Under the pieces are notes generated by a model. The model did not search any database. It was given only the letters and a program-made list of their open reading frames with translations, and had not been told where the DNA came from. The translations under genes and the position numbers were made by a program. Positions 1 to 64,000 of a stretch of DNA of 64,000 bases are shown here, piece by piece (the first letter of the stretch is position 1; each line of letters starts with the position of its first letter). The stretch covers positions 372,001 through 436,000 of the forward strand of contig NZ_AMPG01000001.1 of assembly GCF_000299415.1 (NCBI RefSeq). The letters run 5' to 3'. The DNA comes from Candidatus Microthrix parvicella Bio17-1 (GTDB lineage: Bacteria; Actinomycetota; Acidimicrobiia; Acidimicrobiales; Microtrichaceae).

Positions 1-711
1 GATTCGCACATCGAGCAACACCCACTCGGTGGGCACCACGCGAACCACTCGCAGCGTGTTGTCCAGACTGTTCGAGCGGGTCCACGAGCCGAACGCCTGG
101 CTGATGCCCCACGGCACGTAGTCGCCGAGGACCGCAAGGCTGGCGGCCGACGGCTCCACGTCCCGGAGCCGCACCCACATGGCGGCCCGTCCCCCGGGCG
201 CCGGGTCGCCGTTGAGACGATCCCACTGGTGGCCCACGGCCAGACGGCTTTCAATGCGGGACATGATCGAGGTGCCGAGCCCGCCCGTTGACTCACGAAC
301 CTCACACTCGTTCGGGCCCGGTACCTCCGGCATCACCGTCCACTGGCCGGTGTCATCCAGGTCACGCTGACCCAGTGCAGCGTTCACGGTGAGAATCTCC
401 CGGTCGCCGACCCGTCCGACCACGCGGGCCTGGGCGGTGTGGCGCCCAGCCGCCGGGATGGTCACGTCCAAGTCCATGATCTCGTCGATCATGGCGTAGC
501 TGAGGTACTGCGCGGTGGCCCACACCAACGGCCGGCCGGTGGTGCGCTCGAGTGCCAGGATGGCGGCACCCAGCCCAGCGCCACCGAAGAGAAACCGGCC
601 CAAGGTGGCCAGACCGGGTGCCACCGGCAGGTACCAACGATGGGGGTTGTGCGTGGCCTCGAGGCCCAAGAATTCTCCGACATCCACAACGCCGAGGGTA
701 GCTTCACGCAC
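1..711 (-). CDS. Acyl-CoA thioesterase-like protein, 3' end cut by the window edge
   Basis: The minus strand has an uninterrupted frame from a GTG at 711 to position 1 (237 codons, no stop), so the carboxyl end lies outside the window. Read by eye the protein contains THNPHRWYLPVAPGLATLGR near residue 20, then LVWATAQYLSYA and LDVTIPAAG, which is how TesB-like two-hotdog thioesterases (thioesterase-like superfamily) begin. Such enzymes hydrolyse acyl-CoA in the cytoplasm. An in-frame GTG at 687 is an alternative start. The gene is divergent from the amidase, whose ATG at 712 directly abuts this GTG. The family call is good; the substrate is unknown. Confidence 0.75.
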   Translation of the reverse strand, partial: MREATLGVVDVGEFLGLEATHNPHRWYLPVAPGLATLGRFLFGGAGLGAAILALERTTGRPLVWATAQYLSYAMIDEIMDLDVTIPAAGRHTAQARVVGRVGDREILTVNAALGQRDLDDTGQWTVMPEVPGPNECEVRESTGGLGTSIMSRIESRLAVGHQWDRLNGDPAPGGRAAMWVRLRDVEPSAASLAVLGDYVPWGISQAFGSWTRSNSLDNTLRVVRVVPTEWVLLDVRI

Positions 712-2106
712 ATGACCGACGCACCGTGGACCGGAGACGCCAGCTCGCTCGTCGAGGCCTTTCGCAGCGGAGACCGGTCTCCAATCGAGGAGATGGAGGC
801 CACGCTGGCCGCCGCCGATGCCACCCGCTTGAACTGCTTCAGCCACCTCGACCCCGAGATGGCCATTGCCAAGGCGGCCAAGGCCGATACGTCCAAGCCG
901 TTCGGCGGGGTGCCGCTGGGGGTGAAGGAGTTGGACCACTATGTCGGCTGGCCGGCCACGCAGGCCTCCCTGTTGTTCGCCGAGGAGGTCGCCACCGACA
1001 CGTCGCTCAACGTGGACCGGACCGAGAAGCTCGGCGGCGCCGTGCCCTTTGGGCTGACCACGGCCAGCGAATTTGGCGGTCTCAACGTCTCCAACACCCG
1101 GCTCAACGGTGTCACGGGCAACGCTTGGAAGCCGGAGATGACGCCAGGTGGAAGCTCGGGCGGATCGGCGTCGGCGGTAGCCGCCGGCATCTGCCCGCTG
1201 GCCAGCGGAGGCGACGGGGGTGGTTCCATCCGCATCCCCGCAGGCTTCTGCGGGCTCCCCGGCTTGAAGACCACCGCCGGGCGGATTCCTCGGGGCCCCA
1301 ACGCCTCGGTCCACCCGATGACCGTGGTCAATGGGGTGTTGGCCCGCTCGGTGCGCGACCTTGCCCGCCACCTCGACGTGGCGTCCGGCTACGACCCCGT
1401 CGATCCGTACTCGCTGCCCCGCCGGGATGGTTGGGAAGCCAACCTTGGCAGCTACGGCGACAGCCTGCGTGGCCGTCGAGCAGTGATCAGCCCCGATTTG
1501 GGCGTGGCGACCGTGAACCCCGAGGTGGCCCGACGCGTACGCGACGCCGGCGAGGCCCTGGCGGCCGATGCCGGGCTGGTGCTGGTGGACGTACCTGTGG
1601 AGCTGCCCGGGCTGGGTCTGGAGTGGGCCATGGGCAACCTGTGCCACCTGCGCCACGAGCTGGGCGACGACTGGCGAGACAAGCTGCAGCAACTCACACC
1701 GGCGATGGCGTTTGGTCTGGAGATGGCCGACTCGGCCATGAACCTGGACACGATGGGCGCCGCAGAGGCGGCCCGGACCCGGGCCAACGCCACCCTGGCC
1801 GAGCTGTTCGCTCAGGTGGACTTCATCATCTCTGCCACCAACCCCGATACCGCGTTCCCGGCCCATCTCGAGGTGAACACCCGGGTGGCGGGCACAAAGG
1901 TCGACCTGGGCAACAATGGCGCACTCACCATCCCGTACAACATTGTCGGCAACCCGGCGATCTCCATTCCCGTGGAGCAACTGAACGGACTGCCGGTGGG
2001 CATGCAGGTGGCCTCTCGGCATCACAGCGAGGAACTGCTGCTGGATCTGGCCGCGCTTGCCGAGGCACAGTGCCCTTGGCCGCTGGTGGCGCCCAACATC
2101 TCGTAG
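712..2106 (+). CDS. Amidase (amidase signature family)
   Basis: The protein has 464 residues from the ATG at 712; the frame is open upstream to 439, but that part lies over the divergent thioesterase and does not look like amidase sequence. Amidase signature features are present: Lys72 in PLGVKELD, a glycine/serine loop GGSSGGSASA near residue 148 and the DGGGSIRIPA segment with the expected nucleophilic serine near residue 172. Family members hydrolyse carboxamides using a Ser-cisSer-Lys triad. It stands alone and is not next to gatB or gatC, so a GatA role in tRNA amidation is unlikely. The substrate cannot be told from sequence. Confidence 0.88.
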   Translation: MTDAPWTGDASSLVEAFRSGDRSPIEEMEATLAAADATRLNCFSHLDPEMAIAKAAKADTSKPFGGVPLGVKELDHYVGWPATQASLLFAEEVATDTSLNVDRTEKLGGAVPFGLTTASEFGGLNVSNTRLNGVTGNAWKPEMTPGGSSGGSASAVAAGICPLASGGDGGGSIRIPAGFCGLPGLKTTAGRIPRGPNASVHPMTVVNGVLARSVRDLARHLDVASGYDPVDPYSLPRRDGWEANLGSYGDSLRGRRAVISPDLGVATVNPEVARRVRDAGEALAADAGLVLVDVPVELPGLGLEWAMGNLCHLRHELGDDWRDKLQQLTPAMAFGLEMADSAMNLDTMGAAEAARTRANATLAELFAQVDFIISATNPDTAFPAHLEVNTRVAGTKVDLGNNGALTIPYNIVGNPAISIPVEQLNGLPVGMQVASRHHSEELLLDLAALAEAQCPWPLVAPNIS

Positions 2107-2175
2107 AGGCGCACCTCCTCCCCGGGGAGCAGCCCCCATCCTTGTTTGTCACAGGTCGTCGTCATGATGGGCGCC

Positions 2176-2553
2176 ATGAGTACCCAGTTGTCTCTCCTCG
2201 ACCTCATCTCGGACCAGGTGGGCCCCGCTGCAGGTGGTGACCCACGCGTGGCGGCGGCCCGCGAGTCGTTGGCGCAGGCCTCGCTCCGGCGGCGTCAGGC
2301 CGAGCCGGCACAGCGCTGGGTGGCGGTGCATCTGGACGCCGGCACCTGCGAGCTGGGACGCCGTCGCGTTGCCAAGGCTCGTGAGGTCATCGCCGCCGCG
2401 CGCATCCGCGCCGAGGAGGTCGCGCGGAACGAGGCGGATGCCCGCCAACGTGCCGCCCTGTCCGGGGTCATCAGCCTGAACAACCCCGCCAACGTCGCCG
2501 ACGCCTTGCAGGTGCCCCTTCGCCGGCCACGCCGCGCCAGGCCCGCCGCATGA
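2176..2553 (+). CDS. Hypothetical protein, helical and basic
   Basis: This is a 125-residue protein from an ATG at 2176; a TTG at 2146 in the same frame is an alternative start. It is rich in Ala, Arg and Glu, with a long predicted helical stretch (RVAKAREVIAAARIRAEEVA) and a basic tail. No family was recognised. The codon pattern is typical of the neighbours (GC-rich third positions), which supports coding. It sits 70 bases after the amidase and 43 bases before the nuclease on the same strand, so the three may be co-transcribed. Confidence 0.55.
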   Translation: MSTQLSLLDLISDQVGPAAGGDPRVAAARESLAQASLRRRQAEPAQRWVAVHLDAGTCELGRRRVAKAREVIAAARIRAEEVARNEADARQRAALSGVISLNNPANVADALQVPLRRPRRARPAA

Positions 2554-2595
2554 GTCGGCCACCCACCTCGCCGCCGCTACCCGGGCCCGAGTGAT

Positions 2596-3123
2596 GTGAA
2601 CACAAAGCGTGTGCCGTTGGTCGCTGTCATGATCGGCGTCGTGCTGGTGGGCCTTCTGGTTTGGGCTCGTGTCGGTCGGGTCACGTCCCAGTCCACCAAA
2701 CCGGGCATGGCCCAGGTCAGCTCGGTAGCCGACGGCGACACCATCGACGTCACCCTCGACGGTCATACCGAACGAGTGCGCCTGCTGGGCATCGACACGC
2801 CAGAAACGGTCGACCCTCGGCGGCCGGTTGGGTGCTTCGGGCCGGAGGCCAGCCACGAGACCAAGGCGTTGCTCCCGCCCGGCACCTGGGTACGACTTGA
2901 GCGCGACGTCGAGCTCCGTGATCGATATGGGCGACTGTTGGCCTACGTCACACGGATGCCCGACAAACTGGTGGTCAACCGGCACCTGCTGGCCGGCGGG
3001 TTCGCCGATACCCTGCGAATCGGCCCAAACAAGGCGTACCTGGCCGATTTTGCAGCGGCTCGCAACCAGGCTCGTGCGCAGAAGCTGGGGGCCTGGGGGG
3101 CATGTCCAAGCCCCTTCGAGTGA
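2596..3123 (+). CDS. Membrane-anchored thermonuclease-family (SNase-like) protein
   Basis: The protein has 175 residues from a GTG at 2596 (an ATG at 2629 is possible). Residues 8-24 form one hydrophobic segment, probably a signal anchor. The SNase fold follows: VADGDTIDV, then VRLLGIDTPE containing the first catalytic Arg and Asp, and later LRDRYGRLLAYV with the second catalytic Arg region. In this family the enzyme is a calcium-dependent phosphodiesterase on DNA or RNA; here it would act outside the membrane. Length fits the family. Confidence in the fold is high; enzymatic activity is inferred. Confidence 0.85.
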   Translation: MNTKRVPLVAVMIGVVLVGLLVWARVGRVTSQSTKPGMAQVSSVADGDTIDVTLDGHTERVRLLGIDTPETVDPRRPVGCFGPEASHETKALLPPGTWVRLERDVELRDRYGRLLAYVTRMPDKLVVNRHLLAGGFADTLRIGPNKAYLADFAAARNQARAQKLGAWGACPSPFE

Positions 3124-3165
3124 ACCGACATCTGCCAACCCGCGCTCACTCCCCGCCAGGGAGCG

Positions 3166-4077
3166 TCAGGTTCTGCCCGTACGGGCCGCCTCCACCGACG
3201 AGCCTGAGCGGCGACCCATCGCCCTGCGCAACTCCGCCCAGCCGATCAGCTCGGCTCCTGCGCGCTGCATCAACACCGAGATATCGGCGTCCATGGCCAC
3301 ATCCAGGTCCCCCACCCGATCGGCCCAGTCGCCGCCCAGCGCACGCAGTTCGGGGGTGTCCACCGCCGGGCGCAGCCGCAACTCGGTCACGCCGGGCTCG
3401 AGGTTCGACAGCGCCTGCTCGATCGTGCCGCGGGCCGAACCACCGCGCACAGCCACGACGTGGTCGGGCGAAAGCACCCCCGCTTGCGCCGCCAGGCTGC
3501 TCAGCGGCACGCCCAGGCTGCGCTGATCGGACGCCGACGGGAGCCGCACGGGCAACCGATACTCCTCGGCCAGTTCCAGATAGACACCGAAGAACTCGGC
3601 CCGACGCTCCATCGCTCCCAGGTGCGACGACAGGTACGTCACGTCGAAACCCCACAAAATCGCCCGTTCGATCTGTGCGTGAGCCTCTCGGAACACCTCG
3701 TCGAGGTCGGCGTGATCCCACAGATCCTCCAAGGTCCGTGGAAACCCGCCATCGCCGTCCAACAGCGACGGCGCGCTGGTGACGGGACCCCAGCGATACA
3801 GGTCGGACTCGGCGATCAGCGTCAGCAGCAGCCCCACCTGCTCACCCCGATAACGCTTCGCTGCGTGTCGGGCCCAAGGAGTCGGCACCATCAAGCCAGC
3901 CGAGGTGCCAAGACCTCGACGCAGCGCCGAATAGACCCCCTCGTTGGACGCGTGACTGCGGCCCAGCCCATCCATCGTGAAAATAACCAGCCGGTCAGTG
4001 CTCGACCGGCCCATCGCCTCGCAGAGTTCGCTCACTTCACGGAAGCGTACCGGCGTGCCATGGCCGATGGCCGCCAC
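3166..4077 (-). CDS. ChbG/YdjC-family carbohydrate deacetylase-like protein
   Basis: A 303-residue protein on the minus strand. It resembles ChbG/HpnK-type deacetylases: an N-terminal FTMDGLGRSHASNEGVYSAL (the metal-site Asp and the region after it), later LLLTLIAESDLYRW and a YLSSHLGAM segment, equivalent to the family's metal-binding SHLD/SHQH motif. Known members remove N-acetyl groups from chito-oligosaccharides or hopanoid sugars. The N-terminal motif has DG where many members have DD, so activity on the usual substrates is uncertain. It lies downstream of the lipoprotein gene, with a triplicated 19-bp repeat between them. Confidence 0.7.
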   Translation of the reverse strand: MAAIGHGTPVRFREVSELCEAMGRSSTDRLVIFTMDGLGRSHASNEGVYSALRRGLGTSAGLMVPTPWARHAAKRYRGEQVGLLLTLIAESDLYRWGPVTSAPSLLDGDGGFPRTLEDLWDHADLDEVFREAHAQIERAILWGFDVTYLSSHLGAMERRAEFFGVYLELAEEYRLPVRLPSASDQRSLGVPLSSLAAQAGVLSPDHVVAVRGGSARGTIEQALSNLEPGVTELRLRPAVDTPELRALGGDWADRVGDLDVAMDADISVLMQRAGAELIGWAELRRAMGRRSGSSVEAARTGRT

Positions 4078-4099
4078 AGAGCCTTCAGCGGTGGGTCGG

Positions 4100-4156
4100 G
4101 ATCAGTTGGCGGAGTCGAGATCAGTTGGCGGAGTCGAGATCAGTTGGCGGAGTCGA
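4100..4156. repeat. Three tandem copies of a 19-bp repeat at the end of a lipoprotein gene
   Basis: The unit GATCAGTTGGCGGAGTCGA occurs three times without interruption (4100-4118, 4119-4137, 4138-4156). The stop codon of the minus-strand lipoprotein gene lies in the third copy, and the other two copies are in its 3' non-coding part. Since 19 is not a multiple of three, copy-number change would not keep frame, but only copies after the stop are extra. Confidence 0.9.
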
Positions 4157-4865
4157 CGTCAGCGGAGGGGTCGGTCTCCCGTCCCAGGTCGTTCAAATCG
4201 ATCAGCTTGTCGAGTTGCGACTCGCCGGCACAGTCCTCGCCATCGACGTAGGCGCCACTGCACAGCGCAACCGCCAGATCGAACACCGGCCGAAAGTTCA
4301 CGCCCCCGGCGGAATACACGATCGTGACACCGGAGAACCGACCGATCAGGCCCGACCCGAGTTGAAACGCGACCAGTACGTCAATTGCCCCGCCGGCGGG
4401 AACGGTGGCCGTCGAGAACTGATCGAACTCCTCCATGCCCACCCGCTTCTTGGATGGCGGCCACCCCTTGAAGACCCTGGCCTCGCGATCCAGCCCCTTG
4501 ACCCGGACCTCGGCCAGCGCGTCCACAAAGCGCAGGTCTCCCTGCACCTGATCCAGTTGTATGCCGCCCATGCTGACAGGACCTTCGGTGCCGTTGCGAA
4601 GGGTAAATCGCAGCGCGTAGGTCTCACCAACCGGGGCGTCTGCGATCTCCTCGTCGAAACCACGCGACAAGCTCATCTTCAGCGGCCCTTTGGCCGGGGG
4701 GCTGTCCACCAGCGTGTCGTCGACCAAGACGCTGCCAAAGTCGGCGTCACCCTCATCGGTGCACCCGGCGACCACCAACAGCATCACCATGGCGATCACC
4801 GCCACCAGCCGACGGGACGAGGGTCCGAGGGGCGGCCGATGAGGGGTCGCGCGTGTGGCCGCCAT
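4140..4865 (-). CDS. Putative lipoprotein of unknown function
   Basis: The protein has 241 residues from an ATG at 4865. A basic N-terminus is followed by a hydrophobic run ending LLVVAGC near residue 30, a clear lipobox, so it should be a lipid-anchored exported protein. The mature part has an immunoglobulin-like pattern (YALRFTLRNGTEGPVSMGG, then alternating beta-strand-like segments), reminiscent of extracellular DUF4352-type domains, but no family could be named securely. Two cysteines near the C-terminus (ALCSG, EDCAG) could form a disulphide. The coding frame ends inside a triplicated 19-bp repeat. Confidence 0.7.
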   Translation of the reverse strand: MAATRATPHRPPLGPSSRRLVAVIAMVMLLVVAGCTDEGDADFGSVLVDDTLVDSPPAKGPLKMSLSRGFDEEIADAPVGETYALRFTLRNGTEGPVSMGGIQLDQVQGDLRFVDALAEVRVKGLDREARVFKGWPPSKKRVGMEEFDQFSTATVPAGGAIDVLVAFQLGSGLIGRFSGVTIVYSAGGVNFRPVFDLAVALCSGAYVDGEDCAGESQLDKLIDLNDLGRETDPSADVDSAN

Positions 4866-4969
4866 GTGTTTCACGGCACACCTCCCAGGCTCGCCTGCCG
4901 ACCCAACGACGCTACAAGCGACTCGCGGGGCGTCGGCGGATGGTCGGTCAGGTCCTCGGCGGTGGCCCC

Positions 4970-5893
4970 TCAGGCGCGCACGCCGGCGAACAGGTCGTGC
5001 TCCGGCGACTGTGTTGCCACGACCGAGTGGTCGAGCACGTAGGTGTCGTAGGGCTCCACCCGGTCGGCCACCTCGTCGGGCACCCCGAACCAGAACCCCA
5101 CGTTGGGGTCCACCTGGGTGGCATGGGCCAACAATGCGTCCTGACGCACCCAGTAATAGCCCGACACGTCCACAAAGGCGGTTACCCGGTGGTCCTGATC
5201 GAAGTCGGCCCAGCGTTTGCGCCACTCCTCGTCGAAGGGCGATTCCAGGCCGGCTTCCTCCATGGCGTGATGCAACGCTTCCATGCGCTTGCGGTACCAC
5301 ACGGTGGAATACACCTTGTCCACCTGGTGCGGGTCGCCCAACTCGGGTCGATATGCAGGGTCAGCGGCGGCCTCGACCGCCGGCATGGAGATCTCGTGAA
5401 CCCGCAGATGATCCGGGTGGCCATAGGCCCGCTGGTCGTCGCCATAGGTGATCACCACCTGGGGTTGCTCCCGGCGAAGCATGGCCACCAAACGACCCAC
5501 CGCCTCATCAAACGGCGCATTGGCGAAGTTGTCCGGGTGCGCGTTGGGCTCGGTTCCCTCCATGCCGGAGTCGCGATAACCGAGTAGCTCAACCCGGTCG
5601 TAGCCGATGATCTGCGCGGACCGGCCCAGCTCCACCATGCGCACCGCCTGAAGATTCTCGACCACACTGGGCCGATCCATCGCAGGGTTGAGAATGTCCC
5701 CCGCCTCTCCGCCGGTGCAGCACACCAGCGTTGCCCCGATGCCGGCGTTGACGTATCGACGAACCGTCCCGGCGCCCTTCGACGCCTCGTCGTCCGGGTG
5801 CGCGTGAATGCTCAGCAACCGAAGCGGCCTGCCGTGCCGATCGGTCGGCGCCGGGTCGGCCTGGTCCAAGACCGATGCTCCATGATGGGTCAC
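4970..5893 (-). CDS. mca: Mycothiol S-conjugate amidase Mca
   Basis: A 307-residue LmbE/PIG-L fold enzyme. The zinc motif HAHPDDEASKGAGT near residue 28, then TGGEAGDILNPAMD, and a late YGHPDHLRVHE, closely follow the pattern I know for mycobacterial Mca, including the C-terminal AHATQVDPN and the ending ELFAG. Mca cleaves mycothiol S-conjugates to mercapturic acids during detoxification. The GTG at 5893 is chosen because AAGGAGAC lies five bases upstream; the frame is open to 5980. The related MshB is the main alternative, but the AHATQ(V/I)DPN signature favours Mca. Confidence 0.85.
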   Translation of the reverse strand: MTHHGASVLDQADPAPTDRHGRPLRLLSIHAHPDDEASKGAGTVRRYVNAGIGATLVCCTGGEAGDILNPAMDRPSVVENLQAVRMVELGRSAQIIGYDRVELLGYRDSGMEGTEPNAHPDNFANAPFDEAVGRLVAMLRREQPQVVITYGDDQRAYGHPDHLRVHEISMPAVEAAADPAYRPELGDPHQVDKVYSTVWYRKRMEALHHAMEEAGLESPFDEEWRKRWADFDQDHRVTAFVDVSGYYWVRQDALLAHATQVDPNVGFWFGVPDEVADRVEPYDTYVLDHSVVATQSPEHDLFAGVRA

Positions 5894-6016
5894 AGCGTCT
5901 CCTTGATGTTCACGGTGAGCGAGGATACCGACCATCGTCCGGGAGCCCCAACGATCATGTGACCAGAGCGACAGAACCAAAACTTGCCGCTCACCACAGT
6001 GGCCATCTAAGCCAAC

Positions 6017-6661
6017 ATGATGACAAACACCATCGCACCCGTCGGTCAGACCCTCCGAATGGTCAGGAAGCCGCGGCAGTTGGCCCTTGGGGCGCTTCTG
6101 GTCACCGGTGTGATGCTGGGCGCAGGCTGCAGCTCCGACGACTCGGCGAGCCCGAGCGAGACGACTGCGGCCGCTCAGACCTCGACGTCGATGAAGATGG
6201 GTGCCTCAAACAAGGGCGGTTCGGCCGAGGTGGGCGACCTCAAGCTCACCGAGGCGCGTATCGGAGAGCCCGCTGGTCCGGCCACCGGGATGTTCCTGAC
6301 GATCGACAACACCGGCGATCAGCCGGACACGCTGGTGGCGGTCACCACCAAGGTGTCGCCCGAGGTGCAGCTTCACGAGACGATCAAGGACGGCGACAGC
6401 ACGGCGATGAAGGAACTACCCGGCGGCGTTCAGGTGCCGGCACAAGCATCGGTGATCCTCAAGCCCGGCGGCACCCACGCCATGATGATGAAGGTGGACA
6501 GGCTGGCGGCGGGCGACGAGGTGCCGGTGACCCTCACCTTCAAGAATGCCGGCGACGTCGAGATGGACGTGCTCGTGGTGCCCCTGGCTGAACTCGGGGG
6601 CGACGGGCACATGGACGACACGGACAAGGGCGACGATGCCGACGCTCACAGCGACGGTTAA
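6017..6661 (+). CDS. PCuAC copper chaperone lipoprotein
   Basis: A 214-residue protein with a lipobox (LGAGC, Cys38) and a PCuAC (DUF461) domain. The copper ligands are visible as His120, Met131, His154 and Met156, i.e. H-x10-M-x22-H-x-M, one residue longer than the textbook H-x10-M-x21-H-x-M. A second Met/His-rich tail (DGHMDD, DADAHSDG) could also bind metal. Such proteins deliver Cu(I) to the CuA centre of cytochrome oxidase outside the membrane. It is the first gene of a three-gene copper set with the SCO1-like gene and ctaG. Confidence 0.9.
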   Translation: MMTNTIAPVGQTLRMVRKPRQLALGALLVTGVMLGAGCSSDDSASPSETTAAAQTSTSMKMGASNKGGSAEVGDLKLTEARIGEPAGPATGMFLTIDNTGDQPDTLVAVTTKVSPEVQLHETIKDGDSTAMKELPGGVQVPAQASVILKPGGTHAMMMKVDRLAAGDEVPVTLTFKNAGDVEMDVLVVPLAELGGDGHMDDTDKGDDADAHSDG

Positions 6662-6776
6662 CCCGGCACGCACGCTGCCCGCCAGGCCGGGGCCGGCGAC
6701 GCCTCGGCCTGGCGATGTGACCGGTTTCCTCCGTCGCTGACTGTGCCACCTCCAAAGATCGGCCTAGCGTGCGACC

Positions 6777-7952
6777 ATGAGCAGCTCCCTCACCGCTCAC
6801 CTTCTGAAACGCCGGCGAGTCGGGCTGAAGCGGGCCATCTTGGCCATCTCCGCCATGACGCTGCTGCTCGTTGCGGGGTGCGGCTCCGAAGACTCCGAAC
6901 AGGCGGCGGGCGATACGCCGTCGAAGTTCGCAGGTGTGGTGCTTGGCAAACCGACCGAACGTCCGCATTTCACGCTGACGGGTCCCGACGGCAAGCCATT
7001 CGATTTCTTCGACGAAACCAAAGGTGAGCTGACCTTTCTCTTCTTTGGCTACACCAACTGTCCCGACGTCTGCCCGGTACACATGGCCCAGCTGTCGGAA
7101 ATCCTGGCTCGCCCCGGCATGCCGACCGCCAAGGTGGTGTTCGTCACCGCCGACCCCACCCGTGACACTCCAGAGGCGCTCAAGAAGTTCCTCGGCAACT
7201 TCAACCCGGACTTCATAGGGCTGACGGGCACCGACAAGGAGATCCGCGCCGCCGAGCTGGCCGCGGGGGTTCCCCCGGCACAGATCGACACCAAGGACGG
7301 CAAGCCCGACCCGGAGGGCGGATACACCGTGTCGCATGCGGGCCAGGTGCTGGCATTCGCCCCCGACGACCTTGGCTACACCGTGTATCCGTTCGGCACC
7401 CGCACCGCTCAATACGCAGCCGACATCCCGGTCCTCTCCAAAATCAAGGCCGAGAGCGGCGACCAGGCCGTCGGTCAAACCACCACCACCGAACCCTCCG
7501 TCCAATGGGGCGGCGCCAAGTTGGGCAACCTCACCATCGCCGATGCCAGAGCGGTGGCGCTCCCCAAGCCGGTCAAGGATCCCAGGCACGAGGGTCACGG
7601 CGGCATACCGGGGAGTCCGGGCCAGTCAACAGGGGACGCCGGTGCGTTGTACTTCACCGTGACGAACTCCGGAGGTGCCGACAAACTGACCGCAGTGACC
7701 ACCCAGTCGGCCGCCAGGGTCACGTTCCGAGATGCGTCCACCGAGGGCGCTGCGGCAAGCGCGCCGCTGACCGCTCTCGAGGTTCCGGCCGACGGCAGCG
7801 TCCCTCTGGAGCCGGGCGGCGTCTATGCAAAATTGATCGACATCAAACCGATCAAAGCCGGCGACATGATGGCGGTGACGTTTACGTTTGAGAGCGGGGG
7901 TGACCTCGATGTCCTGGTACCCGTGGTCCCGGTCGCCGGGGCGTCCAAGTGA
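6777..7952 (+). CDS. SCO1/SenC lipoprotein fused to a ligand-less PCuAC-like domain
   Basis: A 391-residue protein, about twice the usual SCO1 length. Residues 1-35 are a signal ending in a lipobox (LLVAGC). Residues 50-228 are a thioredoxin-fold SCO1 domain with the copper site Cys95-x3-Cys99 (NCPDVCP) and His187 (VSHAGQ). Residues 245-387 repeat the PCuAC fold of the preceding gene (LTIADAR, GALYFTVTNSGGADKLTAV, VTFTFESGGDLDVLVPV), but the His/Met ligands are absent: the sites read VTFRD and VYAKL. SCO proteins mature the CuA site. The fusion suggests the second domain now serves as a docking module. Confidence 0.88.
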   Translation: MSSSLTAHLLKRRRVGLKRAILAISAMTLLLVAGCGSEDSEQAAGDTPSKFAGVVLGKPTERPHFTLTGPDGKPFDFFDETKGELTFLFFGYTNCPDVCPVHMAQLSEILARPGMPTAKVVFVTADPTRDTPEALKKFLGNFNPDFIGLTGTDKEIRAAELAAGVPPAQIDTKDGKPDPEGGYTVSHAGQVLAFAPDDLGYTVYPFGTRTAQYAADIPVLSKIKAESGDQAVGQTTTTEPSVQWGGAKLGNLTIADARAVALPKPVKDPRHEGHGGIPGSPGQSTGDAGALYFTVTNSGGADKLTAVTTQSAARVTFRDASTEGAAASAPLTALEVPADGSVPLEPGGVYAKLIDIKPIKAGDMMAVTFTFESGGDLDVLVPVVPVAGASK

Positions 7953-7954
7953 GC

Positions 7955-7986
7955 AGGAGATTCTCATGATCGGGGTAACGCCATGA
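7955..7986 (+). promoter_or_regulatory. Leader mini-ORF overlapping the ctaG start
   Basis: A strong Shine-Dalgarno sequence AGGAGA lies five bases before an ATG at 7966 that opens a six-codon frame (MIGVTP) ending in TGA at 7984-7986. That stop overlaps the ctaG ATG (7983) as ATGA. The ctaG start has no comparable ribosome site of its own, so ribosomes finishing the mini-ORF probably re-initiate on ctaG. Confidence 0.5.
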
Positions 7987-8942
7987 GTTGGTGGTGCGCA
8001 GCCAGCACGAAGCCATGGACGTGGTCCCCCCAGATCTACGTGGGTATCTGGCTGTTGATGGGCGCAACGCTGCTCGCCTACTTCGGCGGGGCCTCAAAGG
8101 CGCGGTCTGCAGGGTGGTTCACAACCAGCCGAAAGCAGAAGACGTTGTTCACTGTGGGCATCCTGGTGCTTTGGGGCGCCAGCGACTGGCCGCTGGGAAC
8201 GCTCGGCGCCGGGTACCTGGCGTCGGCCCACATGGCCCAGTTCATCCTCTACACGATGGCGGCAATCCCGCTGATACTTCTTGGCGTCCCGGCCGAGATG
8301 TTTCGGAGGACGCTCGCCGGGCTGCGGCTCACGTCGGCGACCAGATTCCTGTCAAAGCCACTGGTCGCAGCAGCCACGTTCAATATCATCATGGTGACCA
8401 CCCACTCACCACCGGTCACCGACTTTTTGCGGGGCAGCCAAACGGGTTCGTTCGCCATGGACCTGTTGTGGATCGTCGGGGCGGTAGCGCTCTGGCTGCC
8501 CTTGATCAGCCCGATCGAATCACATCGCTTGAGCTCGTACCCCGGCAAGATGGTCTACCTGTTCGTCACCGTCGGCATCGTGGTCATCGTGCCGTCGGCA
8601 GCGCTGATCATCACTGAAGAGCCGATGTATCTCACCTACGAGCTTGCTCCCAGGGTGCTCTCCAGTTGGTCGGCCCTGGAAGACCAACAGTTCGCCGGGG
8701 TGATCATGAAGCTGGGCGCCACACCGATCGTTTGGGGCGCCATCCTGGCGATGTTTATTCGGTGGACCAACGAGTCGGGCCTATCCAACAAGTTCGGGCC
8801 CAAGTACCACGGACGTCTCGTGCACGCAGACGGAACGGTCGATGCCGAATCCGATCAACGGACGGCTCAGGACATTGCGTCTGCCCGACGCAAGCCCGAC
8901 GTACCGGCCATGGCCGGGCTCCAACCCGAACAGTTGAACTGA
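7983..8942 (+). CDS. ctaG: Cytochrome c oxidase assembly protein CtaG (caa3-type, COG3336)
   Basis: A 319-residue polytopic membrane protein with about seven hydrophobic segments. It starts with the family-like SWWCAASTKPWTW and contains SAHMAQFILYTMAAIPLILLG and TFNIIMVTTHSPPVTDF, where conserved His residues of this family are found. CtaG helps insert copper into oxidase. It follows the SCO1 fusion gene by 30 bases and is probably translated through the leader mini-ORF just before it. The last 60 residues are hydrophilic. Confidence 0.85.
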   Translation: MSWWCAASTKPWTWSPQIYVGIWLLMGATLLAYFGGASKARSAGWFTTSRKQKTLFTVGILVLWGASDWPLGTLGAGYLASAHMAQFILYTMAAIPLILLGVPAEMFRRTLAGLRLTSATRFLSKPLVAAATFNIIMVTTHSPPVTDFLRGSQTGSFAMDLLWIVGAVALWLPLISPIESHRLSSYPGKMVYLFVTVGIVVIVPSAALIITEEPMYLTYELAPRVLSSWSALEDQQFAGVIMKLGATPIVWGAILAMFIRWTNESGLSNKFGPKYHGRLVHADGTVDAESDQRTAQDIASARRKPDVPAMAGLQPEQLN

Positions 8943-8951
8943 CACAGGGGA

Positions 8952-10205
8952 TCAGCCCGGGCGCTGTGCTGACGTGGCCTGCAGCGGCTCCAGGCGAAAC
9001 CCGCCACCGGCCTCCTCGTCCTCATCGATCAGGCGCCAGCCGGCCAACTCGGCCAGCCGTGCCCGGCCTTCATCCGGGCCGGTGGCGATCAACTCGTCAC
9101 CCCCGTGTAGCTGGGCAAGACCCCTGGGGCGATAGACATAGCGACCCTCGCGGCGGATGGCCAGCACGGCGAAGCCCGGCTCGATATCCAGTTGAAGCTC
9201 CAGCAGGGTTGCACCATCGGTCGGCGAGCCGGACGCGATCGGCATGCGCACCACCACCTCGTCGGCGTCGCCGAGCGCAATGCCCACCACTGGATGGAAG
9301 TCCATCTCCTCCCGAATCAACCAGGTCATCTGATTGGCCTGGTCACCCAGTTCCTCGGCTGCTTGAGACAGTTGCAGTAGGCCCCGCAGCTTCGAATGAT
9401 CCGCGTCGTTGGCGGCGGCGCGCAGCACCCACAGCTGCAGATGATCCTTCATCTCATCCAGACGTTCGGCCAGGTGCAGCACCTCGGAGGCCAGGCCGTC
9501 GTCGCGCAGTGCCAACGCCGAATAGGCCAGGCCAACAGCCGCCTCGGAGATGTTCTTCATCTCAACCAACACGTCGACGGCCCGGTCCAACTCGGTCAGC
9601 GCACCCGACGTTGCCGGGGCGGGCGGCTCCCAGGTGGGCGCCGCAGCCAGTTCGTGCAGACGAACCAGACCGGCAGGCGACCCGTGGACAAACAGCACGT
9701 CGCCGGGCAGCAGGATCTCGTCGCCGTCGATATCGGTGATCCAGGAACGGTCTCGGCGAATCGCCATGACACGCATGCCTGCGGCCACTGGCAGCTCGAG
9801 GGCAGCCAGGCTGCGACGGACCATGTGGGAATCGTCCCGCACCCAGACCCGGTGCGACACTTCCTCGGCGTTGGACAGGTCGGCGATCAGTTCAGGCGGG
9901 ATTCCCAACCGATGAGTGACGATTCGCGTGATGTCGATGGCGGTGTTGGCAATGCCCTCAATCGCCGAGATCAACTGCAACACCGAGGCCATCGACTCGG
10001 CCTCGGCCGGCCGTCGACAAGCCAGGATGCACACCTCCCGCATCGACTGCACGAGATCATTCATGTGCTCCTCGAGGTGCGCCACCTCGTCGGCCATCCC
10101 CGGATCGTTGAAAAACACCGCGGCATACGCCAGGTCGATCATCAACTCGGAGTTGTCCTTGGCCTCCGCCAGCATGGCTCGGAGACTGCGTGGGCGATCG
10201 TCCAT
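8952..10205 (-). CDS. PhoU-domain / TrkA_C regulatory protein
   Basis: A 417-residue protein from an ATG at 10205 (a TTG at 10214 is in frame). It has the order PhoU-like helices (residues about 5-105), an RCK_C/TrkA_C domain (about 125-195, with ITDIDGDEILLPGDVLFVHG), a second PhoU-like helical part (about 210-305) and a second TrkA_C domain (about 320-400). Both TrkA_C parts show the typical LxxGDxLxxxG pattern. This COG3273-type arrangement is usually linked to ion (K+, Mg2+ or divalent cation) transporters and nucleotide sensing. No transporter is adjacent; the K+ genes are 12 kb away. Confidence 0.75.
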   Translation of the reverse strand: MDDRPRSLRAMLAEAKDNSELMIDLAYAAVFFNDPGMADEVAHLEEHMNDLVQSMREVCILACRRPAEAESMASVLQLISAIEGIANTAIDITRIVTHRLGIPPELIADLSNAEEVSHRVWVRDDSHMVRRSLAALELPVAAGMRVMAIRRDRSWITDIDGDEILLPGDVLFVHGSPAGLVRLHELAAAPTWEPPAPATSGALTELDRAVDVLVEMKNISEAAVGLAYSALALRDDGLASEVLHLAERLDEMKDHLQLWVLRAAANDADHSKLRGLLQLSQAAEELGDQANQMTWLIREEMDFHPVVGIALGDADEVVVRMPIASGSPTDGATLLELQLDIEPGFAVLAIRREGRYVYRPRGLAQLHGGDELIATGPDEGRARLAELAGWRLIDEDEEAGGGFRLEPLQATSAQRPG

Positions 10206-10272
10206 AGGCGCCAACGCACACTACCTGTGCGGCGCGTTCCTTTGCACCGACGACTGCCGGGCGCCCGGCCCG

Positions 10273-10827
10273 TCAGCCCTGAGAGAGCCGCCGGGTCAAG
10301 GCTGCGGTGGCCCGACGGCCCAGCAAACCGAAACCAACACCCACGACGGCTCCGGCGAGTACGTCGGAGAGATGATGCACACCGAGCACCACCCTGCTGG
10401 TGGTCACCACGGTTGCCACACCGAAGAGCGACCCCCACGCACCCGGCCGCCCCAAAAAGGTGGCCGAGGCAAACGACGACGCCGCATGTCCGGACGGAAA
10501 GCTGGTGGTGCGAAACTCTCGTCCGGATCGCGCCACCTCCACGGGGCGCGGACGTCGCACAATCCCCTTCAGCCCAACATTCACCGCCGCAGACTCGATG
10601 CCAAGGGTCGCCGCCAGCCCACCCGCTTCGATCAAGGCCTGGCGAGGGTCGTCCCGACGGTCCGCCATCAGGCGAAGCACCCCCCAGCCAAACCACACCG
10701 CAGCGCCCTCACCGGCACCCGAGGCGACCACCGCAGCCCGGTCGATCAAACCCTGAGCCCGAAGCGGTGCCACCAGCCGCTCGCCGACCGCATCAACCGC
10801 ATCCAAGCCGGTATTGAAAGCTTCCAT
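10273..10827 (-). CDS. PAP2-family membrane phosphatase
   Basis: A 184-residue protein from the ATG at 10827. All three parts of the PAP2 phosphatase signature are visible: KGIVRRPRP (K-x6-RP), SFPSGHAAS (PSGH) and SRVVLGVHHLSDV (SR-x5-H-x3-D). Hydrophobic stretches around them indicate a membrane protein. Family members dephosphorylate phosphatidic acid, diacylglycerol pyrophosphate, undecaprenyl pyrophosphate or decaprenyl-phosphoribose. It is divergent from the DUF2254 gene with only 18 bases between the two starts. Confidence 0.88.
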   Translation of the reverse strand: MEAFNTGLDAVDAVGERLVAPLRAQGLIDRAAVVASGAGEGAAVWFGWGVLRLMADRRDDPRQALIEAGGLAATLGIESAAVNVGLKGIVRRPRPVEVARSGREFRTTSFPSGHAASSFASATFLGRPGAWGSLFGVATVVTTSRVVLGVHHLSDVLAGAVVGVGFGLLGRRATAALTRRLSQG

Positions 10828-10845
10828 CCAGCTAGCTTGACCTCC

Positions 10846-12168
10846 GTGGCGGTCTCCACCAAGAACCAGAAGCGCCACCTGTGGATCGGCACGTCCCGGG
10901 AGGCGCTGTCGGACAGCCTCTGGTTTCTGCCGATGGGGCTCGCGGCCGGGTACGGCGTGCTCGCCCTGGTCATTGTGGCCTTCGACTCCGCGCTGGCCGC
11001 CTGGGTGCCCTACACGTTTGTCGGGGGCGCCTCCAGCGCCCAAGACCTGCTGTCCACCATCGCAGCCGCCATTCTGTCGATGGCCACCCTCGGCTTGTCG
11101 ATCACCATCGTTGCCCTGCAACTGGCGTCTCAACAGTTCTCACCCCGTGTCATGCGGACGTTCTTTCGCGATCGTGGCACCAAGGTGGCGATCGGCATGC
11201 TGCTCGGCACGTTCGTCTACAGCATCCTCGTGCTGCGTTCGGTGGTGCCGCAGTCCGAGGCGATGGAAGCGTTTGTCCCCAGCGTTGCGGTCTCGGGCGC
11301 ATTCCTGCTCACCCTGATCTCACTCGGCGTGTTCATCTATTACGTCGATCACGTGGCCCACGCGATTCGGGTGGTGCACATCATCGAGGCGGTCGCCGAG
11401 GAGACCAGGGAAACCCTCGGCGCGCTCATGGGACCGGGGACGGTTCCCGACCCAACGACGCTGCCATCGGGGCCACCCGACGCCGTGCTCAACAACCACC
11501 GCCGGCCGGGCATCGTGACCGACATCGATTCGGCCGGGCTCGTGGCGCTGGCCCGCCGCCACCATTGTTGTCTCGGCATCGTGCCCTACGTGGGCGACTT
11601 CGTGCCCCTCCGTGCGCCCTTGGCCCGGGTTTGGTTCGATCCCGGACACTCCGGGATGCCAACGCCGGAGCAGTTGGGGGATCACGTTGCCCTTGGCCGC
11701 GAGCGCACGATGGGCCAGGACGCCGCCTTCGGCTTTCGCCAGTTGGTTGACATAGCCGAGAAGGCCCTCTCACCGGCGATGAACGACCCCACCACCGCGG
11801 TGCAGGCCATCGACCAGATCCACGACCTGCTGCGCCGCCTGGCGACCGCCGACTATCCAACCGGCTACTACCTCGACGAACCTGGAGCGCTGCGAGCCAT
11901 GCGCCCACTCCACCGTTGGGACGACTACCTCGATCTGGCACTCACCGAGATTCGACAGTACGGAGCCACTTCGGTCCAGGTGCAACGACGTCTCCGGGCC
12001 CTGCTGGCCGACCTGACCGAGGCCACCCGCGATGCACCCGAGCGGGCCCGGCCGATTACGAGGCATCTGGAACTGTTGGAACTGTCGGTGCTGACCGGCT
12101 TGCCCGAGGGCGACCGCGAGCTGGCTCGGGTCCCGGACGAACAGGGTCTCGGCGGGGGACCTCACTGA
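10846..12168 (+). CDS. DUF2254 family membrane protein
   Basis: A 440-residue protein from a GTG at 10846; the frame is open far upstream but that part overlaps two minus-strand genes. Four hydrophobic segments lie in the first 200 residues (near 20-40, 63-88, 105-125 and 140-160), with the family-typical MATLGLSITIVALQLASQQFSPR. A soluble C-terminal half contains ALSPAMNDPTTAVQAIDQ, which is characteristic of DUF2254. The function of the family is unknown. The next gene downstream on this strand is the MMPL transporter, about 100 bases away. Confidence 0.82.
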   Translation: MAVSTKNQKRHLWIGTSREALSDSLWFLPMGLAAGYGVLALVIVAFDSALAAWVPYTFVGGASSAQDLLSTIAAAILSMATLGLSITIVALQLASQQFSPRVMRTFFRDRGTKVAIGMLLGTFVYSILVLRSVVPQSEAMEAFVPSVAVSGAFLLTLISLGVFIYYVDHVAHAIRVVHIIEAVAEETRETLGALMGPGTVPDPTTLPSGPPDAVLNNHRRPGIVTDIDSAGLVALARRHHCCLGIVPYVGDFVPLRAPLARVWFDPGHSGMPTPEQLGDHVALGRERTMGQDAAFGFRQLVDIAEKALSPAMNDPTTAVQAIDQIHDLLRRLATADYPTGYYLDEPGALRAMRPLHRWDDYLDLALTEIRQYGATSVQVQRRLRALLADLTEATRDAPERARPITRHLELLELSVLTGLPEGDRELARVPDEQGLGGGPH

Positions 12169-12254
12169 GCCGCCCGGATCACAGGCGGTTGCAGCACCCA
12201 CCGCAGGAATCGTCGTGTCCTGGGTCACACCACTAACTTCTCACCAGGTCACTC

Positions 12255-12275
12255 ATGAAGGAACGGTGCGCATGA
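12255..12275 (+). promoter_or_regulatory. Leader mini-ORF overlapping the MMPL transporter start
   Basis: ATG at 12255 opens a six-codon frame (MKERCA) ending in TGA at 12273-12275, overlapping the transporter's ATG at 12272 as ATGA. The leader and the true gene both begin ATGAAGGAACG, a direct repeat 17 bases apart, so the first copy also supplies a GAAGGA ribosome site for the second. Confidence 0.4.
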
Positions 12276-14962
12276 AGGAACGTATGGACAGGACTTGGCG
12301 TTGGCTGGCCGTCAACATGGGCAAGCACGCCGGGATCGTGTCGGTGGTCGGGTTGGCCATCACGATCATCATGGGCTTCGGGCTGACCAAGCTGGACTTC
12401 GCCACCGACCAGGACGCCTACCTCAACAAGGACGAGCAGGTCCTCAAGGACAGCGTCGAGTATCAGGACCTGTTCGGTGGCCAGGCGATGTTGGCTGCGA
12501 TCCGTCTGGACGAGGGCATGACGCTCGAGGACTTCCTCTCACCGGAGAATCAGAAGATTTTCCAGGAGATCGAAAAGACGCTGGTCGCCCAGGATGGCAT
12601 CGAGGCCGTCGCCACCCCGTACAACACGTTGCTGTTGTCGGACACGCTGATCCAGAAGGCGCCGCCAACCAAGGAACAGGCCAAAGAACTTGCCAACGGC
12701 ACCATCACCGCATCGGAGCTACCGACCGAATCGGACCCGACGGCGTCGATCGCCGGAAAGTCGCTCTTCGGAGCGGCCGCGGCGGCAGAGGCGGACGGCA
12801 ACACCACCGAAGCCGCAAAGCGAAGCGAGGACACGGGCGCAACCGCCGCCCGCCTCCTTGCCATTCCCGAGGCCGAGCGAACACTCGACAATGTTGAGTG
12901 GCGCAAGTTTCTGCTCTACGACAACGCCGGCGAGGTGCGCGAGTCGCTGCGGCCGTTCTTCCCCAACGCGAACACGGCCCAGATCGTCACGCGGCTGAAG
13001 GGCAACATGTCGATCGAGTTGGAGGGTGAGGCCGCCACCTTTACCACCAACACCATCGACAAGGCGGCAAAGAACCTCGACCCTGCGGCGGCCGAGGTCA
13101 CCGTGGTGGGCGCGCCCACCCTGCTCAAGGACATCAACGACTACCTGCGCGGCGGGATCCTCAAGCTGGGCGCCATCGCGATCCTGGCGATGATTCTGAT
13201 CCTCCTGGTGCTCTTCGATGTGCGCTGGCGGCTTCTGCCACTTGGCGTCATCCTCATCGGCGTCACCTGGGCCTTCGGCCTTGCCGGTTACCTGGGTATT
13301 CCGTTGTCGCTCGTCACGATCTCCGGCCTGCCGGTGATGTTGGGTGTGGGCATCGACTACGCCATCCAAATGCACAGCCGCATCGAGGAGGAGGTGTTAC
13401 TCGACCGGGAGGACCACCCCATCCAGGAGGCGGCGGTCAACCTGGGTCCGGCGCTGCTGGTCGTCACCCTGGATGCCGTCTTTGCCTTTACGGCGCTTCG
13501 CTTCGCCAAGGTGCCGATGATCCGCGACTTCGGGCTGCTGCTGGCCGTTGGCATCGCCGTCATCTGTGTGGTGTCGATCATCGCACCGCTGGCCGCACTG
13601 GGCATCCGCGAGTACAAGTCGCCGACCAGTTCCGACACAGACTTCTCCGAAGGTCGGCTGGGTCGATTCGTGGTCAAAATCGGCAGCCTGCCGTCCAAGT
13701 TGGCCATCCCCTTTGCCATCGGAGCGCTACTGATCTTCGTCGGTGGCCTGTTGGTGGAGTCCAGCCTCACCATCCAGGGCGACCCGATCGACTGGGTCAA
13801 CCAGAGTTCGCCCACCATCAAGAAGATCAACACGATCAAGGAGCAGACCAAGAGCTCGTCCGAACTTGGGATCTTCGTCAGCTCCGACGACGTGTTCGAC
13901 CAGGAAACGGTCGACTTTGTGCACAAATTCGCCTACAACCAGTTGGGCGAACGCACCTTCACCAACTCGGAGGGCAAGGACACGCCGGCGCTGTTGACCG
14001 CATCCAGCATCGTCACCACGCTCAGCGGCATCCTCAACGTTCCCGGTGCGACACCCGCTGGCGAGGTTCCTCGGGCGCCGAACGCCGACCTGGTGAGGGC
14101 CGCGTGGCAGGTTGCACCTCCGAGCCTGCAGGAGTTCACTGCAACCCCACCCACCGGCCCCGGTCAGGCGGCAAAGAACCTCAACCTGATCTTCCGGGTG
14201 GGCTACACCTCGCTGACCGATGGTGAGGGCGTGGTCAAGGACGTCCGAGGCGACGTCAAGGAGTCCTCTCCGGAAGGGGTGAGGGCGGTTCCCTCCGGCC
14301 TCGCCGTGGTTGGTGTCGGCCTGCTGGAGAACATCGAGTCCAACCGAATCCTGTTGACCTACCTGTCGATCGCATTCGTCGGCCTGTTCCTGGCCGTGCG
14401 ACTGCGGAGCGTGGTGCGATCGGTGCTCTCGCTGGTGCCGGTCATGATCGCAACCGGAATGGCATCGCTGGTGGCCTTCGCACTCGGCTTGAAGCTCTCG
14501 CCGATGACCGCCGTGGGCGGGCCGCTCATCGTTGCCATCTGTACCGAGTTCACGTCGCTGATGCTCTTACGGTTTGTCGAGGAACGAAAGCGGCACATGG
14601 CGCCGCTTGAGGCCGCCGACACCGCAGCCGCCCGCACGGGTCGAGCGTTCATCGTGTCGGGCCTCACCGGCGTTGCCGGTGTGGCCGTCATCGCCACCTC
14701 ACCGCTGCCCCTCCTGCGTGACTTCGGCGCAATCGTGGCCCTCAACGTGGTCATCGCGCTGGCCTCCGCATTGGTGATCTTGCCGCCCATGTTGGTCTGG
14801 GCCGATGCCGAGGGCCGGGAGTGGGTCAGCCGCCACCTGGTCAGCGAAGAAGACCTGGCCGCCAGCCGTGGGGGTGGCGGCCGCAAGCGGGTGAAGGACA
14901 CGTCAACCACCGACGGTCCGAAAGCCGGCGACGGCGCCATCGACGCCCCCACCCGAACCTAA
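12272..14962 (+). CDS. MMPL/RND-family transporter
   Basis: An 896-residue protein from the ATG at 12272, with two similar halves. Each half has one N-terminal transmembrane helix, a large extracytoplasmic domain and a block of about five helices. The first block has MLGVGIDYAIQMHSRIEEE, with the Asp that is typical of MMPL proton relays; the second has PLIVAICTEFTSLMLLRFVEE at the matching place, where Asp is replaced by Glu. Related proteins export lipids or hopanoids, but the substrate here cannot be told. The C-terminal 60 residues are hydrophilic and charged. Confidence 0.85.
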   Translation: MKERMDRTWRWLAVNMGKHAGIVSVVGLAITIIMGFGLTKLDFATDQDAYLNKDEQVLKDSVEYQDLFGGQAMLAAIRLDEGMTLEDFLSPENQKIFQEIEKTLVAQDGIEAVATPYNTLLLSDTLIQKAPPTKEQAKELANGTITASELPTESDPTASIAGKSLFGAAAAAEADGNTTEAAKRSEDTGATAARLLAIPEAERTLDNVEWRKFLLYDNAGEVRESLRPFFPNANTAQIVTRLKGNMSIELEGEAATFTTNTIDKAAKNLDPAAAEVTVVGAPTLLKDINDYLRGGILKLGAIAILAMILILLVLFDVRWRLLPLGVILIGVTWAFGLAGYLGIPLSLVTISGLPVMLGVGIDYAIQMHSRIEEEVLLDREDHPIQEAAVNLGPALLVVTLDAVFAFTALRFAKVPMIRDFGLLLAVGIAVICVVSIIAPLAALGIREYKSPTSSDTDFSEGRLGRFVVKIGSLPSKLAIPFAIGALLIFVGGLLVESSLTIQGDPIDWVNQSSPTIKKINTIKEQTKSSSELGIFVSSDDVFDQETVDFVHKFAYNQLGERTFTNSEGKDTPALLTASSIVTTLSGILNVPGATPAGEVPRAPNADLVRAAWQVAPPSLQEFTATPPTGPGQAAKNLNLIFRVGYTSLTDGEGVVKDVRGDVKESSPEGVRAVPSGLAVVGVGLLENIESNRILLTYLSIAFVGLFLAVRLRSVVRSVLSLVPVMIATGMASLVAFALGLKLSPMTAVGGPLIVAICTEFTSLMLLRFVEERKRHMAPLEAADTAAARTGRAFIVSGLTGVAGVAVIATSPLPLLRDFGAIVALNVVIALASALVILPPMLVWADAEGREWVSRHLVSEEDLAASRGGGGRKRVKDTSTTDGPKAGDGAIDAPTRT

Positions 14963-15031
14963 CGTCGTCGTGACGGTGCCTGCGCGGCCCGCCATACCCG
15001 AATCACCACAACCGCGCGGTGACATCGGAAG

Positions 15032-15421
15032 TCACACGTCCAGGAGTGCCACCAGCTTCTTGGGCGCCACCGTCCGGTAGGCCTCGGTGAGCACCGCGGC
15101 CACCTCGGCCCAATCAGGGTTTCGATCAAGGCGCATCCCCAACCAGCCCCGGTGCCCCACGTAGGCCGGCACGTAGAAGCGGTCGGGTTCGGTCTCGGTC
15201 ACCTGTGCCTGAACTCCGGGCGGTGCAGGGCACCAAATACCAAGTTCTCCGTCACCGTGATGGTCGTCGTGGAACATCACCAGCGTCTTCTTCTCTCGGA
15301 TGAAGAACGATGGCGCCCCGTGGCTCAACCGCTCGCTCACTTCGGGCAGGGCCATGCAGATCTCACGGACGCGTTCCAGCGCATGCAACATCTCAGCTTC
15401 GGTGTGGTTGCCATCGGCCAT
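15032..15421 (-). CDS. MmcQ/YjbR family protein
   Basis: A 129-residue protein from an ATG at 15421. It shows the CyaY-like MmcQ/YjbR pattern: an N-terminal ICMALPEVSERLSHGAPSFFI, a central KTLVMFHDDHH and a late YVGHRGWLGMRLDRNPDW followed by a C-terminal helix (EVAAVLTEAYRTVAPKKL). Length is normal for the family. Members are often called DNA-binding, but their role is poorly known. It is divergent from the DUF998-like gene with about 28 bases between starts. Confidence 0.8.
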   Translation of the reverse strand: MADGNHTEAEMLHALERVREICMALPEVSERLSHGAPSFFIREKKTLVMFHDDHHGDGELGIWCPAPPGVQAQVTETEPDRFYVPAYVGHRGWLGMRLDRNPDWAEVAAVLTEAYRTVAPKKLVALLDV

Positions 15422-15448
15422 GCCAACAGTGTCGCGTGGCAGGCTGCC

Positions 15449-16165
15449 GTGGTGACACATGCTCAGCGACCGTCCCCTCAACTTCCGACGTTGGGCGGTG
15501 GATCGAGCAGCCCTTCGGATGATCCACGATGGCGGCGCCTGGCCGTGGGCGGCATTGTTGGCCCGGCGGCCTTCATCGGCGCGTGGGTCGCCGGCACGGT
15601 GGTACTCGATGGGTACTCCCCCATCACCGACGCCATCAGCAGGCTGGCCGCAGTGGGAGCAGACACCCGGTGGCTGATGAGCACCGGGTTCCTTGCATTT
15701 GCGGCGGCCTCCGTGCCCGCCGCGGCCGCCGTTCGCAGGGCCGTTCCCGGCAGCGCCTGGACCGGGGTGCTGGGCACGGGCCTGGCCACTGCGGCCGTGG
15801 CGGCACTTCCGCTGGACCGCAGCGACACGGTCGATGCAGCCCACGGGCTTGCGGCCGCCGCCGGCTACGTGTTGTTCGTCTACGCCGCCGCAGCGGCGAC
15901 GCCTCCGTTTCACGCTTCGGGTCGACGGGGGCTGGCCGCGCTGTCGCTGGGCGTCGCGGTGCTGGCCACAACCACGTTGGCGGCAACGCCCTTCGTCGAG
16001 GCGAGCGGCCTTCTGCAACGGGTCGGGCTCACGAGCCTGGATGTTTGGTTGGTGAGCGTGTCCACCCAGATCCTGACGGGTCGCCTTGGTCCCGGCCGGA
16101 CCCCGGCACCTGCAAGCGGCTCGGGACGCCCGAACGGCGCTGCCGTTAGCCGCCCAGTTGGCTGA
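15449..16165 (+). CDS. DUF998-like membrane protein
   Basis: A protein of about 238 residues from a GTG at 15449 (a second GTG follows at 15452). After a 30-residue hydrophilic N-terminus there are about six hydrophobic segments, the first being AVGGIVGPAAFIGAWVAGTVV followed by DGYSPITDAISRLAAVGADT, which is how DUF998 proteins look between helices one and two. Function is unknown. The last 20 bases overlap the convergent AIM24-family gene. Confidence 0.7.
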   Translation: MVTHAQRPSPQLPTLGGGSSSPSDDPRWRRLAVGGIVGPAAFIGAWVAGTVVLDGYSPITDAISRLAAVGADTRWLMSTGFLAFAAASVPAAAAVRRAVPGSAWTGVLGTGLATAAVAALPLDRSDTVDAAHGLAAAAGYVLFVYAAAAATPPFHASGRRGLAALSLGVAVLATTTLAATPFVEASGLLQRVGLTSLDVWLVSVSTQILTGRLGPGRTPAPASGSGRPNGAAVSRPVG

Positions 16166-16877
16166 GGAGGCCTCCGCCACCCCCACCGCCGCTGGCCGCT
16201 GCCGGACCGCCCATGGCACCCTCCGATGGCTGGATGAGGACGAAGCCCTGCCCACCGAATGCCATTTGGAACGTCTCTCCGGTGCCACCGCGCAGCATCG
16301 ACTTCATGCCGCCGGTGTCGGTCTTGATGTTCATCTGCACCCCGGCGCTCCACAGCACCACGGCCTGGGCATCCCCAAACGTGGCCTGTTGGGTCACGTC
16401 CAGCATGACGGGCGGGCCATCGGTGGTGACCGCCACATAACCGGTGCCGCGCAGCACCACGTTGTACAGACCACCTGCCTGCATTCCGGCCATGCCGCTA
16501 CCCACCCGTTGGATGTCCCACTCGATCGAGTCCGAGAAGGCCAGCACGTTCTTGCCGTTCACCGACACCATGTCGTTCTCCAGGTACATGATGATGATGT
16601 CGGTGGCCTGGTCAGCGATAAACACCTCGCCCGAACCGGTGATCTTCATCACGTCCACGCCCTCGCCGGTCACGGCCTTCTTGAACATCTTGGACATGCC
16701 GCCCGAACCCGTGTTCTCGAAGCGGGCATCACCCTGGTACCCGACCATCGAGCCCGTGCGGGCATGTACGGGGCCGTACGCCAGGTTGATCTTGAGCAAC
16801 TTCTTGTTCTGGTGGACGAACTGGTCGGTCGCCTCCGCTTCGGAGAACGTGGTCAGTTCGTTGCAGTGGATAGGCAT
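16146..16877 (-). CDS. AIM24 / TIGR00266 family protein
   Basis: A 243-residue protein with the beta-rich AIM24 layout: KINLAYGPVHARTGSMVGYQG near residue 30, then VFIADQATDIIIMYLEN, NGKNVLAFSDSIEWDI and a late GGQGFVLIQPSEGAM. A glycine-rich tail (eight consecutive Gly) ends the protein. The family is widespread and mostly uncharacterised; bacterial members have been proposed to bind or scaffold at membranes. The start ATG at 16877 is well placed and no other gene shares its promoter region. Confidence 0.85.
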   Translation of the reverse strand: MPIHCNELTTFSEAEATDQFVHQNKKLLKINLAYGPVHARTGSMVGYQGDARFENTGSGGMSKMFKKAVTGEGVDVMKITGSGEVFIADQATDIIIMYLENDMVSVNGKNVLAFSDSIEWDIQRVGSGMAGMQAGGLYNVVLRGTGYVAVTTDGPPVMLDVTQQATFGDAQAVVLWSAGVQMNIKTDTGGMKSMLRGGTGETFQMAFGGQGFVLIQPSEGAMGGPAAASGGGGGGGLLSQLGG

Positions 16878-17008
16878 GTTTCATCCCCGTCATGTCCGAT
16901 GGTGTGCACTGGCACAGTACCGAACCTAAGGGGTACACATACCCAAATCGTCGAGATTTCCGTGGCCGATGCCGTCCGCCTCACCGCCCACCGGCGCCGA
17001 ACGCCCCG

Positions 17009-18079
17009 CTACTCGACCGCAGTGGCGACGCCTGGGCGACGGGTCAGCTTGGCCACCTCGTCGGCGCGCACCAGCGTGCCCTCCATCATGGCCTCAAGAC
17101 CTTCACGGGCCGCTCCGGCACGATCGGCAATGGCGACGCGGCCGTCGGTCATCAGGTGCGCGGCGCTGTCCCGGGATGCAACCACGGCGGTGGCGGCCTG
17201 CTCCAGGTGCGACCTGAACATGCCCACATCGAAGGCGCCGTCGCGCAGGCGTGCGTTCTCAAGCGCCTTGGCGTTGGGCACCTTCACCGAGTGGACCACC
17301 CGCACGGCAGCCAACGCTCTCAGCACGTAGTAACTCACGTCGTACTCCCACCAATAGAAGCCCTGACGTGCCGATGCCGGGTAGTGGTGGTGGTTGTTGT
17401 GCCACCCCTCCCCCATGGTGAGCGCTGCGATGATGGCCGAGTTGCGGCTGGTGTCGTTGGTGACGAAGCGGCGACGGCCCATGACGTGTGCCAACGAGTT
17501 GACCAGGAACGTGGCGTGCCACAAGGCAACGGTGGAGACGAAGAAGCCCAGCACCAGGCCCGACCAGCCACCGACGAGCGCACAGAACGCCGCAAGGGTG
17601 ACCGGGCCGATCCAGTCCTTCTCGTTGACGAAACGGATCTCCGGGTACTTGGCGAAGTCCGAGATCACCTCGGTGGGTGTCGGCGAAGACTTCTCGGACA
17701 GGATCCAACCCATGTGGCTCCACCAAAACCCCTTGATGGGCGAGTGCAGGTCCGCCTCGGTGTCGGAATACCGGTGGTGGAGGCGGTGGTTACCCGCCCA
17801 CCACAGCGGGCCCTTCTGCACGGCCATGGTGCCGCCGAAGGCCAGGATGAACTGGAAGACCCGGCTGGTCTTGTAGCTGCGATGGGCGAAGTAGCGGTGG
17901 TAACCGGCCGTAATAAAAAACATCCGCACCGTGTAGGTGGCGATGAACAGCACCACGGCGGTGCGGCTGATGCCGGTGAAGAACAGCGCCAACGGCGACA
18001 AATGGACCAGAAAGAACGGGATGGACGACCTCACCTGAACGCGTTCGTCAGGGAGTCGACCGTGGGTGGCGGTGTGCAC
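17009..18079 (-). CDS. Acyl-CoA (delta-9 type) fatty acid desaturase
   Basis: About 356 residues from a GTG at 18079; the frame is open to 18184, so the start is not certain. The three histidine boxes of membrane di-iron desaturases are present: HRYFAH, HRLHH and HNNHH, each after a hydrophobic pair of helices. The enzyme introduces a double bond into an acyl chain using O2 and a reductant. No ferredoxin reductase is adjacent. The C-terminal 80 residues are soluble and Ala/Arg-rich, longer than in many bacterial homologues. Confidence 0.88.
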   Translation of the reverse strand: MHTATHGRLPDERVQVRSSIPFFLVHLSPLALFFTGISRTAVVLFIATYTVRMFFITAGYHRYFAHRSYKTSRVFQFILAFGGTMAVQKGPLWWAGNHRLHHRYSDTEADLHSPIKGFWWSHMGWILSEKSSPTPTEVISDFAKYPEIRFVNEKDWIGPVTLAAFCALVGGWSGLVLGFFVSTVALWHATFLVNSLAHVMGRRRFVTNDTSRNSAIIAALTMGEGWHNNHHHYPASARQGFYWWEYDVSYYVLRALAAVRVVHSVKVPNAKALENARLRDGAFDVGMFRSHLEQAATAVVASRDSAAHLMTDGRVAIADRAGAAREGLEAMMEGTLVRADEVAKLTRRPGVATAVE

Positions 18080-18190
18080 GGGGGGCCTCGCATGGTCGGG
18101 GGACTGACGCCGGAATGGCCACGACGAATCAACGAAGGATACTGGGCACCTCACGCTACCACCACGGTGCCTTCGCCGGTACACGCCCGT

Positions 18191-21100
18191 TTACTGAAAG
18201 TCACGGGAACGTAGGCCGGTTCGGCCGCCGCCCGAACCTCGACCCCGCCCGCCGGTAGTGCCCGAGTAACGCCCGCCCGGGTTGGTGCCGGTGGGTACCG
18301 GCAGCGGGTCGAAACGTTCTGCGGCAACCGCCACGACATCGTCGACGGTGCGCTCCAGGCGACCCGACACGATCAGCGCAGGCGCATCGCGCGCGAGGTT
18401 GCGGTAGCGCACCCAACAGCCCGGCGAGCACACGATGTTGACCAGGCCCGTCTCGTCCTCGAGGTTGAAGAAGATGGTGCCCCCGGCGGTTTGGGGACGC
18501 TGGCGGTGGGTGACGATGCCGCCCACCTTCACCTTCGCCCCGTCGGGCAGCGAGAACAACCCGTCGGTGGTACACACCCCCAACGCATCGAGACGATGGC
18601 GCACAAACCGGGTGGGGTGCCCATCGGCCGAGACCCCGGTGGCCCACAGGTCGGCCTGGGCCTCCTCCCACTGTGCCATGCCCGGCAGGCGCGGCGCCTC
18701 GGCACCGGTGACGATGCCCGCCAGCCTGTCGGGCGTGCTTTGTGCCGCCGCGCCAACCGCCCACAGCGCGGCACGACGGCTGAGCGGACGTCCGCCCCGC
18801 TGTTCGTCATCAAAGCAGCCCAGCGCCCCGGCGGTGGCCAGCGCCTCCAGCTGGTTGCGGGTCAAACCGGCACGCCGGGCCAGATCCTCCACCGACGAGT
18901 ACGGCCGACCCGCCACCACCGCCGCAGCCGCGTCGTCACCCAGGTGCCGCACGCCGGAGAGCCCCAGCCGAACCCGCGGCTGGGGCCGGTGCCGGTTCCA
19001 GCGATGCCGTCGATCGGGCCACGGCGCCGCGGCGCCATCAACCGGGTCAACCCCATGGCCACTCGACCCCTCGGGCCACCACAGTCGGCTCTTGGCCGCC
19101 GAAGTCGCCACGTCCGGGGCGTCCACCTGCACCCCGTGGCGTCGGGCATCCTGCACCAGCGAGTGCGGCGACCAGAACCCCATCGGCTGAGCATCCAACA
19201 AGCCCGCAAGGAATGCCGCCGGGTCGTGGTATTTCAGCCAGGCCGACGAGTACACCATGTAGGCGAAGCTCACCGAGTGGCTCTCGGGAAAGCCATAGTT
19301 GGAGAAGGCGGCCAGCTTGGACCACAGCTCCTCCCGGGTGGCCTCGTCCAGCCCGTTGGCGGCGGTGCCCTCGTCGAAGCGCCTGGCCAGCCGGGCCATC
19401 GCCTTGGCCGACCGCTTGGCCGCCATCGCCTGGCGTAGTTGATCGGCCTCCGTGGGGGTGAACCCGGCCACGTCGATGGCCAACTGCATCAGTTGCTCCT
19501 GAAACAGCGGCACACCCAGGGTTTTGCGAAGCGCCGGCTCGCACAGCGGGTGCAGGTACGTCACCGGCTCCTCGCCCCGGCGGCGACGCAGGTACGGATG
19601 CACCGAGCCGCCCTGAATGGGGCCGGGACGGATCAGCGCCACCTCAACCACCAGATCGGAGAAGCAGCGCGGCTGAAGCCGAGGCAGGGTGGCCATCTGT
19701 GCCCGCGACTCCACCTGGAACACACCCACCGAATCGCCACGGCACAACATGTCATACACCTCGTCGTCCTGCGGGATCGTCGCCAGGTCGATGGTTTCGC
19801 CCCGGGCGGCGGCCACGTGGTCCACCGACGCGTGCAGCGCTGTCAGCATGCCCAGGCCCAACAGATCGAACTTCACCAATCCGGCCGTCGCACAGTCGTC
19901 CTTGTCCCACTGCAACACCGAGCGGTTCTGCATCCGCCCCCACTCGGTTGGGCAGACCTCCACCACCGGCCGGTCGCACATCACCATGCCCCCCGAGTGA
20001 ATGCCCAGGTGCCGTGGCGCGCCCTGAAGCTGCCCGGCCAACTCGATCACCGCGTCCGGCGCGCTCAACCCCTCGGCGGTGCCCTCGCCGGGCTTGGGCA
20101 GCGGGCCCCAGCGCCCCAACTCCTTGGACCACGCGTCCTGTTGGCCCACCGAGTAGCCCAGCGCCTTCGCTGCGTCACGCATCGCCGACCGACCCCGGTA
20201 GGTGATCACGTTGGCCACCTGGGCGGCGTGGCTGCGGCCGTGACGCTCGTAGACGTACTGGATCACCTCCTCTCTGCGCCCCGACTCGATGTCGAGGTCG
20301 ATATCGGGCGGTCCCTCGCGTTCAGGCGACAGGAAGCGCTCGAACAGCAGGCCCAGGCGCACGGCGTCGGCCTTGGTGACCCCGAGGGCGAAGCACACCG
20401 CCGAGTTGGCCGCCGACCCCCGCCCCTGACAGTAGATGTCGTTGCGACGGCAAAACTCCACGATGTCCCACACCACCAGGAAGTAGCCGGGAAACCCGAG
20501 CTGTTCGATCACCCCCAGTTCGTGGTCGATCTGGGTCCAGGCACCCGGAGCGGTCTCGGCCCGGCGGGAGCCGTAGCGGACGGTGGCGCCCTCCTCGGTC
20601 AAACGCCGCAGGAACGCCATCTCGCTCATCGGCTTGCCGGCGGGCCCCTCGGGACAGGGATACGGCGGCAGCGATGGGGCCACCAACGACAGATCAAAGG
20701 CGCACTCGGCGCCCAGCGCTCCGGCGGCGGCCACCACACCCGGGTAGCGGGCAAATCGCGTCAGCTGTTCGGCCCCCGAGCGCAGGTGCGCACCACCGTT
20801 GGCGGGCAGGTGGCCATCGCTGGCGTCCAGGCTGGAGCGTGACCGAACCGCCGCCATCGCCGCTGCCAGGCGGCGGGCCGCCGGGGTGGCGTAGTGCACG
20901 TTGTTGGTGGCCAGCGGCTGCACCCCGGCCGCCGCCGCCAGGCGCACCAGTGCGTCATTGCGGGCCGAGTCCAGCGGGTCGCCGTGATCCCACAGCTCGG
21001 CGAAGACCGAGTCGGCACCGAACGACGCCGTCAGCGCCCGCAGCTCACGGGCGGCCGCCCGGGGCCCATCGGCCATCAACGCCCCCGGCACCGTGCCCTT

Positions 21101-21775
21101 GCGACAACCGGTGAGCGCCGCCCAATGCCCACGGGCTCGTCCGGCCGCCTCGGCGACCTCGGCAAAGCTCAGCCGTGGCCGCCCCTTCTGTCCCGCCATC
21201 TGGGCGGTCGACAACAGCGTGCCCAGCCGTGCGTACCCCTCCGGGTCGCGAGCCAAAATCACCAGGTGGCGGGCGGCCGGATCGTGGCTGGTGCCCTCAC
21301 CTGCCCGGGGTTCGGCCGCCCCGATCGACACCTCGGCGCCAAACACGGTGGGCAACCCCAGCTCGCGTGCCACCTCGGCAAAACGCACCACGCCGTAGAA
21401 GCCGTTGTGATCGGTGAGCGCCAACGCGTCCAGTTCCAGAGCGACCGCCTCGTTTGCCAGGTCCTCCGGCGACGAAGCGCCATCGAGGAAGCTGAAGTGC
21501 GAGTGGGTGTGCAGTTCGGCGTATGCGACGCCCCTTCGCCGGCTCGGTGGTTGGCGCTGTGCGGCACCAGGCCGCTTGGCACCGTCCGGTCTGGGACGAC
21601 CCCGGACTCCCCCACGTTGACGAGGCTCGATAACGTCGCCTCGCGTCGCCGGTTCGTCCGGGTCGACACCGGATGGGGATGGCCCCCGCTTTGTGGCACG
21701 GCCAGGTGATCCGGAGACCGCCGAGAGCTGGGCTTCCAGCTCCGACCACGACTTGGCTGGGTTCCTCCATCCCAC
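18191..21775 (-). CDS. dnaE2: Error-prone DNA polymerase DnaE2
   Basis: A 1194-residue C-family polymerase. The GTG start gives MGW, as I recall for mycobacterial DnaE2. A disordered basic linker (residues 20-84) precedes the PHP domain (HTHSHFSFLDGASSPEDL from residue 89). The polymerase core has GRGSAANSAVCFALGV near 450 and PDIDLDIES near 490 with catalytic acidic residues. A helix-hairpin-helix and an OB-fold (KVGGIVTHRQRPQTAGG) lie near the C-terminus. In mycobacteria DnaE2 makes damage-induced mutations together with ImuA' and ImuB; those partners lie 18-20 kb away here. A perfect LexA box is 14 bases upstream. Confidence 0.95.
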   Translation of the reverse strand: MGWRNPAKSWSELEAQLSAVSGSPGRATKRGPSPSGVDPDEPATRGDVIEPRQRGGVRGRPRPDGAKRPGAAQRQPPSRRRGVAYAELHTHSHFSFLDGASSPEDLANEAVALELDALALTDHNGFYGVVRFAEVARELGLPTVFGAEVSIGAAEPRAGEGTSHDPAARHLVILARDPEGYARLGTLLSTAQMAGQKGRPRLSFAEVAEAAGRARGHWAALTGCRKGTVPGALMADGPRAAARELRALTASFGADSVFAELWDHGDPLDSARNDALVRLAAAAGVQPLATNNVHYATPAARRLAAAMAAVRSRSSLDASDGHLPANGGAHLRSGAEQLTRFARYPGVVAAAGALGAECAFDLSLVAPSLPPYPCPEGPAGKPMSEMAFLRRLTEEGATVRYGSRRAETAPGAWTQIDHELGVIEQLGFPGYFLVVWDIVEFCRRNDIYCQGRGSAANSAVCFALGVTKADAVRLGLLFERFLSPEREGPPDIDLDIESGRREEVIQYVYERHGRSHAAQVANVITYRGRSAMRDAAKALGYSVGQQDAWSKELGRWGPLPKPGEGTAEGLSAPDAVIELAGQLQGAPRHLGIHSGGMVMCDRPVVEVCPTEWGRMQNRSVLQWDKDDCATAGLVKFDLLGLGMLTALHASVDHVAAARGETIDLATIPQDDEVYDMLCRGDSVGVFQVESRAQMATLPRLQPRCFSDLVVEVALIRPGPIQGGSVHPYLRRRRGEEPVTYLHPLCEPALRKTLGVPLFQEQLMQLAIDVAGFTPTEADQLRQAMAAKRSAKAMARLARRFDEGTAANGLDEATREELWSKLAAFSNYGFPESHSVSFAYMVYSSAWLKYHDPAAFLAGLLDAQPMGFWSPHSLVQDARRHGVQVDAPDVATSAAKSRLWWPEGSSGHGVDPVDGAAAPWPDRRHRWNRHRPQPRVRLGLSGVRHLGDDAAAAVVAGRPYSSVEDLARRAGLTRNQLEALATAGALGCFDDEQRGGRPLSRRAALWAVGAAAQSTPDRLAGIVTGAEAPRLPGMAQWEEAQADLWATGVSADGHPTRFVRHRLDALGVCTTDGLFSLPDGAKVKVGGIVTHRQRPQTAGGTIFFNLEDETGLVNIVCSPGCWVRYRNLARDAPALIVSGRLERTVDDVVAVAAERFDPLPVPTGTNPGGRYSGTTGGRGRGSGGGRTGLRSRDFQ

Positions 21776-21788
21776 GGAGACACCATAT

Positions 21789-21802
21789 CGAACGCCTGTT
21801 CG
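21789..21802. promoter_or_regulatory. LexA (SOS) box upstream of dnaE2
   Basis: CGAACGCCTGTTCG matches the Gram-positive/actinobacterial LexA consensus CGAAC-N4-GTTCG without a mismatch and ends 14 bases before the dnaE2 start at 21775. It predicts damage-inducible expression. Confidence 0.85.
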
Positions 21803-21856
21803 TTTTCAAGAGCCAAACGTCACCACGCCCAGGTCCGTGCCGCCCGGCCGGAGGGT

Positions 21857-22855
21857 TTACGGGGCGGCGAAGGCCACCAGCGCCTCCAGTTCCTCCTGAG
21901 TGCCAATGGCGATGATCACCTCGCCGATCGTGATTGCGGTGTCGGGCGAGGGGTTGGTCTGGAAGGAACCGTCCAGGCGCCGCAGCGCCAGCACGAGCGC
22001 ACCGGTCTCGTCGCGCAGGTGGGTGTCACGCAGAGACTTGCCCACCAGCTGCGAACCCTCGGCCACCGGCACCTCCTCCAGGCGGAACTCAAGCGAACGT
22101 TCGTGCATCACCACGTCGACAAATTCGGCCACGTGGGGATGCAGCACAAAGGCCGCCATGCGGACACCGCCGATGCTCTGCGGGTTGACCACCCGATCGG
22201 CGCCCGCCCGCATCAGCTTCTCGCTGCTCTCGGGGCTGCGGGCCCTCGTGACGATGAACAGGTCCGGCCTCAACGAACGGGCACTCAACGTGATGAACGA
22301 GTTCTCGGCGTCGCCATCAACCGCGGCCACCAGCGTGGCAGCACGCTCGATACCGGCCTGACGCAGCACATCGTCGACGGTGGCATCGCCAACGATCACC
22401 CGATGGTCGACCCCCACCAAACAGTCGGGGTCGGTGTCGACGATCACCAGTTCCCGCCCCGCCTCGGCAACCTCCTCGGCGATCGCCTGACCAACCAAAC
22501 CCCAACCACAAATGATCACGTGGCCACGCAACGATGCAATGGAATGATTCATACGGCGTCTCCCAAACAACTCGTTGATGCGACCCTCAATCAATCCCTC
22601 AACCAGCACGCTGAACGCATACAGCGCCGAGGAGACACCCACCATGATCAGCGCGATGGTGAAGGCCATACCCAGTCGGGACAGCGGCTTGACCTCGCCG
22701 AAACCGACTGTCGAGACCGTGGTGACCGTCTGGTACACCGCGTCGAGCGGGCTGAACCCCAACAGCAGGTAGCCGACGACGCCCACCACCAGCACGCCAA
22801 CCAACACGATCAATGCGTTGGTCAGACGCCGTCCCTGCCCCATCGGCATCCACAC
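21857..22855 (-). CDS. Potassium channel with RCK (TrkA_N and TrkA_C) domains
   Basis: A 332-residue protein. Residues 10-100 contain two membrane helices flanking a pore loop with TTVSTVGFGE, a K+ selectivity filter of the TVGYGD type with Phe for Tyr and Glu for Asp. An RCK domain follows from about residue 110 (HVIICGWGLVGQAIAEEV, a Rossmann nucleotide site) and a TrkA_C domain from about 240. The layout is that of MthK-type ligand-gated channels. GTG at 22855 and ATGs at 22849 and 22843 are possible starts. It is divergent from trkH, with 38 bases between starts. Confidence 0.88.
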   Translation of the reverse strand: MWMPMGQGRRLTNALIVLVGVLVVGVVGYLLLGFSPLDAVYQTVTTVSTVGFGEVKPLSRLGMAFTIALIMVGVSSALYAFSVLVEGLIEGRINELFGRRRMNHSIASLRGHVIICGWGLVGQAIAEEVAEAGRELVIVDTDPDCLVGVDHRVIVGDATVDDVLRQAGIERAATLVAAVDGDAENSFITLSARSLRPDLFIVTRARSPESSEKLMRAGADRVVNPQSIGGVRMAAFVLHPHVAEFVDVVMHERSLEFRLEEVPVAEGSQLVGKSLRDTHLRDETGALVLALRRLDGSFQTNPSPDTAITIGEVIIAIGTQEELEALVAFAAP

Positions 22856-22893
22856 TAGGACGCCGTTGGGCCGGTACCTCTACCCTGTTGGAC

Positions 22894-24249
22894 GTGGCCG
22901 ACCGATCACGCCTGTGGGACGGCCCGCTCCGCCGTTGGCATCCATCCCAGGTGGTGGTGGTCGGGTTCATCGCGGTCATCCTGAGCGGAGCAGCCCTCCT
23001 ACACCTGCCCATCGCCACCACCGGGGTGGACTACAGCTTTGGCGACCGGTTGTTCACCGCCACGTCGGCGGGCACCGTCACGGGTCTACAGGTGGTGGAC
23101 ACCGCGTCGGGCTGGACCCACTTTGGCCAGGTGGTGATCATGGTGCTGGCTCAGATCGGCGGGTTTGGGTTGATGGCGGTGAGTTCGGTGGTGGCCGTTG
23201 CTCTGGCAGGCCGGCTTGAGCTGCGTCACCGCCTGGCCACCCAGGCAGAGGTCAACCTGGACGGCGCCGCCAACTTTCGCTCGGTCATCCTCGGGGTGTT
23301 CAAGTGGTCGATGGGCGTCGAGGCCACGGTTGCGGCTGCCCTGTTCATCGGGTTCGCCGGCATACACGGCGAGCCGGTAGGTCGAGCTGCCTGGCTTGGG
23401 CTGTTCCACGCCGTGACGTCGTTCAACAACGCCGGTTTCGCACTGTTCAGCGACAATCTGGTTGGGTTCGTCGACGACCCTTGGATTTCGGGGGTGATCG
23501 CCACCTCGATCGTGCTCGGCGGCATCGGCTTCCCCGTACTGATGGAGCTCCGACGCCAGTACCACTTCCCCAAGCGCTGGTCGCTGCACACCAAGATCAC
23601 CCTGTTGGCAACGGGCGTGTTGATCGTCGTTGGCGCAACCGCCGTGCTGGTGCTGGAGTGGACCAACCCCAGCACGCTCGGACCGATGGGCGTGATCGAC
23701 AAGGTGACGGCCGGTGTCTTTCAGGGCATCACGCCCCGCACCGCCGGGTTCAACACCATCGACTACGGCGCCATGCGCGAGTCCTCGATCCTGGTGACCA
23801 TCGTGTTGATGTTCATCGGAGGCGGCAGCGCATCCACCGCCAGCGGCATCAAGGTGACCACGTTTGCCGTGCTGGGTTGGGTGATCTGGGCGGAACTGCG
23901 CGGCGACCGCGAGGTCGATGCGTTTCGGCGACGCATCCCCGCGGCCGCACAACGCCAAGCGATCACGGTGGCGCTCTCCGGCGTCGCGCTGGTCGCGGCC
24001 GGTACGATGGCCTTGGTGACGTTCGATCGCGTTCCCTTGGGCGAAGGCCTGTTTGAGGCCACCAGCGCGTTTGGCACCGTCGGCCTGACCACCGGCATCA
24101 CGCCCACCCTCGGAGGCGGCTCCCACGCGGTGCTGATCGTCATGATGTTTGTCGGACGGGTCGGGCCCATCACCCTCGGCGCCGCCTTGGTGCTCCGCGA
24201 GCGCAGCCGTCGATTCAAGTATCCCGAGGAGCGTCCACTCATTGGCTAA
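22894..24249 (+). CDS. trkH: TrkH/KtrB-type potassium uptake membrane subunit
   Basis: About 451 residues from a GTG at 22894 (the frame is open to 22813). Four pore repeats can be traced by their filter regions: TSAGTVTGLQ, TSFNNAGFAL, ITPRTAGFNT and TSAFGTVGLT. Each is followed by a hydrophobic helix, as in TrkH/KtrB/HKT. It forms the K+ path and works with the nucleotide-binding regulator encoded by the next gene, whose TTG start overlaps this stop codon, so translation is likely coupled. Confidence 0.92.
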   Translation: MADRSRLWDGPLRRWHPSQVVVVGFIAVILSGAALLHLPIATTGVDYSFGDRLFTATSAGTVTGLQVVDTASGWTHFGQVVIMVLAQIGGFGLMAVSSVVAVALAGRLELRHRLATQAEVNLDGAANFRSVILGVFKWSMGVEATVAAALFIGFAGIHGEPVGRAAWLGLFHAVTSFNNAGFALFSDNLVGFVDDPWISGVIATSIVLGGIGFPVLMELRRQYHFPKRWSLHTKITLLATGVLIVVGATAVLVLEWTNPSTLGPMGVIDKVTAGVFQGITPRTAGFNTIDYGAMRESSILVTIVLMFIGGGSASTASGIKVTTFAVLGWVIWAELRGDREVDAFRRRIPAAAQRQAITVALSGVALVAAGTMALVTFDRVPLGEGLFEATSAFGTVGLTTGITPTLGGGSHAVLIVMMFVGRVGPITLGAALVLRERSRRFKYPEERPLIG

Positions 24250-24928
24250 ACACCAAACACTCCTCGGCCCACTGGGCCACGCCGACACCGTGCTGGTGAT
24301 CGGTCTCGGCCGCTTCGGCTCGGCGCTCGCCATCTCGTTGGAGGAGATGGGTCACGACGTCATGGGGGTCGACCTCGACCCCAACCTCGTCGCCGACCAC
24401 GCCAGCGCACTCAGCCACGTCCTCGAGGCCGACACCACCCGCCTGGAGACCTTGCGCCAGATCGGCGCCGAGGATGTGAGCGCGGCGGTGGTTGCCATCG
24501 GCACCGACATCGAGGCATCCATCCTGACCACCGCTGCGCTCGTCGACCTGGAGGTCCCGTCGATCTGGGCCAAGGCCCTCACCGAACCTCACGCCCGCAT
24601 CCTCGAACGGATCGGTGCCACCGAGGTGGTGTTCCCCGAGCGTGATATGGGCGTGCGGGTTGCCCATCAGGTGACCCGACGAATGATCGACTGGTTTCAG
24701 CTCGATGACGGGTTCGCCCTCGTCGAGGCGGCCGCGCCCGTCTCGATGATCGGGAAAACGCTGGAACAGCTCAAAGTCCGCAGCCGCTTTGGCATCACCG
24801 TGGTCAGCATCAAGCCCATGGGGGCGCCGTTCACCTACGCAACCGCCGACACTGTGATCGGCGAGGGTGACATCCTGCTGGTAGCGGCCAACACCGACGC
24901 CGCCGAGAGGTTCACCCGACAGAAGTAG
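24242..24928 (+). CDS. trkA: TrkA/KtrA-type K+ uptake regulatory subunit
   Basis: A 228-residue cytoplasmic protein: an RCK_N domain with the Rossmann motif VLVIGLGRFGSALA (residues about 16-29), DVMGVDLDP, and a TrkA_C domain from about residue 145 (VSMIGKTLEQLKVRSRFGITVV). It binds NAD(H) or ATP/ADP and gates the TrkH channel. The TTG start at 24242 overlaps the trkH stop (24247-24249). Single-copy RCK and length favour the KtrA/CeoB type over the doubled E. coli TrkA. Confidence 0.9.
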   Translation: MAKHQTLLGPLGHADTVLVIGLGRFGSALAISLEEMGHDVMGVDLDPNLVADHASALSHVLEADTTRLETLRQIGAEDVSAAVVAIGTDIEASILTTAALVDLEVPSIWAKALTEPHARILERIGATEVVFPERDMGVRVAHQVTRRMIDWFQLDDGFALVEAAAPVSMIGKTLEQLKVRSRFGITVVSIKPMGAPFTYATADTVIGEGDILLVAANTDAAERFTRQK

Positions 24929-24936
24929 AGGAAGCC

Positions 24937-25668
24937 ATGGTCGAATCAGCACCAAGCACGAACGAACTGCCTCCGATGCGCGAGGACTGGCAGCGGGCGT
25001 TGGCGGTGGTCGCCCACCCCGACGACATGGAGTACGGCGCCGCCGCTGCGGTTGCTCGCTGGACGTCTGCCGGTAAGGAGGTGGCCTACGTGTTGGTCAC
25101 CCGAGGCGAGGCGGGTATCTCCTCACTACCTCCAGGTCAATGTGGCCCGCTGCGCGAGGAGGAACAGCATCGCAGTTGCGCTGTTGTCGGCGTGACCGAC
25201 CTGTCGTTTCTTGATCATCGCGACGGCCTGGTGGAGGCCGACCTGAAGCTGCGTGCCGACCTGACCGGGGCGATCCGACACCACCGACCCGAGGTGATCC
25301 TGTCGATCAACCATCGCGACACCTGGGGGGTGCCGGGCTGGAACCACGTTGACCACCGTCATGTGGGAGTGGCCCTGCTCGATGCGGTGCGCGACGCCGC
25401 CAACCCGTGGGTGTTCGGCGACCGGGGACCTGCATGGGAGGGCACTCGGTTCGTCGCCTTCGGCGGTTCGCCGCAGGCCACCCATTGGGTGGACACCTCC
25501 GCCACCCACGCCACCGGCATGGCGTCGCTGGCCGAGCATCGCCTCTACCTCGATCACGTCGACGACACTCCCGGCGCAACCCAGCAGTGGCTGACCGATG
25601 TGGCCGCCGAGCAGGGCCGGCGCTTCGGGGTCGACTTTGCCGCCAGCTTCGAGGTCGTGCCCATGTAG
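24937..25668 (+). CDS. PIG-L family deacetylase
   Basis: A 243-residue LmbE/PIG-L protein with the zinc motif AHPDDMEYGAAA near residue 27, TRGEAGISS and the later WNHVDHRHVG supplying the third ligand. PIG-L enzymes remove N-acetyl groups from sugars or sugar conjugates. It is not the same subgroup as the Mca at 4970: it lacks the Mca signatures and is shorter. It starts eight bases after trkA and may be read from the same message, but a functional link is not evident. Confidence 0.85.
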   Translation: MVESAPSTNELPPMREDWQRALAVVAHPDDMEYGAAAAVARWTSAGKEVAYVLVTRGEAGISSLPPGQCGPLREEEQHRSCAVVGVTDLSFLDHRDGLVEADLKLRADLTGAIRHHRPEVILSINHRDTWGVPGWNHVDHRHVGVALLDAVRDAANPWVFGDRGPAWEGTRFVAFGGSPQATHWVDTSATHATGMASLAEHRLYLDHVDDTPGATQQWLTDVAAEQGRRFGVDFAASFEVVPM

Positions 25669-25722
25669 CCGACGCAGCGCCCACTGCCACCCGCCGCCTC
25701 CGCCGCGTGGCAGATTGGTGGG

Positions 25723-25977
25723 ATGGGACTGCTCATTTGGATCATCTTCGGCCTCTTCGCAGGCTTCATCGCCCGCATGCTGGTGCCGTCCGGCAGGGGT
25801 GGACGCGACCTGGGCTGTATCGGCACCGTCTTTCTGGGGGTGATCGGCTCGCTGATCGGCGGCACCGTGGGCAACCTGATCGATGGCCGCGGCATCGAGT
25901 TTGCAACCAGCGGTTTCATCGGATCGGTGCTTGGCGCGTGCGGGCTGTTGGTGCTCGTCCGGGTACTCAGCCGATGA
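25723..25977 (+). CDS. GlsB/YeaQ/YmgE family small membrane protein
   Basis: An 84-residue protein with three hydrophobic segments and the glycine pattern of the transglycosylase-associated (YeaQ/GlsB) family: IIFGLFAGFIARMLVP, then GCIGTVFLGVIGSLIGG and GFIGSVLGACGLLVLVR. The family is linked to general stress responses. Its stop overlaps the ATG of the globin gene (ATGA at 25974), which suggests coupled translation. Confidence 0.85.
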   Translation: MGLLIWIIFGLFAGFIARMLVPSGRGGRDLGCIGTVFLGVIGSLIGGTVGNLIDGRGIEFATSGFIGSVLGACGLLVLVRVLSR

Positions 25978-26378
25978 GCGTCGGTATCGACTCCACACCA
26001 GCTCCGCCACCCTTGTTCGAACGGGTGGGCGGCCATGATTTTTTCAAGCGCCTGGTGGACGAGTTCTACGATCGAGTCGAGGCCGACGCCGAACTGCTCG
26101 GTCACTACCCGGACCTCGACGATCTACAAGGTGCCCGCGACCGGTTGCGCATGTTTCTCGAGCAGTTCTGGGGTGGGCCCACCACGTACGTCGAACAGCG
26201 GGGCCACCCGCGCCTGCGTATGCGCCACGCCCCGTATCGGATCGACGCCACCGCCCGCAACCAGTGGCTGGCGGCCATGGCCGGAGCGATCGACGTCCTT
26301 GAGGTGGCCGAGCCCGAGCGCAGCGAGCTGATCAGCTACTTCGCCTCGGCCGCCGACCACCTCGTCAACGCCCGCTGA
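25974..26378 (+). CDS. glbO: Group II truncated haemoglobin (GlbO/trHbO)
   Basis: A 134-residue protein very similar in pattern to mycobacterial GlbO: LFERVGGHDFFKRLVDEFY, the E-helix segment RLRMFLEQFWGGPTTYVEQR, and GHPRLRMRHAPYRI holding the proximal histidine. The haem protein binds O2 and is tied to respiration and peroxide/NO handling. The frame is open far upstream, but the ATG at 25974 overlapping the previous stop is the natural start. Confidence 0.9.
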   Translation: MSVGIDSTPAPPPLFERVGGHDFFKRLVDEFYDRVEADAELLGHYPDLDDLQGARDRLRMFLEQFWGGPTTYVEQRGHPRLRMRHAPYRIDATARNQWLAAMAGAIDVLEVAEPERSELISYFASAADHLVNAR

Positions 26379-26400
26379 GCATGCTCGGTAGCATCCCCGG

Positions 26401-27929
26401 ATGCCACCGCCAGCCCAAACCGGCACCGCCATAGCCATCTCAACCGAGGAGCTGGAAGCGGCCGATGCCGTGGCACTCGACCCGCCCTACCTGTTCGGGC
26501 GGCGTCTGCCCGCCACCACCGTCGCCGAACGAACCAGGCGGGCGGCGGCGATGGGAGCGGTGGTCGCCCGACGGTTTGGCCCGGTGCTTGCCCACGGTGC
26601 CCGCCACCGCCAGGTCAATACCCATGACTGGGTACCGGCGCTCCGCCACACGTTTGAAGACCTGGGCACCACGTTCCTCAAGTTCGGCCAACTTGTGGGC
26701 TCCGCCCCCGGCGTGTTCGGCGAGGGGGTCGCTGCGGAGTTCCGCAGCTGCCTCGACACCGGTCCGGCGGTACCCGCCGACGAGGTTCGGGCGCTGATCG
26801 AGGACCAACTCGGCCGCTCACTCGAAGATGCCTTCGCCACCTTCGACCCCGAACCCATCGGCCGAGCCTCGATCGCCGTCGTTCACCGCGCCACCACCCA
26901 TGAAGGCGACGAGGTGGCCGTCAAGGTCTTACGTCCCGGGGTCGACCGTCGGGTGGCGGTGGATCTCGACCTGCTGCAACCGCTGCTGGCCAAGGTGGTC
27001 GAATTCACCGGCGAACAGGCCGCCGTTTCAATGCTGCAACAGTTCGACGGATTCCGCCTGCAGTTGGGCGAGGAACTCGACCTGCGCAACGAGGCCCGGG
27101 CGATGGATCACTTCCGTGACCTGCTGGGCGTCGTCGACCTACCGATGGTGACCGTGCCGATGGTGTACCCCAACCTGAGCAACGGCCGGGTGCTCACTAT
27201 GGAGTTCATCGACGGTGTGCCGGTGGACGACCTGGCCACGATCGACGGTTACGGCACCGACGCCGGTGCCGTGGTCCAGCAGGTGGTGCAGCGTTTCTCT
27301 TAACCGCACTGCGCTGGGGCACTTTCCACGGCGACGTACACGCGGGCAACCTGCTGTTCCGCCCCGACGGACGCATCGGCGTCATCGACTGGGGCATCGT
27401 CGGGCGGCTCGACCCCGACACCCATCTGCTCTTCCGGAAGATGATCGAGGCCGCGTTGGGCGACGAGACCGCTTGGACCGACATCGCCGCCGTGTTCAAG
27501 CGCAACTACGGCGACGTGATCGAGGCGGCACTGGGGTGGGACGACGACGGGCTGACCGCGTTCATCAAGATGATGATCCAACCGGTGCTGACCCAGCCCT
27601 TTGGGCAGGTCAGCCTGGCCGACCTGATTCTGGCACCCCAGCGGGCGGTGGCCGAGGCCTCAGGGATCGACCCGGCTGATGGTTCGTTCAAGGCCCGAAT
27701 CCAGCGGCTGAACGAGCAGCGCAAGGCCCGCAAGCTGGTGGAGACCGAAGGTGCCGTGGCCACCGACTTCGACCGCGCCACCTTCCTGCTGTCCAAACAG
27801 CTGATGTACTTCGAGCGCTACGGCAAGATGTACATGCGGGACGTCTCGCTGTTCGACGACCGCGAGTTCTTCGTCACCGCCCTTGGCCACGACCCAGCGG
27901 CTGCGAAGACGGACGACGCTGGCCAGTAA
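26401..27929 (+). pseudogene. ABC1/AarF (UbiB-like) kinase family gene with a -1 frameshift
   Basis: Frame one runs from ATG 26401 to TAA 27301-27303 and covers the N-lobe: KFGQLVGSAPG, then IGRASIAVVHRAT and EVAVKVLRPGVDRR with the ATP-site Lys. It stops after VVQQVVQRFS. The -1 frame then continues LTALRWGTFHGDVHAGNLLF (catalytic loop) and GVIDWGIVGRL (metal Asp) to TAA at 27929. Adding one T to the TTT run at 27294-27296 joins the halves as VVQRFLLTALRWG, giving about 509 residues. Everything else looks intact, so a sequencing error in a short homopolymer or a recent mutation are both possible. Confidence 0.8.
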
Positions 27930-27975
27930 CGACGAACAGGACTCACCGGTGAGGTGAAGACCAACGCCGCAGGAC

Positions 27976-28030
27976 TGTGTGGATATCGACACTGTTTGAC
28001 CTGCGGACGCGTTGTGACGATATCCACACA
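27976..28030. repeat. 13-bp perfect inverted repeat between convergent genes
   Basis: TGTGTGGATATCG at 27976-27988 is repeated exactly in inverse orientation at 28018-28030 (CGATATCCACACA), with a 29-base spacer. It lies between the stops of the ABC1 gene and the TPR gene. No T-run follows, so a standard terminator is not indicated. A 12-base palindrome CTCACCGGTGAG (27942-27953) lies just before it. Confidence 0.7.
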
Positions 28031-28056
28031 CATTGACCGTCACCTTGTGTGTCCAA

Positions 28057-30507
28057 TTAGTTCTCGTTCGTGCCCCGAAGATCGGTGAGTTTCTGTAATG
28101 CCCGATCCAACTCGCTAATCCACCTTTGGTTGTCGGGGTCGCTTTCCAACACCCTCCGTCGGTGGGTGACAGATTCGGTGTGTGCTCCAACCGCGTCAGC
28201 CAGGTTGCCCTGACCCCGGTAGTCGTCCCCCAGAGACCCGAGGCCGATCCCGAGGTCGCGGAGGTAGGTGGGGTTGTCGGGGTCGCTTTCCAACACCCTC
28301 CGATAGTGGGTGACAGATTCGGTGTGTGCTCCAACCGCGTCAGCCAGGTTGCCCTGACCCCGGTAGTCGTCCCCCAGAGACCCGAGGCCGATCCCGAGGG
28401 CGCGGAGGTAGGTGGGGTTGTCGGGGTCGCTTTCCAACACCCTCCGATAGTGGGTGACAGATTCGGTGTGTGCTCCAACCGCGTCAGCCAGGTTGCCCTG
28501 ACCCTGGTAGTCGTTCCCCAGATCCCCGAGGCCGGTCCCGAGGGCGCGGAGGTAGGTGGGGTTGTCGGGGTCGCTTTCCAACACCCTCCGATAGTGGGTG
28601 ACAGATTCGGTGTGTGCTCCAACCGCGTCAGCCAGGTTGCCCTGACCCCGGTAGGCGTTCCCCAGAGCCCCGAGGCCGATCCCGAGGTCGCGGAGGTAGG
28701 TGGGGTTGTCGGGGTCGCTTTCCAACACCCTCCGTCGGTGGGTGACAGATTCGGTGTGTGCTCCAACCGCGTCAGCCAGGTTGCCCTGACCCCGGTAGTC
28801 GTCCCCCAGAGCCCCGAGTCCGATCCCGAGGGCGCGGAGGTAGGTGGGGTTGTCGGGGTCGCTTTCCAACACCCTTCTCAGCTTGTTGACGGCTAGCTTC
28901 AACCGGGGGACTGCGCGTTCATCTCCTCTCTGATGCAGCGCCTCTCCAAAACGTAGGCTGGCGAATCCCTGCGCCATCAGGTTGCTCCCAGCTTCAGCAC
29001 AGCTGACGCTGCGCTCTCCGACCGCAATCGCAAGCTTCGGAAATCCGCAAGTGATGAGTTCGAAGCAAAGCGAGGTCAATGGTTCGGCGGCCAATGGGTC
29101 GTCGGTCGGCCCAGCCAACATCGCCGTTGCCTGAGGCTCGAGCATCCGACGCCTCGTGCGGTTAGCCAGCCGTTCAACCAATACTTCGGCCTCGTCAGGT
29201 CGCCCGGCCAAGCGAAGCAGCGGGATGGTTGCATCGAAGAATTCGGGATGCCACCCATACGCGTCTCGCCCCGCTTCCACCAACCGGCTCGCACTTCGCC
29301 GATTCTCGGCTGACACCACCGATGCTGGCCCATCCGTAGCTGCCAGAAATCGTCGCAGAGTTTCGGATCGCCACCCATAGGTCCAGTGGTAGTCACCGTT
29401 GGCCTCTACAGGATCTCGAATGGTGTGTATGGCTCCCGCCTTCGAGACCAACGGACGACCTCCCAATTCGGGTGGTGCCGGGACACTCTGGTCGACCAAA
29501 TCATCGAGCAGGTCGAGGACCTCGTCCGTCTCGCACCCGTACTCTTCCGCCACGACGGTCGACACGGCAGTTCCAGAGAAGGTCGGACCGCTCAGTGCCG
29601 CCAAGTGGAGGGCGCGACGAGCTACTTCCGGCGCATCAGCCCCGGCGTACCTGCGCTCTCCGCTGAGCGGAGCAAGAATCCGTCGGATGTCGTCCTCCAT
29701 GGGCTCTTCGGAGCTGGTGAATCGCCAAGCTCCGTCGATTCGAGCCACCCGGTGGGCGGCTCGCCACGCCTGCCACACCTTGGCCGCGTCCGTCGTGCTG
29801 CCCCCGGAGACCGCAATCAGGCGGTCAGCGACGTCGATACTGCAGGCGCCTAACCAACGCTCGACCTGTACGCGATCGAGAATGCCGATCCAACGAAACA
29901 CAGCAATGCCCTGATCCCTTGCTGCAATCACGTCTGCCAACGCCGAAGAAGCAGGGAACTCGGCTCCAACCGCACCGACGTCCGGCTGCCGTCCAGAGAG
30001 CAATTCGTGACCGCTGGCCTCACACACCACCAACAACGGGTGTGGCAGGTGGGTGGTCAGGACGTAACGAATGGTCTGCCACAACGCCGTCTGGGCCGCA
30101 TCAGTCACATCTCCGAACACGAGGACCCGGGGTCGATCACGAGCCAACTCCGTGATCGACTCCCAGAGCATGTCCGAAGCGGTCGACGGCGGACTCTGCT
30201 TCCAACGAGCCAACATGCGACGGGAAAGCTTGGTGAGCGGAGCCAGAATCCCAACGACCGGCAGAAGCAATGCGCCCGACTGACCCGTCAGATCCATCAA
30301 TTCGTCGAGCAGTTCGTCGTCCGGTCCCGCCCTGGGAAGCATGGAGGCAACCCCGATGCTGGGGACGCCCAACCCTTCGCTCGCGATGTGCTCGCTGACC
30401 CAACGGGCGTTGCCCCCGAGCACCACAATTGGAGGCCGAATCGGGTGGACCAAACCGAGGCCCGACGCCATGCAGCGCAGCTCTTCGAGCAGCGCTGCAG
30501 GCGGCAA
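28057..30507 (-). CDS. Degenerate AAA/STAND-like NTPase protein with C-terminal TPR-like repeats
   Basis: An 816-residue protein from TTG 30507. Residues 25-200 look like an AAA/STAND ATPase core, but the P-loop is missing: the Walker A position reads IVVLGGNARWVSEHI, without GK[ST], and the Walker B-like strand is RVLVFGDVTDAAQ. A winged-helix-like part follows (residues about 250-350), then helical hairpins and, from residue 567, five nearly identical 48-residue units of the RRVLESDPDNPTYLR type. An in-frame ATC at 30528 stands 7 bases after GAGGGGG, and the added AIEYLSPP reads like protein, so the true start may be non-standard. The role is unknown; signalling or conflict is a guess. Confidence 0.7.
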   Translation of the reverse strand: MPPAALLEELRCMASGLGLVHPIRPPIVVLGGNARWVSEHIASEGLGVPSIGVASMLPRAGPDDELLDELMDLTGQSGALLLPVVGILAPLTKLSRRMLARWKQSPPSTASDMLWESITELARDRPRVLVFGDVTDAAQTALWQTIRYVLTTHLPHPLLVVCEASGHELLSGRQPDVGAVGAEFPASSALADVIAARDQGIAVFRWIGILDRVQVERWLGACSIDVADRLIAVSGGSTTDAAKVWQAWRAAHRVARIDGAWRFTSSEEPMEDDIRRILAPLSGERRYAGADAPEVARRALHLAALSGPTFSGTAVSTVVAEEYGCETDEVLDLLDDLVDQSVPAPPELGGRPLVSKAGAIHTIRDPVEANGDYHWTYGWRSETLRRFLAATDGPASVVSAENRRSASRLVEAGRDAYGWHPEFFDATIPLLRLAGRPDEAEVLVERLANRTRRRMLEPQATAMLAGPTDDPLAAEPLTSLCFELITCGFPKLAIAVGERSVSCAEAGSNLMAQGFASLRFGEALHQRGDERAVPRLKLAVNKLRRVLESDPDNPTYLRALGIGLGALGDDYRGQGNLADAVGAHTESVTHRRRVLESDPDNPTYLRDLGIGLGALGNAYRGQGNLADAVGAHTESVTHYRRVLESDPDNPTYLRALGTGLGDLGNDYQGQGNLADAVGAHTESVTHYRRVLESDPDNPTYLRALGIGLGSLGDDYRGQGNLADAVGAHTESVTHYRRVLESDPDNPTYLRDLGIGLGSLGDDYRGQGNLADAVGAHTESVTHRRRVLESDPDNQRWISELDRALQKLTDLRGTNEN
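28130..28878. repeat. 144-bp coding tandem repeat, five copies plus a partial one
   Basis: Units beginning TTGTCGGGGTCGCTTTCCAA start at 28130, 28274, 28418, 28562 and 28706, with a partial sixth at 28850. The first two differ at about four of 144 positions. Each unit encodes 48 residues (one TPR-like hairpin plus linker). Such identity points to recent copying or ongoing gene conversion. Confidence 0.95.
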
Positions 30508-30626
30508 AGGCGGGCTCAGATATTCGATGGCAGGACCCCCTCGGTTGCCGCCCGTACCCAGATACTACCGATACGTCTGAGCACCCTCCACCGACACGGG
30601 TCGATGGAAGAAGGCGTCAGGACGAC

Positions 30627-31883
30627 TCAGCCGGATGCCAGGCGGTCGCGCTCGGCCAGTGCGGCCCCCACCAACAGTCGAACCCCGATTCCAATCGACC
30701 GCTCGTCGACGTCGAAGGCGCCGGAGTGGATGTCGGGGCGGGGCGCTCCGGAGGCCGGGTTGAACGTGCCCAGGCGGGCATACGAGGCGGGCACCTGGCG
30801 CGCATACCAGGCGAAACTGTCGCCACCGCGGCTGTGTTGAGCCTCGACGGTGTTGTGTTCCCCCACTACCGAGGCCGCCGCCCGGCGAAGGGAGCGGGTC
30901 GGGGCAGCAGCGTTGACCGAGGGTGGCACGCCTTTGCGATAAGCGAACTCCAGCGTGGCGCCGGTCGGCTCGACCACCGCCCGGGTCGCCTGCTCCAACA
31001 ACTCGGCAGCGTGCTCCCACGCCTCGACATCCGGGGTGCGAATAGTGGCTGTGGCCGTCGCTCGTGTGGGAATGACGTTGGGTGCATCACCGCCGTGGGT
31101 CGACCCGAACACCACCAACGCCTCTGCGGGCGCAGCCGCCTTGGCCACTCGCTCGGGCACCTGGCTGAGCACCTGGCCCAGCACCGCCAACAGGTTGACG
31201 GTGAGTTCCGGACGGGCGGTGTGACCGCCCGGGCCAAGAATGGTGATGCGTGCCATGTCGGCGGCCGAGGTGATTGGCCCGGTTCGCAGCGCCACCTGGC
31301 CGACATCGATCTTGGGATCGCAGTGAACCCCCAGCATCGAGCTGACACCGCCCAACGCTCCGGCGTCGATCACGCTGGGCGCCCCACCCGGCAACGCCTC
31401 CTCGGCAGGTTCGAAGATGAATCGGAAGGCGCCGGTGAGTTCGCCCTCCTTAACCGCCTCGGCGAGCGCCAGCGCCGCACCGAGTACCACCGTGGTGTGC
31501 ACGTCGTGGCCACACGCATGGGCCACACCCGGCAGGGTGGACCGATACGCCACGTCCTTCTCATCCTCCATGGCGAGCGCGTCCAGGTCGGCGCGCAGCG
31601 CCACCACCGGGCGACCGTCGGACGGTGCCTCGAAGGACGATGCGGTCCCCGTGGCCAGATCGCACACCAACCCGGTGCTTTCGGGCAGTTGCGACGGCGA
31701 AAGACCGGCGACACGGAGCCGGTCGATGACCGCCGCCGTGGTCTCCACCTCGGCCCACGACACCTCGGGATGAGCGTGCAAACGGCGGCGAAACGCCACC
31801 AGTTCGTCGAGGTGGGCATCGAGAAACCCGTCGAGCCATGGGGGCACCGGTTGGGGTGACGCGTCCTCAGCCAACGGGGGCAT
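30627..31883 (-). CDS. M20-family amidohydrolase / peptidase
   Basis: A 418-residue protein of the IAA-amino acid hydrolase type: RRRLHAHPEVSWAE near residue 32, the metal motif ACGHDVHTTVVLG near 122, EPAEEALPGGA and a dimerisation domain (ILGPGGHTARPE). These enzymes hydrolyse N-acyl amino acids or related amides with two zinc ions. The start ATG at 31883 overlaps the end of the upstream YbdK-like gene by 17 bases, so both are in one transcript. Confidence 0.88.
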   Translation of the reverse strand: MPPLAEDASPQPVPPWLDGFLDAHLDELVAFRRRLHAHPEVSWAEVETTAAVIDRLRVAGLSPSQLPESTGLVCDLATGTASSFEAPSDGRPVVALRADLDALAMEDEKDVAYRSTLPGVAHACGHDVHTTVVLGAALALAEAVKEGELTGAFRFIFEPAEEALPGGAPSVIDAGALGGVSSMLGVHCDPKIDVGQVALRTGPITSAADMARITILGPGGHTARPELTVNLLAVLGQVLSQVPERVAKAAAPAEALVVFGSTHGGDAPNVIPTRATATATIRTPDVEAWEHAAELLEQATRAVVEPTGATLEFAYRKGVPPSVNAAAPTRSLRRAAASVVGEHNTVEAQHSRGGDSFAWYARQVPASYARLGTFNPASGAPRPDIHSGAFDVDERSIGIGVRLLVGAALAERDRLASG

Positions 31884-33003
31884 CGGTCAGGAGTTCCTGT
31901 TGCAGGGCGGCGGTCACGTCCACCAAGGTGCCACCCTGTGCCACGATCCGGCGCTGCCGCTCGGCCGAGTTGCCGGTCCGTACCAGGTCGCTTAACGAAG
32001 CCAGTTCGTCCGAGCACCCCAGGCGGGCCGCCGTGCCCGACAACAACTCCACCAACTCGTCGACGATCTGGCGGGCCGGCTTCCGATTGCCGTTGTCATC
32101 CACGATGAGTTGGGCATCCAACCCGTGGCGGGCGGCCAGCCACTTGTTCTGACGCACCACCCACTCCCGCACTCCGGGCAGGGGCACCCCGTTGTCGATC
32201 TGCGCATCCATCCACGCCACCAGGCACTGAGCCAGCGACGCCACGCCACAGATCTCGGTCATCGTTGGCATACCGTCGCACATCCGCAGCTCGACCGTGC
32301 CGAAATCGGGGTGAGGGCGGACATCCCACCACACCTCCCGCACCGACTCGATCGCCTCAGCGCGAATCAGCGCATCGAGGAAGGCCTCGAAGTCGACCCA
32401 CGAGGTCAGCCGAGGCGGCAACCCGGCGGTGGGAAGACCCTCGAAAATCTTGGTTCGAGCCGAGGCCAGCCCTGTGTCGTAGCCGTGCCAGAACGGCGAA
32501 GACGCCGACAGCGCCAGGAACACCGGCAGATAGGTGGTGAGCGAGTTGACGGTCGCCACACACTTCTCCGCCGACCGAACCCCGACGTGATAGTGGATGC
32601 CGTAGATCGCCAGGCGACGCACCGGCCACTGCATCTCGTCGAGCAGCTTCTGGTAGCGCGCCGACGGGCTGACCTGCAGGTCGCGGTAGGAACTGAACGG
32701 GTGCGTGCCCGAACACAGCAGGCCAACCCCTCGGGCATCTGCCGCCTGGCGCAGCTCGGAAATGCCCGCCTCCAGGTCGCGCCGTGCGTCGCTCACCGTG
32801 TCGCAGATGCCGGTGATGGTCTCCACCGTCGACTCAAACAGCTCGTGCTTGAGCGCCGGATGCTCGGACCCGTCGTCAGGCTCCACATCGGCCAGGGTGT
32901 CGGTGGCCGCCGCGGTGAGCCCGTGAGTCTCCCGATCCACCAGGCTCAGCTCCACCTCCACCCCCAACGACGAAGTTGGCGACGAATGGAACTCGATCGT
33001 CAT
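31867..33003 (-). CDS. ybdK: YbdK-type carboxylate-amine ligase (GCS2 family)
   Basis: A 378-residue protein with the GCS2 glutamate-cysteine ligase layout: SLGVEVELSLVD at the N-terminus, LLCSGTHPFSSYRD, GIHYHVGVRS and a C-terminal ELRMCDGMPTMTE. YbdK proteins have weak glutamate-cysteine ligase activity. In a mycothiol organism EgtA (ergothioneine) is a possible alternative, though the length and motifs fit YbdK better. The overlap with the M20 hydrolase suggests that one gene makes an amide and the other removes it, but that is inference. Confidence 0.82.
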   Translation of the reverse strand: MTIEFHSSPTSSLGVEVELSLVDRETHGLTAAATDTLADVEPDDGSEHPALKHELFESTVETITGICDTVSDARRDLEAGISELRQAADARGVGLLCSGTHPFSSYRDLQVSPSARYQKLLDEMQWPVRRLAIYGIHYHVGVRSAEKCVATVNSLTTYLPVFLALSASSPFWHGYDTGLASARTKIFEGLPTAGLPPRLTSWVDFEAFLDALIRAEAIESVREVWWDVRPHPDFGTVELRMCDGMPTMTEICGVASLAQCLVAWMDAQIDNGVPLPGVREWVVRQNKWLAARHGLDAQLIVDDNGNRKPARQIVDELVELLSGTAARLGCSDELASLSDLVRTGNSAERQRRIVAQGGTLVDVTAALQQELLTDAPVG

Positions 33004-33130
33004 GGCTCGGCCCGAACGAGGGATTCACGGATCATCGGCCCATGGTAGGTGGCGCCAGACAACGGCGTGACGCTTGGCTCAGCATCCGCAGGGTCGGCCG
33101 CTGCCAGCCCACGCCGGTAGCGTGCGCCGC

Positions 33131-34114
33131 GTGGCGGAAACCGACCAGAGCACCGAGGAGCACGCAGCCGCCCAGTACCGCATCGGGGTGATCGGCGGAA
33201 TCGGCGCTTACACCATGTGGGGCCTGTTCCCGCTGTTTTTCCATCGGCTGGAGCCCACTTCACCCCTGGAAATCATCGGGCATCGCGTCATCTGGACGGC
33301 GGTGCTCATGGTCGGCGTGCTGTCACTCGGGGCGGGCTGGGGCTGGGTCCGTCCGCTGCTGGCCGACCGCCGCCGCACCGTTTCGGTGGCGTTGGCAGGG
33401 GTGTTGTTATCCGCCAACTGGCTGATCTACGTGTGGGCGGTGACCAACGACCGGGTGGTCGACGCCTCGCTGGGTTACTTCATCAACCCACTGGTCACCG
33501 TGCTGCTCGGCGTGCTCGTGCTGCACGAGCGTCTCCGCCCGCTGCAATGGGCGGCGGTGATCGCCGGGGCGGTGTCGGTGCTCGTCCTCGTGCTGGGGTA
33601 CGGCTCGGTGCCCTGGGTCAGCCTGGGGCTGGCGGCATCGTTCGGGACCTATGGACTCTTGAAAAAGCAGGTGGGTCTGGGCGCCGTGGAGGCCCTGACC
33701 GCGGAGACGTTTGCGGTCGTACCCCTCGCCCTGGGCGGCATGGGCTGGGCGCTGGTCGCCGGCGAACTGGACTTCCCCGCCGCGCCGATCAGCATGAAGC
33801 TGCTGCTGCTGGCCGCCGGTGCCGTCACCGCCGCCCCACTGCTGGCCTTTGGCGTGGCCACCAACCGCATACCGCTGTCGATCATCGGCCTGCTCCAGTA
33901 TCTCACCCCGATCATCCAGTTCATCCTGGGAGTGTTCGTGTTTGGCGAAGAGGTACCTCCGGCCCGGCTGGCCGGGTTCGCCTGCGTCTGGGTGGCGCTT
34001 GCGCTGCTGAGCGCCGACGGGCTCCGCCAGGGTCACCGTCAGGCCGGCGTACGACGGGCGGCGCGCACCACCGCCACGGCCGCGGTTCAGAAGGCGAAAA
34101 CCGACGACCGGTAA
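33131..34114 (+). CDS. rarD: RarD-type EamA/DMT transporter
   Basis: A 327-residue protein from a GTG at 33131. Ten hydrophobic segments can be traced. The first contains GGIGAYTMWGLFPLFFHRLE, then EIIGHRVIWT and SANWLIYVWAVTNDRVVDASLGYFINPL, which are hallmarks of RarD. Substrate is unknown in the family (chloramphenicol sensitivity was the original phenotype). The tail after residue 300 is basic and hydrophilic. Confidence 0.88.
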   Translation: MAETDQSTEEHAAAQYRIGVIGGIGAYTMWGLFPLFFHRLEPTSPLEIIGHRVIWTAVLMVGVLSLGAGWGWVRPLLADRRRTVSVALAGVLLSANWLIYVWAVTNDRVVDASLGYFINPLVTVLLGVLVLHERLRPLQWAAVIAGAVSVLVLVLGYGSVPWVSLGLAASFGTYGLLKKQVGLGAVEALTAETFAVVPLALGGMGWALVAGELDFPAAPISMKLLLLAAGAVTAAPLLAFGVATNRIPLSIIGLLQYLTPIIQFILGVFVFGEEVPPARLAGFACVWVALALLSADGLRQGHRQAGVRRAARTTATAAVQKAKTDDR

Positions 34115-34177
34115 CCAGCACCGGCAACCACGCGGTGACGGCCTGCCGACGGGCCGACGCCGGTAGCTTGGACGCCC

Positions 34178-36049
34178 ATGACTCCCCCGCCCAACGCCCC
34201 TGCCGACACCGACGCTCTCGACACCGCCGAGGCAGCCGAAGCCGACCTCACCGCCGCCGATCTCACTGCTGCGGACGTTGCCTGGGAACTCGACGACCTG
34301 CTCGACGGCACCACCACCGACGACCTGATGGCACGCGCCGCCAAAGTGACCGACGAGGTTGCCGCAGCCCGAGGCACGGTCGGTGATTTGGATGCCGCCG
34401 GGCTGGCCACGCTGATGCACCGGCTGGGCGACCTCCACGATCTGCTCGGTCGAGCCGGCTCGTACGTGGGGCTGAGGTTGGCCGAGAACAGCCTCGATCC
34501 CGAACGTGGCGCCGCCATGGCAAATCTGTCCGAGGCCGCCACCGAGCTGTCAACCAAGTTGGTGTTCTTCGAGCTGGAATGGGCAGCGGTGCCCGACGAG
34601 CAGGCCGAGGCGTTGCTGGCCGACCCGGCGCTGGACTTCTGCGCCCATCACCTGCGCACCATGCGTCGCTACCGCGATCACCTGATGAGCGAGGCCGAAG
34701 AGCAGGTGCTGACCGAAACATCGGTCAGCGGCGCCGCCGCCTGGGTGCGCCTCTTCGACGAACAGACCTCGGCCATCGAGGTGGCGATGCCCGAATCATC
34801 ACCAGGTGGTGCGCGCACCGCATCGCTGGAGGAGGGTCTGTCGTTGCTGCAGCACCCCGACCGTGCCGTGCGGGCCGACGCCGCCGAGGCCGTTTCGGAC
34901 GCGCTGGAGCCCGGGCTGCGGACCCGGGCCTACATCTACAACACGCTGCTACTCGACAAGTCGGTGCAGGACCGGCTGCGTTCGTACCCAAGCTGGCTGT
35001 CCAGCCGCAACCTGGCCAACGAGGCCTCCGACGAGTCGGTGGCCGCCCTGATCGAGGCGGTGGTGGCCCGCTACGACCTGCCCCGACGCTGGTATTCGTT
35101 GAAGGCCCAGGTGTTGGGCCTGGACCGGTTGGCCGATTACGACCGTTCGGCCTCGGTGGCCGAGAGCGACCGCAAGGTGGGCTGGAGCGAGGCCTCATCG
35201 CTGGTGATCGACGCCTACGACAGCTTCTCCCCCAGGCTGGCCGGCATCGTGCGAGAGTTCATCGACGGCAACTGGATCGACGCCCCGGTGCGTTCCGGCA
35301 AGCGACCGGGCGCCTTCTGCGCCTACACCGTGGCGAGCCACCACCCGTACCTGCTGTTGAACTGGACCGGCTCGAACCGGGATGTGCTGACGCTGGCACA
35401 CGAACTGGGGCACGGCATCCACGCCTACCTGGCCCGCCCCCAGGGCATCTTCGCCCAGGACACGCCACTGACGATGGCTGAGACCGCCTCGGTGTTCGGC
35501 GAGGCGGTGACCAACAATGCACTGCTCGCCCAACTGGACGACCCCAACGAACGCTTCGCCCTGCTGGCGTCCACGCTGGAGGACTCAATCGCCACCGTGT
35601 TCCGCCAGGTGGCGATGAGCCGCTTCGAAGCGGCGTGTCACACCCATCGACGAGACGTCGGCGAGCTGTCGGTGGACGACTTCGGTAACCACTGGGCCGA
35701 CACCCAAACCGAGCTGCTCGGGGACACCGTGGAGGTCACCGACGGCTACCGAAACTGGTGGAGCTATGTGCCCCACTTCATGGCCACCCCCGGATACGTC
35801 TACGCCTACGCGTTTGGCCAGCTCCTGGCGCTGTCGGTGTACGCCCGCTACCAGGCCGAGGGCGAGGCCTTCGTGCCCAGCTACCTGGACATGCTGGCCG
35901 CAGGCGGCTCGAAGAGCCCCGAAGACCTGGCCGCCATGGTGGGCTGCGACCTGACCGACCCGGGCTTCTGGGATGCCGGACTCGACATCGTGGCCGGGCA
36001 GTTGGACGCGGCCGAGGCCGCAGCGCGGGCGGCCGGACGTCTGTCGTAA
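34178..36049 (+). CDS. pepF: Oligoendopeptidase F (M3 family)
   Basis: A 623-residue metallopeptidase. The zinc motif HELGH is at residues 408-412 with the downstream Glu in MAETASVFGEA. The preceding part is the helical PepF substrate lid (LRTRAYIYNTLLLDKSVQDRLR). The N-terminus has an Ala/Asp-rich stretch of about 35 residues that looks disordered and contains a short repeat (DLTAADLTAADVA). It would degrade short peptides in the cytoplasm. Length fits PepF. Confidence 0.93.
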   Translation: MTPPPNAPADTDALDTAEAAEADLTAADLTAADVAWELDDLLDGTTTDDLMARAAKVTDEVAAARGTVGDLDAAGLATLMHRLGDLHDLLGRAGSYVGLRLAENSLDPERGAAMANLSEAATELSTKLVFFELEWAAVPDEQAEALLADPALDFCAHHLRTMRRYRDHLMSEAEEQVLTETSVSGAAAWVRLFDEQTSAIEVAMPESSPGGARTASLEEGLSLLQHPDRAVRADAAEAVSDALEPGLRTRAYIYNTLLLDKSVQDRLRSYPSWLSSRNLANEASDESVAALIEAVVARYDLPRRWYSLKAQVLGLDRLADYDRSASVAESDRKVGWSEASSLVIDAYDSFSPRLAGIVREFIDGNWIDAPVRSGKRPGAFCAYTVASHHPYLLLNWTGSNRDVLTLAHELGHGIHAYLARPQGIFAQDTPLTMAETASVFGEAVTNNALLAQLDDPNERFALLASTLEDSIATVFRQVAMSRFEAACHTHRRDVGELSVDDFGNHWADTQTELLGDTVEVTDGYRNWWSYVPHFMATPGYVYAYAFGQLLALSVYARYQAEGEAFVPSYLDMLAAGGSKSPEDLAAMVGCDLTDPGFWDAGLDIVAGQLDAAEAAARAAGRLS

Positions 36050-36165
36050 TCCGGCGAACCGGGGGTGCGAACGACGTTGGGTGCTCGTGGCCGGTGTTCC
36101 GCCAGACGCCACGTCGCCGGAGATATGGCAGGCACACGAATCGTTGAAGCCTGCTGCGCCGCTCC

Positions 36166-36612
36166 ATGGGCGTCGGCCTCGGGGCCGGGCCGACCGCGCT
36201 CACCGGGTGTGTCAAGCCCACGGCTCACGGCGACGGACCCGATGCGAACTCGCTGCCCGAGGTAGCAGGCGCCCAGCGGCCGGCCTACTGGGACGCTCCC
36301 AGCCACTGGATCGATGTGGCGCTCCCAACAGCCGTGTCCACCACTGCCGCCAACGAGATCAACCGCTCAGTAGAACTGACCGCTCTGATCCACGGCGGCT
36401 TCTGGAGAGACACCTATGGCGCCGACCTGATGAAGCCGTTGGCCTGCGACCTGCTGGAGCGGGGCCACCCGGTGGCCAACCTGGAGTATCGACGTCTCGG
36501 TGGCCGGCGTGCTGGATCTTCGAAGTGCGGCGTCCCAAGGGGTCGGCGGCGACACCACGCTGGATGCCATCGACGGCGCGTGACCGACTGGATCGACCGG
36601 ACCGTCGACTGA
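36166..36612 (+). pseudogene. Decayed alpha/beta-hydrolase (esterase) with internal deletion
   Basis: The frame from ATG 36166 encodes a lipoprotein-like start (TALTGC) and the oxyanion part of an alpha/beta-hydrolase, ALIHGGFWRDTYGADLMKPL and VANLEYRRLG. It then runs into arginine-rich nonsense until TGA 36612. In another frame from about 36500 the typical end of such enzymes appears (VAGVLDLRSAASQGVGG to TGA 36593). The nucleophile elbow and most of the body (about 100 residues) are missing. The gene looks broken by an internal deletion plus frame change. Confidence 0.6.
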
Positions 36613-36629
36613 GCCATCCAGCGCCCCGG

Positions 36630-37223
36630 TTAACGCCAACCGGTGGGTGGCCGGGTGATGACGCCGGTTCGGCGCTCGGCGTCGCGGAGCCGTTCATAGG
36701 GATTGCGTGCAGCACCGGTGGCCCCGCCGGGGTGAACCTCCACATGAAGGTGCGGATAGGCGTATGCCGCGTTGCCGGAACTGCCGACGTTACCCACCGG
36801 CCTTCCGGCCCAGACCCGGCCACCCTTGGCAACGCCGGCCGCATAGTTGTTCATGTGGCAATAGAGGTAGTAGCCGCCGTCATCGCCGCTGATTCCCAGG
36901 GAATGCCCGCAGCTGGACGAGTACACCCTGGTGGTGATGGTGCCCGACTCGATGGCCACCACCTTCTGTCCCCGAGTGGCCATCACGTCCACACCCTGGT
37001 GGCGACGGCTCCCACCTCCCCTGGAGAATCCGTAGTCGTTCTGGTAACGCACCGGGCCAACCACCGGAAACCGATCAAATCCATTGACGGCGTTGGTGGT
37101 TGTGACCGCCGAGTGAGGCGCAGCGACGCATCCGGCGGCGCCAAGCGCCACCGCAACAACAAGTCCGGCTGCAACCGAGCGCACGCGCGACGACAGGTCG
37201 GGGAAACGGGGAGACAGGTTCAT
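36630..37223 (-). CDS. M23-family peptidoglycan endopeptidase-like lipoprotein
   Basis: A 197-residue protein from the ATG at 37223. A signal sequence ends in LGAAGC (lipobox). The LytM/M23 fold has its zinc ligands in RRHQGVDVMA (H-x3-D) and YPHLHVEVHPGG (HxH). Such enzymes cut peptide cross-links in peptidoglycan during growth or division. Upstream lie three GT(G/A)ACGAT repeats that resemble MtrA boxes, and the adjacent two-component genes run the same way. Confidence 0.88.
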   Translation of the reverse strand: MNLSPRFPDLSSRVRSVAAGLVVAVALGAAGCVAAPHSAVTTTNAVNGFDRFPVVGPVRYQNDYGFSRGGGSRRHQGVDVMATRGQKVVAIESGTITTRVYSSSCGHSLGISGDDGGYYLYCHMNNYAAGVAKGGRVWAGRPVGNVGSSGNAAYAYPHLHVEVHPGGATGAARNPYERLRDAERRTGVITRPPTGWR

Positions 37224-37271
37224 GATCACGTGACAACGACTGATGGCGGGCAGGCACCCACACACGGATCA

Positions 37272-37310
37272 ATCGTTACCTCATCGTCACAATCACCAGC
37301 ATATCGTCAC
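37272..37310. promoter_or_regulatory. Candidate MtrA-like operator upstream of the M23 lipoprotein
   Basis: Read on the minus strand there are three copies of GT(G/A)ACGAT: 37303-37310, 37283-37290 and 37272-37279. The last two are separated by exactly three bases (GAG), the layout described for MtrA sites (8-bp direct repeats with a 3-bp gap). MtrA controls cell-wall hydrolases in other actinobacteria. The site ends about 50 bases before the gene start. Confidence 0.5.
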
Positions 37311-37374
37311 AATGGGGGGCTTACCGACACCCAACCGTCATACAAGGCAGGATGGCGGAGTGGAGGTCAAGGAG

Positions 37375-38775
37375 TCACTCCGGCTCGGGCTGGGCGAGCG
37401 GCAGCCTGACCTCGAAGCGGGCCCCGCCCAACTCGCTGTCGTCCAACTCCAGCGTGCCGCCGTGGCGAGCAACGATCCGACCGGCCAACGGCAGGCCCAG
37501 GCCGGCGCCCCCGCGATCTCGGCTGCGAGCCTCCTCCAACCGACCAAAGCGTTCGAAAACCATGTCCCGCTGTTCGGCGGGGATACCCGGCCCGTCGTCC
37601 TCGACCACCATTCGGGCGTAGTCCCCTTCGGTACCCACCGACACCCGCACCGTTTCCGAGGCGTGACGCCCGGCGTTCTCCACCAGGTTGCGCACCACGC
37701 TGGCCAACTGACCCGCATCGCCATGCACCCGGGCCGCACTCAAGCCCGACAGGTCCAGCCGCCGGCCCTTGAGGTGCCCAACCTGCTCGAGCACCAACTC
37801 GTCCAGATCGACCTCGGTGTCCGGTACCGGGCCGAACGCACCCTCCTCCAGGCGCGCCAGCGTGAACAGATCACCGACCAGGCGGTCCAGCCGTTCGCCC
37901 TGGGCCAACACGGTGACGCCGACCGACGACCAGTCGGCGGTGTCGGGATAGGCCAGCGCCGTCTCCACCTGGGCCCGGATTGCGGCGACCGGGCTGCGCA
38001 GTTCGTGTCCCGCATCGGACACGAACTGACGCTCCCGCTTCGAACTGGCCTCCAACCGATCCAACATGGCGTTCATGGTGACGGCCAGGTGTGCCACCTC
38101 GTCGTCGGTCGGCGGCACCGGCAGCCGCTCGTCGAGTGTCCGGGAGGTGATGTCCCCCACCCGGCGTCGTAGGTCGGCAACCGGCTCCAGGCTTCGACGG
38201 GTCATCACCCACGAGCCCATCCCGACGGCCACAAGCAACGACGGAACCACCACCCACAGCGCCAATCGGACCACCGCGACACTGCGGTTGACGTCACTCA
38301 GGCTGGTGGCCACCTGCACGATCAGTATGCCTTGTTCAGTCGGCACCCTCTTCGATTTCGTCACGAACTCTGATCGATCCACCTCGCGGGGAAGCTCCCG
38401 ACCCTGAAGCGCCAGCACCAGTGGGTCCCGCCCCGATTCCGGCACAACCATGCCCGGGGTCGGATACGGCTCGAAGGCCACCGCCGCCAGCGTGTCGCTG
38501 GGCCCTACGCCCAAGGGGGTCAAGAGCCTCACCGGAAGCGTCACCGCCTCCGAATTTTGAGCGAGGATCAATTGGGTGACCGATTTGGGCTCCTTCCTCG
38601 CAAAGTCCACATAAGCATCCAGCGCAACATCGTTCCTGCGGGCCACCTCGCTCACCAGTGCGCCGCGCAGCCAGAACAGCATCAGCCATGACAGCGCCAG
38701 CAACGCCACTGCCGAGGCCACCGTCACGGTGAGGGTCAGGCGACCTCGCACCGACATTCGTGACCAGGCGGTCAT
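37375..38775 (-). CDS. Two-component sensor histidine kinase
   Basis: A 466-residue membrane kinase. Two transmembrane helices (about residues 14-38 and 170-190) enclose a sensor domain of about 130 residues. A HAMP domain (about 192-245), the phospho-acceptor site DAGHELRSPVAAIR (near 258) and a HATPase_c domain follow with VRNLVENAGRHA (N box), VEDDGPGIP and GGAGLGLPLA. It starts three bases after the stop of the response regulator gene on the same strand. The signal is unknown. Confidence 0.92.
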   Translation of the reverse strand: MTAWSRMSVRGRLTLTVTVASAVALLALSWLMLFWLRGALVSEVARRNDVALDAYVDFARKEPKSVTQLILAQNSEAVTLPVRLLTPLGVGPSDTLAAVAFEPYPTPGMVVPESGRDPLVLALQGRELPREVDRSEFVTKSKRVPTEQGILIVQVATSLSDVNRSVAVVRLALWVVVPSLLVAVGMGSWVMTRRSLEPVADLRRRVGDITSRTLDERLPVPPTDDEVAHLAVTMNAMLDRLEASSKRERQFVSDAGHELRSPVAAIRAQVETALAYPDTADWSSVGVTVLAQGERLDRLVGDLFTLARLEEGAFGPVPDTEVDLDELVLEQVGHLKGRRLDLSGLSAARVHGDAGQLASVVRNLVENAGRHASETVRVSVGTEGDYARMVVEDDGPGIPAEQRDMVFERFGRLEEARSRDRGGAGLGLPLAGRIVARHGGTLELDDSELGGARFEVRLPLAQPEPE

Positions 38776-38778
38776 GGC

Positions 38779-39498
38779 CTACCCCCCGGAGGTGTCGGCA
38801 TGTGCCGGGGGCTTGCCCAGGATGTACCCCGACCCGCGAATCGTGCGCAGATCCTCGCGGTCGAACGGCCGGTCGATCTTGCGCCGCAGGTAGCCCACGT
38901 ACACCTCGACCACGTTGGGGTCACCGGCGAAATCCTGGCCCCACACCTGCTCCAGCAGCTCGCGCTTGGGCACCGCTTCGCCGGCACGGCGCATCAGCAC
39001 CTCCAACAACCCGTACTCCCGAGGCGACAGCGAGATGTCGGTTCCATCGCGGCGCACCTTGCGACCCACGGGGTCCAGTTCCAGGTCGCCCACGATCACC
39101 GGTGCCAGCGCACCCTCGTTCACCCGACGGGTCAGCGCTCGCAGCCTGGCGATCAACACCACGTAGCTGAAGGGCTTGCGCAGGAAGTCGTCGGCGCCGG
39201 TATCGAGCGCCTCGGCCTCGTCGTACTCGCCTTCTTTGGCCGTCAGCATGAGGATTGGCGTCCACACGCCCGCCTCCCGCAGAGATCGGCACACCTGGAA
39301 ACCGTTCATGCCCGGAAGCAGGATGTCCAACACGATGGCGTCATAGGTGGCCGAACGGGCACGTTCGTAGCCGTCCTTGCCGTCGTTGGTGACGTCGACG
39401 TCGAACCCCTCCTCCCTCAATCCGTGGGCAACCGCCGCGGCCAGCTCTACTTCGTCGTCAACTACCAGTACTCGCACCGCACCATTGTTACCCGTCAT
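38779..39498 (-). CDS. OmpR-family response regulator
   Basis: A 239-residue protein from an ATG at 39498. The receiver domain shows VLVVDDEVELA, the phospho-acceptor in AIVLDILLPGMNG, MLTAKEG and FLRKPFSYV. A winged-helix output domain follows (LSPREYGLLEVLMRRAGEAV and VYVGYLRRKIDRPF). It is the first gene of a pair with the kinase at 37375. Targets are not known, but candidate MtrA-like boxes lie just beyond the kinase gene. Confidence 0.93.
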   Translation of the reverse strand: MTGNNGAVRVLVVDDEVELAAAVAHGLREEGFDVDVTNDGKDGYERARSATYDAIVLDILLPGMNGFQVCRSLREAGVWTPILMLTAKEGEYDEAEALDTGADDFLRKPFSYVVLIARLRALTRRVNEGALAPVIVGDLELDPVGRKVRRDGTDISLSPREYGLLEVLMRRAGEAVPKRELLEQVWGQDFAGDPNVVEVYVGYLRRKIDRPFDREDLRTIRGSGYILGKPPAHADTSGG

Positions 39499-39567
39499 GG
39501 CATTGCCGGCGCGTTCCATCGGGGACCAACCTGAGAACACATCTGTGGCGGCACCTGCGGCGACCGG

Positions 39568-41247
39568 TCAGTCGTAGGTGGCCTCGACGCCCCAGTGCCC
39601 GGCCTCCACGGTGTAGAGCCGGGCCACGCCATCGGCGGTCACCGCCTGGATACGGGCCCGACGGCGTCCTTCGGTGGCGTCCCACCACCGCTCATCGATG
39701 GGCCACGGCCCGGCCCACGCTGTGATCTCCAACCGCACGCCACCCACCTCCGCCGCCTGCGGTGGCGCGCTCAACTGCCCCCTACCGCTGACCCCCACCA
39801 ACCGACCCTCGCCATCGATCACCCGGGTGGGCAGCGGTGGGTCGTGCACCACCGCAGGGGCGGGTGCCGGAAGCCGGCCGGGCCACGGGCTGGGAGTGCT
39901 GGACCGGGCGGGCACACCGGCCGCAGCGCCGCCGTCCAGCCGGGTGTCGTAGGGCACCAGCGCCACCCCCTCCCCCGGCGCCCGACCGCCGGCGGGCTCC
40001 AACATCAGCACCGCATCGGCACCCAGTAGGCCCTCCACCCGGGCCAGCGCACGACGGGCTCGTTCCGACGCCGAGTCGCGGCCACCCCAAAAACCCAGCT
40101 GCCGGCCGGTGGCCGCCACCACCCGGTCGGGCACCAGCTCGAGACGCACCACCCCACCCTGGAGGCGTTCGGCCAACGGTACGCGATGGGCCGGACTGCC
40201 CCCTGCACCCCTTCCTGACAGCCAGCCCTCCAGCTGCCAGCGCAGGCGTTGGGCCACCCCGGTGGCGCTCAGCACCCCCTCGTGACGCCAGCATCGCTCG
40301 ATGCGCTCGCCGTGCTCGGTCTCGGCGATCACCACCACCGACTCGCACGCCAGGCCCCGGGCGGTCAGCGCGCCGTGGAACTCCTCGGCCAGGGCCCGCA
40401 CCACGAACGCTGCCGCATCCACCCGCTCGGCGGGCGGGTCCAGTTCTCGCATCACCCGCAGATCGACGGGGGGCTCGACAGCGTCAGTGGGCACGTCGTC
40501 GTCGCCCCAGGCCAGGCGCCAGGCGTCCAGACCCGCTGCGCCGAAGCGCCCGGCCACATCCGCCGGATCCAGCGCTGCGAAGGCCCCCAGGGTGCGCAAG
40601 CCCAGGCGTTCCAACAGGTCGACCAACTCCTCCCGGCGGGCATCATCGCGACGCAGTTGGGCCACCGGTAGCTCGGCCAGGAATGCCGGCGTGGTGCCGG
40701 GTCGAACAATCAGCGGGCCATCGACGGCGCGCCGGGCGGCCGTGCGTGCGGCAAAGGCCCCCTCGGCCACGCCCACCCTGACCGCCCCTTCGAACAGCTT
40801 CGACCCATCGGACATCGCCTCAGTCGTGAGTTGCAGCACCCGGGTCACGAGCTCTTCGTCACCCCCGAGATGACGGGCCGGTGGTCCGGCAGGAAACGAC
40901 GCCCGACCCGGCCGGTGCAGTTCGATCCTGGGCGTCACCGCGTCGAGCGCCCGAACCACCGGTTCGAATGCTCGGGCCTCACGAGCGGGGTCACGATCGA
41001 GCAGCCGCACCTCGGGACAGCGCGCCTGAGCCTCACGGCGACGGAGGCCGATCGCCACGCCGTCGCGCCGTGCCGCCTGGTTGGCCGCAACCACCCGGTT
41101 GGCTGCGAGCACCACCGACGGCTGATCGGACGGTACCCCCCATGCAACCACCGCCCAATCAGGGCACCACAACGACAGCATCCGCTCGGGCCCCCGGTGA
41201 GGTCCAGCCGGTTTCGCCACCTGCGGGCCGTTCGACAACCTCGACAT
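39568..41247 (-). CDS. imuB: ImuB, inactive Y-family polymerase-like mutasome adaptor
   Basis: A 559-residue protein from ATG 41247. The N-terminal part is Y-family-like (MLSLWCPDWAVVAWG; AANQAARRDGVAIGLRRREA), without the catalytic acidic residues expected in active Y polymerases. A probable beta-clamp motif QLGFWG is near residue 383, comparable to the QLPLWG I recall in mycobacterial ImuB. The C-terminal part ends with a segment that binds partners in known systems. It recruits DnaE2 to the clamp. It is 10 bases downstream of imuA', in one operon. Confidence 0.9.
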   Translation of the reverse strand: MSRLSNGPQVAKPAGPHRGPERMLSLWCPDWAVVAWGVPSDQPSVVLAANRVVAANQAARRDGVAIGLRRREAQARCPEVRLLDRDPAREARAFEPVVRALDAVTPRIELHRPGRASFPAGPPARHLGGDEELVTRVLQLTTEAMSDGSKLFEGAVRVGVAEGAFAARTAARRAVDGPLIVRPGTTPAFLAELPVAQLRRDDARREELVDLLERLGLRTLGAFAALDPADVAGRFGAAGLDAWRLAWGDDDVPTDAVEPPVDLRVMRELDPPAERVDAAAFVVRALAEEFHGALTARGLACESVVVIAETEHGERIERCWRHEGVLSATGVAQRLRWQLEGWLSGRGAGGSPAHRVPLAERLQGGVVRLELVPDRVVAATGRQLGFWGGRDSASERARRALARVEGLLGADAVLMLEPAGGRAPGEGVALVPYDTRLDGGAAAGVPARSSTPSPWPGRLPAPAPAVVHDPPLPTRVIDGEGRLVGVSGRGQLSAPPQAAEVGGVRLEITAWAGPWPIDERWWDATEGRRRARIQAVTADGVARLYTVEAGHWGVEATYD

Positions 41248-41257
41248 GGCGGCAGCC

Positions 41258-42190
41258 TCAGCCGGTGCCGGTGGGACGCAACGCCACCACCGGGGCAAGC
41301 CGACCGACGGCCGCGTGAGCGACCCGCCCGTCGGCGCCGACCAGGCCCTCGCGTTCGAGCCCACTCAGTTCGCCCGGCTCGGGTACCCGCACTCGACCCT
41401 GCACATCAGGCAACCAGAGCAGGCTTCGGCCCCCGCCACTGGACTGTCGGCGACCGCCCACAACCACCTCCACCAGCCGACCGGCCAGATGGCCCCAGCC
41501 CTGCCCCAGCCCACTCCACTGGAGGGTGCGGGCATGAAGCGACAGCTCGACACCCTCCCAGCGATCATCCGAAGCAGCGGTGAGACCACGCCGCCCCACC
41601 TCTCGGGTGACCGCCCCCTGAGCGACCCTCCGGGCGTGTTGAGGCTGTACCCGGATCAACACGCTGCCCCGCTCCCGCGCCCGTGCCCGCAGCCGGCGCA
41701 CCGCCGAGGCCGCCAGCACCACCTCGGGCCCCACCAGCACCACGTCGGCGGCATCGACCAGGGCCGCCATCACCTCGGTGGCCCGCGACCGCTCGGTCAG
41801 CCGGACGACCACCGACCGCTCGGCCACCACACCCAACGCCAGCGCCGCCTCCCAGTTGAACTCGGCCATCCCCACGGCCACCACCCACGAACCGGCCTTG
41901 CTCGCCTCCACCGCCAACAAGGCGGCCAACGACAACGCACCACACCGCCCTCCCACCGAGACGGTGGAACCGCGGGACGGCCCACCGGCGGGCAGCATCT
42001 GGGCCAGCGCCGGCACCACCGGCAACCGCTGCTGGGATGCCAGGCTGACCGGGGCCAGCCCCGCCGCCAGCTGTCGCACGCGGGCCCGCCGCTCCGCCGG
42101 GTCCTCGATTCGGGTTGCCAACGCTGGGATCGACAGGTCGTGTGGGAGCGCAAGGGCCATCGCCACAGCATCGAACACTCGTTCGTTCAT
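41258..42190 (-). CDS. imuA: ImuA' RecA-like mutasome protein
   Basis: Up to 310 residues from ATG 42190. A RecA-like fold is suggested by STVSVGGRCGALSLAALLA (in the place of the P-loop but without GKT) and strands ADVVLVGPEVVLAA. Adjacent imuB and the SOS box identify it as ImuA'. The LexA box (42172-42185) lies inside codons two to six if 42190 is the start. An ATG at 42160 would place the box just upstream, so the true start may be there (300 residues). Confidence 0.85.
   Translation of the reverse strand: MNERVFDAVAMALALPHDLSIPALATRIEDPAERRARVRQLAAGLAPVSLASQQRLPVVPALAQMLPAGGPSRGSTVSVGGRCGALSLAALLAVEASKAGSWVVAVGMAEFNWEAALALGVVAERSVVVRLTERSRATEVMAALVDAADVVLVGPEVVLAASAVRRLRARARERGSVLIRVQPQHARRVAQGAVTREVGRRGLTAASDDRWEGVELSLHARTLQWSGLGQGWGHLAGRLVEVVVGGRRQSSGGGRSLLWLPDVQGRVRVPEPGELSGLEREGLVGADGRVAHAAVGRLAPVVALRPTGTG
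42172..42185. promoter_or_regulatory. LexA (SOS) box at the imuA' start
   Basis: CGAACACTCGTTCG matches CGAAC-N4-GTTCG exactly. It overlaps the first codons of imuA' as annotated and lies 41 bases from the divergent oxygenase gene at 42226, so LexA could affect both. Confidence 0.85.
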
Positions 42191-42225
42191 GTCAATGGCC
42201 GCTGTCCACCGGCAAGACTGAGGGC

Positions 42226-43290
42226 GTGAATGTTCCGCCGTTGGTCGACATCGGCCCGCTGATGAGTGCCTCACACGGGTCACCGGTGAGTCCGGCCCGG
42301 CGACAGGTGTCCGACGCGCTGAACGAGGCATGTGGCACCTGGGGTTTCTTCCGAATCACCGGCCACGGCATCGACCCGGCTTTGTTGCGCAAACTCGACG
42401 GGCAGGCCCGCAACTTCTTTGCCCGCAGCGACGAGGAGAAGTCCCAGGTGGCCATGGCCAAGGCCGGGTCGGCCTGGCGGGGCTGGTTTCCGGTGGGTGC
42501 CGAGCTGACCTCGGGTCGACCCGACCGGAAGGAGGGGCTCTATATCGGCACCGAGTTGCCGTCGGACGATCCGCGGGTGCTGGCGCAGCTCCCTCTGCAC
42601 GGCCCCAACCTGTTTCCGGACCACCCCGATGGGCTCGGCCCGGCAGCGATCGACTGGATGGAGGCCGTCACCGAGGTGGGCCACGCCATCATGTCGGGCC
42701 TGGCCATCGCGCTCGGGCTCGATCCCCACTGGTTCGCCACACACCTGACCGCCGACCCCACCGTGTTGTTTCGCATCTTCCGATATCCCCCCGACACGCG
42801 ACCGCCTGACGGCCCAGCGCCCGCTACCGATGCCGATGCGCATCCGAACGCTGCGACGCCCCCTGCCTGGGGCGTCGCAGAGCACACCGACTACGGGCTG
42901 CTCACGCTGCTGGCCCAAGACGACAGCGGCGGTCTGGAGGTTCGAGTGGCCGACGGTTGGGTGAAGGTCCCCGCCGAGCCCGGCGTAATGGTGTGCAACC
43001 TGGGGGACATGCTGGAGGCGATCACCGCCGGCCGCTATCGCTCGACGCTGCACCGCGTCCGAAACACCAGCGGCCGCAGCCGACTGTCGTTCCCGCTGTT
43101 CTTCGACCCGTCCTGGGATGCCCAGGTGCGCCCGCTACCGATCACCGCCGACGATCCGGCGACACCCCCCACCACCTCAGCCCGTTGGGACGGCGCCGAT
43201 CCGGCCGCCTGGTCCGGCACCTACGGCCAGTACCTCACCGCCAAGGTGGCGCGGGTGTTTCCCGAACTCTTCAGCTCGGTCGGTCCCTGA
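42226..43290 (+). CDS. Isopenicillin N synthase-like 2OG-Fe(II) oxygenase
   Basis: A 354-residue protein from GTG 42226. It has the DIOX_N part (PLVDIGPLM ... GTWGFFRITGHGID) and the 2OG-FeII domain with the HxD...H triad: EHTDYGLLTLLAQD (His, Asp), then STLHRVRN (His) with RLSFPLFFDPSWD for the cosubstrate. Family members oxidise gibberellins, flavonoids or peptides. No biosynthetic cluster is around it, so the substrate is unknown. It is divergent from imuA'. Confidence 0.88.
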   Translation: MNVPPLVDIGPLMSASHGSPVSPARRQVSDALNEACGTWGFFRITGHGIDPALLRKLDGQARNFFARSDEEKSQVAMAKAGSAWRGWFPVGAELTSGRPDRKEGLYIGTELPSDDPRVLAQLPLHGPNLFPDHPDGLGPAAIDWMEAVTEVGHAIMSGLAIALGLDPHWFATHLTADPTVLFRIFRYPPDTRPPDGPAPATDADAHPNAATPPAWGVAEHTDYGLLTLLAQDDSGGLEVRVADGWVKVPAEPGVMVCNLGDMLEAITAGRYRSTLHRVRNTSGRSRLSFPLFFDPSWDAQVRPLPITADDPATPPTTSARWDGADPAAWSGTYGQYLTAKVARVFPELFSSVGP

Positions 43291-43318
43291 GACCAGGCCG
43301 TCCCGACCGCCTCACCCG

Positions 43319-44479
43319 ATGACCGCACCTCGACCCGCTCCCCCCAACCGATCGCGGTGCCTCAAACCCGCCGTCGCCGGGTTGCTGACCGTCGCCGTCG
43401 CCTGCGGCCCATCGGGCATCAGCGCCTCCGGCGCCGAGAGCACCGGGCGCCTTCGCTCGGCCGACTCCGAGGCCTTGTTCGCTCCGATCGGGCCTGACGG
43501 TCCGGGTTGCAGCGCCGCAGTAAACGTCGACGGTCAGATCGTGTGGTCCGCCGCCTACGGCCGGGCGTCCCTTGAGCGCGACGAACCTTTCACCCCCGAA
43601 ACGCTGGTGGACATCGGGTCCACCTCCAAGCAGTTCACCGCGACCGCTCTGGGTTTGCTGATCGACGATGGCACGATCTCGTGGGACGATTCGGTGAGCG
43701 ACCACCTCAACAAACTTCCCGACTGGTCGGCACAGGTCACCATCGATGACCTGGTGCACCACACCAGCGGACTCCCCGACTACATCGAACTGCTGGAGGA
43801 TGGAGGGGTGGAGTTGATGGCCCCGTCCACCCAGGCCGATGCGGTCGACGCGTTGCGTGGCACCAGGCCGGCGTTCGAGCCCGGCTCGAAGTTTGAGTAC
43901 TCCAACAGCAACTACGTGCTGCTGGCCGAGATCGTGCAGGCCGCCACCGGCCAGGACCTGCCGAGCTACCTGGATGACCAGGTGTTTGGGCCGCTGGACC
44001 TGGATGCCGAGATGAGCCCTGGCAACTCGGCGAGGGTCCCATCGCCGGCTGGAACAGCCCAGAGTTACGAGGACGACGCCGGGTGGAAGCCCGCCGACAG
44101 CCCTTGGGCGCAGGTGGGCGACGGCGCCGTGCAGACCACACCCGGGCAACTCGCGTTGTGGGGCACCCAGTACTGGTCCTCAGACCTGCCGCCGGGTCTG
44201 ACCGACCTGCGGATGGACCACGCCGTCGACATGGGCGACGGCGGCCGGTACGGCCTCGGGATCATGAGCTACCCCGAACCGAGCCGGGGCGCCGGAATCG
44301 AAGGCACCGGCAGCGTCGAGGACTCCATCCTCACCCACTCGGGCGAATGGTCGGGTTTCGACACCGGCTTCGTCGTCGCCCCAACCGGGCAAACCGCCGT
44401 GGCCGTCACGTGCAACACCCCCGACGGACCGGTCACCGGCGAGGTTGCGGACGAGTTGCTGAGCATCTGGACCGCCTGA
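43319..44479 (+). CDS. Serine hydrolase (class C beta-lactamase / esterase family), exported
   Basis: A 386-residue protein from ATG 43319. The N-terminal hydrophobic segment ends near Cys29 (VAVAC), a weak lipobox. The catalytic SxxK is S101-T-S-K104 in DIGSTSKQFTA, the second motif is YSN in KFEYSNSNYV, and the third is HSG in LTHSGEWSGFD. These are the marks of DD-peptidase/beta-lactamase-like serine hydrolases. It could act on peptidoglycan or esters; beta-lactam hydrolysis cannot be inferred. Confidence 0.88.
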   Translation: MTAPRPAPPNRSRCLKPAVAGLLTVAVACGPSGISASGAESTGRLRSADSEALFAPIGPDGPGCSAAVNVDGQIVWSAAYGRASLERDEPFTPETLVDIGSTSKQFTATALGLLIDDGTISWDDSVSDHLNKLPDWSAQVTIDDLVHHTSGLPDYIELLEDGGVELMAPSTQADAVDALRGTRPAFEPGSKFEYSNSNYVLLAEIVQAATGQDLPSYLDDQVFGPLDLDAEMSPGNSARVPSPAGTAQSYEDDAGWKPADSPWAQVGDGAVQTTPGQLALWGTQYWSSDLPPGLTDLRMDHAVDMGDGGRYGLGIMSYPEPSRGAGIEGTGSVEDSILTHSGEWSGFDTGFVVAPTGQTAVAVTCNTPDGPVTGEVADELLSIWTA

Positions 44480-44521
44480 GTATCGACGCAAGCGGGTCTG
44501 CCGCAAGGGCGGGTTCGCCGA

Positions 44522-45352
44522 TCAGGAACCGGCGAGGATCAACAGCGCCCCAACGATGGCCGCTGCGATGGCCGCCGCATGCTTTGGCGTCACCGACTCA
44601 CCCAGGAACAGGTACCCGCCCAGCGCCCCGAAGGCCGTGGAGGTCTCCCTCAGCCCCGAAACCAGGCCCAGCGGGCTGGTTCGCGAAGCGATGAGCACCA
44701 GCAGGTAGGCCGTCACTCCGCCAAGGCCCGCCAGGGTCAGCCGCAACGGCTGTGCCCGGACCGCCGCCGCCATGGCTCCGGATCCCCGCATGCGCAGCAC
44801 CACAACGCTCAACACCAGGGTTTGCAACACAAACAGCACGGCGATGTAGCGGATGGCGTCGTCACCGGCCCTCACCCCGGCGCCGTCGCTCAGCGTGTAC
44901 CCGGCGATGAACAGCCCCGTGAGCACCGCCCACCGGTAGCCGGCAAGGCTGCCCCGGCGCATCATCGACATCAGCGCGGCCGAGACCACGACCACGCCCA
45001 CGACGCCGAGCGGGGCGATCGAATCGCCCAGCAGCGTCACTCCGCCGATGGTGACCAGCAACGGCGCGGTGCCACGGGCAACCGGATAGGCCACGGCCAG
45101 GTCCGTCAGCTCGTAGGCCCGGGCCAAGGCCAGCGCGTAGCCCACGTGGATACACACCGAAACGCCGAGCCAACCAAGCGCTGCGGATGGCGGCGGGCCC
45201 AGCGCAGCCAGCACCGGCACGCTCGCCAGCCCGCCGACCCCCATGATCGCCCACGCCGCCACCAGCCGATCGCCGCTGTCCTTCATCGCCAGGTTCCAGG
45301 CGGCATGCAACATGGCCGCCACCAACACCATCACAAAGGTGCCGAGGCTCAC
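44522..45352 (-). CDS. EamA/DMT-family transporter
   Basis: A 276-residue protein from GTG 45352. Ten hydrophobic segments can be followed, with two EamA-like halves (AMLHAAWNLAMKDSGDR in the first; TSPLGLVSGLRETSTAFGALGGYLFLGE in the second). The late FGALGGYLFLGE pattern is typical of DMT exporters. Substrate is unknown. The 276 bases between this start and the next gene (45353-45628) hold no coding frame that looks real. Confidence 0.82.
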   Translation of the reverse strand: MSLGTFVMVLVAAMLHAAWNLAMKDSGDRLVAAWAIMGVGGLASVPVLAALGPPPSAALGWLGVSVCIHVGYALALARAYELTDLAVAYPVARGTAPLLVTIGGVTLLGDSIAPLGVVGVVVVSAALMSMMRRGSLAGYRWAVLTGLFIAGYTLSDGAGVRAGDDAIRYIAVLFVLQTLVLSVVVLRMRGSGAMAAAVRAQPLRLTLAGLGGVTAYLLVLIASRTSPLGLVSGLRETSTAFGALGGYLFLGESVTPKHAAAIAAAIVGALLILAGS

Positions 45353-45628
45353 GTGCGCTGCGCCGCCCTGCGACTACGCACGTTCGAACAGCACCATCGA
45401 CCGCCCCTGGCCATCATCGCGAAACCCGGCAGCGGCACCGCACCAGCATGACCGGCCCACAGGCACCGGCGACAGCCCATATCGTCAGGTGGGACCGCGC
45501 AACGGAAGGCACCGTCCGCCAACCGTGCGAAGCCGCGCTGCAAAGAAGATGGTTGAGGGGGATACTGCACGGGAACAGAAGAAAGCCAGGTCGGATTCAA
45601 CCGGCTGGTTGGGAATGGAGGGTGCATC

Positions 45629-46444
45629 ATGAATGCCATCACCGTCGCCTTTGGAACCCACGACAGTTCCATCGAGCCCCTGACGTGGTCAGCCCGATTG
45701 GCCCAACACCTCGAGGCCCCGCTGCAGGTGCTGAGCATCGTTGCCCCGGTCTCAGCCGAGGCTCCTCCCGAGTTCTTCGCCGAACTGGACCAGCGCCGCC
45801 GACAGGACATCGAGCAGGCCACGAAGAACGCGGGCGCGGCGAGCGCCGACGTCGTGGTGCTCAACGAACACAAGCCTCTCGCCGCCATCGCCTCCTACGT
45901 GAACGAGCATCAGCCAACCATGTGCGTGGTCGGCACCCACGACTCACACGAACCGGGAGGACTCGGCGAGGGCAACCCCGCCCACCACCTGCTGCACCAC
46001 TGCCACGTCCCGGTGGCCATGGTCGGCCCGGGCGCCCCAACGCTGGATGGAGGGGTCTTCGTGGTCGGGGTGGAGGCAACCGGCGACCCGTCGCCGGCGC
46101 TTCAATTGGCATCGACGTTGGCGTCGGCTACGAACGGGACCGTGCATGCGGTGCACGCCTACGAATCGCTCAGCGAGGACGAGGCCGAGCGTTGGCGCCA
46201 GATCGAAGCCGACCTGGCGGGCGGCGTCGCCGCACCGCTCAAGTTCTTCCCCACCGCAGGCCATCCGGCACAGGTGATCCTGGAACACGGCGATGCCCAT
46301 GACGCCGCCGCCATCGTGACGGGCACCCGTGGCAGCGGCGGGTTTGGGGGTCTGATTCTCGGCCGGGTTCCAGCCCAGCTTCTGAGCCACGCCAACCGTC
46401 CCTTGATCGTGGTGCCGCACCCAGCAGCGCGGAGCAACACCTGA
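45629..46444 (+). CDS. Universal stress protein with two UspA domains
   Basis: A 271-residue protein preceded by GGAGGG with a good spacing. Two Usp domains are visible: residues 1-135 (ITVAFGTHDSS ... PTMCVVGTHDS ... HHCHVPVAMVG) and 145-270 (FVVGVEATGDPSPAL ... AAIVTGTRGSGGFGGLILGRVPAQLL). The second has the ATP-binding G-x2-G-x9-G[ST]-like GTRGSGGFGG stretch; the first is degenerate. The small gene that follows, 30 bases later, probably belongs to the same transcript. Confidence 0.88.
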   Translation: MNAITVAFGTHDSSIEPLTWSARLAQHLEAPLQVLSIVAPVSAEAPPEFFAELDQRRRQDIEQATKNAGAASADVVVLNEHKPLAAIASYVNEHQPTMCVVGTHDSHEPGGLGEGNPAHHLLHHCHVPVAMVGPGAPTLDGGVFVVGVEATGDPSPALQLASTLASATNGTVHAVHAYESLSEDEAERWRQIEADLAGGVAAPLKFFPTAGHPAQVILEHGDAHDAAAIVTGTRGSGGFGGLILGRVPAQLLSHANRPLIVVPHPAARSNT

Positions 46445-46474
46445 CCCGTTCACCCACACGAAAGGAGCCGTCGC

Positions 46475-46771
46475 ATGCCAACGGAATCTGAAAGTAGCCA
46501 ACCAGGCGGCACCGACCAGGAAACCCTTGCCCACCACCTGGGGCACCTGGCAGCGGATGCCGACGACGTCATGGCAATGCTGACCGCACATCATGCGGAG
46601 GGTGGCGATCTTCACCAGGATGCGTTGGCCAAGACCGAGCGGTTGCAGTCAAGCCTCCATGACGTCATCCACGCGTTGACCCGCCACGAGCATCTGGCGA
46701 TGGGCTCCGATGACGTCTGGGCCATGCTGTCACGCAAGCACGACCCCAAATCGGACGATCCCATCAAGTAG
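46475..46771 (+). CDS. Hypothetical small acidic His-rich protein
   Basis: A 98-residue protein with a strong AAAGGAG ribosome site before its ATG. It is helical, with HHLGHLAADADDVMAML and a second similar helix, HALTRHEHLAMGSDDVWAML. Both end in D-D-V-x-A-M-L, so the protein may be an internal duplication. No family was recognised. It lies behind the universal stress gene, and its end overlaps the convergent selenoprotein candidate by eight bases. Confidence 0.65.
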   Translation: MPTESESSQPGGTDQETLAHHLGHLAADADDVMAMLTAHHAEGGDLHQDALAKTERLQSSLHDVIHALTRHEHLAMGSDDVWAMLSRKHDPKSDDPIK

Positions 46772-47741
46772 TACCGGGCGGCGGCATCAAATGGTCGGGT
46801 AGGTCCAATCCCAATTCTTCTGCGAGCGCCAGGCCGGCGCGGCTCACCGGTACCCCAAGGGTGTCCATCAGGCGGTTCATGATCTGAAAGTTGCCAGCGC
46901 ACCCAGCAGCCCGAACGACCGCTTCGGGCCCGGCCACAAGTTTCAGCGCCTCCCTCGCCGACCTCATCGCCGCACGATCGCGTGCGAGCGCTGCATCGGT
47001 GAACACCAACAGTTCCCGACCCCATTCAAGTTGTGAGTCCTGCGTTGGGTCGGTGACCGCGGCCAGGTTCAACGGTCGATCGGTTCGGGTGGCGCTCGCA
47101 CGGAGCATGCCGGCATGAGCGAGCAGTCAAAAGAAGCATTCGTTCAGCAGCGAGGTTCGGGCAGCCACCAACTCCATCTGGGTTCGGTGAAGTCCTCGAT
47201 GCGCATCCATGTCGCCCATCTGGTCCATCGCCAGATACAGCGCCGCATGGAGGCGGTGCATCGCCCGTTCATCGGAGGGAAGCGCGGAGAGGGCGTTGGT
47301 CGGCCAGGCACGTCCAACCGTCGGTAGCCATCCCCCGTTGTTCGTTGCTGCGGGGTCGACCTCTCCATGGGGTTCACCGTTGCCCGGCGGCTCGGTGAGC
47401 GGCCACGGGGCAACCCCGAGCGCAAAGCAAAACGTGTCAACGGCCACGGTTCTGGACACGACACCAAGGAGTTCAACCAGTTCAATGGGGGTCACTCCCC
47501 GGTCGGACACCGAGGCGATCCACTCGGGCCGAACGCGGTGTGCATCCAACGTCAAACGAGCGACGGCTTCGGCAATCACGTCAGCGGTGGAAGACGCAAG
47601 CCCATCCATCCAGATTCGGCGCGCCATGGTCGCCATAGCGGTGCGCTGAGAACTGCTGAACGAGGCGCCCGGACCACAGATCTGAGCCACCGCCTCGTCG
47701 AGCGCCAACGCCTCGGAATCCGGAACACCCAAACGGTCCAT
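46764..47741 (-). CDS. AhpD/CMD-family protein with in-frame UGA at the CxxC position (candidate selenoprotein)
   Basis: From ATG 47741 (GTG 47750 possible) a single frame of 326 codons is interrupted only by TGA at 47127-47129. Around it the protein reads TSLLNECFF-(TGA)-LLAHAGML. AhpD/CMD enzymes have C-x2-C-x3-H here, so TGA stands exactly for the second Cys (Cys202, position 205, His209). The part after the TGA ends like the family (AGCAGNFQIMNRLMDTLGVPV). A stem-loop starts three bases after the TGA. If read as selenocysteine the protein has 325 residues and would be a peroxidase-type redox enzyme. The alternative is a nonsense mutation that ends it after 204 residues. Confidence 0.75.
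47094..47129 (-). promoter_or_regulatory. Candidate bacterial SECIS-like stem-loop after the UGA codon
   Basis: Directly after the UGA the transcript can form a six-base-pair stem GCUCGC/GCGAGC (47124-47119 with 47099-47094). Inside it CAUGCCGGCAUG (47117-47106) can form a short second helix with a CCGG loop. Position and size are suitable for a bacterial SECIS, but the apical loop is not a textbook match. Confidence 0.4.
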
Positions 47742-47928
47742 CCTCAACACGGTAGGAGAAAACGCCGGAAGGCTCGCACCGAGCCGTGGACAGACCGGCA
47801 GGAACCAATCCGTCGGTGGCGCAGGCTCCGGCGATTGACGTCACGTGCCCATTGGTTCAGGATCGGAGTCGCCCCGGAGGCCGAACCCACGTCGTGACGT
47901 TCGTAGCTTGACCAAGAAGGCACACCCC

Positions 47929-48534
47929 ATGACCAGTTACGGGTTCCTGTTGTTCGACGACGTTGAGGAGTTGGACGTTGTCGGCCCATGGGAGGTGATC
48001 ACCGCATCGGCGATGCTGCGTGCCTCCGAAGGCGCCAATCCCGACACGACGGTGATGATCGCGGAGCGCGACCAACCGGTGCGCTGCGCCAAAGGCATGG
48101 TGGTGGTGCCGCATCACACCTTCGCCGATCACCCACCGCTCGACGTGATCGTGGTGCCGGGCGGGCAGGGAACCCGAACTCAGATCGATAACGCCACGTT
48201 GTTGGATTGGTTGGCTTCGGTCGGCCAAACCGCCTCGTGGGTCACCAGCGTCTGCACGGGGTCGCTGTTGCTCGTCGGTTCCGGGCTGGGCGCCGGCCGG
48301 CGCGTGGCCACCCATTGGGGATTCGAGGACACGCTGGCCGAGCGGGGCGACTGCACCGTGGTCCGGGACGCCCGTTGGGTGCGAGACGGCAACGTCGTCA
48401 CCAGCAAAGGTGTGTCCGCCGGCATCGACATGGCACTGTGGCTGATCGGCCAGATCCACGACCCGGCCCACGCCAGGGCGGTGCAGCGCTACATCGCCTA
48501 CGACCCGGCACCGCCGTATCAGGCCGACGTTTGA
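47929..48534 (+). CDS. DJ-1/PfpI family protein
   Basis: A 201-residue protein from ATG 47929. It has the class I glutamine amidotransferase-like fold of the DJ-1 superfamily: FLLFDDVEELDVVGPWEV at the start and the nucleophile elbow TSVCTGSLLLVGSGLGAG with Cys near residue 104, followed by THWGFEDTLAE. The FDDVEELDVVGP and ATHW pattern fits the isonitrile hydratase / AraC-like DJ-1 subgroup. The next gene begins at its stop codon. Confidence 0.85.
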   Translation: MTSYGFLLFDDVEELDVVGPWEVITASAMLRASEGANPDTTVMIAERDQPVRCAKGMVVVPHHTFADHPPLDVIVVPGGQGTRTQIDNATLLDWLASVGQTASWVTSVCTGSLLLVGSGLGAGRRVATHWGFEDTLAERGDCTVVRDARWVRDGNVVTSKGVSAGIDMALWLIGQIHDPAHARAVQRYIAYDPAPPYQADV

Positions 48535-48596
48535 GCCGCTGCGACCTGCCCCTCGACGTCGGCCCAACCACAAGCGGTCAGCGCCGGGTTGGGGTC

Positions 48597-50165
48597 ATGG
48601 TTGCCTGCGCGCTCTTCGCCATCGCGCTGTCCGGCTCTTTGGTCACAGCAAACCGTTCCAAATACAACGATGAAGAATTGTGGCAACAACGCTCGCAGCA
48701 GTTTGCCACCGGTTTGGTCACTGGTGACCTCAATCGGCTGACCGCCTATGACGTCAACTTTGATACCACATCGGTCAGCATCACCATGCCGGGCGTACCA
48801 ACGCTGTGGGTCGGTTCCCTCGTGATCATTGCGGAGTGCGTCTCGGACACCACCCCGTCGTCGTTACGCACCTGCGTGGAGCGATCCAACGGCCCGGGCC
48901 TGCCGAACGTCCACCGGGCAATGGCGCTGTTGGGTGCCGCACTGGTGGCGCTGTTGTGGCTGGTGAGTCGCCGGCTTCTGGGCACCATGACCGCCCTTCT
49001 TGCATGTCTCCTCATAGCGACAGAACCATTCCTGACAGCACTTCGTACCATGTTTCATACCGATTCTCTCGTCATGTCGTTTTCATTGATCGGTTTTGTG
49101 GCGTTTTGTCGCGCACTTGGGTTTGCCGGAAAGGAGCGCTCTCCGGTGGCACTGGGTGCTCTGGCGGGCGTGACCCTCGGTTTCGCCGGCCTGACCAAGT
49201 TGTCGGCCGCAGCCGTTGTGCCGGCGCTTGCCGTGTGCGTGATCTGGGTCGGAGCACGAACCTGGCAACGACAATCCGGGTCCTGGGGCGACCGGATCCG
49301 AGGGTTGGCACACAGTCGTCTCACCGGGGTGCTCGGGGCCTGCCTTGGCGCGGGGATCATCACGGTGGCGGTGGCCTGGCCCGCACTCGTCGTGGATCCG
49401 GCTCGGCAGATCGAGGCCCTCAGGTCCTCGGCGCGCTTGATGGAATCGGGGCACATTCAGTTCTTTCGAGGTGCCGTGACGATGGCGCCGCCCTGGTACT
49501 ACTACTTGTGGGTCCTTGCGTACCGCCTCACGCCGTGGTCGTTTCTCGGCCTGCTCACCATTCCGGCAGCGCTTCTGGCCCGACGACTCGACACAAGATG
49601 GTTGCTCTTCGGAGTCTTCAACGCCTCGCAGTTGTTGGTCATCGGCATGTCGGCAAAGAAATTCGATCGTTACAGCGCAGCACTGGTGGCCGGGGTGCTG
49701 GTTCTGATCGCCATCTCGACCGACCTACTCGTCGGCGATCACGTTCGCCGCCTGATCCGGAGTCAACCTGCGGCGCTCAGCGCCGCCGTGTGCTCGGTGG
49801 CCGTGATCGTCCTCTGGGGTCACATCCTTGTGGTTGCCGATCGAGATTTCACCTACTTCAACCCGATGGTCGGCGGGTTGAATTCGGCGTCTGGCGACCT
49901 GATGGTGAGTTGGGGCGAGGAAAAGTTCGTGGCGAATGACTGGTTGGATGAACGCTTCGGGACCGACAATTATGTGCTCTGCAACGTGCGGGTGCTCGGG
50001 GTGATCTGTCCCCCTGGTGAAGGCCCTCACGTTGCGGTCACCTATCTCTCCAATACCCAGCGCGACATGTTGGTCATCCCCCCTCGGTCGAGGAGCTCCT
50101 GGTCTCAGATCGGCTCACATAAAATCGGCGACGTTGAGATGATTCAGTTCTGGGAGGAGAATTAG
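48597..50165 (+). CDS. ArnT/PMT-like integral membrane glycosyltransferase
   Basis: About 522 residues from ATG 48597; a TTG at 48531 overlapping the previous stop (TTGA) is an alternative. Around ten hydrophobic segments are present. The first loop has NDEELWQQRSQQFATGL, with the acidic pair where GT-C fold glycosyltransferases keep their catalytic Asp/Glu, and a later ATEPFLTALRTMFHTDSLVM typical of GT39/GT83. Such enzymes transfer sugars from polyprenyl phosphates outside the membrane. The C-terminal soluble part of about 100 residues is unusual in sequence. Base composition is slightly less GC-rich than the neighbours. Confidence 0.75.
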   Translation: MVACALFAIALSGSLVTANRSKYNDEELWQQRSQQFATGLVTGDLNRLTAYDVNFDTTSVSITMPGVPTLWVGSLVIIAECVSDTTPSSLRTCVERSNGPGLPNVHRAMALLGAALVALLWLVSRRLLGTMTALLACLLIATEPFLTALRTMFHTDSLVMSFSLIGFVAFCRALGFAGKERSPVALGALAGVTLGFAGLTKLSAAAVVPALAVCVIWVGARTWQRQSGSWGDRIRGLAHSRLTGVLGACLGAGIITVAVAWPALVVDPARQIEALRSSARLMESGHIQFFRGAVTMAPPWYYYLWVLAYRLTPWSFLGLLTIPAALLARRLDTRWLLFGVFNASQLLVIGMSAKKFDRYSAALVAGVLVLIAISTDLLVGDHVRRLIRSQPAALSAAVCSVAVIVLWGHILVVADRDFTYFNPMVGGLNSASGDLMVSWGEEKFVANDWLDERFGTDNYVLCNVRVLGVICPPGEGPHVAVTYLSNTQRDMLVIPPRSRSSWSQIGSHKIGDVEMIQFWEEN

Positions 50166-50194
50166 GCCGACCGGCGATTCGAGGACCTGAGTTC

Positions 50195-50566
50195 TCACGG
50201 ACTTGCGGTGGGCTCCGACGCAAACCGAGCGGCGAGCCCGGCCCGGATCTCGTAGTGGCGGGTCAGAAAGGTTGCTTCGTCGAGGCGCTTGCGGCGGAGC
50301 CACCCGGTGACCTCGTCGTTGCACTTGCTGGCGTTACACGAGCGGCATGCCGGGACGATGTTGTCCAGCGTGTAACGACCGCCCCGTGACAGCGCCAGCA
50401 CGCAGTCCTTCTGGAGGGGTTCTGCGCCGGTCCCGCAGTAGGCGCAGCCTTCCCAGGCCTCCTGGATGGCCGACCATTGTTCGTCGGTGAGGTCGTGATC
50501 GACCCGGTCCATGCGACGCTTGCGTTTGCGGGACGCCCTGGCGCGGCGGCTGCGGTTGACGGCCAT
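50195..50566 (-). CDS. HNH endonuclease domain protein
   Basis: A 123-residue protein from ATG 50566. A basic N-terminus (NRSRRARASRKRKRRMDR) precedes an HNH domain with two zinc-binding pairs, CAYC and CRSC, and a NIVPACRSCNASK motif typical of McrA-like HNH enzymes. The first His of the motif is not obvious (QKDCVLALSRGG), where D-H is normal, so catalysis may be impaired. It is downstream of the glycosyltransferase in the opposite direction. Confidence 0.75.
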   Translation of the reverse strand: MAVNRSRRARASRKRKRRMDRVDHDLTDEQWSAIQEAWEGCAYCGTGAEPLQKDCVLALSRGGRYTLDNIVPACRSCNASKCNDEVTGWLRRKRLDEATFLTRHYEIRAGLAARFASEPTASP

Positions 50567-50634
50567 GGCCGAAACGGTAGGTGACCGTCGGGCCGAACCG
50601 GGCGACCCCCGGTTCAACCGCTCGAAGCGACCGG

Positions 50635-51225
50635 TTACCCGGCGATGCAGCGGGCGACCCGCTGCATTTCGGCCCGGCACCGGGCTTCGTTCATCCCGGT
50701 GTCCAGCAGGTCGCCGAAGCCCGCAAGCAACCCGGTGATCATGAGCACGCGAGCCTCCACCACCGCATCGTCCACCGGCCCTGACAGCTCGCCGAGAATG
50801 CGCCGAAGCGACGCGTACAGTTCCCGATGGCGCGCTCCGATGCTGAGCCGAACATCCTCGGGCATGTCGTCAAGGTCGCGGGCGGCCGCAATCATCGCCT
50901 GGTGCTCGTCGTGGGCGAGAAACGTCAGCTGTGCCTCCACCCAGCGCCCCAAACGCAGCTGCGGGTCGGCGTCGTCGGCCGCTATCCGATTTCCGGATTC
51001 GATGATCGGCTTGATGGCCGTCTCAAACCAGCGGGCCACGATCGCCCCTTTCGTGGGGAAGTAGCGATACACCGAGGTCCGCGCCAGGCCCACCTCGCCG
51101 GCGATATCAGCCATCGTGACGTTGACGGCACCACGCTCGGCAAACAGCGCCACCGTGGCCCCAATGACTGCCGTCTCCTGTGCCGCCACGTGTTCGGCGA
51201 TGGAATCCCCCGTGATCTTCGGCAT
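50635..51225 (-). CDS. TetR-family transcriptional regulator
   Basis: A 196-residue protein with an N-terminal helix-turn-helix (TMADIAGEVGLARTSVYRYFPTKGAIVARW) and a helical ligand domain. It is the last gene of an ABC transporter operon: it starts one base after the ATPase gene stops. It probably controls the operon in response to a transported compound. Candidate operators lie upstream of the permease gene. Confidence 0.9.
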   Translation of the reverse strand: MPKITGDSIAEHVAAQETAVIGATVALFAERGAVNVTMADIAGEVGLARTSVYRYFPTKGAIVARWFETAIKPIIESGNRIAADDADPQLRLGRWVEAQLTFLAHDEHQAMIAAARDLDDMPEDVRLSIGARHRELYASLRRILGELSGPVDDAVVEARVLMITGLLAGFGDLLDTGMNEARCRAEMQRVARCIAG

Positions 51226-51226
51226 G

Positions 51227-51910
51227 TCAGCCGCGTGCCGCCATCAACTCGGACACCCGGCCATTGGCGATCGACAGCGTACGGGTGGCGTGAAGCTGTT
51301 CGGGCACGTGGGTCACCACCATCGTCGCAGCACCCGCAGCCTCAGCCTGCTCGGCGAGCAGGGCCATGATCGCCTCGCCTCGCTCGCTGTCCAGGGCCGC
51401 CGTCGGTTCGTCGGCCAACAAGACCGAGGGGCGCCCCATGAGCGCCCGGGCGATACCCACCCGCTGCCGCTCGCCGCCGGACAGCTCGGCGGGCCTGGCG
51501 CCGGCGCGGGACGTCAGCCCAACATGATCAAGCAACTCGTCGGCACGCTGACGGGCAGCCGAGTCGAGGTGGCCGCCAACATGGGCGGTCAGGTGCAACT
51601 GCTCCCTGGCGGTCAGCGACGGGAAAAGGTTGGCCGATTGATAGATCACGCCGATGTGACGGCGCCGGAGCGCGGTTCGCTGTTTGTCGCCGGCTTCGGA
51701 GGCATTGGTACCGGCCACCGTGATTCGACCGGTCTGTGGCACCATCAGCAACGCAGCGACGGCCAACAGCGTGGACTTGCCCGATCCGGAGGCGCCGGTG
51801 AGTGCGACGATCTCACCCGGTTCGACGCTGAGCGAGACCCGGTCGAGGATCGTGCGCTCGGCCAGGCCGTCCGGCACGGTGACCGTGACGTTGTCAAGGT
51901 TGAGGCTCAT
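51227..51910 (-). CDS. ABC transporter ATP-binding protein (MacB/LolD-like)
   Basis: A 227-residue ATPase from ATG 51910. Walker A is GASGSGKST, the Q-loop is IYQSANLFPSLTARE, the signature is LSGGERQRVGIARAL, Walker B is VLLADEPTAALD and the H-loop is VVTHVPE. It belongs to the MacB/LolD/FtsE type that works with FtsX-fold permeases. The permease is encoded just upstream and the TetR regulator just downstream. Confidence 0.93.
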   Translation of the reverse strand: MSLNLDNVTVTVPDGLAERTILDRVSLSVEPGEIVALTGASGSGKSTLLAVAALLMVPQTGRITVAGTNASEAGDKQRTALRRRHIGVIYQSANLFPSLTAREQLHLTAHVGGHLDSAARQRADELLDHVGLTSRAGARPAELSGGERQRVGIARALMGRPSVLLADEPTAALDSERGEAIMALLAEQAEAAGAATMVVTHVPEQLHATRTLSIANGRVSELMAARG

Positions 51911-51957
51911 GGCCGGGCTCCCGCCGCTGGTACAAACGATGGTTGAGGTTGACGGGT

Positions 51958-53043
51958 TCACGGTTGGCTCCTCAGCGCGACAATCGGATCAACCGACGTG
52001 ATTCGACGCACGGCGATCAGACAACCGACCAGACCGAACACGATCAGCAGGCCCATCGACGTGAGGATCGGCCCTGCCGCCAGCCGGAACGGGGCCTCGC
52101 CGCCAACAAACTGCCCCAGGCCCACGGCGACCAGCGAACCCGTGGCAACGGTGCCCACCAGCACGATCGCCATCTGACCGAGCGCGTCCCGCAGCACGTA
52201 GCCGTTGGACGCGCCCAGCGCCTTGAGCAGCCCGATCTGACCTGTGCGCTGCACGGTCCACACGGTGAAGAAGGCACCGACGATGAGCGCCGAGATCACC
52301 ACCAAGAAGTTTTGGATGAGGCTCATGGTGGAGGTCTCCCCCGTGTATCCGGGCGAACCGGCGTAGGCCGCCACCTTGGAGATCACCTCGGTGTCGGAGG
52401 CCTTCTCGGCTGACGTAAACGACATGCCATCGGGCGCTTTCAACGCAATGGCGGAGAAGCGACCTTTGGCGTTGTTGCCGTACAACAGGCTCTGCCAGGT
52501 GGGCAGCGAGGTGAAGGCGATGGGCACGTGGCCGTACGACCCCGAGTAGGTGAAGCCAAGGACCGGAAGCCGCTCATCGACGCCCACGATGGTCAGTTCG
52601 TCACCCACCGACAGCCCCTCAGCCTCAAACTCGTGGCTCAGAATGATGCCGGGTGGCCCGGCAAGCGAGCGCTTCGCCTCTCCAGCCGGGGCGAGGAAAC
52701 TGTTCTCGCTGATACCAAACAGCGCCATGTCGATGGTTGAACCATCGGCCTTCTTCGCGTTGAAGAACGACACGCCGATCGGTGACGCCTGCACGCCGTC
52801 AAGCCCCTCAAACGCCTGGAGGTTGGCATCGGTCAACGTGGATCGGCTGAATGTGCCGTCGGCGCCCGGTTGAAAGGCCAGGTTGGTCAGCGGCAGGTTG
52901 CGCAGGCCGGAAATGCCGTCGTCGACCAGCCCGTTGGCCAGACCCGACAACAGCGTGGCCATCAGCGCCACCAGCCCAATGACCAGGCCAACCAGCGCAA
53001 ACCTCCCTCGGGCGAACCGAAGGTCTCGTAACGCAAGGAACAT
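51958..53043 (-). CDS. ABC transporter permease (FtsX/MacB type)
   Basis: A 361-residue protein from ATG 53043, preceded by AAGGAGA. It has one N-terminal membrane helix, an extracytoplasmic MacB-like domain of about 210 residues and three C-terminal helices with QRTGQIGLLKALGASNGYVLRD, which is the FtsX coupling segment. With the ATPase it forms a mechanotransmission-type ABC transporter that exports lipids, peptides or drugs; the substrate is unknown. First gene of the operon. Confidence 0.9.
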   Translation of the reverse strand: MFLALRDLRFARGRFALVGLVIGLVALMATLLSGLANGLVDDGISGLRNLPLTNLAFQPGADGTFSRSTLTDANLQAFEGLDGVQASPIGVSFFNAKKADGSTIDMALFGISENSFLAPAGEAKRSLAGPPGIILSHEFEAEGLSVGDELTIVGVDERLPVLGFTYSGSYGHVPIAFTSLPTWQSLLYGNNAKGRFSAIALKAPDGMSFTSAEKASDTEVISKVAAYAGSPGYTGETSTMSLIQNFLVVISALIVGAFFTVWTVQRTGQIGLLKALGASNGYVLRDALGQMAIVLVGTVATGSLVAVGLGQFVGGEAPFRLAAGPILTSMGLLIVFGLVGCLIAVRRITSVDPIVALRSQP

Positions 53044-53096
53044 GCGGGTCTCCTTCGCAGGGACACTGACTGCGCATCGTCCAGATGGCGACACTG

Positions 53097-53126
53097 TGTT
53101 GACATCATAGCGACGGACTGTCGACA
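53097..53126. promoter_or_regulatory. Candidate TetR-type operator upstream of the permease
   Basis: Two similar octamers TGTTGACA (53097-53104) and TGTCGACA (53119-53126, palindromic) lie 22 bases apart, about two turns of DNA, and 54-83 bases before the permease start. They are the clearest symmetrical motif in this promoter region. Confidence 0.3.
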
Positions 53127-53199
53127 AACCAAGGAGATGGCGCATCCCGACCAACCCGGCACCGGCCTGCCGCGCCTGCCGGCGGTGCATCTTTGACCG

Positions 53200-53760
53200 T
53201 CAGCGCACGAGGTCGGCCAGAAGCACCGTGTACAGGTCCAGGTCGTCCCGGCTGAAGCACACGAACCGCACCAGCGACACGGAGGTCGACGTGCTCAGCA
53301 CCGTTTCGACCGCAATCCGAGCGGCCGGCTGAGCAGGGTACCCAAAGACGCCGGTGGAGATCGCCGGAAACGCAATGCTCCGGGCACCCACCTCGTCGGC
53401 TCGCATCAGCGACTCCCGGTAGCACGAGGCCAGTGCTTCGGGCTCGCCAACCTCACCGCCCCGCCACACGGGTCCAACCGTGTGGATAATCCATCGGGCA
53501 GCAAGCTTGAACCCCGGCGAGGTCTTGGCCTGCCCGGTTCGACAGCCCCCCAGATGTCGACAGAAGTCCACCAGTTCGGGACCAGCGGCCAGGTGGATTG
53601 CACCGTCGACCCCTCCACCACCAAGCAGCGACGAGTTTGCGGCATTCACGATGGCATCAACCGCTTCACCGGTGATGTCGCCAAGGACGGCGTCCAAGCG
53701 TGGCATCTCAGCCACCATCCCCGCGTCATCGAAACCGTCACCCGCAGCCACGTCATCCAT
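53200..53760 (-). CDS. Macro-domain protein (YmdB-like ADP-ribose deacetylase)
   Basis: About 186 residues from ATG 53760 (later ATGs are possible). The macro-domain signatures are [30 protein letters not shown] and [16 protein letters not shown], then [13 protein letters not shown]. The pattern follows E. coli YmdB. Such enzymes hydrolyse O-acetyl-ADP-ribose or remove ADP-ribose from proteins. It stands alone between the ABC operon and the IS-interrupted regulator. Confidence 0.9.
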
Positions 53761-54033
53761 CGTTGCATGGTGTCGCCGCCGCTCCGAGCCGGCCAACCCG
53801 GCTCTCTGCCGCTGCATCGAGACGATCGACGAATTCCGACAAAACCCAGCAACGATTCACCCGGGTTGATTGGCCAACTCGACGGTATGCAACAGAATAC
53901 GAGTGGAGGTTTCGGCAAGAAACGAGCGACCCCAACTGCGGACGATGTCATCCAGGCGTGGCACGCCCGCCACCGACATCAGGATCAGACCCGGATATTG
54001 CAGCCGGGTAGCGGGTTGTTGGTGGTTTGACGC

Positions 54034-54107
54034 GGCAGGTGCCCCTGCTGGCTGGAAGAATGGAGAGTACGAACAGCTCTATTCGACTAGCGACAGGAGC
54101 ACCTGCC
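54034..54107 (+). promoter_or_regulatory. RBS-sequestering stem-loop ahead of the transposase
   Basis: GGCAGGTGCCCCTG (54034-54047) pairs with CAGGAGCACCTGCC (54094-54107), 13 of 14 positions. The second arm includes the AGGAGC ribosome site for the GTG at 54110. A transcript entering from outside would fold and hide it, as known for IS10 and IS50. Confidence 0.65.
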
Positions 54108-54109
54108 AG

Positions 54110-55510
54110 GTGAATGCTACAGGCGCGTTGTTTGATGCCGGGGAACTGATCGGACAGCCCCGCCGCCGGAGTGCTTCGGTGAAGGTCAAGGTGAGCGATG
54201 ACAAGGTGACCGGGGTGGGCGGGGTGGCGTTGTGGGGACCGATGTTGGACAACCTGAACCTGGTCGGTGTCGCCGATGGGCGCCGGTTGCGGCCGATCGG
54301 GCCTGGCGGCTACACCGGCGGGGAGTGCTATCGGGCGTTGGTCGAGATCCTGTTGGCCGGAGGCGATTTCTTGTCGGACCGGTCCCTGTTGGATGGGCCG
54401 ACCCAACAGTTGCGGGGCGCTCACGTGTTGCCCTCACACGCGACGATGTTCCGGTTTTGTGGCGGAGCCGATTTTGGTCGGGTCCAGAAAGCCGCGGCGG
54501 TGAACCGGACGATGTTGGCTCGGGCGTGGGCGTCGGGTGCGGGACCTTCTGGTGGGATGGTCACGGTTGATCCCGATGCCACGCTGGTCGACACCTACGG
54601 GCCGGACAAGGAAGGTTCGAAGTTCTCCTACCGGGGCGAGGTTGGCTTGTCACCGCTGATCGGGGTGTGTGGTGAGACCGGTGACGTGCTCGCGATCCGT
54701 GCCCGGTCTGGGAATGCCCATCCGGGCCGGGACAACGCCGGGTTCATTCGAGAGTGTGTGTCGGCGATCCCCGGCCCGGTCCGGGAAACAACGAACCTGT
54801 GGGTCCGTGTCGATTCCGCCGGCTACCAACACGCCGTGTTCGACACCGTCGAGGCGCTGGGTGGGGTGTTCTCCGTGACCGCGCCACAACGGTCCAACGT
54901 GAAAGCGAAAGTCCGGGCGTTGGCCACCAACCCTGACACGCAATGGGTGCCAGCGTTGGCCGGCGAGGCCAAGCGGGGTTCCGAGGTCGCAGAAACACCT
55001 TTCGTGATGGGGCAAGGCAAGACCCGGCGCATGTTGCGGATGATCGTGCGCCGTCAACGCACCAGCGCCGGTGACCAGTTGTCCTTTGATGATCTTGACG
55101 GTTGGAGGTTCCATGCGATTGTCACGAACCTTCCCGCCCTGTTCGCACCCCCAGCAGAGGTCGAGGCCCACCATCGGCTTCGTGGCGGGATCCCCGAGGA
55201 CACCATCCGGCAACTCAAGGAAGACTTTGGGCTGATCCACGCGCCGGTGAAGAACTTCTTCGGGAACTGGTTGTGGTGGCACGCCTCTGTGCTTGCTCAC
55301 AACACCGCCCGCTGGGTCCGTCACCTCGGGCTGCCCCCGACGTTCAAACGGTGCCGTGGGAAACGGCTCCGCCTCGCGTTCTTCAATGTCGCAGCACGAG
55401 TTGTCAACCACGCCGGCGGCCTCGAGTTGCGGCTCCCACGATCCCACGCCTGGGCCGACGCGTTCATCGAAGCCCTCACACGCATCCGGGCCCTGCCCGC
55501 GTTCGCCTGA
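54110..55510 (+). CDS. IS1380-family DDE transposase
   Basis: A 466-residue protein from GTG 54110 (AGGAGC nine bases before). It shows the group 1 DDE pattern: GGMVTVDPDATLVDTYGPDKEG (first Asp), LWVRVDSAGYQHAVF (second Asp) and a C-terminal part with RGGIPEDTIRQLKEDFGLIHAP (Glu) and NWLWWHASVLAHN typical of IS1380. The frame continues upstream into the host gene, but that part is not transposase. It appears intact. Confidence 0.9.
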   Translation: MNATGALFDAGELIGQPRRRSASVKVKVSDDKVTGVGGVALWGPMLDNLNLVGVADGRRLRPIGPGGYTGGECYRALVEILLAGGDFLSDRSLLDGPTQQLRGAHVLPSHATMFRFCGGADFGRVQKAAAVNRTMLARAWASGAGPSGGMVTVDPDATLVDTYGPDKEGSKFSYRGEVGLSPLIGVCGETGDVLAIRARSGNAHPGRDNAGFIRECVSAIPGPVRETTNLWVRVDSAGYQHAVFDTVEALGGVFSVTAPQRSNVKAKVRALATNPDTQWVPALAGEAKRGSEVAETPFVMGQGKTRRMLRMIVRRQRTSAGDQLSFDDLDGWRFHAIVTNLPALFAPPAEVEAHHRLRGGIPEDTIRQLKEDFGLIHAPVKNFFGNWLWWHASVLAHNTARWVRHLGLPPTFKRCRGKRLRLAFFNVAARVVNHAGGLELRLPRSHAWADAFIEALTRIRALPAFA

Positions 55511-56078
55511 CCCGGCCAGGCACCCACACACCCAGACTCAGCCCGGACAACCCGACCACACCACAACCTTCTGCCTCACCGCGCCCCAAAACCAGACAAA
55601 CACCATTCAACCTCACACCAGAGGCAGCACCCACCCAAACCAGTGGCCTACACGCCGTTCAAGAACCGGGCTGCAATATCCGGGTCAGATAGTCGAATGG
55701 GCCGGTGACGTGTGCCGCCAGGTCCACCTCGTCCAGTTGGCTCATCTCAGCCTCGAAACCCTCATGGTCACCGTCGGCGGGGAGCCGGACGTCGACCGCC
55801 GCCCTGAGCGTGCGTCCGATCGTCTCCGGATCGATCACCGCCGAGTATCCGGCGATCACACCGATTCGCTCCAACCGTTTCACCCGGTCGGCCGTGGCAC
55901 TGGCCCCCAACGACACCTCGATGCTCAGGTCACGGTATGACATTCGTCCCATTTTGCGAAGCAGGCCAAGGAGAGCATGGTCAATGTCATCAAGTAGCAC
56001 GGTTTCCACGGTCATCGTGTCGTTCTAGCCGCCGGGAACCCCGCTCGTCACGGTGATGGTGCCGCCACACTGCACTCC

Positions 56079-56717
56079 ATGAACGGATTGGTCGTGGGCT
56101 TCACCACATCGCTTCCCCTCCTGATGATCATCGGGCCGATCGCGCTGATGGTCGTGGACATCGGCCTGACCGACGGCGTGCGACGCGGCTGGCCGGCGCC
56201 GCTGGGCATCGCCACCGTCGACCTGCTCTACGGGTCGGTGGCGGCAACGGCCGGGCTGGGCCTCCAGCGGCTACTGGGCACCCATCGCTCTGCCATCGGC
56301 GTGGCCGGAGGTCTGACACTGTTGGTGTTGGCCGCCCACCTGCTCGTTCATGCCCGATCGACTCAGCCGTCCTGCACAGCGACCGCTTCCACCGATTCCG
56401 GCACTGCACCGCGTCACCCGCAGGCGGCCACCGGCCGCGCCCCGGCGGGCCTGGCCGCACGCTTCGCCGGCCTGTGCGCCATCAACCCGCTCACACTGGT
56501 GGCATTTGCATCCCTGGCGGTGAGCGCTGGAGCCAACATCGGCCCCGGGTGGGTCGTCGGCATCGTCTGCGCGTCGCTGCTGGTGCACGGAGGATTTCTA
56601 GTCCTTGGCGACACCCTCGGACGCGTACTCACCCCGGCGCTCATCCATCGCGGACGACTGCTGGGCTGCCTGGGCGTTGCCGCGCTTGGCTTGCACACGA
56701 TGCTCGGCGTCCTCTGA
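56079..56717 (+). CDS. LysE/RhtB-family amino acid exporter
   Basis: A 212-residue membrane protein with about six hydrophobic segments. It begins GFTTSLPLLMIIGPIALMVVDIGLTDGVRRGW and has FAGLCAINPLTLVAFASL, the GP-x and NP-x-T positions of the LysE family. Family members export basic or branched amino acids. It is divergent from the IS-interrupted AsnC regulator with 63 bases between starts, the usual lysE/lysG- or Lrp-type arrangement. Confidence 0.82.
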   Translation: MNGLVVGFTTSLPLLMIIGPIALMVVDIGLTDGVRRGWPAPLGIATVDLLYGSVAATAGLGLQRLLGTHRSAIGVAGGLTLLVLAAHLLVHARSTQPSCTATASTDSGTAPRHPQAATGRAPAGLAARFAGLCAINPLTLVAFASLAVSAGANIGPGWVVGIVCASLLVHGGFLVLGDTLGRVLTPALIHRGRLLGCLGVAALGLHTMLGVL

Positions 56718-56760
56718 AGAACGACGGAGCTCGCAGCCGCCGAGGTCACGACGGCCGCAA

Positions 56761-57093
56761 CTACGCGACGGGTTCCTCGCGCTCGAACGACGGCAGCGCC
56801 ACACCGGGCCGGTAGTAGGTGTACATGTCCTCGATAATGACCTGTGCCGCATCTGCATCCGAGCCAAACGACATCTCAACGGTGACGACGCCACCGTTGA
56901 TGTGAATCGACTCGATGCCGCGCACGCCATCGAGCAACCTCTTGGCCAGCAGGTCCGGCGGGCGATGCCCGGAGATCTCGGTCCCGGGCCGGTACACCTC
57001 GTGGCCCGTACCGGTCAGCGTTCGGTTCAGCTCGTAGCGAACCACCCCGGGACGACTGGACTGCTTCTGCGTGACGACAACCGGCTGACCCAT
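56761..57093 (-). CDS. Nfu N-terminal-domain-like small protein
   Basis: A 110-residue protein from ATG 57093. The central VRYELNRTLTGTGHEVYRPG and RLLDGVRGIESIHINGGVVTVEMS match the pattern of the Nfu/NifU N-terminal domain (PF08712), which in Nfu scaffold proteins precedes a CxxC iron-sulphur domain. Here that second domain is absent and there is no Cys at all in the protein. Its role is thus unclear. It is close to the metallopeptidase gene on the same strand. Confidence 0.55.
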   Translation of the reverse strand: MGQPVVVTQKQSSRPGVVRYELNRTLTGTGHEVYRPGTEISGHRPPDLLAKRLLDGVRGIESIHINGGVVTVEMSFGSDADAAQVIIEDMYTYYRPGVALPSFEREEPVA

Positions 57094-57112
57094 AGGGGCA
57101 GGATCGTACCGC

Positions 57113-58063
57113 TCAGGGGCGGTCCACCCCAAAGGTGTCGCATTGCTCAGCCTGGCCGTTGTCAAACCCCACCTTGAACCACTTCACCCGCTGCTCCGAA
57201 CTGCCGTGGTTCCACGTCTCCGGGTCGATGCGTCCAGTGGCCTGTTCCTGGATGCGGTCGTCACCAACCGCCGATGCGGCACCGAGGCCCTCCTCAATGT
57301 CGCCCTGCTCGAGTCCTCGGTTGGCCGAGTCGTCCAGATACACGTTGCGGGCCCAGACGTCGGCGAAGCAGTCTGCCTGCAGCTCGAGGCGGATGGACAG
57401 CGCGTTGGCCTGATCCGGGTTCTTTCGGCTCAGGCGCTGCGCGTCGTCCGAGATACCCAGCACATTCTGAACGTGATGGCCCATTTCGTGTGCCACCACG
57501 TAGGCCTGAGCGAAGTCGCCCGGTGCGCCGAAACGGTCGGCCAACTCATCGAAGAAGGTTTCATCGATGTACACCTCAGAGTCGGCCGGGCAATAGAAGG
57601 GCCCCACGGCCGACGAGGCCTGCCCGCACCCGGTGTTGACCGAACTGCGAAACAGGTTGAGCTTGGCATTTGAATACTTCTGTTGTCCCTCAGCGAACTG
57701 CTTGGTCCAGGTGCGTTGCACATCGTTAAACACCCAGACAATGAAGCGTCCGGTTTCATCGGTGGGGGCATCGTCCGCACGGCCCGTCGGACCTGACGCC
57801 TCCGGCACGGCACCAGGCAGATCCATCTGCTCGACGTTGAACGGGAGGTCGCCGCCTCCGGTCAGGCGCGGCAGAATGAAGATGGCCGCCAAAGCGATCA
57901 CGATGCCCAAGATGCCGGAGCCCTTGCCGATGGGAAGGCCCATGCCGCCGCCCCGGCCGCCTCCACCCGGCAATGGGAACTGGAAACCACCGCCTGCGCC
58001 CCCCGACGATCGCTGGTCGTCCACGTTGCTCATGTCGGGTGTGGCGTCCTGGTCCCACTTCAC
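57113..58063 (-). CDS. YpfJ-type neutral zinc metallopeptidase
   Basis: A 316-residue protein from GTG 58063. A Gly-rich N-terminus (GGAGGGFQFPLPGGGG) precedes one membrane helix (residues about 50-66). The catalytic zinc motif HEMGHH is near residue 191 in VVAHEMGHHVQNVLG, followed by ELQADCFADVWA with the third ligand. The family (COG2321) is widespread, and its function is not settled. Cysteine pairs around CGQASSAVGPFYC may form a disulphide, fitting an extracytoplasmic enzyme. Confidence 0.9.
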   Translation of the reverse strand: MKWDQDATPDMSNVDDQRSSGGAGGGFQFPLPGGGGRGGGMGLPIGKGSGILGIVIALAAIFILPRLTGGGDLPFNVEQMDLPGAVPEASGPTGRADDAPTDETGRFIVWVFNDVQRTWTKQFAEGQQKYSNAKLNLFRSSVNTGCGQASSAVGPFYCPADSEVYIDETFFDELADRFGAPGDFAQAYVVAHEMGHHVQNVLGISDDAQRLSRKNPDQANALSIRLELQADCFADVWARNVYLDDSANRGLEQGDIEEGLGAASAVGDDRIQEQATGRIDPETWNHGSSEQRVKWFKVGFDNGQAEQCDTFGVDRP

Positions 58064-58085
58064 GGGGACACGCTACCTGGGCGGC

Positions 58086-58808
58086 TCAGGCGAACAGGGA
58101 AAGCTGCGGGTCGGGCCGCACGTAGCGCTGATGAGGCCAGGGAAGGTCATCGCAGAACGACCAGCTGCGACGGTGGATGGCCGTGGGCCCGTACCCCAGC
58201 AACGCCATCTGGTGCTTGGGACACGGATATCCCTTGTTGTATTCGAAGTCGTATCCGGGGTGATTTGCTGCGGCCTCCCGCATCATTCGGTCGCGGCTGA
58301 CCTTGGCCAGGATGGATGCCGTTGCGATCGAGAGACAGCGGGCATCGCCCTTGACCAACATCGTGGTGTTCTCGTGACCCACGAAGTCCCACTTGCCGTC
58401 CAACAGCACCGCGTCGACCGCCAGCCCCAACGAGTCGAGGGCGCGAGACGCTGCCAGCCGCTGTGCCGCCGACATGCCCAGCTCGTCACACTCCCGAGGC
58501 CACGCGTGACCCACCGCCCAGCCCCGACACCAGTCGGCCACACGGTCGAAGAGTGCTTCCCGGCGCGCCTCCGAGAGCATCTTGGAATCGCGCACACCAT
58601 TGATACGTCGGTCGGCCGGCAGCACGGCCACGCCAACGGTCAGGGGCCCAGCCCACGAACCCCGACCCACCTCGTCGATACCCACCACACACTCGGCGCC
58701 CCGCTCCCACCACAACCGCTCGAATTCAAGGGTGGGCGGACGGGTCCGCCGCCGGGAAGGTGCGGTTGCCTTGCGGGTCCGACGTGCCGGCGACACCGGT
58801 TCAGCCAT
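58086..58808 (-). CDS. rnhB: Ribonuclease HII
   Basis: A 240-residue protein from ATG 58808. An N-terminal basic tail of 30 residues precedes the RNase HII fold: VVGIDEVGRGSWAGPLTVGV (first catalytic Asp/Glu), RDSKMLSEARRE, DAVLLDGKWDF (third Asp) and SIATASILAKVSRDRMM. It removes RNA primers and misincorporated ribonucleotides. The start overlaps the end of rpiB by eight bases, so the two are in one operon. Confidence 0.93.
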   Translation of the reverse strand: MAEPVSPARRTRKATAPSRRRTRPPTLEFERLWWERGAECVVGIDEVGRGSWAGPLTVGVAVLPADRRINGVRDSKMLSEARREALFDRVADWCRGWAVGHAWPRECDELGMSAAQRLAASRALDSLGLAVDAVLLDGKWDFVGHENTTMLVKGDARCLSIATASILAKVSRDRMMREAAANHPGYDFEYNKGYPCPKHQMALLGYGPTAIHRRSWSFCDDLPWPHQRYVRPDPQLSLFA

Positions 58809-59238
58809 GTGGGGCGGCCGAATGGGTCTGTGGCTCCAACCCGGCGATGACCTGGAGCTCGTCGGCATCTGGAACCCCGGATGCAAATGCGCCGATGATC
58901 TCCCGAGCCAACTCTTCGGTGGTCAGGCGCTGTGACAACGCCAGCACATTGGCATCGTTCCAACGTCGGGCGCCCGTGGCGGTGTCGGCGTCAACACACA
59001 GGGCCGCACGCGCTCCCGCCACCTTGTTGGCGGCCATGGCAACCCCGGTTCCGGTGTAACACCACACCACACCCACCTCGGCCACGCCGTCGACCACTGC
59101 CTGGGCGACGCCTGCGCCCACCGACGGCCAGGGCGCACCTACCAACTCCCTCACCAGTTGGTGGCCCGACGCCCGCAGCCATGCGGCCACCGAATCGGTG
59201 GTTGGGGTCGCCTCGTCGGCGCCGTAGGCAATGCGCAT
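58801..59238 (-). CDS. rpiB: Ribose-5-phosphate isomerase B (RpiB/LacAB family)
   Basis: A 145-residue protein. It has the RpiB layout: MRIAYGADEATPTTDSV at the N-terminus, AQAVVDGVAEVGVVWCYTGTGVAMAANKV with the active-site Cys of the CGTG-like loop (here CYTGTG), RAALCVDADTATGARRWNDANVLAL and a C-terminal helix. It interconverts ribose-5-phosphate and ribulose-5-phosphate. The loop has an extra Tyr compared with the usual CGTG, so another sugar-phosphate isomerase is possible. Confidence 0.82.
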   Translation of the reverse strand: MRIAYGADEATPTTDSVAAWLRASGHQLVRELVGAPWPSVGAGVAQAVVDGVAEVGVVWCYTGTGVAMAANKVAGARAALCVDADTATGARRWNDANVLALSQRLTTEELAREIIGAFASGVPDADELQVIAGLEPQTHSAAPHG

Positions 59239-59276
59239 GGGTTCACGGTAACCCGAACGCTCGATAGCGTTGCGAG

Positions 59277-59918
59277 GTGAACGACGACGCCATGGCGCCC
59301 GACACCTGGGCCCGGCTCAGCACGCTGCGGGCGCTGGTGGCCGACGGACGGGCGGAACTGGCCGTCAGCCGCCTGCGTCGGTTGCTTCACGACGAGCCAA
59401 ATCTGGGCGAGGGCCACGCGCTGCTGGCGTCAACGTTGCTCAGCCTGCATCAGCCCGAAGAGGCCCTGCGCGCCGCCGACGCTGCGGTGCAGTCGGCACC
59501 CGATGCCGCCGAAGGCCACCACCTACGCGCCAGAATTCTGCTACAGCTGGGTCAGGCCGGCCCTGCCCTGGCAGCGGCTGAGGCCGCCGTGGCTCGGGAG
59601 CCACTGGTGCCGACCTACCAACGGGCACTGATGCGGGCCGGTTTCGCCGCCAACAACCTGGACGCAGCGCAGGCCGGGGCTGTGGCCTGCGCGCGTCTGG
59701 CCCCGGAGCGCCCTGATGGAGCGTTGGGTGAGGCAGAGGTGGCCCGCCGCCGGGGACGCCTGGGACGGGCCGACGGTCTGATCACACAACTGGAAGCGTC
59801 CCATCCCGGGCACAGTGGTGTGCGACGGCTTCGCCTCGCCATCGACGCCGACCTGGTGACGGCGCCGAAGCAGGGTTTCTTTGCCCGCATCGCTGCCCGG
59901 TTCCGCCGTTCGTCCTGA
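59277..59918 (+). CDS. TPR-containing protein
   Basis: A 213-residue protein from GTG 59277, made of tetratricopeptide-type helix pairs: AVSRLRRLLHDEPNLGEGHALLASTLLSL, EEALRAADAAVQSAPDAAEGHHLRARILLQLGQ and further weaker ones up to about residue 180. The tail (GFFARIAARFRRSS) is amphipathic and basic and might touch a membrane. It probably forms a scaffold for other proteins; no partner is known. Confidence 0.75.
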   Translation: MNDDAMAPDTWARLSTLRALVADGRAELAVSRLRRLLHDEPNLGEGHALLASTLLSLHQPEEALRAADAAVQSAPDAAEGHHLRARILLQLGQAGPALAAAEAAVAREPLVPTYQRALMRAGFAANNLDAAQAGAVACARLAPERPDGALGEAEVARRRGRLGRADGLITQLEASHPGHSGVRRLRLAIDADLVTAPKQGFFARIAARFRRSS

Positions 59919-60031
59919 CCCCGACGAGGGCCGGCGACCGCCCAAAAGGGCCGGGGAGATCGGTTGAGCAACTGAACACGAGGTGGGTGACGCGACGGTC
60001 ACAGCAGCGCACACGCCCAGGTTTGCTCGAC

Positions 60032-62209
60032 TCAGGTGCCGTCGGGCCGGCGACGGGTGGGCATGTCGACGCCCATGGTGACCGCGCCGCCTGAGCGCCC
60101 GGCCTCCGGGGTGCTCACCGAACCGCCGCCGGCTGAGTCCCCGCCGGACTCCGTGCTTTCGTCCGTGCTTGCGACCGTGGTCTCTGCTGCGGCCGCGGCC
60201 GACTCCGCCCGGGCCGTCAACAACTCGACGGCACCCGGCGGCACCTCCAGCAGCGCCTCTCCAACAAGCTCGCTGCCGGTAAACACCGGGTCCAAAGCAG
60301 GAGCACGAAGCAGGAGCACGCTCGGTGGTGTCCCGGTCGAGGACGCACCATCGGTTTCGGGACAATGCCCGAGGCCATCCGGGGTGAGTTCCCAGATCAG
60401 CGCCGGACGGGCACCGTGCCAGCGCAGCGCGCACGAGACCGAGCCCCCGGCAACCGGAAGGTCGCTGAACTGGGCCGGACGACCCCACCACTCCGAAGGG
60501 AAGGAACCGAACGCATCGACGGACGAGCCGTTGAGTGGCGCTGCCAGGTCGAGCGTGGCAGCCAGCAGACGCGCCATCGTGGCCACCGAAGCGCCGTCCT
60601 CTCCGATACCCAACGGACGGGTGGGATGCACCACGTCGGGCCAACACCCCAGCCGCTCCAGCAACGCCGACACCGCCGCCACCGTCAGCGCACCATCCGG
60701 TCGGCCTGCGGCGATATCCCGCCGGGCCGCATCCAACGTTGCGGGCAGATCCAGGTCGGCGCCCGGTTCCCGGCGGACCCACCGAACCCGGCCCAGAGAA
60801 GCCGATGGCTCGGAGGACACCTCGGACGGCACCTCGGACGCCTGCTCAGGCTCAGGCTCGGGCTCGGGCTCCGCACCCGTCGGAAGAGCTGCTGCGATGG
60901 CGCGCGCGTTGTCCGCCACACCCTGCTGCCCCCACCCGTCGGCCATGACGGCCACCGCTTCAACCATCGACGCCAATCGAGGCCGTTGTGCCTCAGGCCA
61001 CCACTGCACGCCACGGCGGCGCAGCTGCCGCAGGGTGATGTGCAGCGCCCTGGCCAGATGCACCAGCAGGTGCTCAGGCGCATCGATCACCTCGTCACGC
61101 GTCAGCGACACGCCGAGCCCGAGCGATGCCTCCAGCACGGCGGCCAGACCCGCAGGGTCGTCATCGACGGCGCGGGCCACCTGCCCAACCACCGGGCCAA
61201 CCACATCGGCATGGCCAAGCCGTGCCAGTGTCCCGGCAGCCAACGCGGCCGACACCGGGTCGGCGCCGGTAAACCATGCGCCATCGGCGGCAGCCAGCAG
61301 TTGAGCCCGGGCAGCCCGGGCCATGTCGGTCAGGGAACTCTCCGGAAGTTCCAGTGCAGCGCCGACTTCAAGGTGCCGTGCCCACCCCTTTGCCATCGCC
61401 GTCGTGTCGGGCAGGCGTTCCAACTCTGCGACCGCGTCGACCTCGGACGACTCGAACGAGCCGAGCGGCAGCCCCATGCGCAGCATGGAACGATGCGCCA
61501 TCGGCCACACGAGGGCCGCCCCACCCGTACCGTGACGAGACACCACGGGCGCGACCGGGCCGTCGGACCCCTCGGGCATCCGTGCAACCAGGTCCACCAG
61601 GTCATCGGCCCGATCAACCAGATGCGCCGCTCGCGGCGGGCGCTGGGCCACCAACACCGTCGCCCCGTTGACCGACAGCACACCGCCCGAAACCTCGACC
61701 CGATCGATGCGGCCCACGTCGCTCAGCGTCCACGGGGTGGCCACCATTGCCAGGCCCACCGGGTCGGGCCCATCCACCTCAACCTCCATCGTCACCCAGG
61801 CCGAACCGGGCTCTCCGCTGCGTGGAGCGGCGCCCTGCCGGATCACCAGTTCGTTGGGGCCGACCCGGACGCGTGTCTCCGCCACCGGGAGGTGGTCGGT
61901 GCGCACCTGTCGAACGCCGGCAGCCTCGGCAGCGCGTTGCCAGGTTCCGTCATGGTTGAACCACCAGTCCAACACCCAGGTGGCACCGGGCAGCGCCACC
62001 GCCCCGCGCCGATCAAGCGATGCAGCACCGGCCCCATCCAGGGTGGACAGCAACGACCAACCCATCTCCATGCGGTTGCGGCCGGCCAACGGGGTGGGCA
62101 GGTAGAGCGAGGAGTCGGGGTCGTGTTGTCGGGTCCACCAACCCGGGGCCACCAGCGTCTGAGCGGCGGAGACCCGGTGAGCGGCGCGGCGCTGCCTGCG
62201 ATCACTCAT
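60032..62209 (-). CDS. Large hypothetical protein next to gpsA
   Basis: A 725-residue protein from ATG 62209, overlapping the end of gpsA by eight bases, so they are co-transcribed. No family was recognised. The first third is beta-rich with many Trp (WVLDWWFNHDGTW); the middle is helical (MARAARAQLLAAADGAWFTG, then LGVSLTRDEVIDAPEHLL), resembling helix-toroid carbohydrate enzymes in overall feel only. A Glu-Pro repeat (EPEPEPEPEQ) links to a final domain. The last 60 residues are low complexity, Ser/Thr/Gly-rich. Confidence 0.6.
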   Translation of the reverse strand: MSDRRQRRAAHRVSAAQTLVAPGWWTRQHDPDSSLYLPTPLAGRNRMEMGWSLLSTLDGAGAASLDRRGAVALPGATWVLDWWFNHDGTWQRAAEAAGVRQVRTDHLPVAETRVRVGPNELVIRQGAAPRSGEPGSAWVTMEVEVDGPDPVGLAMVATPWTLSDVGRIDRVEVSGGVLSVNGATVLVAQRPPRAAHLVDRADDLVDLVARMPEGSDGPVAPVVSRHGTGGAALVWPMAHRSMLRMGLPLGSFESSEVDAVAELERLPDTTAMAKGWARHLEVGAALELPESSLTDMARAARAQLLAAADGAWFTGADPVSAALAAGTLARLGHADVVGPVVGQVARAVDDDPAGLAAVLEASLGLGVSLTRDEVIDAPEHLLVHLARALHITLRQLRRRGVQWWPEAQRPRLASMVEAVAVMADGWGQQGVADNARAIAAALPTGAEPEPEPEPEQASEVPSEVSSEPSASLGRVRWVRREPGADLDLPATLDAARRDIAAGRPDGALTVAAVSALLERLGCWPDVVHPTRPLGIGEDGASVATMARLLAATLDLAAPLNGSSVDAFGSFPSEWWGRPAQFSDLPVAGGSVSCALRWHGARPALIWELTPDGLGHCPETDGASSTGTPPSVLLLRAPALDPVFTGSELVGEALLEVPPGAVELLTARAESAAAAAETTVASTDESTESGGDSAGGGSVSTPEAGRSGGAVTMGVDMPTRRRPDGT

Positions 62210-63209
62210 ACGCAGGATGCTCCACCCCGGACTGACGGCCCATCAGGCCGTCGTAGGCCTCCGACGCGGACAGCCCCTCGTGGCACACCGCCCGCACCTG
62301 GGCGGTGATCGGCACATCCACCTCGTATTCCTCAGCCAACTCCATCACCGCGGTGGATGTCTTGACGCCCTCGGCCACCATGTTCATCTCGTCGACGATC
62401 TCCTCGATCGTGCGCCCCTTGCCCAGTTGCTCCCCCACATGGCGATTACGGCTCTGCGGGGAAATGCAGGTGGCGATGAGATCGCCCATGCCGGCAAGCC
62501 CGGCGAAGGTCACCTGCTGGCCGCCCATCGCAACGCCCAGCGCGGTCAACTCGGCCAGCCCTCGTGTGATGACCGCGGCCCTCGTGTTGTCACCGGTGCC
62601 CAGCCCGTCGGCCATGCCGGAGGCGATGGCGATGACGTTTTTCAGCGCACCTCCCAATTCGCACCCGATGACGTCGGGGTTGGAGTACACCCGGAAGCGA
62701 TCGGTGGCAAAAACCGCCTGCAACGTCTCGGCCACCACCGGGTCGGGCGTTGCGATCACCGCTGCGGCAGCGTCGCCAACCAGAATCTCCTTGGCCAGGT
62801 TGGGCCCCGTCAAGACTGCGGCCGGGTGCCCTGGAAGCACCTCATGGATCAACTGACTCATGCGCTTGCGGGTGCCCTGCTCCAGACCCTTGGTCAAGCT
62901 CACCACCGGCACCCAGGGGCGAAGGAACTCGCCGACCCTGCCCAATGTCTCCCGAAACGCCTGGCTGGGCACGCCCATCACCAGCACGTCGGCGCAACGA
63001 ACCGCCTCTTCCAGATCGGCTGTGGCGGTGAGGTCGGGATGGAGGTCGTAACCCTCCAGGTAGCGCCTGTTGACGTTCGACTCGTTGATCTCGACCACGG
63101 TTTCCGGGGCCCGGGCCCACAACAGGGTTTTGGCATTATGAGCAGCCAGGTGACCAACCGTGGTTCCCCACGAGCCGCCCCCGATCACCGACACCGATAC
63201 TGGTTTCAT
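62202..63209 (-). CDS. gpsA: Glycerol-3-phosphate dehydrogenase [NAD(P)+]
   Basis: A 335-residue protein from ATG 63209. The N-terminal Rossmann motif is VIGGGSWGTTVGHLAA, followed by LTGPNLAKEI and the C-terminal domain with GALKNVIAIASGMADGLGTGDNTRAA, which holds the catalytic Lys. It makes sn-glycerol-3-phosphate for phospholipids. It is transcribed away from cofC, with about 95 bases between their starts. Confidence 0.95.
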   Translation of the reverse strand: MKPVSVSVIGGGSWGTTVGHLAAHNAKTLLWARAPETVVEINESNVNRRYLEGYDLHPDLTATADLEEAVRCADVLVMGVPSQAFRETLGRVGEFLRPWVPVVSLTKGLEQGTRKRMSQLIHEVLPGHPAAVLTGPNLAKEILVGDAAAAVIATPDPVVAETLQAVFATDRFRVYSNPDVIGCELGGALKNVIAIASGMADGLGTGDNTRAAVITRGLAELTALGVAMGGQQVTFAGLAGMGDLIATCISPQSRNRHVGEQLGKGRTIEEIVDEMNMVAEGVKTSTAVMELAEEYEVDVPITAQVRAVCHEGLSASEAYDGLMGRQSGVEHPAYE

Positions 63210-63304
63210 CTGCGGACCTCCCTCGAATGAGCCGAAACTAGCCCACCGGGCGTTGCCGGGCGCCCGCCGAGGGCAGGCCTGATCCACCGCTACCATCGAG
63301 CCCG

Positions 63305-63988
63305 ATGGCGAGCACGAGCACAACGTCGACGAGCCCGCAGGTCCCGCCCCACCCCGGTGGCGCGCCCCGTGCCGACGTGGTGCTCATCCCGGTGAAGGCG
63401 TTTTGCGATGCCAAGGCCCGGCTGGGCCCCGTGCTGTCTCCGGGGCAGCGGTCCAGGTTGGCTCAGGGAATGGCCGCCCGGGTGATCGCAGCCGGTGCGC
63501 CGGCGCCTGTGTGGGTGGTGTGCGACGACGAACGCGTGGCCGACTTCGCTCGCCGTCACGGGGCCGAGGTGTGCTGGACGCCCGGCCTGGGGCTCAATGG
63601 CGCAGTGGCCGAGGCGCTCGCTCAGGCAGCAGCAGCGGGTCTGCTCGAAGCGATCGTTGCCCACGCCGACCTGCCGTTCGCCCGCGACCTTTCCACCCTG
63701 GTGTCGCCGGGGCGGGTGGTGGTGTTTCCTGACCGCCACGCCGATGGCACCAACGTGATGGCCATCCCCACCGACGTGGGGTTCCGTCCTGCCTACGGCG
63801 CCCATTCGGCCGAGCGGCACCGCGCCGAGGCAGACCGCCTGGGGCTGGAGGTCCAATCCCTGCATGATTCGGCCCTCAGCTGGGACGTGGACACCGCCGA
63901 CGACCTGTGGCCACCATCCGAGGTGGGCGAGTGGCCCGACGAACTCCCGCGCCCGGCGCCCGCCGAGCCCTGTCGAAGTCTGCCCTGA
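63305..63988 (+). CDS. cofC: Phosphoenolpyruvate/2-phospho-L-lactate guanylyltransferase (CofC/FbiD)
   Basis: A 227-residue protein with a nucleotidyltransferase pattern: VVLIPVKAFCDAKARLGPVLSPGQRSRLAQGM, VVCDDERVADFA, AIVAHADLPFARDL and VFPDRHADGTNVMAIP, the last being typical of CofC/FbiD. It activates phosphoenolpyruvate or 2-phospholactate with GTP in coenzyme F420 biosynthesis. The N-terminal 22 residues are extra, Ser/Thr/Pro-rich. The window ends with GGAGATCACGGT, which looks like the ribosome site of the next gene. Confidence 0.9.
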   Translation: MASTSTTSTSPQVPPHPGGAPRADVVLIPVKAFCDAKARLGPVLSPGQRSRLAQGMAARVIAAGAPAPVWVVCDDERVADFARRHGAEVCWTPGLGLNGAVAEALAQAAAAGLLEAIVAHADLPFARDLSTLVSPGRVVVFPDRHADGTNVMAIPTDVGFRPAYGAHSAERHRAEADRLGLEVQSLHDSALSWDVDTADDLWPPSEVGEWPDELPRPAPAEPCRSLP

Positions 63989-64000
63989 GGAGATCACGGT

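Follow-up and report, generated by a model that had tools for sequence, protein, structure and literature searches.

The analyzed window, a stretch of 64,000 nucleotides from Candidatus Microthrix parvicella Bio17-1, almost certainly carries a working selenoprotein gene of the AhpD/CMD type on its minus strand (46764-47750). From the frame, the relatives and the RNA pairing described below, we propose that SelB charged with Sec-tRNA-Sec would bind an mRNA hairpin (47106-47094) and would bring selenocysteine to the UGA codon (47129-47127). The product would be the full AhpD/CMD-type protein of 328 (or 325) residues, with a Cys-x-x-Sec active site beside the AhpD proton-relay residues Glu and His. 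The gene adds a member to an already known predicted selenoprotein family, and it opens no new protein class or mechanism. Read as a selenoprotein gene, it replaces what would otherwise pass for two truncated proteins.

The read-through frame and its relatives

Two open reading frames are found on the minus strand, one at 47127-47750 (207 aa, GTG start) and the other at 46764-47108 (114 aa). When the TGA at 47129-47127 is read as selenocysteine (residue 208 counted from the GTG), both merge into a single frame of 328 codons, which contains this one internal TGA and ends at the stop codon TGA 46766-46764. An initial annotation of the window had already described two apparent proteins in the same frame with a TGA as the sole interruption, and this description is borne out. 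The frames it gave were right; the end it gave, 47741, is an ATG lying nine bases inside the GTG at 47750, and it left out the strand, which is minus. Both starts are possible, the protein having 328 aa from the GTG and 325 aa from the ATG. Beyond the 46764 end of the gene lies a universal stress protein gene (45629-46444, plus strand), and a small plus-strand frame (46475-46771), for which no Pfam match was found, overlaps the end of the selenoprotein gene by eight bases at its own end. A DJ-1/PfpI gene (frame 47845-48534, plus strand) is transcribed away from the selenoprotein gene.

The gene was assigned to the NCBIfam family NF041238, "alkylhydroperoxidase-related (seleno)protein", on the basis of its frame, its family score and its alignment with relatives. 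With Cys standing for Sec, the read-through protein scored 218.7 bits against this family (cut-off 175, residues 33-311) and 28.2 bits against Pfam PF02627 CMD (cut-off 23), and a six-frame search of the gene against NF041238 gave 201.3 bits. The scores with the five other NCBIfam models listed for the protein were all below cut-off, TIGR01926 included. The TGA had been claimed to occupy the second redox cysteine of the C-x2-C-x3-H motif, and the segment NECFF-U-LLAH is indeed an exact C-x2-U-x3-H, that is, a CxxU with a His four residues on (C205-FF-U208-LLA-H212). Also, when 26 relatives were aligned with the window protein, residues H212, L216, S219, G274, F288, R293 and G299 showed little or no variation, in agreement with the claim that the sequence after the TGA is conserved.

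The codon at the Sec column was followed among 395 genomes drawn from the same class, 73 of which contain the family over the NF041238 cut-off. Among the matches listed, 79 family places exceed this cut-off, and 71 were examined, namely 70 places in relatives and the window's own. The codon is TGA in 70 of these 71 genes and TGC, hence Cys, in one (L083), which settles the check, proposed in the initial annotation, of looking for Cys or Sec at this column. Each of the remaining 8 of the 79 places is listed with one TGA. The motif failed to pick up three of the 70 TGA genes, which were read separately, so that the codon statistics given below are based on n = 67. A contig scan of genomes with the window protein alone as the query confirmed no relative.

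Within the same taxonomic family, where 16 of the 33 genomes miss the quality threshold (90% completeness, 5% contamination), an NF041238 gene over the cut-off was found in the window's genome only (1/33), and SelA in 5/33. The weaker matches in same-family genomes contain no internal TGA, and one of them has a TAG. Since the 32 other genomes give no match over the cut-off, no close relative confirms the gene.

A weaker AhpD-like match was also observed in a group of small genomes of about 0.6-1.1 Mb (f34 g89), with one in-frame TGA in each of 20 genomes among the matches listed. SelA is present in the one genome of this group that was tested (G073). These matches may represent a second AhpD-like family with Sec, found in very small genomes.

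The hairpin behind the TGA

A short hairpin, GCUC-CGUGC-GAGC (47106-47094, minus strand), whose loop begins 24 nt past the TGA, is common to the 70 TGA genes and constitutes our proposed SECIS element. At positions 23-35, counted with the T of TGA as 0, nearly all genes follow the pattern GCUC-NG(U/G)NN-GAGC. Four pairs are formed in 64/67 genes and three of the four in the 3 others, and the three genes missed by the motif also contain the full GCTC...GAGC pattern. As the stem hardly varies, covariation of the pairs was unusable and codon choice was used instead. The Leu codon at +8 is CTC in 67/67 genes, vs. 42% CTC elsewhere in the same genes, and the Ser codon at +11 is AGC or AGT in 66/66, vs. 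26% elsewhere. Codon +9 specifies Arg, Ser or Gly, always with G in the middle and with T (54) or G (13) as its last base. Codon +10 ends in G in 67/67 genes, whether it encodes Ala, Glu, Trp, Leu, Ser or Val, and this G pairs with the last C of the +8 CTC. The binomial p-values for these codon choices take no account of relatedness and serve as a guide only. Judged by these codons, codon choice preserves the hairpin even where the encoded amino acids differ, and the 70 TGA genes yield a clear codon-choice signature of it.

The published model of the bacterial SECIS element, as summarized in a 2026 review (PMC13188914), describes an apical loop of 3-9 nt in which one of the first two bases is a G, usually with G or U after it, an upper stem of 4-16 bp, a distance of 16-37 nt between the UGA and the loop, and an energy of -7.5 kcal/mol or lower. 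Using our own scripts, we found a loop of 5 nt (CGUGC), 4 bp and a distance of 24 nt in the window hairpin, all in accordance with these rules; the optional pair between loop positions N1 and N2 is C-C in the window and thus unpaired. Against the limit of -7.5 kcal/mol, the energy is -4.8 kcal/mol for the bare hairpin, a weak value, and -8.7 kcal/mol for the region when the first 15 nt are left unpaired, the unconstrained optimum being another stem. Across the family, the minimum-energy fold includes the three inner pairs of the hairpin in 40/67 genes when unconstrained and in 48/67 when the first 15 nt are kept single-stranded. No Rfam family matched in the window at its gathering score, nor within 47050-47180 at E-values up to 10.

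That other stem (47094-47124, minus strand) pairs a 5' arm at 47124-47119 with a 3' arm at 47099-47094, i.e., bases 5-10 with bases 30-35 after the T of the TGA, and the 3' arm is the only part that it has in common with the conserved hairpin. It corresponds to the GC stem-loop reported in the initial annotation to start shortly after the TGA. The structure does exist, as the minimum-energy fold of the window (-12.3 kcal/mol); a SECIS role for it is improbable, as the stem is complete in only 5/67 TGA genes, the window included, and it was dropped as a candidate for this reason. The gene could nevertheless be a selenoprotein gene in which this longer stem is the working SECIS and the small hairpin serves something else. 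Such an arrangement would fit with the favorable energy of the stem and with the fact that a Cys relative (L102) retains the small hairpin. We consider it very unlikely, given how rarely the stem is complete among the TGA genes. Also, the 8 nt that follow the TGA include its 5' arm, which would be inside the ribosome with the UGA in the A site, and the small hairpin follows the published loop and spacing rules. Shuffled versions of a 59-nt segment surrounding the TGA fold about as well as the segment itself (z = -0.04). We regard the conserved hairpin at 47106-47094, and not the alternative stem, as probably the SECIS element on grounds of conservation.

As a way to other selenoprotein genes, the hairpin pattern showed no enrichment genome-wide (61 matches vs. 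112 for the reversed pattern). The GT-loop pattern has 12 matches in the genome, 2 inside the window and 10 elsewhere in 9 stretches; two of the GT-loop matches have a TGA at a fitting distance and were rejected, the frame remaining open for only 4 and 5 codons afterwards. A scan of the window for TGA frames with a hairpin gave 6 places, and only that at 47129 was protein-like by eye. A second SECIS-like hairpin, GCTCGGTGCGAGC, is located at 47772-47784 on the minus strand, 21 nt ahead of the GTG start codon, and no TGA was seen by eye just before it. Among 31 leaders, the window's own is the only one with a SECIS-like hairpin (1/31), and this leader hairpin is perhaps due to chance.

Selenocysteine machinery and the reading of the TGA

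All four genes of the selenocysteine machinery (selA, selB, selC and selD), which the initial annotation had suggested looking for, were found in the window's genome. SelA (327.4 bits), SelB (262.6 bits) and SelD (345.6 bits) are over their cut-offs, SelB being encoded close behind SelA on the same strand, and the tRNA-Sec (selC) scored 67.8 bits for a gathering score of 47. At least three genes of this genome present a Sec-type TGA (the gene of the window, selD and a formate-dehydrogenase-like gene). The formate-dehydrogenase-like alpha gene (L164, G000:C7:74483-77239) has its in-frame TGA in the context ARI-U-HSATV; it matches TIGR01591 below the cut-off and in separate pieces, and we take it to resemble the Sec-containing formate dehydrogenases. 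In selD (L017, G000:C3:23101-24048), the in-frame TGA is at the active-site position, U-A-C-K, and UxxK is the usual Sec site of SelD in a table of PMC9312934. The selD gene presents a hairpin with a GGUAC loop and 7 bp at 32 nt past its TGA, and the formate-dehydrogenase-like gene one with a GGUCU loop and 6 bp at 18 nt. An NGUNN-loop hairpin lying 18-32 nt past the TGA is found in 3/3 Sec-type genes identified in this genome, vs. 16 of the 1630 TGA triplets of the window (at least 4 bp); as the loop rule was derived from the NF041238 family, its independent support comes from selD and the dehydrogenase gene.

The TGA might also be a real stop, a sequencing error or the mark of a pseudogene, the two halves being remnants or separate genes. 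The genome is an assembly of 13 contigs, and the lack of a match over the cut-off in the 32 other genomes of the taxonomic family would suit this explanation. It is extremely unlikely, as the same TGA is present in 70 of the 71 family genes examined, although the 26 aligned relatives share only 25-41% of their residues with the window protein. Furthermore, the conserved residues are kept after the TGA, the frame has no other interruption, and the genes of the Sec machinery are all present. The preference expressed at the outset for recoding over mutation is thus supported by the TGA column and by the four machinery genes. That the TGA specifies an amino acid other than Sec, or is simply read through, has a next to negligible probability, in view of the complete Sec machinery, of a sole exception among 71 genes that has Cys, of a hairpin maintained behind the TGA by codon choice, and of the gene itself apparently using a TGA (46766-46764) as its stop, at the point where the relatives also terminate.

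Cysteine relatives and comparison with known AhpD-like proteins

A second contig scan was carried out with alignment A1, in which U was written as C, and with a pattern ending in Cys, so that it reaches Cys forms only. It gave 32 loci, with gene-length relatives (L102-L107) in records of Acidimicrobiia, Microbulbifer, Pseudomonadales and Bermanella; the nearest named relative of the window protein is from an Acidimicrobiia MAG. Apart from L116, which has no motif, the loci (31 of 32) contain 37 motif places, all with Cys. The strict hairpin pattern is present at 1/37 places, in the Acidimicrobiia MAG gene L102 (42% identity), which has TGC at the Sec column (L102:1016). L105 presents four pairs but a different loop, and the hairpin is absent from L083, the family gene with TGC. 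SelA was found in 10 of 14 chosen genomes, including those of L102 and L083; those without it are G190, a same-family genome without the gene, and the genomes of L103, L105 and L107.

The combination in L102 of TGC with an intact hairpin, in a genome with SelA, may be most simply read from these sequences as a recent change from Sec to Cys. The hairpin of L102 may also point to a role that does not depend on Sec. If the hairpin were a lineage-specific SECIS type, characterized by its NGUNN loop and used in unrelated selenoprotein genes of the genome, Cys relatives like L102 would be fossils of a recent Sec-to-Cys replacement; we put forward this joint reading tentatively, as possible though rather doubtful. 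In any case, L102 provides a case for testing how Sec gets lost.

AhpD-like proteins with Sec had been mentioned in the initial annotation, and the literature shows this to be right. A full-text literature search found the family NF041238 in one paper, the 2026 review, where a table of prokaryotic selenoproteins assigns it the motif CxxU and the name "AhpD-related protein (hypothetical protein 1, Sargasso Sea metagenome)" (PMC13188914). The 2005 study of the Sargasso Sea selenoproteome reported hypothetical protein 1 with a CXXU motif and mentioned it in the legend of a figure about predicted SECIS elements (PMC1088965). Hypothetical protein 1 is also listed in PMC9312934, and two AhpD-like selenoprotein families are listed in PMC2398784. 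Among the papers searched, none joined selenocysteine, selenoprotein and Acidimicrobi-.

The window protein resembles NF041238 (AhpD_rel_CFYUT) in its score over the curated cut-off, in its CxxU, in the TGA at the same column and in its similar length (328 residues vs. 357 for the profile). It differs in having CFFUL where the family has CFYUT, and profile positions 1-24 and 345-357 are unmatched. Other AhpD-like selenoproteins, given under TIGR01926, PF02627 CMD-like and NF041047 in the table of PMC13188914, have a CxxU as the window protein does; however, the latter scores 41.6 bits with TIGR01926, under the cut-off of 81.8, and NF041047 is absent among its NCBIfam matches.

Modelled singly with AlphaFold, the window protein gave an unusable structure (mean pLDDT 41.6). 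A search of the PDB with a profile of 27 family members gave AhpD-type peroxidase-related chains (2pfx, 6k40, 2oyo and others), and AhpD of Mycobacterium tuberculosis (1gu9) as a weak match (E = 0.0084). Before the core, the window protein is about 80-130 residues longer than these AhpD and AhpD-like chains, as judged from the aligned ranges. The CMD core itself shares the spacing of the Glu, the two redox residues and the His with M. tuberculosis AhpD and the AhpD-like peroxidase-related proteins. From the frame, the alignment and the published enzyme, the putative active-site residues are E193, C205, F207, U208 and H212, numbered from the GTG (47115-47174, minus strand). The proton-relay residues reported for M. 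tuberculosis AhpD are Glu118, Cys130, His132, Cys133 and His137 (PMC3141380), and E193, C205, U208 and H212 are spaced as Glu118, Cys130, Cys133 and His137. The enzyme would most likely act as a thiol/selenol peroxidase or disulfide reductase; anything more specific than "AhpD-type thiol/selenol redox enzyme" is deduced from family and active site. In this core, the third proton-relay position is Phe207, vs. His132 in M. tuberculosis AhpD and Tyr50 in PA0269, and Sec would stand, presumably for the redox reaction, where M. tuberculosis AhpD (PDB 1gu9, 1knc) has its second cysteine, Cys133.
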